Positions 1 through 42,382 of a stretch of 42,382 bases of DNA are shown in pieces. The translations under genes and the position numbers were made by a program. Location of the stretch: NCBI GenBank assembly GCA_017482685.1, contig JAFUMP010000016.1:1-42382 (forward strand). Direction: 5' to 3'. How positions within the stretch are numbered: position 1 is the stretch's first letter; every line of letters begins with the position of its first letter. Source of the DNA: a bacterium (lineage in GTDB: Bacteria; Cyanobacteriota; Vampirovibrionia; Gastranaerophilales; Gastranaerophilaceae). The notes under the pieces are model-generated. The model made no database searches. It was given only the letters and a program-made list of their open reading frames with translations, and was not told the DNA's origin.

Positions 1-120
1 AACGCTATCGAAAACACTACTGTTGGTAACAAATTAAAAAGAAAAAGAAACCTTCAACAAGTTATGAGAGAATCTTTCTTCTACGGTGCTAACAGATTCG
101 GTAATAACTTCATCGCATAA
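1..120 (+). CDS. C-terminal end of an unrecognised protein (partial)
   Basis: Frame 1 is open from the window edge to a TAA at 118-120 and encodes the last 39 residues of a protein that begins outside the window. The tail is basic in the middle (KLKRKRN) and ends NNFIA. Codon choice (AAC, TTC, GGT) is richer in C-ending codons than the neighbours, which may mean high expression. A rho-independent terminator follows about 70 bases downstream. I cannot assign a family from this fragment. Confidence 0.6.
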   Translation, partial: NAIENTTVGNKLKRKRNLQQVMRESFFYGANRFGNNFIA

Positions 121-191
121 AATCTCTTATTTGAGGTATTTTATTTACCCCTCTCTTATATATATTACTATCTTACATCTTACAAAAATTT

Positions 192-226
192 TACCCCCTC
201 TTCACTCTCTTTGAGGGGTTTTTTTT
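192..226 (+). terminator. Rho-independent terminator after the first gene
   Basis: CCCCTC (195-200) pairs with GAGGGG (213-218) around a 12-base loop and is followed by a run of eight T. It ends the plus-strand transcript that enters from the left. The next gene, on the minus strand, ends at 262. Confidence 0.75.
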
Positions 227-261
227 ATTAAAACAAAGCAAAAATACTAAGTTAAAGATTA

Positions 262-2094
262 TTATTTATTAACAAATAATTCAGCATTAGCTTCTTTTTC
301 AGTTTTAGCACCCGATTCTCTCAAAAAATCGCCATATTCACAAAGCTTTTTATACAAATCGGAATTTAACGTATCTAGTCCTTTTTGTTTAAAGACCATA
401 GCCAATGATTCAGGCAAATTAAATCCAAAACCTTGCTGTAAAGCTGTATGATATTGACGTTCAAAATCCTTATTAACTCTAAATCTATAATTTGAAGTTC
501 TAGTTGACTGATCATCCATGTTTGTAGAAGAACCTAACACATCAACAAAAAATAAAAATTGATTTTTTACAGTGAATAATTGAGCAAATTTTGCTTTAAT
601 AAATTCTGAAGCACTATTTAACAATTTTTTAGAATCTAAATTAAATAATTTTGAAAGAACTTTTACATTATTTTTTTGCTCTTCTAGTGAAAGTTCAGTC
701 GTACCTTCAGCCAAAGCTCTTAATGGAGTTCCATCATGATTGTTTGTTCCAAGAATAAACTCATCTTCACTAAGCCCTGAAAGTTTTAAAAAGTCTGGAT
801 TTCCCCAGCTATCTTTTGGATTATCTTTTTGCCATTGGGTAGTATAAACTCCCACAATATCTTTCACATTTGGTATAACTTTAGGATTTGTTCCCCAACC
901 TGAAAACAAATCTCCCATTCCATCCATCTCATAAATGAGTTTTTGTTTGTCAAAATTATTACCTTTAATTTCATAGGCTGTTTTTTCTATAAAATCAAAG
1001 ACTTCTCTACCCATATCTTTAACTTGAGTCGGTTTTCCTTTTTCGGTAGTCATTGCTAAAGCATAAACCCATCCGACATCAAATCTTATTCCATCATAAT
1101 TTTCTAAGAAAAAAGTGATTTTATCTTTAAAAACTTTATGAGCTTCTGTTTGTGGATTTAGAATTTCTTCAAAGTTTAAAGCTGGTAATCCCCATCCAGC
1201 ATTACCAATGGATGTATTTTCTAAAAATGCATCTGGATTAGCCCAAATTTCTTGATTTGAAAAACCTATGAGACAATCCCCAAACAAATCAATCTTACTA
1301 TAATTTATCTTTGATTTAGCTTCATTATGTTCTTTTTGTGCTAAAAATTGTCTAAATTGGAAAAATTCTATTTCATCTTTATATTGTTCTTTATAACTAT
1401 TAAATTTTTCTTGCTTTTCTGTTGAATTTTTAAAATTTTTAAATAAATCGGGTTCTTTTTTACTTATATAAGGATAAAGCGCAAGACGAGGGTATTTCTC
1501 TGCTACAAGCGGTCTTTGTTTATATGCCTCAAACTCTTGCTGTAATTTTTCTGGAGCTAAACCTTTTCTAAAATTCTCAAAAGCTATTTTCAAAGGTTTT
1601 AATATAGGATAATTTTCATTTTCTCCAAGTTCATTTTCATAATTAATAAAATCCTGAGCTTTACCATCATCTTTTATACACTTTATATCATTTTTAGTTA
1701 AAATTTGCCCATAGGTTTTAGTGTCTTCAACTAAATTTAAAAGATTTATATTCTCTTCACCAAAAGTAATTGCGGTTTTCAAATAAGGACAATAATATCT
1801 ACTATAATGTTTTGTTGTTTGTCCTTCAGGAAAAACTTTAACTGCATTTACACCAGTATAAAAAGCTAATGTATTAATAAAGTTTATAGCTGAAGTTGAA
1901 TTTAATTTCCCAACTCCTGTATCAAAGACCTCTTGAATTGGCATTGAATTTGGATGAATTTTTAATACAGAAACTCCGTTACTAATTCCTAAAACCTTTT
2001 TTGCTTTCAAAATAGTACTTGCATAGTCAGCTTTCATAACTGTAGGCAGAGCTTTTCCGAAATTGGGATTTGTACAATTAGACTCAATTCTCAT
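262..2094 (-). CDS. Divergent GH77-like 4-alpha-glucanotransferase
   Basis: This 610-residue protein resembles amylomaltase/disproportionating enzyme (MalQ, GH77), which transfers alpha-1,4-glucan segments in maltodextrin and glycogen metabolism. The signature order is visible: FGDCLIGF and WANPDAF (compare GD-P and WANP in MalQ), a WG-P segment, then IRFDVGW (nucleophile D339), LIYEMDG (acid/base E389) and NNHDGTPL (third carboxylate D454). Spacing between the three is close to that of known amylomaltases. Identity outside these blocks looks low, so the exact substrate is uncertain. I chose ATG 2094 because AGAGG at 2106-2110 is 11 bases upstream; the GTG at 2103 lies only 2 bases from it. 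There is no signal peptide, and the N-terminus instead carries TNPNFGK (residues 8-14), a motif shared with unrelated proteins in this window. Confidence 0.68.
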   Translation of the reverse strand: MRIESNCTNPNFGKALPTVMKADYASTILKAKKVLGISNGVSVLKIHPNSMPIQEVFDTGVGKLNSTSAINFINTLAFYTGVNAVKVFPEGQTTKHYSRYYCPYLKTAITFGEENINLLNLVEDTKTYGQILTKNDIKCIKDDGKAQDFINYENELGENENYPILKPLKIAFENFRKGLAPEKLQQEFEAYKQRPLVAEKYPRLALYPYISKKEPDLFKNFKNSTEKQEKFNSYKEQYKDEIEFFQFRQFLAQKEHNEAKSKINYSKIDLFGDCLIGFSNQEIWANPDAFLENTSIGNAGWGLPALNFEEILNPQTEAHKVFKDKITFFLENYDGIRFDVGWVYALAMTTEKGKPTQVKDMGREVFDFIEKTAYEIKGNNFDKQKLIYEMDGMGDLFSGWGTNPKVIPNVKDIVGVYTTQWQKDNPKDSWGNPDFLKLSGLSEDEFILGTNNHDGTPLRALAEGTTELSLEEQKNNVKVLSKLFNLDSKKLLNSASEFIKAKFAQLFTVKNQFLFFVDVLGSSTNMDDQSTRTSNYRFRVNKDFERQYHTALQQGFGFNLPESLAMVFKQKGLDTLNSDLYKKLCEYGDFLRESGAKTEKEANAELFVNK

Positions 2095-2132
2095 AATACA
2101 CACAACCTCTTACCCGATATTATAATAAAAAC

Positions 2133-4520
2133 TTATTTTTGTCTATATTTTTTTCTTTTTCTATCATAAGTATAGACCTTAAAATTTTTACCATTATGTT
2201 TTATTAGAATAGAATTTTCGACATCTGTGCGTAAAATTTTTGAGTTGTTTAAAATTGCTAATGTATACAAAGCAGGATGGCCAAATTTATTTTCTCCAAC
2301 TGAAATTATTGAGTATTCTGGTTTTAAATATTTAATTAATTCTTTATTTAGTCCATCAATTGCACCGTGGTGAGGAACTTTCAATACTGTAATATTTGGA
2401 GGAATCGAATTAAGCACATTTAAAATACCACTTGAACTTGCATCTCCTGTAAAAAGCATTTTGAAACCATTATATTCTAACAATGTAATTATCGAATTTT
2501 CATTATCATTATCAGAACTTTCACCTAATAAATTGGTTAATTTTAAATTTTTATTCTCATATACTATTTGCTTATTTTGAGCTAACACAATTTCAACATT
2601 ATTCTTATTTGCTGTTTTATATATTGATTTTGCACTATAAGAATCATGTTCTAAATCATTAACATACACTCGCTTTACATTGAGTTGTTTTAATACATCT
2701 ACTGTTCCACCACAATGATCGTTATCAAAATGAGTAATAATAAGGGTATCTAAATCTTTAATCCCTCTTTCAAGCATATATTTTAATATTATAATTTCTG
2801 CTTGAGACTTTCCGCCCTTATAACCTGATTTGCCAGTATCAATCATTATATACTTATTTTGAGGAGTTTTTATAAGAAATGAATCGGCATTTCCAACATC
2901 AAAAGTAAGGATTTCTAAATTATTATTTTTAATTGGTATTAATGATAATCCCCATATTAAAAGAAGTATTAGTGAAGCTAAGATTAATTTCTTTAAATAT
3001 TTTTCCCGAAATTCTTTGTATAAAAGCCCTGTTATACAAAGTAAAAACGCATAATAAATTAAAATTTGAAATACATTTGGATGAGTTGTTGAAATAGCAG
3101 AATTTGGTAAATGCCCCCAAAAATCTGAAATATTTATTAACAAAGTTAATAAAGGATTTAAAACAAAATCAAATACTTTACAAACGAAATCAGAAATTGG
3201 TCTTATTATACTTAACAAAGAACTTATAAACCCACCAAAACTTAATACTGCAAGAATTGGTACACTCATTATATTGGCAAAAACCGAATATAAGCTAATA
3301 TTACTAAAATAAAAAATTTGTAATGGGATTACCCATAGTTGAGCAATAACTGGTATTGAAACTGCTCCAACAATAAAGTTTTTAAATTTATTTTCAAATT
3401 TGACTATTGCAGGTGACATTATTAGAATCCCAAAAGTAACAATAAATGATAGTTGAAAACCAACATCATTTATAAAAAGAGGGTTATATAAAAGCATTAA
3501 AAGAGCTACAAAAGACAACAAAGAAATACTATGAGCATCCCTATCAATTAACTTTCCTATAAGCACAAACACCAACATAAAAGTTGCTCTGATAATAGAT
3601 GCACCTAGTCCTGTCATTAATGAATAAACCAAAACCATCAACATTCCCAAGACTATACTTAATCTATAATTTAACCTAAGTTTTGAACATATCCCAAAAA
3701 AGAATGAAAAGATAAATGCTACATTCATACCAGAAGCTGCTAATATATGTAACAAGCCAGAATTTGCAAACGACTTCTTTATGTCTTTTGGAGGTGAAAC
3801 TGCATCATCACCAAATACTATACCACCTAACAGTTCTAAATTTGGTGATGGTAAATACTTTGAATGAATTTTAATAATTTCTTCTCTATAGTCGTTTATT
3901 TTTTGCAAAGCTTTAGCTTTATACGACAACTCTTTTTCAATCGGCACAAAAGTTTTTGCATAAAATACTGCATAAGTACTATGATTTCTTAAATAATTTC
4001 CATAATCAAACTGAGAAGGATTTCCTGCTTTAAAAGGCACAGAAAGTCGGCCTTGCATTTTACCAGAAGAATAAATTTTCAATTTCTCTTTAGGAATCTC
4101 TGAATTAATTGTTACCAAAACTTTCTCATCATTAAATTCTTTTGTAATTGAATCAAAATATATTTTATTCACTTTAAAGAAAAACTTTGGCTTACCTTCC
4201 GTAAAACCTTGCGGAATAGAAACAATAGTACCTTCGATTTCAGAATTAATTGGAGCTAAGTTTAATAATTCATCAACATTTTTAATCCGAAAAGACGTAT
4301 TAATAATCCCAAAATAAAATAATAACGTCCAAATAAGAATATATTTGATTGGAAAACATTTTCTTGTTATTGCAAAAAATGTTATTATAAAAAACGTAAA
4401 AGTCGATAATAAAAGAGTTTCTGTTAATGTTGAAATTAATGCAAGCACATAAATTAATGCTGTAAAAAGCATTAGTAAATTTTTGTTTTGATAAAGTATT
4501 AAACAAAATTTATTTAGCAT
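2133..4520 (-). CDS. comEC: ComEC/Rec2-family DNA uptake channel
   Basis: At 795 residues this is full length for ComEC, the inner-membrane channel that imports single-stranded DNA during natural transformation. The N-terminus has clustered membrane segments, followed by a DUF4131/OB-like region (about 75-200). The central competence domain begins near GIVFGDD and HILAASGMN and has many membrane segments. The C-terminal metallo-beta-lactamase domain has THFDNDHCGG (T596), FTGD (D693), PHHG (716-719) and GHP (747-749). The metal-binding motifs look intact, so the domain may be an active nuclease. The start overlaps the end of kdsC by 11 bases, so the two are probably translationally coupled. 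PilT is encoded at 26.1-27.2 kb, but I see no other competence gene here. Confidence 0.93.
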   Translation of the reverse strand: MLNKFCLILYQNKNLLMLFTALIYVLALISTLTETLLLSTFTFFIITFFAITRKCFPIKYILIWTLLFYFGIINTSFRIKNVDELLNLAPINSEIEGTIVSIPQGFTEGKPKFFFKVNKIYFDSITKEFNDEKVLVTINSEIPKEKLKIYSSGKMQGRLSVPFKAGNPSQFDYGNYLRNHSTYAVFYAKTFVPIEKELSYKAKALQKINDYREEIIKIHSKYLPSPNLELLGGIVFGDDAVSPPKDIKKSFANSGLLHILAASGMNVAFIFSFFFGICSKLRLNYRLSIVLGMLMVLVYSLMTGLGASIIRATFMLVFVLIGKLIDRDAHSISLLSFVALLMLLYNPLFINDVGFQLSFIVTFGILIMSPAIVKFENKFKNFIVGAVSIPVIAQLWVIPLQIFYFSNISLYSVFANIMSVPILAVLSFGGFISSLLSIIRPISDFVCKVFDFVLNPLLTLLINISDFWGHLPNSAISTTHPNVFQILIYYAFLLCITGLLYKEFREKYLKKLILASLILLLIWGLSLIPIKNNNLEILTFDVGNADSFLIKTPQNKYIMIDTGKSGYKGGKSQAEIIILKYMLERGIKDLDTLIITHFDNDHCGGTVDVLKQLNVKRVYVNDLEHDSYSAKSIYKTANKNNVEIVLAQNKQIVYENKNLKLTNLLGESSDNDNENSIITLLEYNGFKMLFTGDASSSGILNVLNSIPPNITVLKVPHHGAIDGLNKELIKYLKPEYSIISVGENKFGHPALYTLAILNNSKILRTDVENSILIKHNGKNFKVYTYDRKRKKYRQK

Positions 4521-5052
4521 CTGTTTCCGAAATTACAGCAATTTTTTCAATATTTTGAGCTTCTAATATGAAGTCACAAAGCTCTCTTACAGCACCACGT
4601 CCACCATTTATTGATGACTGAAAATTACAAATTTGTTTAACCTCTTTTACAGCATCATTTGGACAACAAGCTAGAGCAACTTTTTCTAAAATGCAAATAT
4701 CAGGTATGTCATCTCCCATATATGCAACATTTTCATAAGTAAACCCATATTTTGCAAGGATTTCATCTAATGCAGGCAATTTAAATTTTTGTCCTTGATA
4801 TATTTCGGTGATTTTTAAATTTTCAGCCCTATGTTGAACGGTTCCATTATTTCTTGCAGTAATAATAGCTGTAATAAATCCAGACTTATTAGCTCTTACA
4901 ATTCCATGTCCATCTTTAACATTAAAAGTTTTATATTCTACACCGTTTTCATCATACGTAACACTACCGTCAGTCATTACACCATCAACATCAAATGCTA
5001 AAAGCTTAATATTTTTTGCTAAATCTTCTACATTACCTCTTAATTCCGCCAT
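4510..5052 (-). CDS. kdsC: 3-deoxy-D-manno-octulosonate 8-phosphate phosphatase (KdsC)
   Basis: This 180-residue HAD phosphatase removes phosphate from Kdo-8-phosphate in the pathway to the LPS inner core. Motif I is AFDVDGVMTDG (nucleophile D21, acid/base D23). Motif II is TARNNG (65-70), followed by the QGQKFK segment and motif IV YMGDDIPD (D114/D115). The short, cap-less form matches KdsC/YrbI, and the GGRGAVRE tail is typical of it. It implies an outer membrane with Kdo-containing LPS. AAAGGAG precedes the ATG at good spacing. It is first in an operon with comEC. Confidence 0.93.
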   Translation of the reverse strand: MAELRGNVEDLAKNIKLLAFDVDGVMTDGSVTYDENGVEYKTFNVKDGHGIVRANKSGFITAIITARNNGTVQHRAENLKITEIYQGQKFKLPALDEILAKYGFTYENVAYMGDDIPDICILEKVALACCPNDAVKEVKQICNFQSSINGGRGAVRELCDFILEAQNIEKIAVISETDAK

Positions 5053-5081
5053 AAATAAACTCCTTTAGTAAACTTAAAATT

Positions 5082-5087
5082 ATTATA
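5082..5087 (-). promoter_or_regulatory. -10 box of the kdsC-comEC promoter
   Basis: TATAAT on the minus strand lies 29 bases before the kdsC ATG, leaving a short leader that carries AAAGGAG. No convincing -35 is seen. The divergent TrmB-like gene has its own promoter within the same 83-base gap, so the two could interfere or share regulation. Confidence 0.5.
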
Positions 5088-5100
5088 CAATAAACTAAAT

Positions 5101-5129
5101 TTGCAAGTACAAAAAAAATCTGCTAAAAT
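5101..5129 (+). promoter_or_regulatory. Promoter of the TrmB-like gene, leaderless
   Basis: TTGCAA (5101-5106), a 17-base spacer and TAAAAT (5124-5129) preceded by TG (extended -10). The ATG follows 6 bases later with no Shine-Dalgarno, so the transcript probably starts at or next to the start codon. Confidence 0.6.
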
Positions 5130-5135
5130 CTAGCT

Positions 5136-5960
5136 ATGGCAGATTTGGTAGAAAAACTTAAAGATATTGGGTTTAATTCGTACGAAGCAAAGGTATATAT
5201 TGCGTTATTAAAAAAATACCCTGCAACAGGATATGAGGTTGCAAAATTAGCAAATATTCCACAATCTAGAACTTATGATACTTTAAAAATACTCGAAGAA
5301 AAAAATATTGTTGCTTCAACAAATACAAAACCTATTTCTTATACCCCAATTAAACCTAAGCAAATTTTAGCTAGTTATCAAAAAAAAATGAATTCAACAA
5401 TTAATTATCTTGAAAAACATTTACCAGAGGTTAAAGATGATTATAAAGAACCTGTAATCACAATTAGCGGAAAACAAAATATACAAAATAAAATAATAGA
5501 AGTCATACAAAACGCTAAGCGTGAAATCTATATGGAAGTTTGGTCACAAGATTATAAAATTTTTGAACAAGAACTTCTTAACGCATATAATCGAAATGTT
5601 GAAATTAGAATTGTTGGCTACGACAACTTTCAAGCACGTTTTGGAATGGTTTTTCAACACGCTTTTGCAAAAGATATTGAAATGTCATTAGGCGGAAGAA
5701 TGGTTATTATAGCAGCTGATGATTCCGAAGGTGTTGTTGGGAAAATCTCTTCATTTAAGAATGAATCAAGCGATTTGAATATTATTTATACACAAAATAA
5801 AAGTATTGTTTTCATAATTAAAGAATTTATAGTTCATGATATGTATCTTATTGACGTTGAAGAAAACCTTGTAGAGCAAATGAAATACATTTATGGTAAA
5901 GGCTTTAAACGCTTAAAAGATAAAGTTTTAGGTCATAATTCTACCTATATGATTCATTAA
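5136..5960 (+). CDS. TrmB-family transcriptional regulator
   Basis: The 274-residue protein begins with a winged helix of the TrmB type (about 1-75). Its typical opening is LKDIGFNSYEAKVYIALLK, and a recognition helix lies around IPQSRTYDTLKILEEK. A linker helix (80-105) follows. The C-terminal half (about 110-250) resembles the PLD-like TrmB effector region (AKREIYMEVW). Archaeal TrmB proteins sense sugars; bacterial homologues are mostly uncharacterised, so the ligand is unknown. It is divergent from kdsC and its stop overlaps the stop of the DUF115 gene by 4 bases in a shared TTAA. Confidence 0.82.
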   Translation: MADLVEKLKDIGFNSYEAKVYIALLKKYPATGYEVAKLANIPQSRTYDTLKILEEKNIVASTNTKPISYTPIKPKQILASYQKKMNSTINYLEKHLPEVKDDYKEPVITISGKQNIQNKIIEVIQNAKREIYMEVWSQDYKIFEQELLNAYNRNVEIRIVGYDNFQARFGMVFQHAFAKDIEMSLGGRMVIIAADDSEGVVGKISSFKNESSDLNIIYTQNKSIVFIIKEFIVHDMYLIDVEENLVEQMKYIYGKGFKRLKDKVLGHNSTYMIH

Positions 5961-7627
5961 ATCAACTTATTATCTTTAAGTTTTTCTACGACATTTTTAA
6001 TTGCTTGTTTTGTGTTTTCCATAAAGCTTTGCGCTAATTCTGTATCAAAGTTTTTTTGTAAAACTATTAAAATATCAGCCTGCATATATTGATAAATTAA
6101 AACAGATTTGATTACTTTTGAAACTAATGCTGTTGAAAATATTCCGCTAGATAATGCTCTTATAATATCATTTATTGCACAAAACTCTTCTTGAATAAAT
6201 TCTTGTATATTAAATGTAAAAGGCTCTACAAAAGCTACTGGTTGTATATGAGAATTTGTATTCAAATTAAGCTCGCTAAATTTAATATTTTTAACTCCTT
6301 CGATTAATGCACCAAAAGATGTAAGATTATATACTTCTTTATAATTTAATTCTTTTATAAGCGTTTCAAAATGAGTAATAAATGCTTGATAATCATCTCT
6401 TGTATATACCATTTCCCCCTTTACCGATTTAACTTGAACAAGGTTTTTCGGTATATTATCAACAACAATCTCATCTTGAGAAACTCTATTCATAGTTTCA
6501 CCATAGCTATAAATAACATTGTCTTTAAACGCTAAATCAATACCTGCTAAAACAATTTTTGAAAAGCCCATTTTTATTGCAGAAACAAACGCCATAGTTG
6601 AAGCTGTTCCACCAGATTCATAAAATTTCATAAAACTATTGTATTTAGCAAGTTTTTTTATAAAGAAATCTGTTTCAGAAAAGTTCACAAAAATTTTGTG
6701 AAAACCTTTTTTCATAATACTTTTATCTGTGCGAATATCTACAATTGCATTAATTTTATTAAATAATTCTTCTGATCCAGATAAAGTTCTATCCATATTT
6801 GCAGCGTCTAAACAGACAACAAAATCAGGTATAATACCATTTTGAACTAAATATGAAGTTGATTTATTGACAGAAAATATCACAAATTTATTTCGATTTT
6901 GCTTTATATTTTCAATATTATCAGCTAAAGATGGCCCTGCACCAGCAATCAAAGCAGTTTGTCCAATAAACTTGCTTTCTAAATCAGAAAGTAAATAAAC
7001 TTTATTTTTATTTATATAAGTAATATTATCAATGGTATTAGCCAACCATTCCTTTGAAAATCTTGTTATTGTATTAATATCAATCATTTTACTTTTACAA
7101 GAATCAAAAACTTTTTGCGTTAGAATTAATAATTCTTTATTTTTAACCATTGCATAATTTGGTAAATAAACTATTTCAACTCTATCTTTGGTAATGTACG
7201 TTGAACTTAATTTAGAAATAAGTTCATCTAAATCATTTGTTAAAAATACTCTACCACTTGCTAATATTTCAGACATATCGACATTTGACAAAACAAAATG
7301 TAATAGATTCAAATCAGGTTCATATAAATAAATTTTTGATGAATAAGAATTGTACAACTCATCAATTAAATACCCTAATCCCATACCAAACGCAATAATG
7401 ATATCTGTTGATTTCATTTCTTGTTTAATATTACTTTTAAGCATTAATTTTATAGCTTCTCTAGGATTTTGCAAATCATCTGCTGGCAAATCATCTTTTA
7501 AGAGCACATAATCATTAGTTGGAGTAACACAGTAAGAAATTCCAATACGGCTTTCTTCTGGTGAAATTTTTGCAAGCCTTCTTTTTAAAGCTTGATTGTC
7601 AATACTCTCTAAATTCTTATTAAACAT
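5957..7627 (-). CDS. DUF115 / motility accessory factor-like protein
   Basis: About 556 residues. The central part matches the DUF115 (MAF, 6-hydroxymethylpterin pyrophosphokinase MptE-like) fold: IIAFGMGLGYLIDEL, YLYEPDLNLL, then the core IAGAGPSLADNIENI, VNKSTSYLVQNGIIPDFVVCLD and YESGGTASTMAF. In flagellated bacteria MAF proteins glycosylate flagellin with nonulosonic acids, and other members sit in surface polysaccharide loci. No flagellar gene is in this window, so the acceptor is unknown. I chose ATG 7627, because AAGGA is 9 bases upstream; the TTG two codons earlier is too close to it. Confidence 0.8.
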   Translation of the reverse strand: MFNKNLESIDNQALKRRLAKISPEESRIGISYCVTPTNDYVLLKDDLPADDLQNPREAIKLMLKSNIKQEMKSTDIIIAFGMGLGYLIDELYNSYSSKIYLYEPDLNLLHFVLSNVDMSEILASGRVFLTNDLDELISKLSSTYITKDRVEIVYLPNYAMVKNKELLILTQKVFDSCKSKMIDINTITRFSKEWLANTIDNITYINKNKVYLLSDLESKFIGQTALIAGAGPSLADNIENIKQNRNKFVIFSVNKSTSYLVQNGIIPDFVVCLDAANMDRTLSGSEELFNKINAIVDIRTDKSIMKKGFHKIFVNFSETDFFIKKLAKYNSFMKFYESGGTASTMAFVSAIKMGFSKIVLAGIDLAFKDNVIYSYGETMNRVSQDEIVVDNIPKNLVQVKSVKGEMVYTRDDYQAFITHFETLIKELNYKEVYNLTSFGALIEGVKNIKFSELNLNTNSHIQPVAFVEPFTFNIQEFIQEEFCAINDIIRALSSGIFSTALVSKVIKSVLIYQYMQADILIVLQKNFDTELAQSFMENTKQAIKNVVEKLKDNKLI

Positions 7628-7705
7628 GCTCAAAAATCCTTTTTTGCTTTTAAACTAGCATATTTTCCCAACAAAGTAAAGGCAAAAGCTTAAATATCAA
7701 CCGTT

Positions 7706-8593
7706 TTAAGTAGAACCACCTTCTCTATTATCAATCAAAGCCTCAAATTGTCGAAAAACATCATTTCCTACTAATTGCTCTAATCTAGAACGCTTTTCAA
7801 AAAAATCTCCACGAGCTTTTTGTTGCTCATCTAATGCTTCTCTATAGAAAGTATCTGTCATTAATATAACAGGCTTAGATAAATTTTGAGAAGATTTATA
7901 GTTGTCATAACTTCTTGCAACCATTGCTGTTGTCATATTATACAATTCTCTTGAAGTTAAATAATCATAATACATATCCACAACTTTTTGCTGCAACTCT
8001 TCAACTTTTCTTACAAGAATAATCATATCGGCATCCGTAACTTGCGTATATTTATAATTTAACGCTTTTGTATCGGTTGACATTATACCTAAAGTATTAC
8101 CACCAATTAAAGCTGCACTTGCTAAAACAGGGTTTCCCATGCCAGCACCAATCATTGTGGACATTCCTGCAATAGTTGTCAAAACTTTTTTTACAGCACC
8201 TGAATCTGGTTTATCTTTATCAGGATTTGAAAGTTTATATATAGCAAATTTAATCGTATCACTTCTCATTGCTGCACCTTGCCAAAGTAAAGATAAATCA
8301 GCAAGCATATCATTATAATCAACTTCAATTTCTTTAGAAATTTCTAAAGCCATTTTTTTTATACTTAAATCTGCATAAGTTAAGTTTTGACTATCTTCTA
8401 CAGTTACTTCTTTTTGAACAATCGGTTGCACTACAGGTTTTATATCAAAATCAACTTTTTGTTCAGGCATATCAGTTGTTCCAAGTCTATAAAAAGGTTC
8501 TTTTGCAGATGAAACATCTTCCATCTTAATTTCTGCAAAAGTATTAAGAGAAGTCGCTAACATTAAAAGAAAAATTAATAAACCTTTTTTCAT
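7706..8593 (-). CDS. Secreted protein of unknown function, paralogue of the upstream gene
   Basis: 295 residues with a clear signal peptide (about 1-20, ending TFA). The mature part has a helical region with LWQGAAMRSDTIKFAIYKL, a Gly/Ala/Met-rich hydrophobic stretch (about 140-175) that could insert in a membrane, and a charged helical C-terminus. It aligns along most of its length with the 8607-9437 product (LWQG, then a small-residue hydrophobic patch, then an ELxxxVEXLQ helix and a YYxY segment), so the two arose by tandem duplication. Its AAGAGG ribosome site overlaps the end of the upstream gene. I recognise no domain; it could be a periplasmic or envelope structural protein. Confidence 0.75.
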   Translation of the reverse strand: MKKGLLIFLLMLATSLNTFAEIKMEDVSSAKEPFYRLGTTDMPEQKVDFDIKPVVQPIVQKEVTVEDSQNLTYADLSIKKMALEISKEIEVDYNDMLADLSLLWQGAAMRSDTIKFAIYKLSNPDKDKPDSGAVKKVLTTIAGMSTMIGAGMGNPVLASAALIGGNTLGIMSTDTKALNYKYTQVTDADMIILVRKVEELQQKVVDMYYDYLTSRELYNMTTAMVARSYDNYKSSQNLSKPVILMTDTFYREALDEQQKARGDFFEKRSRLEQLVGNDVFRQFEALIDNREGGST

Positions 8594-8606
8594 TTATTCT
8601 TACCTC

Positions 8607-9437
8607 TTAACCTTCATTTTTCTCTTTGTACAAAACTGAATCGAAATCATATTGGTACATTTCTAGCGAGTCTACGATTTTCTTACCTGCTAACCTTTGA
8701 AGCTGTATGTGATATTTTTTCGCAACTTGCTCTAATTTATATTCTTGTAACCTCATTGAATCATATAAATTAGTTGAAATTGCTAGCTCCATAATATCAT
8801 TTCCATAAAGAGCATTATTATAATTTCTGCTATATAACAGCATCTTAGAACGGGTTGCTTTAAGTTGAGTCAAAGTATTTTTGTAATTATAATAAGAACT
8901 TATAAGCGTATCTTGCAAATCTTCGACCATTCCTGCAAGTTCAATAAGCTCAGTATCTGTTAATGGAGTTTCTTGAGGTACATTTTTTTTATTTAAAAGT
9001 CCTTGTGCTAATCTACCCGCAGAAAATGCAGATGTTTGTATCGCTGGATTTGCACCCATTAAGCTTGGAACAAATGATGCACCTGAAACAATTGCTGAAA
9101 GAGTTTTTGCCATTAAAGAAGAATGAATCCTTCTTTGAGATTCTGGTGTTGCAAGTTTTTTTAAAGCAAATTCAATTACCTGATTATTTTCTACAGTACC
9201 TTGCCAAAGTTTTTCTAAATCTTTTAAATCACGTTCTTTTTGCTCATCAATAATATTGGCTAAAGATTCAGAATCTTTGAGTAATAAAGATCCCTGCAAA
9301 GACTGATTTATAGAGCCAGTATCTATTTCAGTTTTTTCTATTGCCGTTTTATCTAAAGTTACAATACTTGCTCCTGTTGCAAAACAAGGCAACGAAAAAC
9401 ACAATAAAACTATACTCCCTATAAATCTTCTTTTCAT
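8607..9437 (-). CDS. Secreted protein of unknown function, paralogue of the downstream gene
   Basis: 277 residues from ATG 9437. The signal peptide begins MKRRFIGSIVLL and ends CFA. The earlier in-frame ATG at 9452 would add five residues and overlap the -35/-10 spacer, so I reject it. The body shares LWQGTVENNQVIEFALKKL, a Ser/Ala/Gly-rich hydrophobic patch (about 115-150), VEDLQDTLISSYYNYKN and a helical tail with its neighbour. It lies 13 bases upstream of that paralogue and 47 bases downstream of mutL, and has its own leaderless promoter. Function unknown. Confidence 0.72.
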   Translation of the reverse strand: MKRRFIGSIVLLCFSLPCFATGASIVTLDKTAIEKTEIDTGSINQSLQGSLLLKDSESLANIIDEQKERDLKDLEKLWQGTVENNQVIEFALKKLATPESQRRIHSSLMAKTLSAIVSGASFVPSLMGANPAIQTSAFSAGRLAQGLLNKKNVPQETPLTDTELIELAGMVEDLQDTLISSYYNYKNTLTQLKATRSKMLLYSRNYNNALYGNDIMELAISTNLYDSMRLQEYKLEQVAKKYHIQLQRLAGKKIVDSLEMYQYDFDSVLYKEKNEG

Positions 9438-9443
9438 AATATA

Positions 9444-9472
9444 TTTATACATTAAATAAAACTAACTATCAA
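9444..9472 (-). promoter_or_regulatory. Promoter of the secreted-protein pair, leaderless
   Basis: On the minus strand TTGATA (9467-9472), a 17-base spacer and TATAAA (9444-9449), then 6 bases to the ATG at 9437. No Shine-Dalgarno is present. The promoter lies inside the gap after mutL, so the pair can be expressed separately from it. Confidence 0.6.
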
Positions 9473-9484
9473 GAAATTAGGTGA

Positions 9485-11266
9485 TTATTTATTCCTTTGA
9501 AAAAATTTTGCTAAATCTTTATGCTCAAAGAACTTTGACACAGGACGTCCATGCGGACATGTTTCAGGATTTTTGGTTGTTCTCCAGTTTTTAATAATTT
9601 CCTGCATTTGGTATTGATTTAGATATGTATTAGCTTTAACCGCAGCTTTACAAGAAGTTGTAATCAAAATTTGTTCTTCGATATTGTCTAAATTTCCTTG
9701 CATATTTTCAAGAATATCCGCAAGAATTTCTTTTGGCGACACTTTTGAAAGTAATTGAGGTACTTTTCTAAAAATTATTTCTGTTTCAGAAATAAAATCT
9801 ATCTCATAGCCAAATTTATTTAATTTATCCAAATTTGATTCTAATAGCTCCTTATCGGTTGCAGAAATTTCTAAAACATCAGATATAAACAACAATTGAC
9901 AGTCGATATTTTTAGACTCTTTTAGCTTTTCATAAATATATCTTTCATCAGCTATGTGCTGATCAACAATTTCAAGTCCGTTTTCTTTCTCAATTAATAT
10001 ATAAGTTTTTTTATATTGACCAATTATTACATCTTCTTCTTTAAATTCAGGTTCGCTTACTATTTTTGCTTGAATAGGTTTAACTACATTCTCATTCTTT
10101 ATAAGCTCAAACCTTGGCTTTATAACATCTTCTTCATCATATTGTTTTGTAAAAATACTAGCTATAGAATCTGTTGCAGATACAAAAATTTCATCCTCTT
10201 CAATATAAACATTTTCATCTTCAGAAGAGACATTACGGCTAACAATTTCTTCTTGAGCGTTTTTTTCATTTTTTTCAACAACGGATTTCAAAGCTGCATC
10301 CACAGAAGAATAAATAAAATTAAATATTTGATTTGGATTCTTATATCGAACTTCTTTTTTTGTTGGATGCACATTCACATCAACATCATTTGGTGGAATT
10401 TCTAAATTCAAAACCAAAAATGGATATCTAGAAGAACCAATAAGATTTCTATAGACATTATCTATTGCTTTTTGAAAAGCTGGACATTTTACTAAACGGG
10501 AATTAACATACATATAGTAATCTTTTTTACTAGACCTTGTATAATCAGGGCTACTAACAAAGCCTGAAATTTTGAGCCCTGATAATTTATCAGTTCTTAA
10601 TACTGGTTTTAGATTAGAAGTTATTTCTCGTGAATATAATTCTGAAATTGTTTGTAATTGATCATTTTGAGCAGTTGTTTTTAAAACAATTTTCCCATTG
10701 AATTTCAATTCAAAAGCTATATCAGGATGGATTAAAGCAATTGATTGCATAAATTCAGTTATATAAGAAAGTTCAGTTTTAGGGCTTTTTAAAAACTTTA
10801 AACGAGCAGGAAGATTATAAAACAAATCTTTTATTTCCATAATTGTTCCAACTGCACATCCTGTCTGTACTTGTTTTACTTCCGAATTTTGACATTCAAC
10901 TTTTGTTCCAAAATCAAAATCTTTAGTTCTAGTTATACAAGTAAGCTTAGAAATAGAAATAATACTAGCTAATGCTTCTCCTCTAAACCCCATTGTTTGA
11001 ATATTAAATAAATCTTCGCTTGTTTTAATTTTACTTGTCGCATGCTTTGAAAACGCCAAGAAAATATCTTCAGGATGAATTCCTGAACCATTATCCGCAA
11101 CTCGTAAATCTCTACATTCATTCGCAACTTCAACACTTATTCTTGTTGCACCTGCATCAATAGAATTTTCGACAAGCTCTTTTACTACAGAATAAGGCCT
11201 TTCAATAACTTCACCTGCAGCAATTTGATTTATTACATTTTTTGATAGCTGAACTATTCTCCCCAT
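9485..11266 (-). CDS. mutL: DNA mismatch repair protein MutL
   Basis: 593 residues, normal for MutL. The N-terminal GHKL ATPase has ENSIDAGAT, VADNGSGI and GFRGEALASI, followed by the transducer domain with YVNSRLV and VNVHPTKKEVR. After a variable acidic linker (about 340-410) the C-terminal domain carries the endonuclease motifs: DQHIADERYIYE (D435, an A-to-I variant of DQHAxxExxxxE), SCKAAVKA (538-545) and CPHGRP (570-575). It should therefore be a nicking MutL of the Bacillus/eukaryote kind. No mutS lies nearby. The start is preceded by a -10 box and no ribosome site. Confidence 0.95.
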   Translation of the reverse strand: MGRIVQLSKNVINQIAAGEVIERPYSVVKELVENSIDAGATRISVEVANECRDLRVADNGSGIHPEDIFLAFSKHATSKIKTSEDLFNIQTMGFRGEALASIISISKLTCITRTKDFDFGTKVECQNSEVKQVQTGCAVGTIMEIKDLFYNLPARLKFLKSPKTELSYITEFMQSIALIHPDIAFELKFNGKIVLKTTAQNDQLQTISELYSREITSNLKPVLRTDKLSGLKISGFVSSPDYTRSSKKDYYMYVNSRLVKCPAFQKAIDNVYRNLIGSSRYPFLVLNLEIPPNDVDVNVHPTKKEVRYKNPNQIFNFIYSSVDAALKSVVEKNEKNAQEEIVSRNVSSEDENVYIEEDEIFVSATDSIASIFTKQYDEEDVIKPRFELIKNENVVKPIQAKIVSEPEFKEEDVIIGQYKKTYILIEKENGLEIVDQHIADERYIYEKLKESKNIDCQLLFISDVLEISATDKELLESNLDKLNKFGYEIDFISETEIIFRKVPQLLSKVSPKEILADILENMQGNLDNIEEQILITTSCKAAVKANTYLNQYQMQEIIKNWRTTKNPETCPHGRPVSKFFEHKDLAKFFQRNK

Positions 11267-11273
11267 AGATAGA

Positions 11274-11279
11274 ATTATA
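11274..11279 (-). promoter_or_regulatory. -10 box of mutL, leaderless
   Basis: TATAAT on the minus strand with 7 bases to the mutL ATG and no Shine-Dalgarno. The -35 region (TATACT at 17 bases) is weak. Confidence 0.5.
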
Positions 11280-11339
11280 CAACAAAAATTTTTTGGAGTA
11301 TAATATTAAATATTAATAAGAAGGTTAAACCCTCACCAA

Positions 11340-11387
11340 GAATTTTAAGCTTTCAAGCTAAAATTCTATCCTCTCCCTAGGAGAGGG
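11340..11387. repeat. Two adjacent hairpins in the mutL/dehydratase gap
   Basis: AGAATTTTA-GCTT pairs with AAGC-TAAAATTCT (11340-11368, one bulged base, 2-base loop). It is followed at once by CCTCTCC-CTA-GGAGAGG (11371-11387). Together with the preceding 'aaccctcacc' the segment looks like a short dispersed intergenic repeat of the kind seen again near 28.83 kb (CCTCCC/GGGAGG). It could also form a leader structure for the gene at 11408. Confidence 0.55.
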
Positions 11388-11407
11388 GAAAGGATTCAGG
11401 AATATAA

Positions 11408-12535
11408 ATGGCTAAAAAGAAAAAGATAAAAGTTGCATTTCCACACATGGGTACAATTTCAATCGCTTGGGCTGCAGGCTTGAGAAAAGTTGGCGTTGAG
11501 CCTTACATACCGCCTTATACAAGCAAAAAAACTTTATCTTTTGGTACAAAAAATTCTCCTGAAGCAATTTGCCTACCATATAAATTAATTTTAGGCAATT
11601 TTATTGAAGCAATAGAAGGTGGGGCAGATTATGTTGCAATGATTACATCTCCAGGAATTTGTCGTTTAGGAGAATATGGAAGTAACATATATAGCACATT
11701 AAAAGACTTAGGATATAAAGCTAACTACATTGAACTATCACTTTACGATGGAATAAAAGGTTTATACAATTTCTTGAGAGATATTTCTGGCAAAAATGAT
11801 CCTATTCTTATTATGAGAGCAATAAATATTACAATGCGTAAAATCTTTGCAATTGACGATTTAGACAAAGCTTTATCATATTATAGAGCTCGAGAAATCA
11901 AATTTGGTGACGCTGAAAAGAATTACAAAAAGGCTTTAAAGATAATTGATAAAGTAGAATCTACAACAGAACTAAAAAAAGCTTATGAGCTCGCTTTAAA
12001 AGAAATCGAAAAAACAGAAATTGATGTAAACAGAGAAGTATTACACGTAGATTTAACAGGTGAGATTTATTTGGTTAATGACGAATTTTCAAACCAAAAT
12101 ATAGAACGTGAGCTTGGAAGAATGGGGGTACAAACTCGCAGAAGCTTAACAGTCGGTAGCTTTTTAAAAGATGCTATTATACCAAAAGCTTTCCAAAATA
12201 AAGAGACTCACTTGCAACGAGCTGAAAGAATGGCTAAGCCTTATTTAATGCGTGATATTGGTGGTGACGCATTAGAATGCATTTCAGACGTTGTTTTTGC
12301 TGATAAAAAAGGGAAAGACGGAATAATCCATATATCCCCATTCACCTGCATGCCGGAAATTATGTCACAAAATATTTTTCCAACAATGAGAAGTGAACAT
12401 GATATTCCACTACTTGCACTAATCATGGATGAACAGACTGGTAAAGCTGGATATATTACTCGCTTGGAAGCTTTTGTTGATTTAATGCGTCGTAAAAAAA
12501 GAGCAAAATCAGCTAAAAATAAAACAAGAATATAA
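11408..12535 (+). CDS. 2-hydroxyacyl-CoA dehydratase-related iron-sulfur protein (DUF2229/HgdB-like)
   Basis: 375 residues resembling the BcrC/BadD/HgdB dehydratase component and the DUF2229-type proteins linked to the CoA-substrate activase. Diagnostic parts are VAFPHMGTISIAW near the start, SPEAICLPYK (C55), TSPGICRLGEYG (C85), HISPFTCMPE (C314) and LALIMDEQTGKAGYITRLEAF near the end. The three cysteines could hold an Fe-S cluster. A charged insert of about 40 residues (170-210) is helical. The usual ATPase activase partner is not in this window, so the reaction is unknown; proteins of this branch are widespread orphans in anaerobes. AGGA precedes the ATG. The upstream gap holds two hairpins. 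Confidence 0.72.
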   Translation: MAKKKKIKVAFPHMGTISIAWAAGLRKVGVEPYIPPYTSKKTLSFGTKNSPEAICLPYKLILGNFIEAIEGGADYVAMITSPGICRLGEYGSNIYSTLKDLGYKANYIELSLYDGIKGLYNFLRDISGKNDPILIMRAINITMRKIFAIDDLDKALSYYRAREIKFGDAEKNYKKALKIIDKVESTTELKKAYELALKEIEKTEIDVNREVLHVDLTGEIYLVNDEFSNQNIERELGRMGVQTRRSLTVGSFLKDAIIPKAFQNKETHLQRAERMAKPYLMRDIGGDALECISDVVFADKKGKDGIIHISPFTCMPEIMSQNIFPTMRSEHDIPLLALIMDEQTGKAGYITRLEAFVDLMRRKKRAKSAKNKTRI

Positions 12536-12606
12536 CTAACAACATTTTCAATAAAAAATACTTTATAAAATGGCAATTTTTTCAGAGAAAAATACTTTAT
12601 ATAAAT

Positions 12607-13680
12607 ATGTCAAGTATGTTAGGTTTGAATTGTAATGTTACAAATCCAAATTTTAAGCAAAAAGGCGCTTTTTTTAAACCGCCCGCTTATTCTGCTGGAC
12701 AATTTATTACTGATTTAAATAAAGTTGAAGAAAAAAGACTCGAAGGCAACTTTTTTTCAAAAACAATAGGTTCTCCTACGGCATATTGGGGGAGTTTAGG
12801 AATCATACTATTGGGAGAATTTACATGTTTAGCAAAAATTTTTTCAACAAAAAAAACGGACTTAAAAAATCCTAAATTAAAGCAAGCATTAAAAAATAAA
12901 ATCTTATTAATATTATTTTCAGCAATTGCTGGTGGAATTACTTTCGGTGCAGTTGTTCAAAGCTGGCAAAATAAAATTATCAATAAAAAATCAACTAAGC
13001 CACAAGAATATTTAGAAAAATACGGAAATGATACCAGTGCAAAATTATCAAATAAAAATTTACGTAGCATATTATTAGCAGCACAATATAATCCGTTAAA
13101 TGGAGTAATTGAAATTAATAAAAATTATCTTCACGATCCAATCGGTAAATTTTTAATAAAAAAATATATGAAACACGAAATACAACACGCTAGACAATTC
13201 GAAATGATTGCTGGACTTGAAAATGGCTTAGCAAAACTTAATTACGCAAGTATTTATCCTACGGTTCAATTTACTCTAAAAAATCCTCTAGCACTATCAC
13301 AATTTAAAGATATAATAAAAGATGTCAATAATGACAAACTTGGGTTATATGATAATATAAAAGTTCCAATATCAGGGGCAGAAATAAATTTAAAAAAATA
13401 CATAAAAGCAATTGAAATTTTGATTAACAACCCTCAAGCTAAGCCTGAAGATATTCCAATGTTAATAGATGTAGAACATTACAAAAAAGCTCTTGAAAAA
13501 CGTGGGCCATTATCTGAAAAAGAAAAAATAAAAGCTGAAAAATATTATCAAGCAATGATGAAATATCCTATAATGACTGGCATAAACTTGATAAACCCTT
13601 TTTCTGGATACAGATCAAACATACTAGAAAAAGAAGCTCGAAGAGCCAGCCGTTCTAAAACAGGAAAAATTGATATCTAA
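12607..13680 (+). CDS. Membrane protein with an HEXXH motif, possible zinc peptidase
   Basis: 357 residues. The N-terminus has TNPNFKQKG (12-20), the same motif as in the GH77-like protein. Two membrane segments follow (about 61-80 and 99-118). The region after them contains MKHEIQHARQF, an HEXXH zinc-binding motif (H190, E191, H194), and ILEKEARRAS near the C-terminus supplies E341/E343 as a possible third ligand, as in gluzincins. I see no match to a named peptidase family, so activity is inferred from the motif only. There is no clear ribosome site; the start could also be ATG 12616. It converges on the 538-residue membrane protein. Confidence 0.7.
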   Translation: MSSMLGLNCNVTNPNFKQKGAFFKPPAYSAGQFITDLNKVEEKRLEGNFFSKTIGSPTAYWGSLGIILLGEFTCLAKIFSTKKTDLKNPKLKQALKNKILLILFSAIAGGITFGAVVQSWQNKIINKKSTKPQEYLEKYGNDTSAKLSNKNLRSILLAAQYNPLNGVIEINKNYLHDPIGKFLIKKYMKHEIQHARQFEMIAGLENGLAKLNYASIYPTVQFTLKNPLALSQFKDIIKDVNNDKLGLYDNIKVPISGAEINLKKYIKAIEILINNPQAKPEDIPMLIDVEHYKKALEKRGPLSEKEKIKAEKYYQAMMKYPIMTGINLINPFSGYRSNILEKEARRASRSKTGKIDI

Positions 13681-13700
13681 ACTTTCTTTCTAAAAATACA

Positions 13701-15317
13701 TTACATAGCTTTTGCGGCTTTTTCTTTGCGTTGTTTATCAAGCTTGTTTGTAATATAGATATTTAAATTTGGAATACCAATACCAAGAACAAGTCCTGAG
13801 AATGCATAACCAACAAGTTGCGCTTTATTAAGAGTTCCAAGACGTTTTTTAGTTGATTTCTTAATTTGTTCTGGAAGCTTATCTAATTCTTTCATTAATT
13901 CTTTGAATGTCTTAGCTATAGTTTTATCACCATCTTTCTTAACAGTAGCAACTCCATTTTTAGCTAAAGTTTCAATCAAGATTTCATCTCTAGTTTTCAA
14001 AGTAGAATTAAATACTCGTTTAAAGAAATTCTTATTATCAGCAACTTCTTTTGTTCTATTCATAACAGATTTATCAGAAGCTTCTGCCGTCATTCTATTA
14101 ACAAAATCACCCAGTACAAGCCAGCTTAAGAAACCTAACGTATCTTTAGTTAATGATTCTCTTAGCTCATCTTTATCACGAGTAGCTAACAGTCTTGATA
14201 TAATTGTAAGACCATAGATACCTTTCAATTGACTAATTGTTGGGAAAAATACTTTAAATGCCATTTTATCCATTAGCCCTTTAAATCCAGTTCCTAAAGT
14301 CCACATTGTTAAGCCACCAAAGCCTACTGCAGCTACACCTTTCATTAATTTAAATTCTGCAGATGTATCCTTTGATCTACCTTCTACACCTACAAAACCG
14401 TCCGAACCAGTCTTAAGTTTAGTTAAATAAACATTCAACGGTTGAACTGACATACCAACCAAAGAACCGATTGCAACGCCAGCAATAGCTCGTGACTTCA
14501 AGAATTTTGAGAATTTTTGTAAGAAAGCGTTTTCTTTAATAGATTTTCCATTTCTAATTTGTTCTTCAAATGCAGCTTTTACTTTATCCTTATTGAATGA
14601 ATCTGAAACTTTATAAATATCTTTAAGTAAATTTTCCAATGGAGTTACACTGGAAATTTTTCCATCAGCTGATTCCAAAATATACTTAGATTCAGCACCA
14701 GTTGCCTCAATCATTTTGTTCATAGCAACTTGTAAAGAATCAGAGGTTGAATGTTTTTTCCAAGTATTAAAATCCATGTTTTTATCATTTAAAGCGTTAT
14801 CAAATATTTTTGAAAGCTCATCAATTGTTTCTTGAGATAATTTCACAAAACCATCTTTATCAGCCCCTACAGCATTTGGATTGAACGCTTTTACATTCTT
14901 AAATGTTTCTTTTAAATAATCCAATTGCAGAGTTTTATTTTTCAATTGATTTGATTTATTTTCAGCCAAAATATTTATAGTTTCTGGTGCAGCAAAAATT
15001 TCATTTGCATTTGTTCCAAATTTATTACCTAATCCCATTAAAGCTGCAGCAGTTGCACCTGCAGCTACTCCATATACACCAATCATACTGTGGTTAAATG
15101 TACCAGAAGCTTCTCTACGAAGAGTCTCTACACAAGCATCAGGCCCACGTTTTGCATCTGTCGCAACACGAGGAGCAACCATAAAACACACGTCGGTAAC
15201 ATTCGCACCGACCCCTTGATTCGTTGCTAAAAAGCGTAAAGCTGTATCCGCAATCCCTTTAAATTGAGGTTCTTTGTTTTTTTGAACTTTATTTTGTTGT
15301 ATAGATTGTACTTGCAT
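13701..15317 (-). CDS. Large membrane protein of unknown function, paralogue of the upstream gene
   Basis: 538 residues without a Sec signal. EPQFKG at 16-21 is a variant of the NPNFKG motif. Hydrophobic segments lie at about 77-97, 276-296, 325-345, 393-408 and 501-522, with a mainly hydrophilic helical domain between 105 and 275. It shares ordered landmarks with the 542-residue protein next to it: RREASG (67-72), a membrane segment then a small-residue-rich one, FFPT (357-360), a DKDEL segment and GDF. AAAGGA precedes the ATG, 34 bases after the paralogue's stop, so they form an operon. Function unknown; the architecture suggests an envelope protein. Confidence 0.75.
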   Translation of the reverse strand: MQVQSIQQNKVQKNKEPQFKGIADTALRFLATNQGVGANVTDVCFMVAPRVATDAKRGPDACVETLRREASGTFNHSMIGVYGVAAGATAAALMGLGNKFGTNANEIFAAPETINILAENKSNQLKNKTLQLDYLKETFKNVKAFNPNAVGADKDGFVKLSQETIDELSKIFDNALNDKNMDFNTWKKHSTSDSLQVAMNKMIEATGAESKYILESADGKISSVTPLENLLKDIYKVSDSFNKDKVKAAFEEQIRNGKSIKENAFLQKFSKFLKSRAIAGVAIGSLVGMSVQPLNVYLTKLKTGSDGFVGVEGRSKDTSAEFKLMKGVAAVGFGGLTMWTLGTGFKGLMDKMAFKVFFPTISQLKGIYGLTIISRLLATRDKDELRESLTKDTLGFLSWLVLGDFVNRMTAEASDKSVMNRTKEVADNKNFFKRVFNSTLKTRDEILIETLAKNGVATVKKDGDKTIAKTFKELMKELDKLPEQIKKSTKKRLGTLNKAQLVGYAFSGLVLGIGIPNLNIYITNKLDKQRKEKAAKAM

Positions 15318-15351
15318 ATTTTCCTTTTGCTAGTGTTTTATAGAGTAAAAT

Positions 15352-16980
15352 CTAAGCTGTTTTTTGTACAGCTAGTTTATTATCATCTGTTATCCCTTTA
15401 TTTATATTAACTTCTTGGGCTTGTTTTAATGCTTCGGCGTGCTTTTTCTTAGTATTATGTCTAGTCCAAATAGGAACTATAAGTCCAAGCAATAATAATG
15501 ATACACCTAAATTAGCTGCTTGGCAAGCAGAACGTAAATTAATAGCCCTTTTAAGTTCTTTTGCAATCTTTGCTTCCTGTTCAGCAGTTGGTTTTGCACC
15601 ATTTAGAGCTTCTTTTGTTTTACTTACAACTTCTTCTGAAGATTTTACATTAACATCTTTAACCCAGTGCCAGAAGCGTTTAAATATGTTTTCATCACCT
15701 TTAAGAGGTTTTGTATCATTTAATAATTGCACCCCTGTTTTCTTTTCAATCATAGTTGCAGTTGCTTTTCCAGCATAATCACCCAAGAAATATAAACCAG
15801 AGAATGTTGCAATATCTCTTATTGTAGCTTCTGCTAATTCATTTTTATCATCTGCAACTGCCATACGAGATGCAAAAGTTGTAGTAGAAATAATCCTTGC
15901 TTGATCCATAGTTGGGAACCAGCCTTTAAACTCAAGCATACCCAAAGTTGGTTTTTTCATCATTGAAAGCAATGATACACCTACCATTGAAGCTATTGAA
16001 ATTACTTTTTGCTTGAGAAGTCCTTCTTTAGATTTCTTTCTTACTTCTTCATTTTGCTCCTTACCAAAATCATCATAAATAGGAGCACCTTCTACGCCTG
16101 AAATTTTCTTTGTTATCCAACGGTTAATATACTGCATTGACGCTGCTAATGGTAAAATTATAGCAAGACCAAGCATACTTTTACCTTTAACAAGTTTTTT
16201 ACTTTGTTTTGCAAACTCATCAATAGAAACTTCTTTTCCAACTTTTTGAAACTCTTTGAAATATTTTACAGAATCTTCTAATAAAGTCTTAGTTGTAGTC
16301 GCACTTACGTCTTTTGCGCCTTTGACTTTAACATTTTCAAATACATGAGTTTTTTCTGCAATCTCTTTTGAAATCTTTTCAACTTCTTTACTTAAATCTC
16401 CTTTATCAGAAATTGATAACTGTTTTAATTTTTCTGCATAAACATCAAGACTATCTTTAAGAGCATCTTTAAACAGAACTTTAGTTTTACCATGTGTTCC
16501 CTCTGTATTACCAAGAATCTCTTTTAAAGCATCTTTAACTTTATCATCAGACTTGGATGTTTTATATAACTCTGTAGCTCTGTCTATAAGTGAATTGTCA
16601 GCCCAACATTTTGCCATGTTGGTGCCTTTAGGCATAATAAATTTATTCAAGCCTAATGCTGCTAACCAAGCCACACTTCCTGGAATTAAGCAATTAACAA
16701 TCAAGCCTGAAGCTTCTCTTCTAAAAGCCTCAAACCCAGCAAACCAGTTTGTCATAGATTCAACAAAGGTTCTTGGTAAAATTGCTGAAAACATATCAAT
16801 TACAGCAACATTCACCATTGGATTCGCTTCACATTGTTGAATTCCCCAAAGCAAAGCAGACCAAGGTCCACCGCCCTTAAAATTAGGATTATTTTTATCT
16901 TGAATCCTATTGTGTGGCATGGTCGTACGATTACTATTTATATTTCGATTTTCTACACCAAGTCTAGTTATCATACACAT
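15352..16980 (-). CDS. Large membrane protein of unknown function with NPNFKG motif
   Basis: 542 residues. After a polar leader of about 30 residues comes NPNFKGGG (31-38). RREASG is at 87-92, then a membrane segment (about 93-113), a charged helical domain to about 270, further hydrophobic segments (KSMLGLAIILPLAASM, VISIASMVGVSLLSMM, FSGLYFLGDYAG) and a final one near 490-510. It shares landmark order with the 538-residue protein downstream (WFPT against FFPT, DKNEL against DKDEL, GDY against GDF), so the pair is an old tandem duplication. The start could be ATG 16980 or 16974. No domain is recognised. Confidence 0.72.
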   Translation of the reverse strand: MCMITRLGVENRNINSNRTTMPHNRIQDKNNPNFKGGGPWSALLWGIQQCEANPMVNVAVIDMFSAILPRTFVESMTNWFAGFEAFRREASGLIVNCLIPGSVAWLAALGLNKFIMPKGTNMAKCWADNSLIDRATELYKTSKSDDKVKDALKEILGNTEGTHGKTKVLFKDALKDSLDVYAEKLKQLSISDKGDLSKEVEKISKEIAEKTHVFENVKVKGAKDVSATTTKTLLEDSVKYFKEFQKVGKEVSIDEFAKQSKKLVKGKSMLGLAIILPLAASMQYINRWITKKISGVEGAPIYDDFGKEQNEEVRKKSKEGLLKQKVISIASMVGVSLLSMMKKPTLGMLEFKGWFPTMDQARIISTTTFASRMAVADDKNELAEATIRDIATFSGLYFLGDYAGKATATMIEKKTGVQLLNDTKPLKGDENIFKRFWHWVKDVNVKSSEEVVSKTKEALNGAKPTAEQEAKIAKELKRAINLRSACQAANLGVSLLLLGLIVPIWTRHNTKKKHAEALKQAQEVNINKGITDDNKLAVQKTA

Positions 16981-17001
16981 TTCATCTAATGTAATACATT
17001 G

Positions 17002-17007
17002 ATTATA
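17002..17007 (-). promoter_or_regulatory. -10 box for the 542-residue membrane protein gene
   Basis: TGATATAAT on the minus strand, an extended -10, lies 21 bases before the ATG at 16980. The short leader shows no good Shine-Dalgarno. The -35 region is poor. Confidence 0.5.
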
Positions 17008-17287
17008 TCAACATTTATATATATTTAAAAGACAAACAAAAATTAAATTGCCTTTTTTCTTAACAATGTAAAGAAAATGTAAAGATAAATTTTTGATTAT
17101 TTTTTTATTTATAAGACTTTTAAAAAATCTTTAATATATGAAAAATCTCTTTAAACATTTTAAATGTTTTCATTAGCTAAAAAGGCACAAAAAAAAGATG
17201 AAAAAATTTTGTAAATTTTTGTTAAGGAAACTCCTTGATTATAAAAATAAAACAAATTTAAGACTATACATTAAATACAAATACTGT

Positions 17288-17293
17288 TATAAT
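17288..17293 (+). promoter_or_regulatory. Extended -10 box of surE
   Basis: TGTTATAAT (extended -10) about 40 bases before the surE start, giving a leader of roughly 33 bases that contains AAAGAGG. Confidence 0.55.
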
Positions 17294-17333
17294 GAGTAAG
17301 TGAGTGTTTATTACATATAAAGAGGATTACTGG

Positions 17334-18134
17334 ATGAAGATTCTTATTTCCAATGACGACGGAATTCTCGCTAATGGTATCCGTGCGTTAATTGAAGCAT
17401 TAGCCCCTTGTCATGAAGTCTATGTTGTTGCGCCAGACAGAGAAAGAAGTGCAGCAGGACATTCTTTAACATTACATACACCTATTAGAGTTGAAGAAGT
17501 TGAAGCGAAATATGGTGCAAAGCGTTGTTGGATGACATCAGGAACTCCTGGAGATTGTGTAAAAATGGCTATCACTGCAATATTAGCAGATGACGAAAAG
17601 CCAGATTTAGTAATATCTGGACTTAATCATGGACCAAATTTAGGTATTGATATCATCTACTCTGGGACAGTAAACTGTGCTTTAGAAGGTGCAATGCTAG
17701 GATATCCAAGTATCGCAACATCCTTAACTACAATGCGCAATGATTATGAAGATTTTAAAGTTGCAGCTGAATTCATTGCAGAATTAATAGAGAAATTAGA
17801 TGCTTATAAAATACCTCCAAAATCAATCCTAAACATAAATGTCCCAGGATTAGATAAAGAAGATATTGCAGGTATTGCAGTAACAGAACTTGGTGGAAAA
17901 ATGTTCACTAATGCTTATGAAAGAAGAATTGACCCTCGTGGAAAAGTTTATTACTGGATGGCAGGCGAATTAGTTAATGAATCAGAAGAAGCTAATAATA
18001 GTGATATTACAGCTATTAGAAACAATATGATTTCTATAACCCCAATTACTTATGATATGACTCGTAAAAACTATATTGATGAACTTCAAGGAAATCTTTG
18101 TAAAAACGATTTTTGCGAATGGTTTAACGAATAA
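17334..18134 (+). CDS. surE: 5'/3'-nucleotidase SurE
   Basis: 266 residues from ATG 17334, which has AAAGAGG 8 bases upstream; the in-frame ATG at 17304 would put ten extra residues before the conserved start. SurE is a metal-dependent nucleoside monophosphate phosphatase. The family opening ILISNDDG supplies the metal ligands D8/D9. VAPDRERSAAGHSLT, TSGTPGDCVKMA and VISGLNHGPNLGIDIIYSGTV are all present, including the conserved Ser and Asn ligands. The following hairpin terminator makes it a single-gene transcript. Confidence 0.96.
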   Translation: MKILISNDDGILANGIRALIEALAPCHEVYVVAPDRERSAAGHSLTLHTPIRVEEVEAKYGAKRCWMTSGTPGDCVKMAITAILADDEKPDLVISGLNHGPNLGIDIIYSGTVNCALEGAMLGYPSIATSLTTMRNDYEDFKVAAEFIAELIEKLDAYKIPPKSILNINVPGLDKEDIAGIAVTELGGKMFTNAYERRIDPRGKVYYWMAGELVNESEEANNSDITAIRNNMISITPITYDMTRKNYIDELQGNLCKNDFCEWFNE

Positions 18135-18140
18135 TTCAAA

Positions 18141-18176
18141 AGAAAGGCTGAATTTAAAACTCAGCCTTTCTTTTTT
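18141..18176 (+). terminator. Rho-independent terminator of surE
   Basis: An 11-base perfect stem, AGAAAGGCTGA (18141-18151) with its complement at 18161-18171, a 9-base loop and a T run. It begins 7 bases after the surE stop. Confidence 0.9.
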
Positions 18177-18184
18177 ATATTTAC

Positions 18185-18212
18185 TTGCAGATATATTTTG
18201 AGTATTTATAAT
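18185..18212 (+). promoter_or_regulatory. Promoter of mutS2, leaderless
   Basis: TTGCAG (18185-18190), 16-base spacer, TATAAT (18207-18212), then 7 bases to the mutS2 ATG without a Shine-Dalgarno. Confidence 0.6.
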
Positions 18213-18219
18213 CAAATAT

Positions 18220-19872
18220 ATGTCAATTATCCAAAAATCACAAAAATCATTAGAATACGATAAAATCCTTACAGAACTAGCAAATAATGCCAAAACTGAA
18301 CAGTCAAGAAAGCTTTGTTTGGATTTAACTCCTTTCGTGCGTCCTGATGATATTCAACAAGAGCTTCAATACACTCGAGAAGCTAAATCCGTTTTAGATT
18401 TTGCACGAGATATCCCTATTGATAAAATAGAAAGTTTCAGTAAACTAAGAGAAAAAAATGAATATTTTATTGAAGAAGAACTTGTAGATATTGCAAAATC
18501 AATGCGAACTTTTCGTTTAGTACGAAATTTTTTAAAAGAGAACTTAACACCAGAATCAAGCCTCAATCATATTGCAGAAAATATTTTTACAAACAAAGAT
18601 TTAGAGGACAAGATTTTTGACACTTTTGACGACAACTACATTGTCAAAGCAGATGCTAATCCAGAATTACATGGGCTTTATTCTTCTTTAAAAGACACAG
18701 AAACAGCTTTAAAGGAAAAAGTAAGAGATTTAATGAATTCTACAGAATTTCAATCTCATTTACAAGAAAATATTTATACAATGCGAGATGATAGAATTGT
18801 ATTCCAAGTAAAAGCATCATCTAAAAGCAAAGTTCCAGGTATAGTTCATGATGTTTCTGCTACAAATAGAACTTTTTACATAGAGCCTTCTCAAATTGTA
18901 CCTATTAATAACAAGATTAGAGAAGTAAAGTCAAAAATTTATGCTGAAATAATTAGAATTCTTACAGCTTTAAGTAACGAAATTCGAAGAGATATTGAAA
19001 ACTTAATTTACGCAGAAAAACTTGTAGCTGAAATTGATTTTCATTTCACAAAAGCTCGCTATGCAATAAAAACACAATCTATTGAGCCAGAAGTAAATAA
19101 AGAAAAGACTGTTAAAATAGATTTAATGCGTCACCCTCTTTTAATTGGAAGAGTAGCAAATATAGTAGAAAACGATTTTGCTATAGGTGAAGATTACAAA
19201 TCTATTATCATAACAGGTTCAAATACTGGTGGTAAAACCGTTGCACTTAAAACTGTTGGCTTGTTTATTTTAATGATGAAATCAGGGCTATTTTTACCTT
19301 GTGCAGAAGCTCATATTTACCCTTTCGAAAAAGTTTTAGCTGATATTGGAGATGAACAAAGTATTTTACAAAGTTTATCAACATTTTCTTCACACATGAA
19401 AAATGTTATCTCAATTCTAAACCAAGCTAACTCTGAAACTTTTATTTTGATAGATGAACTTTGCGCAGGAACTGACCCACAAGAAGGTGCTATTTTAGCA
19501 GAAGTAATACTAAAAGATTTTGCAAAGAAAAATGCGACTTCTGTTATTACAACTCACTATGGTGAATTAAAAACATTAGAGTTTTCAGATTCTTATTTTA
19601 AAAATGCTTCAGTTGAGTTTGATTCAGAATCCTTAAAACCAACATATAAACTTATAATTGGTATTCCGGGATTAAGTAATGCTGTTTCAATTTCTGCCAA
19701 CTTAGGTTTATCAGAAGATTTAGTCTGGGAAGCTAAACAACTTCTTATTACCCAAAGAGATCCGTCAGCACTCGCTGTAGAACGATTGCAAGATACTCAA
19801 CAAAGATTAGACGTTAATTTAAAAGAAGCAGAAGCTCTAAAAGCTGAAGATGAAGAGATAAAGCTACATTAA
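18220..19872 (+). CDS. mutS2: MutS2, N-terminal part with core and ATPase (gene split by stops)
   Basis: 550 residues covering the MutS2 core, clamp-like helices and ABC ATPase. The Walker A motif is GSNTGGKT (about 333-340), STFSSHMKN follows, and Walker B is FILIDELCAGTDPQ (D412, E413), then a TTHYGELK switch. MutS2 acts on branched or recombination DNA and on collided ribosomes. The product stops at TAA 19870, in the coiled-coil linker after the ATPase. A second TAA lies in the same frame at 19879. The remaining linker and Smr domain continue in the same frame to 20577, and together they would make 785 codons, the normal MutS2 length. The gene is thus either decayed or expressed as two pieces. 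Confidence 0.88.
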   Translation: MSIIQKSQKSLEYDKILTELANNAKTEQSRKLCLDLTPFVRPDDIQQELQYTREAKSVLDFARDIPIDKIESFSKLREKNEYFIEEELVDIAKSMRTFRLVRNFLKENLTPESSLNHIAENIFTNKDLEDKIFDTFDDNYIVKADANPELHGLYSSLKDTETALKEKVRDLMNSTEFQSHLQENIYTMRDDRIVFQVKASSKSKVPGIVHDVSATNRTFYIEPSQIVPINNKIREVKSKIYAEIIRILTALSNEIRRDIENLIYAEKLVAEIDFHFTKARYAIKTQSIEPEVNKEKTVKIDLMRHPLLIGRVANIVENDFAIGEDYKSIIITGSNTGGKTVALKTVGLFILMMKSGLFLPCAEAHIYPFEKVLADIGDEQSILQSLSTFSSHMKNVISILNQANSETFILIDELCAGTDPQEGAILAEVILKDFAKKNATSVITTHYGELKTLEFSDSYFKNASVEFDSESLKPTYKLIIGIPGLSNAVSISANLGLSEDLVWEAKQLLITQRDPSALAVERLQDTQQRLDVNLKEAEALKAEDEEIKLH

Positions 19873-19980
19873 GAAAAATAACTTTCTCAACATAAAAAAT
19901 ATAAAAAAAGAACACTTAAAGGAATCAAAGACCGTTTTGAATCTCAACTAGAAAACGCAAAAGATGAAATTAAAGAGATT

Positions 19981-20577
19981 TTGAACGAACTTCGACAAGA
20001 AAAATCAGAAAAAATTGCAAGAAGATCTTATGCAAGACTTGCTCAATTAGAACAAGGCTTTAGAGGAGAGTTACATTCCCAAGAAGAAAAAGAAACATAC
20101 CAAGAACTCGACTGGTCAGGAGTAAAAGTTAATGACAAAGTAATGTTAAAAGAGCTTAATCAAGAAGTAGTAATTTTATCTTTACCAGATAAGAGTGGAA
20201 ATTTATTTATTCAAATGGGAATGATAAAAACTAAGATAAAAAAAGAAAAGCTAGCTGTATTTAATAAAGAACTAGCTAAGAAAACATCTTTGCCAAACTA
20301 TCAAAAAGAAACATTCACGCTTAAAAAATACAATGTTTCAAACACTTTAGATTTGCGTGGTAAACGAGTTGAAGAAGCGCTTGATGAACTCGAAGGATAT
20401 TTAGATGAAGCAAGCTTAGCAAATCTTTCTCCAGTATACATTATTCATGGGCATGGAACAGGGGCTCTAAAATCAGCAGTAAGAGATTTTGTCTCAACTT
20501 CTCCTTATGTTGCAAAATCAAGAATCGGAGAAGAAGCTGAAGGCGGAGATGGCGTTTGCGTTATTGATATTAAATAA
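19981..20577 (+). CDS. mutS2: MutS2, C-terminal part with Smr nuclease domain (separated by stops)
   Basis: In the same frame as the ATPase part. It has a basic linker (KIARRSYARLAQLEQGF), a KOW-like beta segment (VKVNDKVMLKELNQEVVIL) and a C-terminal Smr domain with LDLRGKRVEEAL and IIHGHGTGALK, the expected nuclease motifs. No in-frame ATG precedes the domain. TTG 19981 is the first likely start, with a weak AAAGAG 4 bases before it, so the true start is uncertain. The frame is already open from the codon after TAA 19879. If translated, it would be a stand-alone Smr-type protein. Confidence 0.7.
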   Translation: MNELRQEKSEKIARRSYARLAQLEQGFRGELHSQEEKETYQELDWSGVKVNDKVMLKELNQEVVILSLPDKSGNLFIQMGMIKTKIKKEKLAVFNKELAKKTSLPNYQKETFTLKKYNVSNTLDLRGKRVEEALDELEGYLDEASLANLSPVYIIHGHGTGALKSAVRDFVSTSPYVAKSRIGEEAEGGDGVCVIDIK

Positions 20578-20580
20578 TAA

Positions 20581-22749
20581 TTAACTATTTGTATGAGCAA
20601 AAATTCTTGGATCATCAAGATTATTCATTGCTTTCATAACTCCGATTTTGCCTGCTTTCTTTTGAATATCAGTTAGCCAAGCATTGAACATATAAGGAAC
20701 TGCAAATAGTGGAACCAAAATTGGGAGACCTGCAATAGCACCTGTCCACACAAGAGTTTTATAGTTTTTTAGACCATTTAATCCAAGTTGTTCTTGCATC
20801 TCTTTAGGAAGCTCTACTCCCATAGATGCCGCGTTTGACTTAACTTTTAATTTAGCTATCTCTGCCAACAAGTTTCTTGCCCATTTTGCAATTTTAGTTT
20901 GTTTCAAATGTTTATTAAATAATTCTTTATAAATTTCGGTTGCAGGTTTTACATTTTCGGTTGCAACTATTTTTTCTAAACCGTCTTTGCCAAGTTTTCC
21001 AATTTCTGCTGTAAATTCATCTATTGCTGATTTTAACTCTGCATTCTGCGGTTTTTCCAAAAATGGTTTTAACTTTTTATTACCACCCAATAAAGCTTGC
21101 TGAAAGTCTATACGTACCTTTTTATCTGATTTTAGAAGATTATCCGCAATTTTATTCACTGAAGATCTAATAGTAGAATTTGCATCAAAAGTTAAATTAG
21201 TCAACCATTTTACAGGTTTAACTAGGGAGATTCTACCTTTTACAATTCCAGCACCAAGTAATGCAACTCCTCCCATCCAGCCTAATTGCCATAAATTACT
21301 AGCTGTTGATTTTGCTATTTCTGTTGTTGCTTCAATATCTTCTGAGTAGCGTTGAGACATTTCATCAACTTCATCAAATGCTCTAAACACATTTATTTGC
21401 AAAGCTTTTGCTTCTGCTTTTTGAGCATCCGTAGTCTCAATCTGTTTAAATGCTTCCTGCATTTTCTCATTATATTTTTGAACATTTTCTTTATAATTTT
21501 TATATTCTTTTTTATGTTTATAATAATCTTTTAAGAATTTAAAGCTATCGCCTATTTTTTCAAAGAACCCCTTTTTCTGTTTTGAAGCTTTTATATCCTG
21601 AGCTTCTGCCATTTCAGATTCTGTAAATGACATTAATTTATGTGGGTTGTTCATTAAATCTTGTCTTGCGTGATATCTACCAATTCTAGAAGCATTTTTT
21701 TGCTCAAAAGTTCCAGCCATTTGTATACCTAAAGATGTTATAGTTGGTACTAAAATTGAAGTTATCATATTAGCTTTTTTACTAACTTTAGCTAAATTCA
21801 AAAGTTTATTAATTCCGAAACCTAATGGTGCGGCAATCAACCAAGAAAGTGTTCCAAACGTATCAAACGCATTTTCTAAATTTTCTGAAAATTCCTCTGC
21901 TTTAATATTAATTTCAGCAACGGTATTTGCAATAAGTTCTTTGTCTTCTTTTGCCTTTTCTAATTCTTCAGAAGAAATGTTTCTAGCCTTTAGTTTATCT
22001 AGCTCATTAGGGTCTTTTTGTTTTGCCCAACGCTTGTAAGCACCTCTATCTCTTTGCATTTCTTTTAATTCATGAAAAGCTTGAGAAAGGCTATTTCTTT
22101 CTTTTTTATCAGGAATTGTTTTAGCAATTTCTTCTGCTTCTTTTAATTGTTCTGGAGTATATACAATAAAGTTTTCAACATCTTTTAACTCATCTTGTTT
22201 AGCTTGAAAACGTCCGATTCTTGAAGCTTGTTTTTGTTGAGAATTACCCCAAAGAATCATACCAATTGCAGTCGCAAACATTAGTCCCATTGTACCAAAA
22301 AGTCCAATATTATTAGCCTTAATCTCATTATTATTTAAAATTTTTAAAATTTTATCTTGAATTTCTCTTTTTGTATTTGTATCTGTTGTTTTTGCAAGAA
22401 TTTCTTTTAAATTTTTTATTTCTTTAGAATGATTATTTAAATATTTTTTTGTGAAATTTATTATAGGATTTTGTGCAAAAATTAAGCCAAAAGCTGGTAG
22501 CCCTGCTAAAATACCTACCACTTGCTCTACATTTTCACAATTGTTTTCAGAACGAGTATCCATTATTTCTGTCGCACGAATAACAGATTGCGCCTTCTTT
22601 TGAATAAGCTCTAATTTATCTTCAGAAACTGCACCTTTTTTAACAAGATATTCCTTTTGAGCCATTTTATCAGCTCTTGCTTGTTCCCACTTGTCAAATT
22701 TACTGTAGTTTCTTCCTACATCTTTAACTGTATTTATAAATTGCGACAT
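20581..22749 (-). CDS. Large membrane/coiled-coil protein with an internal repeat
   Basis: 722 residues, no signal peptide. Hydrophobic segments lie at about 78-97, 148-167, 297-316, 330-346, one near 490 and one near 675-690. Long charged helices fill the rest (180-290, 380-450). A motif recurs right after membrane segments: QKQASRIGRFQAKQD (172-186), QKNASRIGRYHARQD (350-364) and a weaker QKKAGKIGVMKAMNN (696-710). Each is followed by an acidic or polar stretch with F/Y and EA. This suggests a duplicated module of membrane hairpin plus cytoplasmic basic helix. AAGGAAGG lies before the ATG. The gene ends 4 bases after the mutS2 stop. I recognise no family. Confidence 0.75.
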   Translation of the reverse strand: MSQFINTVKDVGRNYSKFDKWEQARADKMAQKEYLVKKGAVSEDKLELIQKKAQSVIRATEIMDTRSENNCENVEQVVGILAGLPAFGLIFAQNPIINFTKKYLNNHSKEIKNLKEILAKTTDTNTKREIQDKILKILNNNEIKANNIGLFGTMGLMFATAIGMILWGNSQQKQASRIGRFQAKQDELKDVENFIVYTPEQLKEAEEIAKTIPDKKERNSLSQAFHELKEMQRDRGAYKRWAKQKDPNELDKLKARNISSEELEKAKEDKELIANTVAEINIKAEEFSENLENAFDTFGTLSWLIAAPLGFGINKLLNLAKVSKKANMITSILVPTITSLGIQMAGTFEQKNASRIGRYHARQDLMNNPHKLMSFTESEMAEAQDIKASKQKKGFFEKIGDSFKFLKDYYKHKKEYKNYKENVQKYNEKMQEAFKQIETTDAQKAEAKALQINVFRAFDEVDEMSQRYSEDIEATTEIAKSTASNLWQLGWMGGVALLGAGIVKGRISLVKPVKWLTNLTFDANSTIRSSVNKIADNLLKSDKKVRIDFQQALLGGNKKLKPFLEKPQNAELKSAIDEFTAEIGKLGKDGLEKIVATENVKPATEIYKELFNKHLKQTKIAKWARNLLAEIAKLKVKSNAASMGVELPKEMQEQLGLNGLKNYKTLVWTGAIAGLPILVPLFAVPYMFNAWLTDIQKKAGKIGVMKAMNNLDDPRIFAHTNS

Positions 22750-22819
22750 TAAAAACCTTCCTTAATATTTAAAAACAAAAAGAAACAAAAAATTGCTTCG
22801 TACATAATATTATGTAAAC

Positions 22820-22848
22820 TTGTCTTAACATTTAATTTATGGTTTAAT
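22820..22848 (+). promoter_or_regulatory. Promoter of the M16-like gene, leaderless
   Basis: TTGTCT (22820-22825), a 17-base spacer, TTTAAT (22843-22848) preceded by TGG, then 7 bases to the ATG. No Shine-Dalgarno. Confidence 0.6.
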
Positions 22849-22855
22849 ACTTAAT

Positions 22856-24064
22856 ATGAGAGAACTAAAATTAACAAACGGAATTAATGTCTGCATTAAG
22901 ACAAACAAAAATACACCAAGAATAGCTTTTTCAATGAATTTTTCGATTCCTGAATCAGAAAAAATTGCTGGTGAATATTTATTAATGAATCGCCTTTTAG
23001 TCAAAGGTACACAAAAATATTCATCCGAAGAATTGTCAAATATTTTAGATGAAAATGCTATTGAATTGACAACAGAAATGAAATACGATTATCTTCGTTT
23101 TAGATTTGTTGCACTAAATGAAGATTTTGAACTAGCGCTTTCCATTTTAACTGATATGATTTTAAATTCTACTTTTGAAGAATTTGAAAAAGAACGTGAA
23201 AAATTTAAAGGCGAAATTATTGCAGAATTAGACTCCGCTAAGGTTAAAGTTTCTGACCTGTTTACAAAAACTATCTATAAAAACCATTTTTATGGACATA
23301 GTTACACTGAGATTTTAAAAGAAGTTAATAAAATTTCTTTAGAAGATGTTAAAACTGCGTATTCAAAAATACTTGAAAATTCTTTAAAGACATTAGCTAT
23401 CGTTGGAGATATTGATAATTTACAGGTAGAAAATTTATTGAATAAATATTTAGGAGAAATTCCAACATCCAAAAATATTGAATCTTCAATACAAAAACCA
23501 AATGCTATTAAAAAAGAATATGCAGAAATTCTAAAAAATGATGCACAACAAGCTCAGATTCTTCAAGGCTGGCTTGTTCCTGCAATAGGTAGCGAAGATT
23601 ATCCAAAAATAATGCTTTTAAATGTTATCTTAGGCGCAAGTGGTCTTTCTTCTAGATTATTCCTTGAACTTAGAGAAAAGAAAGGTTTAGCTTATACAGT
23701 TAGAAGCTCTTATGAAAACCATTTAAAAGGTGCTGTTTTTAGCATTTACATAGGAACTGAACCTTCTAATATTCAAACTTCTATTGATGGGTTCAAAGAA
23801 GAAATTGAAAAAATCAAAAACATACTTGTTTCAGAAGAAGAATTAAATAATGCTAAAAATAATATTATTGGAAAACAACAATTTATAACTGAAACAAATG
23901 CTCAACAAGCTAATTTAATGTCTTATTACGCAATTTCTGGCAAACCTTTTGATTACCAAAAAACTGTTATTGAAGCTTTAAGAAATATAACTTCAGAAGA
24001 ATTAAAAGAATGCGCTAATAAATATTTTACAGAAGATTTTGTATTAGCTGTACTTAAACCATAG
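22856..24064 (+). CDS. M16-family protein lacking the zinc site (inactive-type subunit)
   Basis: 402 residues with two M16 halves. The N-terminal half has KGTQKYSSEEL (compare FKGT in the family), but the zinc motif HXXEH, which should sit just before it, reads LLMNR (residues 42-46), so all three metal/catalytic positions are lost. The C-terminal half keeps the substrate-binding signature SSRLFLELREKKGLAYTVRSSY. In bacterial M16 heterodimers one subunit keeps the zinc site and the other keeps this R/Y motif, so this is probably the non-catalytic partner or a binding protein. No catalytic partner is in the window. It heads a plus-strand run with the M14 gene and uppS. Confidence 0.85.
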   Translation: MRELKLTNGINVCIKTNKNTPRIAFSMNFSIPESEKIAGEYLLMNRLLVKGTQKYSSEELSNILDENAIELTTEMKYDYLRFRFVALNEDFELALSILTDMILNSTFEEFEKEREKFKGEIIAELDSAKVKVSDLFTKTIYKNHFYGHSYTEILKEVNKISLEDVKTAYSKILENSLKTLAIVGDIDNLQVENLLNKYLGEIPTSKNIESSIQKPNAIKKEYAEILKNDAQQAQILQGWLVPAIGSEDYPKIMLLNVILGASGLSSRLFLELREKKGLAYTVRSSYENHLKGAVFSIYIGTEPSNIQTSIDGFKEEIEKIKNILVSEEELNNAKNNIIGKQQFITETNAQQANLMSYYAISGKPFDYQKTVIEALRNITSEELKECANKYFTEDFVLAVLKP

Positions 24065-24091
24065 AGTTGAGTAATAATAAGGGGGCTTTTC

Positions 24092-24658
24092 GTGAAACTT
24101 ATAGGTAATACTCAAAACCCTTCTGTTTTGGTAATAGGTGTTTTTCATGGTGATGAGCCACAAGGTGAGCATTTAATCAATGCATATCTAAAAATAAAGC
24201 CAAATACAAATCTTCTTATGTTGCCTCGACTAAATTCTTGTAATAAAAGAGTAAATCAAAATGGAGTAGATTTAAATCGGAACTTTCCTACAAATAATTG
24301 GGAACTTTCAGAAAAAAATGAATATTTTGGTGGTGAAGCTCCTGCTTCTGAGCCTGAAACTCGTTTCATAATAGAAACTATTGAAAAATACAATCCAAAA
24401 ATAATTTTAACACTACACGCTCCTTATAAAGTTGTGAACTACGACGGACCAAAATCAGAGGTCGTTGAAAAGATTGCTTACATTATGAATTATCCGATAG
24501 AAGAATCTATTGGTTATCCAACTCCTGGTAGTTTTGGAACATGGGCAGGTATTGAAAAAGATATTTTAACAATTACACTTGAATTAGATGAAGAAATTGA
24601 TGTGAAAGAACTTGAGCCACAAGTGTTTAAAGTTTTTGAATTATTAGAAGGTATTTAA
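24092..24658 (+). CDS. M14-family zinc carboxypeptidase, MpaA-like
   Basis: 188 residues starting at GTG 24092, with a GGGGG ribosome site 6 bases upstream. The M14 motifs are complete: HGDE (zinc ligands H19, E22), VDLNRNFP (substrate arginine), TLHAP (zinc ligand H109) and TLELDE (catalytic E164). Short cytoplasmic members such as MpaA trim murein tripeptides during cell-wall recycling, which is the likeliest role here. There is no signal peptide. It lies 27 bases after the M16-like gene and 4 bases before uppS, in one probable operon. Confidence 0.85.
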   Translation: MKLIGNTQNPSVLVIGVFHGDEPQGEHLINAYLKIKPNTNLLMLPRLNSCNKRVNQNGVDLNRNFPTNNWELSEKNEYFGGEAPASEPETRFIIETIEKYNPKIILTLHAPYKVVNYDGPKSEVVEKIAYIMNYPIEESIGYPTPGSFGTWAGIEKDILTITLELDEEIDVKELEPQVFKVFELLEGI

Positions 24659-24662
24659 ACAA

Positions 24663-25367
24663 ATGGAAAAGATAAAAGAGCTGGTTAAGAAAAACGATTT
24701 AAAACATATTGCAATAATTATGGACGGTAATCGCAGATGGGCAAAAGAAAGAAATTTACCTTCTGCAGTTGGTCATAAAAAGGGAGTTGATGCTCTTAAA
24801 GCTACAATGCGAGCTTGTGATGATTTTGGAATAAAATACTTAACAGTTTATGCTTTTTCAACTGAGAACTGGAATAGAAAGCCAGAAGAAGTTAATTTCT
24901 TAATGGATTTATTAGGACAAACGCTTAAGAACGAACTAAAAGAAATGCACGAAAACAATGTGGTAATTTCTTTTATAGGAGATACTACAAAATTATCTGA
25001 TAATTTGCAAAAAATTCTTGCGAATGCAGTTGAAACAACAAAAAATAATACTGGTGTAAATTTACAAATAGCTTTTAACTACGGTTCTCGTGCTGAAATA
25101 GTTAAAGCTGTTCAAGATATCGTAAATTCTGGAGTAAAAGAAATAACCGAAGATGTGATTTCAAAACATCTTTACACATCAAATATTCCTGATCCAGATT
25201 TGCTAATTAGAACAGGCGGAGAAATGAGGGTTTCTAATTATCTTCTTTGGCAAATCGCTTATTCAGAGTTTATTGTTTTACCTGAATTTTGGCCAGATTT
25301 TGACAAACAAAAACTTGCAGAATGCGTTGAAGAATTTAATCGCAGAAATAGAAGATACGGCGTTTAA
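24663..25367 (+). CDS. uppS: Undecaprenyl diphosphate synthase (isoprenyl transferase)
   Basis: 234 residues. It condenses isopentenyl diphosphate onto farnesyl diphosphate to make the C55 lipid carrier for peptidoglycan and LPS. The family signature HIAIIMDGNRRWAKER is present (catalytic D21), as are YAFSTENWNRKPEEV, FNYGSRAEI and the C-terminal DLLIRTGGEMRVSNYLLWQ with LPEFWPDF. Only 4 bases separate it from the M14 gene, so translation is probably coupled. Its stop overlaps that of the convergent recO. Confidence 0.96.
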   Translation: MEKIKELVKKNDLKHIAIIMDGNRRWAKERNLPSAVGHKKGVDALKATMRACDDFGIKYLTVYAFSTENWNRKPEEVNFLMDLLGQTLKNELKEMHENNVVISFIGDTTKLSDNLQKILANAVETTKNNTGVNLQIAFNYGSRAEIVKAVQDIVNSGVKEITEDVISKHLYTSNIPDPDLLIRTGGEMRVSNYLLWQIAYSEFIVLPEFWPDFDKQKLAECVEEFNRRNRRYGV

Positions 25368-26128
25368 ACTGTTAATTCTTGCAAAACTTTTGTAGTTTTT
25401 GTTTTTCTGTTTGTATGGATTTTAATATACTCATCTAAAAGATTAAAACAAACTTGGCAAACTTTTTCTGTTGCTTTCCTATCATAATCACTCTCATAAT
25501 CAAAATCAAACTGCAACATTGCTTCTAAAAAGTCCCTTATTTTATGGTGCATCTTTAACTTTACACCTAAATGTTCGTTGCATTCAATACATACAATACC
25601 ACCCATTTGTGAAGAAAAAAACATTTCTTCATCAAGCACTCTTTCTCGACAGCAAAGACAAGTATCGAGTTCCACACAAAATCCCATAAATAATAATAGT
25701 TTTAATTGAAATTTAATAACAGCAATTAATGCATCTTTTTTTGTTTCAACTAAAGAGATTCTATTTAAAGCTTTGTATAAAAGATCATAAATATCTTTAG
25801 AAATAGCCTCTGTTCCTTCACCAAAGTTAACAACAAGTTCTGAAACATAAGATGAATACATCAATTTATCAATATCTTCTCTTGTTTTTTTAAAATTATT
25901 CACAGTTTGAGCTTGCACTATTGTATCCATTGAACGTCCTTTCAAAAGTTGTAGAGAATTAGCAACAAGCAAATCCATCCTTGCACCTAACTTACTTTTT
26001 GGTTTCTTAATACCCTTTGCAACACCCTTAATTAAGCCATTATCTTTTGAATACATAACAATAATCTTATCAGCATCATTTAGATTATATGATTTTAAGT
26101 TAATAGCTTCTGTAACATAATTATTCAT
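25364..26128 (-). CDS. recO: DNA repair protein RecO
   Basis: 254 residues. RecO loads RecA on SSB-coated DNA in the RecFOR pathway. The N-terminal OB fold has LKSYNLNDADKIIVMYSKDNGLIKGVAKGIKKPKSKLGARM-type features. The helical C-terminus has a zinc finger made by CLCC and CIEC (about residues 158-185). The ATG overlaps the end of pilT by 8 bases, so the two are co-translated. Confidence 0.93.
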   Translation of the reverse strand: MNNYVTEAINLKSYNLNDADKIIVMYSKDNGLIKGVAKGIKKPKSKLGARMDLLVANSLQLLKGRSMDTIVQAQTVNNFKKTREDIDKLMYSSYVSELVVNFGEGTEAISKDIYDLLYKALNRISLVETKKDALIAVIKFQLKLLLFMGFCVELDTCLCCRERVLDEEMFFSSQMGGIVCIECNEHLGVKLKMHHKIRDFLEAMLQFDFDYESDYDRKATEKVCQVCFNLLDEYIKIHTNRKTKTTKVLQELTV

Positions 26129-27218
26129 AATACGATTTTGTTCCTTGATATACCCCTCTAAACATTTTTTCTAATTCATTTGAGTCATTAGAATTTTCTA
26201 AAGCTTCTTCTTTTGATATAAAACCTTTTTCTACAAGTAACGCTAATGATGAATTCATTGAAACCATATCGTCAATATTGTTTTCTCTTAATAATTCATA
26301 AATTGCATCTGAATTATCCTTATTAATATAATCCCTAATAGTAGGAGTTACAACCATTATTTCACATGCCGGGTATCTTCGTTTATTTTCTTCAGAATAA
26401 ATCAATTTTTGAGCAATTGTAGCTCTTAGTGTATCCGCAAGTTGCCTTCTTATTATTTGCCTATTAGATTCTTCAAACATGTTAACAATTCTATTAATTG
26501 TCTGTACAGCATCATTAGTGTGCAATGTAGAAAGCACCAAGTGCCCAGTTTCTGACGCCTTTAAAGCCGCTGCCATAGTTTCTTTATCTCTTATTTCACC
26601 AATAAAAATAACATCTGGATCTTGTCTCAAAGCATATTTAATACCGTCCGCAAAGTTTGCTGTATCAACGCCAATTTGTCTTTGAGAAATTATACTTTTT
26701 TGACAATTAAACACATATTCTACAGGATCTTCAATTGTAATTATATGCTTTGCTTCTTCTATACTAATTTGATTAATTAAAGAAGCAAGCGTTGTAGATT
26801 TTCCACTACCAGTTGGTCCTGTTACCAAAATTATACCATTTTGATATTTTATAACTTCATTTAAAACGCTATGTAGTTCAAGCTCTTTTAAAGTAGGAAT
26901 TTCATACGGTATATTTCTTATTACAAGCGCTGGCATACCCATTTGGCGGTTATAATTTACACGAAACCTAGAACAACCTTTTATTTCAAACATAAAATCA
27001 ACATCACAAGCTAATGCAATATTATCAACTAAAGATGTTGGAATTATTTCCATAACAGCTTCATCAAGCTGTTCTTTTGTCAAAGATTCATGATTAACTT
27101 TTTCTATAAAACCATTCTTTCTGACAAAAGGCGGTTGGCCAACTTTTAAATGTTCATCAGATGCTCCATGGCGTACTGCAAACTTTAAAAAGCTAACTAT
27201 ATCAAATTTTTCTGACAT
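26121..27218 (-). CDS. pilT: Twitching motility ATPase PilT
   Basis: 365 residues, normal for PilT, the hexameric ATPase that powers type IV pilus retraction. It has Walker A GPTGSGKS (134-141), the Asp box TIEDPVEYVF, Walker B DPDVIFIGEIRD and the His box TGHLVLSTLHTND, after the PAS-like N-terminal domain (FRVNYNRQ, VIRNIP). AAAGGA precedes the ATG. No other pilus gene is in the window; retraction could also serve DNA uptake through ComEC. Confidence 0.94.
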   Translation of the reverse strand: MSEKFDIVSFLKFAVRHGASDEHLKVGQPPFVRKNGFIEKVNHESLTKEQLDEAVMEIIPTSLVDNIALACDVDFMFEIKGCSRFRVNYNRQMGMPALVIRNIPYEIPTLKELELHSVLNEVIKYQNGIILVTGPTGSGKSTTLASLINQISIEEAKHIITIEDPVEYVFNCQKSIISQRQIGVDTANFADGIKYALRQDPDVIFIGEIRDKETMAAALKASETGHLVLSTLHTNDAVQTINRIVNMFEESNRQIIRRQLADTLRATIAQKLIYSEENKRRYPACEIMVVTPTIRDYINKDNSDAIYELLRENNIDDMVSMNSSLALLVEKGFISKEEALENSNDSNELEKMFRGVYQGTKSYYE

Positions 27219-27393
27219 AAAATTCCTTTCAAGAGAAAATTTACTTCTCCAAAATCTCTTCCAAATCTTACATTATCGTATCATTGTTATAAATAATTGA
27301 CAATTTTATTTACAAAACTCTACATTAGATAAATTTACCCTATGTTTTTTTTGTTATAAAATCTTCATATATGTTAAGTCGAATGAGGATTGT

Positions 27394-28773
27394 ATGAAAA
27401 AAGTTTATATAGAAACAATGGGATGCCAAATGAACAAGTCTGATGCTGAGCGTATGTTCGGTATGCTTGAGCATTTAGGCTATTACCAAACAGAAGAACC
27501 TAAAGACGCTGATATGCTTATTATTAACACTTGTTCTGTAAGACAATTGTCTGAAGATAAAGCTTTTAGCGCAATTGGAGTTTGGGGTAAATGGAAAAAG
27601 GATAATCCTGACTTAAAAATTATTTTTGCAGGCTGTGTTGCTCAACAAGTTGGTAAACGTATTTTTGCTAGAGCTCCTTATGTTGATTTGGTATTAGGAA
27701 CTCAAAGATTATATGAGCTTCCAAGTTTAGTTAAGAGAATAGAAGCTGGAGAAAGAGTCGTATCTACTGATGAAGAACAATACGAAGAATCTGATATACA
27801 AATTAATCGAGTAAAATCAGTAAACGCTTGGGTTCCAATTATGGAAGGCTGTAACAATTTTTGCTCATACTGTATAGTTCCTTACACTCGTGGTAGAGAA
27901 CGCTCTAGAAATCCTGAATTGATTTTATCTGAGATTAAAAAAGCTCTTGCAGAAGGGTTTAAAGAAATTACTCTTCTTGGACAAAACGTTGATAGCTACG
28001 GAAAAGGTCTTGTAAAAACAGAAAACGGATATAAAACTACAATAGATAATGTTTGGGCTCAAGATGAAGAGGGTAAAACAATAAATCTTTCTTGGCTTTT
28101 AAGAAAAATTAATGCTCTTGAAGGTAAATTTAGAATCCGTTTTGTGACATCTTATCCGACTGACATTACTGATGAATTAATTGATACAGTTATCGAATTG
28201 GATAAAGTTTGTGAATACTTCCATATTCCAATGCAACATGGGGACGATTACACTTTAAAGAAAATGAATCGTAAATATGATTATGCTACTTATAAAAGAA
28301 TTGCAGATCACGTGCGTTCAAGAGTTAAAGACGTAACAATTACAAGTGATTTTATTGCAGGATTTCCTGGAGAAACAGAAGAACAATTCCAAACTATGCT
28401 TGATAGAATGGAAGAACTTGAATTGGATTATTCTAATACTGCAGCTTATTCTCCACGTGAAAGAACTGTTGCTGCAAAATGGACTGATTTATACGTAGAT
28501 GAGGATATAAAAACAGAACGTCTTGCAAGATTAAACGAAAAAAACAGAGAATGTTGTTTAAAATCTAACCAAAAATATCTTGGACGTGAACTAGAAGTTC
28601 TTATTGAAAATTTTGAGGGGGTAAATAATAAGGGGATAAGTGTGATTACAGGTAGGACGAGAAACAATAAAATCGTTCACATTCCACACGATAAGGATTT
28701 AACAGGCGAGTTTGTGATGGTTAAAATAACAAGAGCAAGGACTTGGTATTTGAATGGAGAATTAATAAAGTAA
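27394..28773 (+). CDS. miaB: tRNA-2-methylthio-N6-dimethylallyladenosine synthase MiaB
   Basis: 459 residues. It methylthiolates i6A37 in tRNAs that read U-starting codons. The N-terminal MTTase domain has the three auxiliary-cluster cysteines C11 (ETMGCQMN), C47 (NTCSVR) and C81 (AGCVAQQ). The radical SAM cluster is CNNFCSYC (153, 157, 160). FPGETEEQF and the C-terminal TRAM domain (YLGRELEVLIE to VKITRARTWYLNGEL) complete it. A segment around residues 205-230 is longer than in E. coli MiaB. GAGG precedes the ATG. Confidence 0.95.
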   Translation: MKKVYIETMGCQMNKSDAERMFGMLEHLGYYQTEEPKDADMLIINTCSVRQLSEDKAFSAIGVWGKWKKDNPDLKIIFAGCVAQQVGKRIFARAPYVDLVLGTQRLYELPSLVKRIEAGERVVSTDEEQYEESDIQINRVKSVNAWVPIMEGCNNFCSYCIVPYTRGRERSRNPELILSEIKKALAEGFKEITLLGQNVDSYGKGLVKTENGYKTTIDNVWAQDEEGKTINLSWLLRKINALEGKFRIRFVTSYPTDITDELIDTVIELDKVCEYFHIPMQHGDDYTLKKMNRKYDYATYKRIADHVRSRVKDVTITSDFIAGFPGETEEQFQTMLDRMEELELDYSNTAAYSPRERTVAAKWTDLYVDEDIKTERLARLNEKNRECCLKSNQKYLGRELEVLIENFEGVNNKGISVITGRTRNNKIVHIPHDKDLTGEFVMVKITRARTWYLNGELIK

Positions 28774-28784
28774 AGAATAAATCT

Positions 28785-28852
28785 TTGGGGGTAAATCTAT
28801 GGGGGTAAATCATAGGAGATCATCCCACCCCAACCCTCCCCATCCAGGGAGG
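28785..28852. repeat. Short direct repeats and a hairpin before the 148-residue gene
   Basis: GGGGGTAAATC occurs twice (28787-28797 and 28801-28811). They are followed by a C-rich run and a CCTCCC/GGGAGG hairpin (28835-28840, 28847-28852) resembling the hairpin at 11371-11387. GAAAGGAG for the next gene follows directly. It is probably a remnant of dispersed intergenic repeats. Confidence 0.55.
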
Positions 28853-28874
28853 AAACAAACGAAAGGAGTATATA

Positions 28875-29321
28875 ATGAAAATTCATCAACAAAATAGCTA
28901 CAATCCAAATATGAAAGCTCTGTATTTTATAAAGAGTGTTCCTAAAAAACTCGCAAAATATGAAAAACTTAAAAACAATGAAACCTTAGCCAATAACGGA
29001 ATCAAATTTATCAAAGATGAATCTGCAAAATTAACCCCTATTATGAGGGAAGCTTTTGAAGAAAACCGTTTTATTAAAAATCTAGCAGAGAGATTCGACG
29101 TATTTGTGGAATATTTAGGGGAGAGATTCGGCTTTGGTGCTTTTAGCTCTTCTGCAAATATACATGTAGTACGCAAAGGAGAAGAAGGCTGGTTACTATC
29201 AGATTCTTATATTTTTAATGCTCAAGATAGATACACTCCGGAAGGCGCACGTTATAGATTATTAGACAATATAGCCAGAGAAGATTCTGTTGACAAATCA
29301 ACATATCCACTTGGTAAATAG
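28875..29321 (+). CDS. Small protein of unknown function with NPNMK motif
   Basis: 148 residues with a strong AAAGGAG ribosome site. The N-terminus SYNPNMKALYF (8-18) is a variant of the NPNFKG-type motif seen in other proteins here. The rest is a helical, charged region (20-90) and a short mixed region with GEEGWLLSDSYIFNAQDRYTP. There is no signal peptide or membrane segment. A dense cluster of intergenic repeats follows its stop. I recognise no family. Confidence 0.7.
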   Translation: MKIHQQNSYNPNMKALYFIKSVPKKLAKYEKLKNNETLANNGIKFIKDESAKLTPIMREAFEENRFIKNLAERFDVFVEYLGERFGFGAFSSSANIHVVRKGEEGWLLSDSYIFNAQDRYTPEGARYRLLDNIAREDSVDKSTYPLGK

Positions 29322-29328
29322 TTTGTAG

Positions 29329-29354
29329 GGTGGGTAAAGCGAAGCATACCCACC
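29329..29354. repeat. Palindromic intergenic repeat (GGTGGGTA/TACCCACC)
   Basis: GGTGGGTA (29329-29336) and TACCCACC (29347-29354) enclose AAGCGAAGCA. This core, preceded by GTAG, resembles a short repeat I remember from the intergenic regions of many unrelated bacteria, cyanobacteria among them. Confidence 0.65.
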
Positions 29355-29380
29355 GCAGAATAAAACAAGAAAGTCTGTAG

Positions 29381-29397
29381 GTTGGGTGTAACCCAAC
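29381..29397. repeat. Palindromic intergenic repeat (GTTGGGT/ACCCAAC)
   Basis: GTTGGGT (29381-29387), loop GTA, ACCCAAC (29391-29397), preceded by GTAG like the repeat 50 bases upstream. It is a second type in the same nest. Confidence 0.6.
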
Positions 29398-29416
29398 AAC
29401 AAAAAAAAAGGGATTT

Positions 29417-29458
29417 ATGAAAAACGTAAGACAATCAAACATAAACATACATAAAGAT
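29417..29458 (+). repeat. Duplicate of the first 42 bases of alr
   Basis: Matches 29581-29622 (the alr start) with two mismatches in 42 bases. It has its own GGGATTT leader and an ATG. Read on, it gives a 19-codon peptide beginning MKNVRQSNIN that runs into the next repeat element and stops. It looks like the old alr start, displaced by insertion and duplication. Confidence 0.85.
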
Positions 29459-29465
29459 ATAATTA

Positions 29466-29551
29466 TGTCACCCTGAATTTATTTCAGGGTCTTAGTAGCT
29501 TATGACCTACACGCTAATTTGGTAAGATGCTGAAACAAGTTCAGCATGACA
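29466..29551. repeat. 86-base MITE-like element between the two alr starts
   Basis: The element begins TGTCA and ends TGACA. Its two ends form an imperfect 25-base terminal inverted repeat, and each end is itself a hairpin: ACCCTGAA/TTCAGGGT (29470-29490) and ATGCTGAA/TTCAGCAT (29527-29547). Where the two ends differ, the changes keep each hairpin paired. A copy of the right end occurs at 39279-39302. Closely similar palindromes are known to me from intergenic regions of many bacteria. Confidence 0.7.
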
Positions 29552-29580
29552 AATAAAAAACATAAAATAAGAAGGTTATA

Positions 29581-30699
29581 ATGAAAAACGTAAGACAATC
29601 AAACATAAATATACACAAAGATGCTTGGGTTGAGATTAATTTAGAACACTTAGCTCAAAACATTCAAGCTATCAAAAAAACTATTCCGCAAGGTAAAAAA
29701 ATGATGGCGATAGTGAAGGCTGATGCTTATGGACATGGCGCACAAATGCTAGCTCAAACGATGCTTGCATCCGGTGTTGATATGTTTGGAGTATCATCTA
29801 TTGATGAAGGCTTGGACTTACGTCAAGTAAAAATTAAAGCTCCTATTCTAGTAGTTGGTGCAGTTCCGACTTGGGCGGTTGAAACAGCAACTCTAAATGG
29901 TATCGCAATATCTATTTTTAATGAAGCTCACCTCAAAGCTTGCGAAGAAACTTTTAAACGTACAGGAATTAAACCTAGAGTTCACGTTAAAATAGATACT
30001 GGCATGAATAGGATTGGGGTTCGTGCAGAAGAAGCTGTAGAATTTATCCAAGAAGTAAATAAGGCTAAATTTTTAAGTTTTGAAGGTGTTTTTACCCATC
30101 TTGCAGCGGCAGAAGAATTTGAAGCAACAAGAGAACAAATTAATACTTGGAATGAAATAATTTCTCAAATTGATACAAAAAATTTATTATTACATATTCA
30201 AAATACTGCCGGAACTTTTGCTTATAATGTTGATTCAAACATGGTAAGAGTTGGTATTTCATTATATGGACTTTATCCGGATTTACCAACAGGGGTAAAT
30301 AAACCAAAATTAAAGCAAATAATGAGCCTTAAAGGAAGAATTACCAATATCCATGAGCTTCGTGCTGGTGAAGGTGTAAGCTATGGGCACACATTTACAG
30401 CTTATGAATCGACTCGTGTAGCAACGATTCCAATTGGCTATGCTGACGGAGTTTCAAGACTTTTATCAAATAAAATCGAAGCGGAAGTAAATGGTGAAAA
30501 AATTAGACAAATCGGAAATATTACAATGGATCAAATGATGTTTGATTTGGGAGATACAGAAGCACAAGTTGGTGATGTTGTAACTCTTTTAGATGAAAAA
30601 GATTTGTCATTGGATACTTGGGCTGAGATATTAGGGACGATAAATTACGAGCTAACTTGTCGATTAAAAGTAAGATTACCAAGGGTTTATACAAGATAA
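29581..30699 (+). CDS. alr: Alanine racemase
   Basis: 372 residues. It interconverts L- and D-alanine for peptidoglycan. The PLP lysine is K46 in VKADAYGHG, and the opposing catalytic tyrosine is Y268 in GEGVSYGHTF. IDTGMNRIGVR, THLAAAEE, MVRVGISLYGL and IGYADGVSR are conserved. The first 13 residues precede the family start (AWVEINLEHL). Their DNA is duplicated upstream, and this copy has AAGAAGG 6 bases before the ATG. A hairpin terminator follows. Confidence 0.96.
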   Translation: MKNVRQSNINIHKDAWVEINLEHLAQNIQAIKKTIPQGKKMMAIVKADAYGHGAQMLAQTMLASGVDMFGVSSIDEGLDLRQVKIKAPILVVGAVPTWAVETATLNGIAISIFNEAHLKACEETFKRTGIKPRVHVKIDTGMNRIGVRAEEAVEFIQEVNKAKFLSFEGVFTHLAAAEEFEATREQINTWNEIISQIDTKNLLLHIQNTAGTFAYNVDSNMVRVGISLYGLYPDLPTGVNKPKLKQIMSLKGRITNIHELRAGEGVSYGHTFTAYESTRVATIPIGYADGVSRLLSNKIEAEVNGEKIRQIGNITMDQMMFDLGDTEAQVGDVVTLLDEKDLSLDTWAEILGTINYELTCRLKVRLPRVYTR

Positions 30700-30702
30700 C
30701 TC

Positions 30703-30725
30703 AAAAGCTGGCATTGCCAGCTTTT
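30703..30725. terminator. Bidirectional hairpin terminator between alr and the 161-residue gene
   Basis: A 10-base perfect stem AAAAGCTGGC / GCCAGCTTTT with a 3-base loop sits between two convergent genes. A/T runs at the stem base serve either strand. Confidence 0.8.
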
Positions 30726-30742
30726 CAACTATCTTAGGTAAA

Positions 30743-31228
30743 TTAAAATTTGCATTGTTCAAGAATTTTTTGTATCCATTCTGGAGTTTTTGCACCTTGG
30801 ACTTCTTCTTTCATTCGATTGAAAATCTCATCGAATTTTCCTTGTCTTTGAATACCATCTTGACCTTGATATGCATCAAAATATCTCTGAGGTTGTCCTT
30901 TATGTCCTAATCGAGCTATATATTCTCCATTATCGGTCCATATTCTAGTTGTCTTGTTGTAAGGAGAACCACCAAATGCTGTTTCTATCAAACCTTTGTC
31001 GGTTTTTTGTTGACATAAAGACAAAGAACCATCTGGATAAAATATACCTTTAAGTTCATGACCATCATTTCGATGAACACGTTTGACAATTTGGTAACTA
31101 CCATCTTTAAAAGCCTTTTTCTCAAAAACTACAGTTGCATTTTTTAGATTTGTTTTAGGTACCCATTTTGTTGCATTTGTAGTTTTAAAAATTTGTAATG
31201 CGTTTTTAATTGATGCTAAATTTGCCAT
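30743..31228 (-). CDS. Small protein of unknown function
   Basis: 161 residues, AAGGAG ribosome site before the ATG. No signal peptide or membrane segment. A helical start (1-20) is followed by beta-like repeats with aromatic turns (KAFKDGSYQIVKRVHRNDG, GIFYPDGSLSLC, TTRIWTDNGEYIARL), as in small WD- or MORN-like sheets, and a helical C-terminus (EIFNRMKEEVQG, WIQKILEQ). I do not recognise a family. It is separated from alr by the shared terminator. Confidence 0.65.
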   Translation of the reverse strand: MANLASIKNALQIFKTTNATKWVPKTNLKNATVVFEKKAFKDGSYQIVKRVHRNDGHELKGIFYPDGSLSLCQQKTDKGLIETAFGGSPYNKTTRIWTDNGEYIARLGHKGQPQRYFDAYQGQDGIQRQGKFDEIFNRMKEEVQGAKTPEWIQKILEQCKF

Positions 31229-31512
31229 AGTTTTTCTCCTTTTCCTTTTATTGTTACTATTTTTTCTCTTTTTTTTGAAAGTCTTTTAATACTTTCTTCT
31301 TGATATCCCTGAGTAATTTCGAAATTCCCCGTGTATGTATATATAAAAACAATTAGTAATTCAAAATTGCCTAAAAATTCAATGTAAAACTTCTATTTTT
31401 CATAAAATATGGAAATATCAATACATTCCAGCTTTACAAAACTTAATATATTATGATTTAGTAGGTTGATTTTTTATAAAAAATAGATGTATTACTTCTA
31501 AAAGGCTTAAGA

Positions 31513-31842
31513 ATGAACTTAAAAAAAGAACTTGGTGAAAAAATAAAACGTGTCCGCAAGCAAAGAAACCTAACACAAGAAGAACTTGCGGAAATGATTG
31601 ATATATCACCTAGAAGTCTAAGTAATATTGAAGTAGGGGCTTGTTTTGTTAAATCTGAAACTCTAGAAAAAATTATTGAATCATTAAATATTTCAACAGA
31701 AGAATTATTTGCTAATAACCATATAAAAACAAAAAACGAACTAATTTGTGAGATTGATAAATTCATTAATAAAGCAAAAAACGATACTAAGACTTTAGAA
31801 AAAATCTACAAAATATTGAAATGTTTAGTTGAAGATTTATAA
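31513..31842 (+). CDS. XRE-family helix-turn-helix regulator
   Basis: 109 residues. The HTH domain occupies about 5-62: LGEKIKRVRKQRNLTQEELAEMIDISPRSLSNIEVG with recognition helix SPRSLSNIE, then a helix ending EELFAN. The C-terminal 45 residues are a charged helix likely to dimerise. AAAAGG lies 8 bases before the ATG. The 284-base gap upstream is AT-rich, without a gene I can support. Targets unknown; autoregulation is usual in this family. Confidence 0.85.
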   Translation: MNLKKELGEKIKRVRKQRNLTQEELAEMIDISPRSLSNIEVGACFVKSETLEKIIESLNISTEELFANNHIKTKNELICEIDKFINKAKNDTKTLEKIYKILKCLVEDL

Positions 31843-31849
31843 ATAATAT

Positions 31850-33058
31850 TTAACCAACAATTGCTTTATAAATAAGCTCAGAAGCCCTTACTATAAACTC
31901 TTTTCCTTGATAAGCGTTATGAGGACGTTTAGCTAAAATAACTACAATATACTTTTTCCCATTTGGTGCAAATACAATACCCGCATCACCTAACATTGTT
32001 CCAATATCACCTGTTTTATGAATAAATAATGCACCTTCGCCTAAACCTGCTTTAATAAGCCTATCATTTTTTACATGGCTCATATAGTCAATAATATATT
32101 CTCTTGAATTAATATTCAAAAATCCTGGATTATCTAAATTATAAAGAATTTTTGCCATATCCAAAGCTGTTGTTTTATTTGTACCATTTAAATCTGGAAG
32201 CCAGGTTCTAACATAGGTTTTTGAAATTCCCCAATCTCTTAAACCAACATTTACATCATCCATTCCACCCATTTTAGCCATAATCATATTAGTAGATGTA
32301 TTATCGGAATCTTGTATCATAATTTTTGCAAGATAATCCATTGTATAATTTCTGTTAGCTTGCGAATATTGTAAATTTCCAGAACCAGAAGAACGATACT
32401 GCTCAATCATTTTCATTTCATCATATATCGTAAACTGGTTTGCCTCTATTGACTTAAACATCCTTACTAAAACTGGCACCTTAATAATGCTTGCTGCTGG
32501 ATAAATCTTATCAGCATTTATATCAACATACTGACCTTGATCATATTCCCAAACATAAATAGCTGGTTTTATAGTCGGATAGCTTCTCATTAAATTAATC
32601 AGCTGATCTTTTAAAGATTTAATTTCGGAAGTTTGATACATAGTCGTAACTTCGCTATGTATCTTTTGAATAGTTGGGGTAAGCAAAAGCTGATTATCAA
32701 ATAAATTGTTTGATAGATAATTTACAGTAGGGAATGCTAAACTATAAAGATTTACGCTTGTTGAATATGCGGGATTTTCTTTAGCTAAGACATTTTTATA
32801 TCCAATTTCTGTATCTAATTTTGTAGGGTAAAAAACTTGCTTTATCAAAGTATTATAGCTTGTTGGTAAAACAAAAACAGCAAAAGCAGAAAGAAAAGAA
32901 AGATTTACCAATAATCTAAACAATTCCAAGAATAGATTTTTCTTCTTTTTCTTAACCTTTTTTCTTACAACTTTACCAGTTCGAATGGGTTTCTCAACAT
33001 AATGTTGAGGAACAACATGTAAAGGTCTTGTATTAACTTGTTGGCGGTAAGCGTACAA
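31850..33058 (-). CDS. PBP-A-like serine D,D-peptidase of the class A beta-lactamase fold
   Basis: 402 residues starting at TTG 33058 with a strong GGAGGG 6 bases upstream; no ATG lies near. A basic cytoplasmic leader (28-40) and one membrane segment (about 45-65) anchor a periplasmic serine hydrolase. It has SIIK (S190, K193), SDN (251-253) and KTG (348-350). In the omega loop, WLPDLN (286-291) aligns with WEPELN of class A beta-lactamases, so the deacylating Glu166 is Leu287. The cyanobacterial penicillin-binding protein PBP-A of Thermosynechococcus has Leu at this place and is a D,D-peptidase, so a peptidoglycan role is more likely than antibiotic hydrolysis. The stop lies 8 bases from the convergent XRE gene. 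Confidence 0.85.
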   Translation of the reverse strand: MYAYRQQVNTRPLHVVPQHYVEKPIRTGKVVRKKVKKKKKNLFLELFRLLVNLSFLSAFAVFVLPTSYNTLIKQVFYPTKLDTEIGYKNVLAKENPAYSTSVNLYSLAFPTVNYLSNNLFDNQLLLTPTIQKIHSEVTTMYQTSEIKSLKDQLINLMRSYPTIKPAIYVWEYDQGQYVDINADKIYPAASIIKVPVLVRMFKSIEANQFTIYDEMKMIEQYRSSGSGNLQYSQANRNYTMDYLAKIMIQDSDNTSTNMIMAKMGGMDDVNVGLRDWGISKTYVRTWLPDLNGTNKTTALDMAKILYNLDNPGFLNINSREYIIDYMSHVKNDRLIKAGLGEGALFIHKTGDIGTMLGDAGIVFAPNGKKYIVVILAKRPHNAYQGKEFIVRASELIYKAIVG

Positions 33059-33234
33059 TTGTATCCCTCCGAAATCCCATCCTAAGTAATCGTACCATTT
33101 TGTTAAATTTTATTAATCCTACAAAAAGGTGAATTAAAATTTGATAACAGATAAAATTAACCTTTTATATTAATCCTTTTTCTTAATGTTAAATCCAACT
33201 GGGCTACTAAAATAAAATTAAAAGGAGTCTATAA

Positions 33235-33561
33235 ATGAAAAAACTAACAATATTAATCTTATTTCTAACCTCCTCGTCTGTTTTCGCAAGTTGCCCTATT
33301 AACGAAGATGCAACAAGTTGTTCTCTAGCTCAATACCAACAGCAACAGCCAATGCAAAGAACATACTCACCACAATCTACTATTAAAGAGTTTGCAGGCT
33401 CTCCTGAGGCTCGACTAAAACCTTCACAAAACGAAGAACCAAGCAAAAACCTTAGAGATTTTGGTCCACAACCAGCCGATTACAGCTATAACACAAGCTG
33501 TCAGTTTGGCGTATGCAACCAATCAGGAGCTCCACAACTCTTTGAACAAAGAGGACAGTAA
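33235..33561 (+). CDS. Small secreted Cys/Gln-rich protein of unknown function
   Basis: 108 residues. Signal peptide 1-18 ending VFA, mature N-terminus SCPIN. The mature chain is Gln/Pro/Ser-rich and low in hydrophobics, with four cysteines in two pairs (SCPINEDATSC and CQFGVC), suggesting disulfides. AAAAGGAG precedes the ATG, and a very strong terminator follows 7 bases after the stop. Unknown function; probably periplasmic or surface. Confidence 0.75.
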   Translation: MKKLTILILFLTSSSVFASCPINEDATSCSLAQYQQQQPMQRTYSPQSTIKEFAGSPEARLKPSQNEEPSKNLRDFGPQPADYSYNTSCQFGVCNQSGAPQLFEQRGQ

Positions 33562-33567
33562 AACAAA

Positions 33568-33600
33568 AGAGGGGCGCTGCGAGTATCGCAGCGCCCCTCT
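33568..33600. terminator. Very strong bidirectional terminator
   Basis: A 15-base perfect GC-rich stem AGAGGGGCGCTGCGA (33568-33582) with its complement at 33586-33600 and a 3-base loop, between two convergent genes. This is by far the most GC-rich structure in an AT-rich region. Confidence 0.9.
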
Positions 33601-33614
33601 TGTTAAATTATTCT

Positions 33615-34007
33615 CTAGAGCATATTTTTTCTAATTCTTTCCTTCGCTCTTTCTATTTCTTTAATTCGTTTTTCAACAGCTTTCACTTGTTTTTTTAACG
33701 AATCTCTTTCTGATTTAATTAATTTATACTGCGCATCAACATCCGCAAATTTTGTTTTACAGTTTAATAATTCATTTCTTATATCAACTTGAGCATTCTC
33801 TAATTGAGCAATTGCATTTTGTATATTACCATTACCGATAGCTTCTGCTTCAGCTATAGCAGATACAGCTTTTGCAGAATAAGAACTTGTATTATTAACA
33901 CCATAAGATGTGTCATTAAAATTTAATGGCGTAAAAGCATTTCCATCAGCATAAACCATAGATGTTGCTGCGAAGATTAAAGCTAAAGAAATAAAGATTT
34001 TTTTCAT
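33615..34007 (-). CDS. Small secreted coiled-coil protein of unknown function
   Basis: 130 residues from ATG 34007, chosen because AAGGAG is 7 bases upstream and the signal peptide (ending VYA) then begins at residue 1; the ATG at 34043 would place 12 basic residues before it. After a short polar region (NDTSYGVNNTSSYSA) the chain is one long helix with heptads (about 45-128), rich in K/E. This resembles small periplasmic coiled-coil proteins. Family unknown. Confidence 0.75.
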   Translation of the reverse strand: MKKIFISLALIFAATSMVYADGNAFTPLNFNDTSYGVNNTSSYSAKAVSAIAEAEAIGNGNIQNAIAQLENAQVDIRNELLNCKTKFADVDAQYKLIKSERDSLKKQVKAVEKRIKEIERAKERIRKNML

Positions 34008-34158
34008 ACTAATTCTCCTTATAAAATATTTCTTTAATTTCATATTAACCTACTATTCATTTTTAAAAATCCTATATTAAATGTAAAAAATGCTTAACAT
34101 TATTCCAAAAACAAGCAATTATTTAAATAATATATACTTTATATATTTAGGAGAAACT

Positions 34159-34911
34159 ATGGCATTCTATAATTTTTTTGTAAATTTTAATATAAATTTT
34201 GCACAACCGAGATTTGGTGTTAATTTCGGTTGTTTTTCTACGCCTAATTTCTTTCCAACAATGCCATTTTTCCCACAATACAACAACATAAGCTTATTCA
34301 ATGGGCTTCCTTTTTTACAACAATACACCAACCCGAGCTTTATAAACCCACCAAGCATATTTAACTCACAAATAAACTTCCAACCACAATACAACAATAA
34401 TTGTCCTTACTTCAGCAACACCACAAATTATCTTGGAAATACCTCTTATGCACCAAACTTTGATACGTTTAGTTATACTACAAACGTCCAAGCTAGTTGT
34501 TCTATAAGCCAAAATCATTCTTCAAAAAATACATTCTTAAAAGAATATAACAAAAACAGAGGTGAAAAATTAGCCAATATAGCACTTAAAAATAGTGTTG
34601 GCTGGACAGAATACTGTGCGAAATATGTAAAAAAAGCAATAAAAGAAGCAGGATTAGGAGATTGCGGTGCAGGCCACGCATACCAAATGAGCAATATTTT
34701 AGCAAACAATCCTAATTTCAAAAAACTTTCATCAAACAATGTTAATGTAAAAGAACTACCAGCAGGTTGTGTATTGGTATATGACAAAGGAGCACAGGGA
34801 TATAGTAAAGAATATGGACACGTAGAAATTACAACAGGAGATGGTCGAGGAGTATCTGATGGCATAACTCAAAATCTCAGAAAACCAAGCGCTATATTCA
34901 TTCCAGTTTAG
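34159..34911 (+). CDS. CHAP-like hydrolase with an Asn/Phe/Pro-rich N-terminus
   Basis: 250 residues from ATG 34159, which has AGGAG 6 bases before it; the earlier ATG at 34090 has no ribosome site. Residues 1-115 are Asn/Phe/Pro/Tyr-rich and low complexity (repeated QYNN, NPSF, PNF), beginning with NINFAQPRFGVNFG. The C-terminal domain (about 130-250) has EYCAKYVKKAI (C153), PAGCVLVYD and EYGHVEI (H221), the Cys/His layout of CHAP and NlpC/P60 peptidoglycan amidases. No signal peptide is seen, so export would need another route. Overlaps the convergent porin-like gene by 4 bases. Confidence 0.7.
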   Translation: MAFYNFFVNFNINFAQPRFGVNFGCFSTPNFFPTMPFFPQYNNISLFNGLPFLQQYTNPSFINPPSIFNSQINFQPQYNNNCPYFSNTTNYLGNTSYAPNFDTFSYTTNVQASCSISQNHSSKNTFLKEYNKNRGEKLANIALKNSVGWTEYCAKYVKKAIKEAGLGDCGAGHAYQMSNILANNPNFKKLSSNNVNVKELPAGCVLVYDKGAQGYSKEYGHVEITTGDGRGVSDGITQNLRKPSAIFIPV

Positions 34912-36068
34912 AGCAAAATCTGTGTACCTACAACAATCCTATGCGAATCATCCTTAAGTTCATTTTGACAATACACATAATTCAACATAAGCTTCAAAGC
35001 TTGACCTTTTAAATAATAATTAAAACCAGTTGTGTATTCTCTCCTTATATCACTAGAGTAGCTTAAATTAGGCTTAAATTGATCATAGCGAGTGAGGATA
35101 TGTAGCTTAGGAGTTAATTTATAACCCAACGTACCATTAAAGCCTTCTGCTTTATTAGTCGATAATGCTTTAGCACCATTATATCCATCCGCCTTTGCCC
35201 ATTCAAAATTTGCAAACAAATTTTTATATTCATAATCTGCATGGGCACTTGATATAAAGTAGTCAATATTATTATGTCCTGCAGTAATTCCGCCACCTAG
35301 CTTCAATTTCCCATATTTACCATCTGTTTTTGCTAATGGCTTTAAAGAAACCAAGCCTGCAAACTCAGCTCCTGGGAAAAACTTTCTAAAATAAGTATCC
35401 GAACTATAACCACCTAAATCATAGTCAACAAAATCATAAGAGCCTTTAACCTTTACACCAACTTGTCTTGTGTTTCCAAAATTTCTTGCAATTTGAGAAC
35501 GAGAAACAAATGGTATTAAAGAAGTTGACATCCCACCTTCATATCCAGTTGCAGTTCTTATATTACCAAAATAAATCGTATGATGAGGAATTGCTCGAGT
35601 ACCTACATAAAAATTACTAGGCATAAATTGCAAAAAACTATATTGATGTTGTGGATGAAGCCTCAAACGAGCTTCATAAAAAGTCTTATCATCTCTAAAA
35701 TCACCTTTTATACCAACATTCAAATCATTAAAACCATAAGTTGTATCAGTATCATCAGTATAAAAATCAACATCTAAATTCGAACGTAAAATCCCGTATA
35801 ATTGCACAGATTCAATTGGAGATGAGTCAAAATGTTTAGTCAAAATTTCATGCAATAAATAATGTGATTTTTTAGTATCTACAATTTCCCTAGATTTTAT
35901 ACGTTGTATCTTCTCTATTAATGTAATTTCAGAAGCATCAGGCTCTATTTTTCTTTCAAATTTTTCTGGACCATCATCTATTTCGAGAATAACTTCATCA
36001 ATAGCGAAAGCTTGTTGCGAAGTTGAAACAAAAAACATCAAAAATAATAATGCCAAGATTTTTCTCAT
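34908..36068 (-). CDS. Outer-membrane beta-barrel (porin-like) protein
   Basis: 386 residues. Signal peptide 1-22 ending AFA. After a helical, charged region (25-85) the chain consists of alternating amphipathic strands with aromatic girdles (VQLYGILRSNLDVDFYTDD, FYEARLRLHPQHQY, LHILTRYDQFKPN, GFNYYLKGQALKLMLNYVY), ending in a strand that finishes at Leu. This resembles phosphate-selective porin-type barrels. It supports a diderm envelope. No ribosome site; a -10 box lies 6 bases before the ATG. Confidence 0.8.
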   Translation of the reverse strand: MRKILALLFLMFFVSTSQQAFAIDEVILEIDDGPEKFERKIEPDASEITLIEKIQRIKSREIVDTKKSHYLLHEILTKHFDSSPIESVQLYGILRSNLDVDFYTDDTDTTYGFNDLNVGIKGDFRDDKTFYEARLRLHPQHQYSFLQFMPSNFYVGTRAIPHHTIYFGNIRTATGYEGGMSTSLIPFVSRSQIARNFGNTRQVGVKVKGSYDFVDYDLGGYSSDTYFRKFFPGAEFAGLVSLKPLAKTDGKYGKLKLGGGITAGHNNIDYFISSAHADYEYKNLFANFEWAKADGYNGAKALSTNKAEGFNGTLGYKLTPKLHILTRYDQFKPNLSYSSDIRREYTTGFNYYLKGQALKLMLNYVYCQNELKDDSHRIVVGTQILL

Positions 36069-36074
36069 TTTAAA

Positions 36075-36080
36075 ATTATA
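36075..36080 (-). promoter_or_regulatory. -10 box of the porin-like gene, leaderless
   Basis: TATAAT on the minus strand, 6 bases before the ATG and with no Shine-Dalgarno. The -35 region is weak. Confidence 0.5.
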
Positions 36081-36262
36081 TCACATTTCATCTAAATTAA
36101 AGATATGATTTTTTTATTCAAGACTACTTTAAATAGATGATTTTTGCTTTTTGTGTAAAAAAAAAAGATAAACCTACTATATAATGTTATTAGTACGAAT
36201 ATTGACTTTTTGTACAATCCCATTAATAAGATAAATAAGAAGAAATATAGGAGGCTACACCT

Positions 36263-38272
36263 ATGGGTATGGCAGCATCTCAAGCAAGATATTTAGCGCT
36301 TGTTGCAAGAAAATCAAATTGTGAATACGAAGGTCAACAAATTAACCAAGCAAGAACAGCTTTATCTAATCAGAGTGCAAATTTGTTTAACCAAATGCTT
36401 GGCCTAAGTGTGCCAGTTCCTCCAAGCACACAAGATTTTACAAAAATACAATATTCATATAAAGATGGTATAAACGCTTCTACTATTGATAGTTGGCAAC
36501 AATTAGCAACTCCAGAAGAAGATTACAACTATGTTGTAACTCACCATTATTACACTGATGTTTATACAGGCTCACAGAAAAAATTATCAGATCCTCAAGT
36601 ACAATTTTCTAAAGGTCTAACAGCGACTCCTGCAGAAATGGATTTGGTAATTAATACGCTTACATCTACTCGAGTTGAGTACGATAAAGTTATCGAAGAA
36701 TATAACAAAATAATGAAAAATCATGAAGCTGCAGTCAAAGCTAATGACGAAGCGGTTGAAGCATACAATGTTGCATTACAACTTCAACAAGAAGCAGAAG
36801 CAGCAGTTACAGCATCGCTTAATGAATATACAACTGCAAAAAACGCTTCTGAAGCATATAAAACTAATACCTATGATCCATTAGAAACAGCTAAAAATAA
36901 CGCAGAAAATGCGTATAACAATGCAATAGAAGAGTCAAAAAACCTATCTTCATACCAAAATGAAACTAGCCCTTGGAGTTATGACGTGGCTAATCCAAGA
37001 ACTAAAAATAACGATGGGTCATATTCCTTAGGTAATGATAAATTCGTTCCAGTAAATCAATTAGAAGATACTGACTTAACAGGAAAAAATATCACTTTAG
37101 CTGATATAAATAATTCTATTCAAGCACTCAAAGATATTGGTGCATTGCCTGCAAACTTTGACACGAGTAATGCATTTATAACTATAAACGATTCAACACC
37201 AGCGCTGGCCTTTAAAGAAGATTTAGACAAGGTTTTAATTGCAACAATAGATGACACTTTAGTTCCAAGATATGATATAAATCCTGCACTGGACACATCT
37301 GTTACAAAAAAAGTTGAACAAACTCAAACTAATATAGGAGAACTTGAAAATACTTATACTCAAGCTTTAAACAGTTTTTCTATTGCAGAAGCTGAATATA
37401 ACGGACTTCTAACAGTTGAAAACGAAAAATTAGTTGCTTATAACACAGCACAATCAGCATTAGATATGGCAAATATGGCCTTAGCAACTGCAAATACAAA
37501 CAAAGAAACTGCTGCGGCTAATTTAGCAACAGCAGAAGCAGAAAAGACAAGTGCTGAAACTGACTATGGACCAACCATTAAAGCTTACGAAGAAGCTTTA
37601 GAAAAATTCGAATCAATATCATCTCCTGAATACATTGGTAACTGTGAATTAGAAATATTAGAAACACTTACAACAGATCAACTTGCAGAAATCAGACAAA
37701 TAGTAACTGATATGAAAAATCAAGAAGTTGATGCAAGTATAAATAATTGTTTTGATGCTGATGGAAATTATATTGGAGGAATTTATTCATTCAAAATGAA
37801 TGGAATTAATTACTTCACTACTTATTCTGATTTACACAATTCTTACGTAAGCGGAACTGGCAATAACCATATTGACGGTCAAATCAAAATGAACTACTAT
37901 AATGCAACCTATGTTTCTACAAAAATAGAAGAAACTGAAAAAGCTCTTCTAGAAACAGATGAGTATGGAAGATTTTCAAGTATAAGATTTGAAAACGATT
38001 CTGTAAAATACACTTTAAGCATGGAAACAATTACAGATGATGCGGCTTATCAGGATGCAATGAATCAGTATTATTATGAAAACGCTAAATATGATAAGAC
38101 AATACAAGATATAAACGCAAAAACATCTATTATTCAACAACAAGATCAGCAACTCGAATTAAGATTAAAACAACTAGATACAGAACAGAAAGCTCTATCA
38201 ACTGAAATGGATGCTGTTAAGAAAGTTGTCGACGATAACATTGACAAGTCATTCAAGACATTCGGCGGCTAG
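36263..38272 (+). CDS. Large protein with axial-filament-like architecture, unknown function
   Basis: 669 residues, strong AGGAGG site. The N-terminal helix MGMAASQARYLALVARKSNCEYEGQ-type and QARTALSNQSANLFNQ, and the C-terminal coiled coil QQLELRLKQLDTEQKALSTEMDAVKK to DKSFKTF, bracket a variable middle. The middle has long Ala/Glu/Asn coiled coils (about 130-230 and 350-450) and a globular segment (460-600). Helical ends around a variable core are typical of flagellin, hook and type III axial proteins. I have seen similar 'GMAASQAR' starts in metagenomic gut proteins, but no named family. No signal peptide, so a Sec-independent route is possible. Unknown function. Confidence 0.75.
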   Translation: MGMAASQARYLALVARKSNCEYEGQQINQARTALSNQSANLFNQMLGLSVPVPPSTQDFTKIQYSYKDGINASTIDSWQQLATPEEDYNYVVTHHYYTDVYTGSQKKLSDPQVQFSKGLTATPAEMDLVINTLTSTRVEYDKVIEEYNKIMKNHEAAVKANDEAVEAYNVALQLQQEAEAAVTASLNEYTTAKNASEAYKTNTYDPLETAKNNAENAYNNAIEESKNLSSYQNETSPWSYDVANPRTKNNDGSYSLGNDKFVPVNQLEDTDLTGKNITLADINNSIQALKDIGALPANFDTSNAFITINDSTPALAFKEDLDKVLIATIDDTLVPRYDINPALDTSVTKKVEQTQTNIGELENTYTQALNSFSIAEAEYNGLLTVENEKLVAYNTAQSALDMANMALATANTNKETAAANLATAEAEKTSAETDYGPTIKAYEEALEKFESISSPEYIGNCELEILETLTTDQLAEIRQIVTDMKNQEVDASINNCFDADGNYIGGIYSFKMNGINYFTTYSDLHNSYVSGTGNNHIDGQIKMNYYNATYVSTKIEETEKALLETDEYGRFSSIRFENDSVKYTLSMETITDDAAYQDAMNQYYYENAKYDKTIQDINAKTSIIQQQDQQLELRLKQLDTEQKALSTEMDAVKKVVDDNIDKSFKTFGG

Positions 38273-38393
38273 TAATTAAATGGAAAATTAAAAATGAAAA
38301 ATGGAAAATAGTTATAAAATTAAATAATTTTCAACTTTTTATTTTAAATTATATAAAACAATTAAAAAAAGTACAGAATAAGAAAGTAAAAAT

Positions 38394-39239
38394 ATGGCAT
38401 ACAAAAATGATGGATACCTAGTAATAGCAAATAGATACGGCTCAGCATCTGGCGACGCCAAATCAATGTTGTACGAAACCTATGATAGATTGAGAGATCT
38501 TACTGTTGCAGGTTCAGGCTCATCAGGTACAGGTTTTGAAGCTGCAGGAGGTTTCTTATACCAATTAGCAAGCTTATTTGCACCTTCTGCCTTTATGACA
38601 ACACTAGGTGGTACTACAGCAATGAATATTCCTGGTACCTCTTATTGGACAAAATATTCAGGGGGTGCTGGTGGTCTAACTGGAACATATTCATCTTTTG
38701 GGGTAAATAGCTTAGGAAATTATTCTGGATTCCCAAGCGGATATGCAGCAAGTTTAAGTGGCTATACAACAGGTGGAGCATCTTCTATTGGTAATCTTTT
38801 GTATGGATACGGCTCATCTGCAGGAGCTCCAACAGGTTTCGCTTCTGGAATAGGAAGTATTGCAGACATAGCGAGCACAGCTGCTTATGGTGTAGGAACA
38901 GCAAATGGATACGGAATAGGTGCTTCAAACATCTTAATGCCTTTAGCTGGTATTGTTTCTGGTTGGGGCGGTATAATGACAGCAGCAGCTCCGTATTTAG
39001 GCTCTTTTGGCCTTCCTGCAATTGTTATGGGTAATTTAATGCAAGGAACTTCATCTGCAGCATTATCAGCTTATCAATCAGTATCACAAAATGTTTTATC
39101 TAATGCTGATACAATACTTTCACAAAAAGTTGCAAATATAGAAACTGTATGCAAAATGCTTGATACACAAAGTGATGTTGTTAGAAAAATGCTTAAAGAT
39201 GATATGGAAAGCAAGTCAAAAGACATTGACAACTTATAA
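38394..39239 (+). CDS. Gly/Ser/Ala-rich protein of unknown function
   Basis: 281 residues. A short polar start (MAYKNDGYLVIANRYGSASGDAK) is followed by a helix and a long Gly/Ser/Ala/Tyr-rich region (about 40-215) with many GY, GG and SG steps and some hydrophobic patches. The C-terminal 60 residues form a helix (LSQKVANIETVCKMLDTQSD, RKMLKDDMESKSKDIDNL). It lies between the 669-residue protein and the small helical proteins. The low-complexity body looks like a structural or surface protein. The ribosome site is weak. Confidence 0.7.
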   Translation: MAYKNDGYLVIANRYGSASGDAKSMLYETYDRLRDLTVAGSGSSGTGFEAAGGFLYQLASLFAPSAFMTTLGGTTAMNIPGTSYWTKYSGGAGGLTGTYSSFGVNSLGNYSGFPSGYAASLSGYTTGGASSIGNLLYGYGSSAGAPTGFASGIGSIADIASTAAYGVGTANGYGIGASNILMPLAGIVSGWGGIMTAAAPYLGSFGLPAIVMGNLMQGTSSAALSAYQSVSQNVLSNADTILSQKVANIETVCKMLDTQSDVVRKMLKDDMESKSKDIDNL

Positions 39240-39278
39240 TTTTTAATAAACTAACTTAAAAAATACTATGTTTGCAAA

Positions 39279-39302
39279 ATGCTGAAACAAGTTCAGCACG
39301 AC
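39279..39302. repeat. Second copy of the ATGCTGAA..TTCAGCAT palindrome
   Basis: Matches 29527-29550 at 23 of 24 bases (one T-to-C change in the distal arm). It is a half-element, since no left end is present nearby. It lies just after the 281-residue gene. Confidence 0.8.
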
Positions 39303-39319
39303 AAAATAAAGGAATACTC

Positions 39320-39547
39320 ATGCGTGGACGGACTTTTTTTAGAATAATGATAGAAAACCTGTTTATAAACAACGCTTTTTGCAAAGCTTTGTCAGCTTTG
39401 GTAAATTTTTGTAACGAACAGAGCTATTATGGGCAAAAAAAATTAAAGTTTTTGAAAAAAATGCCGTTAAATAAAATAGAGCAAAAAAATACTCTTGATA
39501 AACGCTTTATTTTTAATACAACCTACAACTCCGGAGCTAATAAATAA
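39320..39547 (+). CDS. Small basic protein, doubtful
   Basis: 75 residues from ATG 39320, with AAAGGA 6 bases upstream. Basic and Asn/Phe-rich (MRGRTFFRIMIENLF, KKLKFLKKMPLNK), with no recognised domain. Upstream in-frame sequence runs through the palindromic repeat, so a longer form is unlikely. It may be real because of the ribosome site, or a relic. Confidence 0.4.
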   Translation: MRGRTFFRIMIENLFINNAFCKALSALVNFCNEQSYYGQKKLKFLKKMPLNKIEQKNTLDKRFIFNTTYNSGANK

Positions 39548-39603
39548 TAATAATGTTAACTTTTGTAACAAAACATAACAAAAATGAGCAATTAATAAGC
39601 TTT

Positions 39604-39623
39604 ACATGTTTTATAATACATGT
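39604..39623 (+). promoter_or_regulatory. ACATGT inverted repeat around a -10 box
   Basis: ACATGT (39604-39609), TTTATAAT, ACATGT (39618-39623). The TATAAT at 39612-39617 lies between the two arms. A repressor on this site would block the promoter of the small-protein genes that begin at 39650. The arms are self-complementary, so the site reads the same on both strands. Confidence 0.5.
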
Positions 39624-39649
39624 AGGGTCAGATTGTATAGGAGTAGCCT

Positions 39650-39919
39650 ATGCGTGAAGAACTACAAGATAATGTAAAACGGTTAGTGAATTTTATGAAT
39701 TTTGCTCGTTCGTTTTTCAAACGTAAAAATCCATTTAAGGCACTAATTGTAAGTTTACTAACAAGCTTAAAGGAAATGCTTACCATACGACAAAAACTCA
39801 AAATGGCAAAGTATCGTGTAAACTACCACAAGCATCAGCTCTATAAAATGGAAAGTTTGATAGCAGAAAGTAACGAACACACATTCCTGAAAGGCAAAAA
39901 CTTGAACGAAACAAGATAA
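39650..39919 (+). CDS. Small helical basic protein of unknown function
   Basis: 89 residues with ATAGGAG 7 bases before the ATG. It is helical and basic (FARSFFKRKNPFKALIVSLLTSLKEML, IRQKLKMAKYRVNYHKHQLYKMESLI) with heptad-like spacing in its second half. Lies 19 bases before the 109-residue gene, so probably co-transcribed with it. No family recognised. Confidence 0.65.
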   Translation: MREELQDNVKRLVNFMNFARSFFKRKNPFKALIVSLLTSLKEMLTIRQKLKMAKYRVNYHKHQLYKMESLIAESNEHTFLKGKNLNETR

Positions 39920-39938
39920 AACCAGAAGGACAAGTGAT

Positions 39939-40268
39939 ATGGGATTAATTACATCTACATTCAGAATGATGTATCTTACAGCATACAAGCTAACATTAGA
40001 ATCAAAAGTTCAATGGATTGCATCTGCGAAGATGGAATTAGTAGCATCATCAGATGAAATACTTGCTTTAGGTAATGACTTAGATCCAGATAACCCAGCT
40101 GTTAAACAATTAGAAGCTCGAAGAGATAAATTGACTATATTAGAAAAACGATTAGACTTGCAAATGCAAGAATACCAAAATCGTTTAAAAATGGTTGATG
40201 CAGAGCTTCAGTCTTGTCAGGGAGCTATTGACGGAGCTATTCAGCGTTCGTTCTCATATCAGCTATAA
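39939..40268 (+). CDS. Small coiled-coil protein sharing the C-terminal signature of the 669-residue protein
   Basis: 109 residues, AAGGA before the ATG. The N-terminus MGLITSTFRMMYLTAYKLTLE resembles the MGMAASQARYLALVARK start of the large protein in position and amphipathicity. The C-terminal 36 residues align without gaps with its end: both have an LxL heptad block, K, an E(M/L) pair and finally a D-x-x-I-x-(K/R)-S-F tail. The two may assemble together. The middle has VASSDEILALGNDLDPDNPAVKQLEARRDKLTILEKR-type helix. Unknown function. Confidence 0.7.
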   Translation: MGLITSTFRMMYLTAYKLTLESKVQWIASAKMELVASSDEILALGNDLDPDNPAVKQLEARRDKLTILEKRLDLQMQEYQNRLKMVDAELQSCQGAIDGAIQRSFSYQL

Positions 40269-40275
40269 TACTGAG

Positions 40276-40304
40276 TTGACTTAAATGTATTAGAGTTATA
40301 TTAT
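40276..40304 (+). promoter_or_regulatory. Promoter of the 94-residue protein gene
   Basis: TTGACT (40276-40281), 17-base spacer, TATTAT (40299-40304). The leader is about 42 bases and carries AAGGAG. Confidence 0.65.
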
Positions 40305-40353
40305 AATATATGTTAATTAAAATGTGTAGTGTAGAAAAAGGAGAATAAGTAAA

Positions 40354-40638
40354 ATGGCTATACAAAGCGTATCTTTTATGGGTAGAGAAGGTTGTATTAC
40401 ACCAGCTAAAAAAACAGTTGAAAAAGCAGCTGAAAAAACAGCGCAAGAGGCTGAAAAGTTTTTTAATGGAAGAGCTCCAATTGAAAATGTAAAAAAAGTA
40501 GAAAAAATTGCTGAAACTGTAGATCCGGGAGCTTTGAATTCATATTTGGAATCTCATGCTAATATTGAAACCTTAACTGCAAACCCTTCTGCAGATAAAA
40601 TTGCAGAAGCTTATAGAGCTGCTCATGGTATCAAGTAA
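40354..40638 (+). CDS. Small helical protein of unknown function with FMG motif
   Basis: 94 residues, AAGGAG in the leader, own promoter and terminator. The N-terminus MAIQSVSFMGREG fits the F-x-G variant of the N-terminal motif common in this window. The rest is Ala/Glu/Lys helix (TVEKAAEKTAQEAEKFF, VKKVEKIAETV) and a second helical unit (ADKIAEAYRAAHGIK). Single-gene unit. Unknown function. Confidence 0.7.
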   Translation: MAIQSVSFMGREGCITPAKKTVEKAAEKTAQEAEKFFNGRAPIENVKKVEKIAETVDPGALNSYLESHANIETLTANPSADKIAEAYRAAHGIK

Positions 40639-40653
40639 TAGAAATAAAAATAA

Positions 40654-40682
40654 AAAAAACGACCCTTATTGGGTCGTTTTTT
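40654..40682. terminator. Bidirectional terminator
   Basis: AAAACGACCC, loop TTATT, GGGTCGTTTT with long A and T runs on the two sides. Serves the 94-residue gene and the convergent cyclo-ligase gene ending at 40684. Confidence 0.88.
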
Positions 40683-40683
40683 T

Positions 40684-41208
40684 TTATACAGTTATAATTT
40701 TATCTATCTTAATATCATGTTTTTCGGGGGAAATTGACTTAATAATAAATTCCTTTGGAATACAGACAATTTTTACAACGTTTGCCCCTTCAAGAAACCT
40801 GTCATAAAAACCGCCACCATATCCTAGTCTATAATTATTTTTATCAACTGCTAAAGCTGGTAATATTACTAAATCTATTAACCCTTTATCTACAGAAGAT
40901 GTAATTGGCTCTTTTGTCCTAAAACAAGATTCACATAATTCATCACCATCTTGATATGGACAACAAAGCAAGTTTTGACCATCTATTTTTGGAAGATAAA
41001 AATTTTTAGTAGAATCTTCTAAAAGTTTTAATAAATTAACTTCACTCTTCAGGGGATAAAAAATCATTATATTTTTTGCTTGCTTATATTCACTTGTACT
41101 TTTAAGCTTTTTTATAAGTTCAACACTTAAAGATTCAATATCAAGCTTTTTTCGTTCTTCTTTAGCCCATTTACGAAGCTCTGTTTTTGATGTTATTTTT
41201 TCTTCCAT
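40684..41208 (-). CDS. 5-formyltetrahydrofolate cyclo-ligase
   Basis: 174 residues from ATG 41208. It converts 5-formyl-THF to 5,10-methenyl-THF with ATP. The family elements are present: KTELRKWAKEERKKL (N-terminal basic helix), FYPLKSEVNLLKLL, LPKIDGQNLLCCPY, DLVILPALAVDKNNYRLGYGGGFYDRFL (the substrate/ATP signature) and a CIPKEF-type end. The ATG at 41250 would add 14 residues and run through the promoter. A -10 box lies 7 bases before the chosen ATG, with no ribosome site. Confidence 0.9.
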   Translation of the reverse strand: MEEKITSKTELRKWAKEERKKLDIESLSVELIKKLKSTSEYKQAKNIMIFYPLKSEVNLLKLLEDSTKNFYLPKIDGQNLLCCPYQDGDELCESCFRTKEPITSSVDKGLIDLVILPALAVDKNNYRLGYGGGFYDRFLEGANVVKIVCIPKEFIIKSISPEKHDIKIDKIITV

Positions 41209-41215
41209 ATAATCT

Positions 41216-41243
41216 ATTATAGCATTTTTAAAAAGATTTGCAG
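41216..41243 (-). promoter_or_regulatory. Promoter of the cyclo-ligase gene, leaderless
   Basis: On the minus strand CTGCAA (41238-41243), 16-base spacer, TGCTATAAT (extended -10, box 41216-41221), then 7 bases to the ATG. Confidence 0.6.
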
Positions 41244-41266
41244 AAAACATTAATAATTGTTTTTTA

Positions 41267-41306
41267 TTTTAAAATAAATCCTCAGAATGTATGATTTATT
41301 TTAAAA
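41267..41306. repeat. Perfect 14-base AT-rich inverted repeat
   Basis: TTTTAAAATAAATC (41267-41280) and its exact complement at 41293-41306 with a 12-base loop, between the divergent cyclo-ligase and 203-residue protein genes. It could be an operator or a hairpin in a transcript. Confidence 0.55.
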
Positions 41307-41369
41307 AACATACTGCTAATATATATCTATACTCCTTAAAAAACGACGATACACATATCCCTAATCAAC

Positions 41370-41403
41370 AGCTATGCACGAGATTCGTTCATAGCTTTTT
41401 CTT
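41370..41403 (+). terminator. Hairpin terminator without an assigned gene (attenuator or small RNA end)
   Basis: AGCTATG-c-ACGA, loop GAT, TCGT-t-CATAGCT (41370-41396; 11 pairs with one mismatch) followed by TTTTTCTTTT. No supported CDS ends just upstream, and the next gene starts at 41496. It may end a small RNA begun after 41300, or be a leader attenuator of the downstream gene. Confidence 0.6.
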
Positions 41404-41495
41404 TTATAATTATTTACAAAATTTTTGTAAAATTTTCGTTACATTTAGTCAATTTTTTATAGGGTTTGGGTTTATACTAACTAGGTAGAAGTGTA

Positions 41496-42107
41496 ATGTA
41501 TATACAGCCGAATTATAATAACGTGAATATGTATGGCTCAAAGAATAAGCCTGATTTTTGGAAGCGCTTTAAACAAAAGATTTTTGATGCGCTACCTGAT
41601 GCTACCTTTAACGACACGAAAGGCAAAGCTGATAAATTAAATAGATTCAGTGATAGAATTTCAAGACCAGCTGAAAACCGTTTAATAATGGGAGCAACAG
41701 CTTTATTATCACAACCTACAATTGATTACTATAACAAAAAGGTTGATGAAGATACTCGTACTATCGCTCGTAACAGAACATTAGCGAAAATCATTGTTGG
41801 AACTTTAGTTGGCATAGCTGTTAGAGGCTCGAGCTATAAATTAGTTGAAAAAATGACTAATATTAAAGGTAATAAAGCTTATAGTAAAGCTTTATTACCA
41901 CCTAAGTATTTAAAGCAATTATTAGACGATAAAGTTTTATTGGACAATTATAGAAGTGCTATTTCTACCTCACTAGCTATATTAGCAATGTGTTATACAA
42001 ACTTTGCAATTGATGCCCCATTAACTGTATTTTTAACAAATTATCTTAATGAAGAAACAAAAGAAAAACAAAATAAAATTGATAAAGAAAGGGGGATTCT
42101 AGCATGA
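41496..42107 (+). CDS. Membrane protein of unknown function
   Basis: 203 residues. The polar, Asn-rich start (MYIQPNYNNVNMYGSKNKPDF) precedes a charged helical region; hydrophobic segments lie at about 96-112 and 155-175. The C-terminal pattern (a membrane segment, VFLTNYLNEETKEKQNK) recalls the end of the 538-residue protein (NIYITNKLDKQRKEK), suggesting a related lineage-specific family. AGGTAG is the likely ribosome site. Its TGA overlaps the next gene's ATG (ATGA), so they are coupled. Confidence 0.7.
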   Translation: MYIQPNYNNVNMYGSKNKPDFWKRFKQKIFDALPDATFNDTKGKADKLNRFSDRISRPAENRLIMGATALLSQPTIDYYNKKVDEDTRTIARNRTLAKIIVGTLVGIAVRGSSYKLVEKMTNIKGNKAYSKALLPPKYLKQLLDDKVLLDNYRSAISTSLAILAMCYTNFAIDAPLTVFLTNYLNEETKEKQNKIDKERGILA

Positions 42108-42382
42108 ATAATCCCTTAGATAAGATTTTAAATTGGATAGCAAAGAATTTTAGAAAAGATGCTTCTAAAATGATTATTGCTACAGGTGTTGCAGGTTGGA
42201 CATTATCTTCACTAGCGCAAATTTCAGCAATTATATTCAACCCAAAACTTAACAATGATCAAAAGAGTTTTCTTGTTCCACAAGAGTTCGCAGATGCTGC
42301 AGTTAATATTGGCTCTTTCTTTTTAATAACATTAATGCTAAAAAAAATAACTTCTAAACTTTTCTCTACAGGGAAACTCGCT
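42104..42382 (+). CDS. N-terminal part of a membrane protein (runs off the window)
   Basis: 93 codons are present from ATG 42104, which overlaps the previous stop as ATGA and has GGGGG 7 bases before it. Residues 1-20 are an amphipathic helix (LDKILNWIAKNF); hydrophobic segments at about 23-45 and 66-80 are probably membrane-spanning. The pairing with the upstream gene suggests two subunits of one membrane complex. No family recognised; the C-terminus is missing. Confidence 0.7.
   Translation, partial: MNNPLDKILNWIAKNFRKDASKMIIATGVAGWTLSSLAQISAIIFNPKLNNDQKSFLVPQEFADAAVNIGSFFLITLMLKKITSKLFSTGKLA

What the first reader, a model, noticed from the sequence alone, without database searches (positions are those of the whole stretch)
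36263..40268. Axial-protein-like cluster: a 669-aa protein and a 109-aa protein share a C-terminal coiled-coil signature
The last 36 residues of the 669-residue and 109-residue proteins align gap-free (LxL heptads, K, E(M/L), (V/A)(V/I)D, I, (K/R)SF). Both also start with MG and a helix. A Gly/Ser/Ala-rich protein and small helical proteins lie between them. Conserved helical ends around a variable centre and absence of signal peptides recall flagellar or type III axial subunits and their partners, but no such system is in the window. It may encode an undescribed surface filament or secreted assembly.
Basis: partly seen in the sequence, partly recalled or inferred. Interest (0 to 1): 0.7.

Follow-up and report, generated by a model that had tools for sequence, protein, structure and literature searches.

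The report
Hairpin proteins of second flagellum-like secretion machine
The two proteins share an ancestor, a small two-helix hairpin, and belong to a gene family found only in those gut and environmental relatives of cyanobacteria that carry a second, flagellin-independent flagellum-like export machine, so they are probably shaft or surface parts that this overlooked machine exports.

Summary
A profile built only from hairpins of other bacterial families matches the 109-aa protein end to end (106.7 bits). It matches the 669-aa protein in two halves, residues 1-46 and 613-667 (90.4 bits; best shuffled decoy 8.8). The large protein is therefore the same hairpin with a domain inserted at the turn. 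AlphaFold agrees: helix-turn-helix for the small one; helix, beta-rich head, helix for a short ortholog of the large one. The best structural matches of that ortholog are flagellar cap, filament and FlgL proteins, though none is significant by Foldseek E-value.

The five-gene cluster is conserved across relatives. The family is in 146/146 genomes of the order, together with a second type III export apparatus (own FlhA, FlhB, FliE, FliF, FliH, FliP, rod proteins). Of 37 sampled genomes with it, 18 lack flagellin; the 17 of these tested also lack the P-ring. Across the class, the second FlhA is found in 54 of 56 family-positive and 0 of 61 family-negative genomes. Most likely these are exported axial or surface subunits of a non-motile, flagellum-derived machine previously read as flagellum loss. 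Export and assembly are inferred.

The parts
36263..38272 (+). Large axial-like protein (669 aa): hairpin with an inserted head. Codons 1-46 (36263-36400) are the N-terminal helix; codons 613-667 (38099-38263) are the C-terminal helix; the rest is the variable head with extra coiled coil
   Evidence: Split match to the hairpin profile; paralog alignment; AlphaFold of the 323-aa ortholog L139:8958-9929
38394..39239 (+). Gly/Ser/Ala-rich protein (281 aa) with conserved N- and C-terminal segments; possible pore, cap or translocator-like component (inferred)
   Evidence: Homolog next to a family member in f1, f3, f4, f7, f9 and f15; no family match
39320..39547 (+). 75-aa basic protein, conserved fifth gene of the cluster; role unknown
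   Evidence: BLAST matches in about 60 of the compared loci; ORFs of 75-79 aa at the same position in f3, f4, f7 and f15, though the window ORF itself did not match these at E 1e-3
39650..39919 (+). 89-aa basic helical protein just upstream of the hairpin gene; possible chaperone (inferred)
   Evidence: Conserved in 78 loci and in f3, f4, f7, f9
39939..40268 (+). Headless hairpin (109 aa): helix 2-47, turn DLDPDNP, helix 53-108
   Evidence: AlphaFold pLDDT 87.9; hairpin profile 106.7 bits; turn proline invariant in alignment A9

Best explanation
The 669-aa and 109-aa proteins are paralogs from a multi-copy family of two-helix hairpins. Most members in this order grew a head by insertion at the hairpin turn, as flagellins carry variable outer domains on conserved end helices. 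Shown: shared ancestry of both ends, head insertion at the turn, a conserved five-gene cluster, and near-perfect co-occurrence with a second flagellar-type type III apparatus (own FlhA, FlhB, FliP/Q/R, FliE, FliF, FliH, FliN-like protein, rod proteins FlgB/FlgC/FlgF-G-like). In many genomes that apparatus stands without any flagellin or P-ring gene. Inferred: that machine exports the hairpins without a signal peptide, and they polymerise on its rod as a short needle or filament; headed paralogs are alternative or distal subunits that display variable domains; the Gly/Ala-rich protein caps it or inserts in a membrane; the small basic proteins act as chaperones.
For: Ancestry. Size series in the same cluster slot: 109 aa (f9, f15), 137-138 (f4, f3), 249 (f7), 323-733 (f1). 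Structure: with 28 of 50 VIA rows flagellar axial proteins, best Z 9.4. Apparatus maps. Universal in the order: 146/146 for the family and for FHIPEP. Flagellin in only 19 of 37 sampled genomes, FliP and rod in all 37. FlhB in 29/29, FlgI in 10/29. Class-level coincidence: family 56/117; FlhA2 at 1000 bits or more in 54 of those and 0 of the other 61. Hairpin profile in 22/22 family-positive and 0/6 family-negative genomes. FlhA2 clade support 100/99, apart from the flagellar FlhA of the same genome. In flagellum-less genera the cluster lies about 5-6 kb upstream of fliE2-fliF2-fliH2-flhA2; in G098 a member lies about 0.9 kb from the second flhB gene.
Against: No direct evidence of export or assembly. 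In the window's own genus the cluster is not next to type III genes. The co-occurrence may reflect a single clade, so it is not many independent events. Lineages f10-f12 have a related FlhA but no detectable family member. G045 keeps the family but lacks full FlhA2. Foldseek matches are not significant (best E 0.12), and a VIA Z of 8-9 for long helices is only suggestive. The P0004 fold alone is a generic hairpin. No needle or flagellin family match was seen.
Confidence: 0.7

Rival explanations
1. The second apparatus is a decaying or partial flagellum, and the family are leftover flagellar accessory proteins.
For: Soo et al. 2014 (PMC4040986) read the partial gene sets as loss of functional flagella.
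Against: It has its own FlhA clade, coexists with a complete flagellum in the same genomes, and its genes are open and retained in flagellin-less genomes of 17 genera.
Confidence: 0.08
2. The proteins are secreted effectors or adhesins of the second apparatus rather than its shaft.
For: Up to 16 paralogs per genome with variable heads, scattered away from apparatus genes.
Against: Both ends, not only an N-terminal signal, are conserved, and headless hairpins exist that are nothing but the ends; resemblance to flagellar axial folds.
Confidence: 0.14
3. They are small helical hairpins exported by another route, like WXG100/LXG proteins of type VII secretion, or are cytoplasmic coiled-coil proteins.
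For: P0004's top Foldseek rows include a TelA-LXG/Lap complex; otherwise generic coiled-coil matches.
Against: No WxG motif; a proline turn instead; strict tie to the type III apparatus.
Confidence: 0.08

Closest known systems
Flagellin / FlgL / FliD axial proteins
   Same: N and C helices around a variable beta-rich head; best structural matches; multi-copy with conserved ends
   Different: No flagellin family match; present in flagellin-less genomes; headless hairpin forms exist
Type III needle subunit SctF (PF09392 family)
   Same: Headless form is a helix - proline turn - helix of about 110 aa; similarity of SctF to FliC/FlgL is reported (PMC3459982)
   Different: Longer than typical needles (about 80 aa, own knowledge); no Pfam needle match among those listed
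Myxococcales secretin-less NF-T3SS (Abby and Rocha 2012, PMC3459982)
   Same: Flagellum-derived, non-motile type III apparatus
   Different: Those lack FlgB/C, FliE and SctF; here rod proteins and FliE are present with a dedicated hairpin family
Partial flagella of Gastranaerophilales (Soo et al. 2014, PMC4040986)
   Same: Probably the same genes seen as an incomplete flagellar set
   Different: Here shown to be a separate paralogous system, universal in the sampled order and linked to its own protein family

Membership tests
Flagellin (PF00669) | Sequence match to the N-terminal flagellin domain | tested here: not met
   No match for P0001/P0004; none of the ten PF00669 places in this genome is a family member
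Flagellin (PF00669) | Conserved end helices around a variable central domain | tested here: met
Flagellin (PF00669) | Export by a type III apparatus and assembly into a filament | not testable with these tools
   needs experiment
Type III needle subunit SctF | Helix-turn-helix monomer with a proline turn | tested here: met
   (P50 invariant)
Type III needle subunit SctF | Match to the needle family model or solved needle sequences | tested here: inconclusive
   Not among listed Pfam or PDB matches; only the first 25 Pfam families are shown
Type III needle subunit SctF | Fold match to solved needles | tested here: inconclusive
   Not listed among the 50 rows, where generic hairpins fill the list
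Second apparatus as a motile flagellum | Flagellin in the genome | tested here: not met
   18 of 37 genomes with the apparatus have none
Second apparatus as a motile flagellum | P-ring FlgI | tested here: not met
   Absent in all 17 flagellin-less family-positive genomes tested; a single copy in flagellated ones
Second apparatus as a motile flagellum | FliG between FliF and FliH | tested here: inconclusive
   A ~340-aa protein sits there with no Pfam or NCBIfam match
Second apparatus as a motile flagellum | Rod proteins and FliE | tested here: met
Injectisome (NF-T3SS) | SctV over the NCBIfam cut-off | tested here: not met
   580-586 bits against cut-off 692; the FlhA model gives 677-701 against 772
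Injectisome (NF-T3SS) | Dedicated secretin SctC | not tested
   No secretin seen in the mapped operons; a gene set that reads like a pilus secretin with its ATPase lies ~16-20 kb away in G018 (L063, read from sequence)
WXG100 / type VII substrates | WxG in the hairpin turn | tested here: not met
   Turn is LxPxSP, no W

The most novel reading that the evidence does not exclude
An independent conversion of a flagellum into a non-motile secretion or surface-appendage machine, universal in Gastranaerophilales, whose shaft is built from a previously undescribed hairpin family that acquired display heads by insertion at the turn: a living form of the intermediate proposed between flagellum and injectisome.
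Probability: 0.4. Interest if true: 0.9.

Novelty: new variant of a known kind. Interest (0 to 1): 0.76.

Why it matters
Gut Melainabacteria are common in animals, yet no type III secretion system is described for them in the papers found here. If right, the 'incomplete flagella' of these bacteria are a dedicated second type III machine with its own axial proteins. It would give a testable case of how a flagellum becomes a secretion device, and of how axial proteins gain heads: forms of 109, 138, 249, 323 and 669 aa occupy the same gene slot within one class.

Tried and rejected
Pfam, NCBIfam and PHROGs scans of the cluster: only weak coiled-coil matches. PDB sequence searches with single proteins and profiles: no meaningful relative. 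P0004 fold search: generic hairpins, not informative. T3SS needle proteins were not listed; this does not exclude them. A possible N-terminal SFxG signal seen in neighbours was tested and is hardly enriched (3.3% vs 1.7%). Promoter and terminator scans gave chance-level counts. Co-occurrence inside the order is uninformative because both partners are universal, so the test was moved to class level. Literature searches for a type III system in this group found no description; only open-access papers were searched.

Full report
What was checked. Ungapped comparison gives a best 36-residue match of P0001 629-664 with P0004 70-105 (score 48; shuffles mean 16.2, SD 5.9, max 47) and a second at residues 1-36 of both. 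So both ends, not only the C-termini, are alike.

The family. The 669-aa protein has six headed paralogs in its own genome (435, 500, 383, 381, 496 and 331 aa), all with MG[ML]xxSQARxL... at the start and a related end close to ...LDTExxALxTEMDxVKKVIxDNIExTFKTFS, with unrelated or weakly related middles. Two further small proteins on contig C51 match weakly.

Homology settled by bridging hairpins. (f1 is the family of the window's genome; f2-f7 are other families of the order; f8-f15 other families of the class.) In other families of the class the same gene slot holds headless proteins of 109 aa (f9, f15), then 137-138 aa (f4, f3) and 249 aa (f7), while in f1 the slot ranges from 323 to 733 aa. 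Hairpins from the other families align to P0004 almost without gaps, with an invariant turn proline. A profile made only of outside-f1 hairpins hits P0004 end to end (106.7 bits) and P0001 as profile 1-46 at residues 1-46 and profile 54-108 at residues 613-667 (total 90.4 bits); all six paralogs split at the same place; the best of 600 shuffled decoys reaches 8.8 bits. Independently, the profile of 57 P0004 orthologs re-finds the big ORFs in two halves, and profile-profile comparison gives E 2.5e-9 for the N ends and 8e-8 for the C ends. In the tree of the ends the P0004 lineage, including an f9 member, groups together (92/95), so the duplication is old.

Structure. AlphaFold with 57 orthologs gives P0004 as helix 2-47, turn, helix 53-108 (pLDDT 87.9). 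A 323-aa ortholog of P0001 (L139:8958-9929, used because it lacks the long coiled-coil insert; 65-row alignment that includes P0001) gives helix 2-47, a beta-rich head 56-246 and helix 248-321 (pLDDT 88.1). Foldseek's first five PDB rows are flagellar cap or filament chains but not significant (E 0.12). VIA-align 2 lists chains of filament-cap complexes (Z 9.4 and 9.1), filament flagellins (Z 8.8, 8.6, 8.5) and FlgL/HAP-3 (Z 8.2); 28 of the 50 rows are flagellar axial proteins. This is suggestive, not proof, since long helices reach such Z values easily. P0004 alone gives only generic hairpins.

The cluster. A scan of species genomes with the Gly/Ala-rich protein found 255 relatives, 80 kept. 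In nearly all that are long enough, the order is large protein, Gly/Ala-rich protein, 75 aa, 89 aa, hairpin. The same order, with a small first gene, is seen in f3, f4 and f7, and parts of it in f9 and f15.

The second type III apparatus. FHIPEP (FlhA/SctV) was found in all 146 genomes sampled from the order, in two score classes: about 860-890 bits in flagellated members and about 720 bits in nearly all. The second class sits in operons with FliE, FliF, an unknown ~340-aa protein, FliH and, in f7, rod genes and FliI. Elsewhere lie a FliN-like protein and FliP/FliQ/FliR, FlhB and FlgB/FlgC and FlgF/G-like rod proteins. NCBIfam scores fall below the cut-offs for both flagellar FlhA (677-701 vs 772) and injectisome SctV (580-586 vs 692); FliE, FliP and FlgC pass as flagellar. 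Of 37 sampled genomes, 18 have no flagellin, yet all have FliP and rod genes; FlgI is absent from all 17 of the flagellin-less genomes tested. The FlhA2 proteins form one clade (100/99), far from the flagellar FlhA of the same genome. The window's own genome carries both: a flagellum (C1, C17) and the second system (C15, C24, C2).

Link between the two. At class level, on the same 117 genomes, the family occurs in 56 (all sampled members of f1, f9, f14, f15) and the FlhA2 profile scores 1000 bits or more in 54 of these and in none of the other 61. The two exceptions are G045, with only a FlhA C-terminal match, and G207, 56% complete, with FlhA2-like pieces of about 140 bits. The hairpin profile rings in 22 of 22 family-positive and 0 of 6 family-negative genomes. 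In flagellum-less genera the cluster lies about 5-6 kb upstream of fliE2...flhA2. In G098 a member lies about 0.9 kb from the second flhB gene. The family does not track the flagellum: it is present with or without flagellin. Caveats: the positives may be one clade, the cluster is not next to type III genes in the window's own genus, and f10-f12 have a related FlhA without the family.

Interpretation. Shown: a hairpin family with heads inserted at the turn, a conserved cluster, and a tie to a second flagellar-type export machine. Inferred: the hairpins are exported through it and build a shaft or surface array on its rod; headed paralogs vary the exposed part; the Gly/Ala-rich protein and small basic proteins are cap, membrane or chaperone components. 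Abby and Rocha (PMC3459982) proposed a flagellum-derived ancestor without secretin and with a SctF-based structure, and report SctF similarity to FliC/FlgL; a machine like the one here is what such an intermediate could look like. Soo et al. 2014 (PMC4040986) read the partial gene set as flagellum loss; the present data favour a separate retained system.

Verdict. Membership in flagellins fails by sequence; membership in needle proteins is undecided. I rate it a new variant of a known kind, with high interest because it turns a written-off partial flagellum into a testable secretion or surface machine.

Noticed in passing
L152:12223-13701 (G018:C3) and L153:7356-8822 (own genome, C34): Free-standing ~490-aa protein matching only the cytosolic C-terminal part of FlhA (FHIPEP 321-655, 169.5 bits), present across f1 genomes and ~8 kb from a headed family member in G018.
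   Followed up: partly
L154:3076-4137 (own genome, C15); L057:13293-14315; L067:13065-14024: Unknown ~340-aa protein between FliF2 and FliH2, the usual place of fliG, with no Pfam or NCBIfam match.
   Followed up: partly
L018:4716-5501 (own genome, C58): Sequences that look like CsrA and FliW lie about 3 kb from the headed paralog C58_500; a possible regulatory link (read from sequence).
   Followed up: no
L187:9158-9844 (own genome, C24): A protein with sigma-70 region 4 directly next to the second-system flhB gene.
   Followed up: partly
G160, G158, G154 (L159, L160, L161): Class families f10-f12 carry an FlhA that is sister to FlhA2 but no hairpin family; two of the three also lack FlgI. 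They may hold a related apparatus with other axial proteins.
   Followed up: partly
G045 and G122: Genomes about 97-99% complete with the hairpin family but no full FlhA2 hit; real loss or assembly gap is unresolved.
   Followed up: no
L132:5817-9764: Three headed family members in tandem upstream of the Gly/Ala-rich gene.
   Followed up: no
G012:C11:11930-16014: The flagellar-class and second-class FHIPEP genes lie next to each other in opposite directions.
   Followed up: no
window 34090-36068: A CHAP-domain protein (PF05257) and a Porin_O_P-like protein (PF07396) lie just upstream of the cluster.
   Followed up: no
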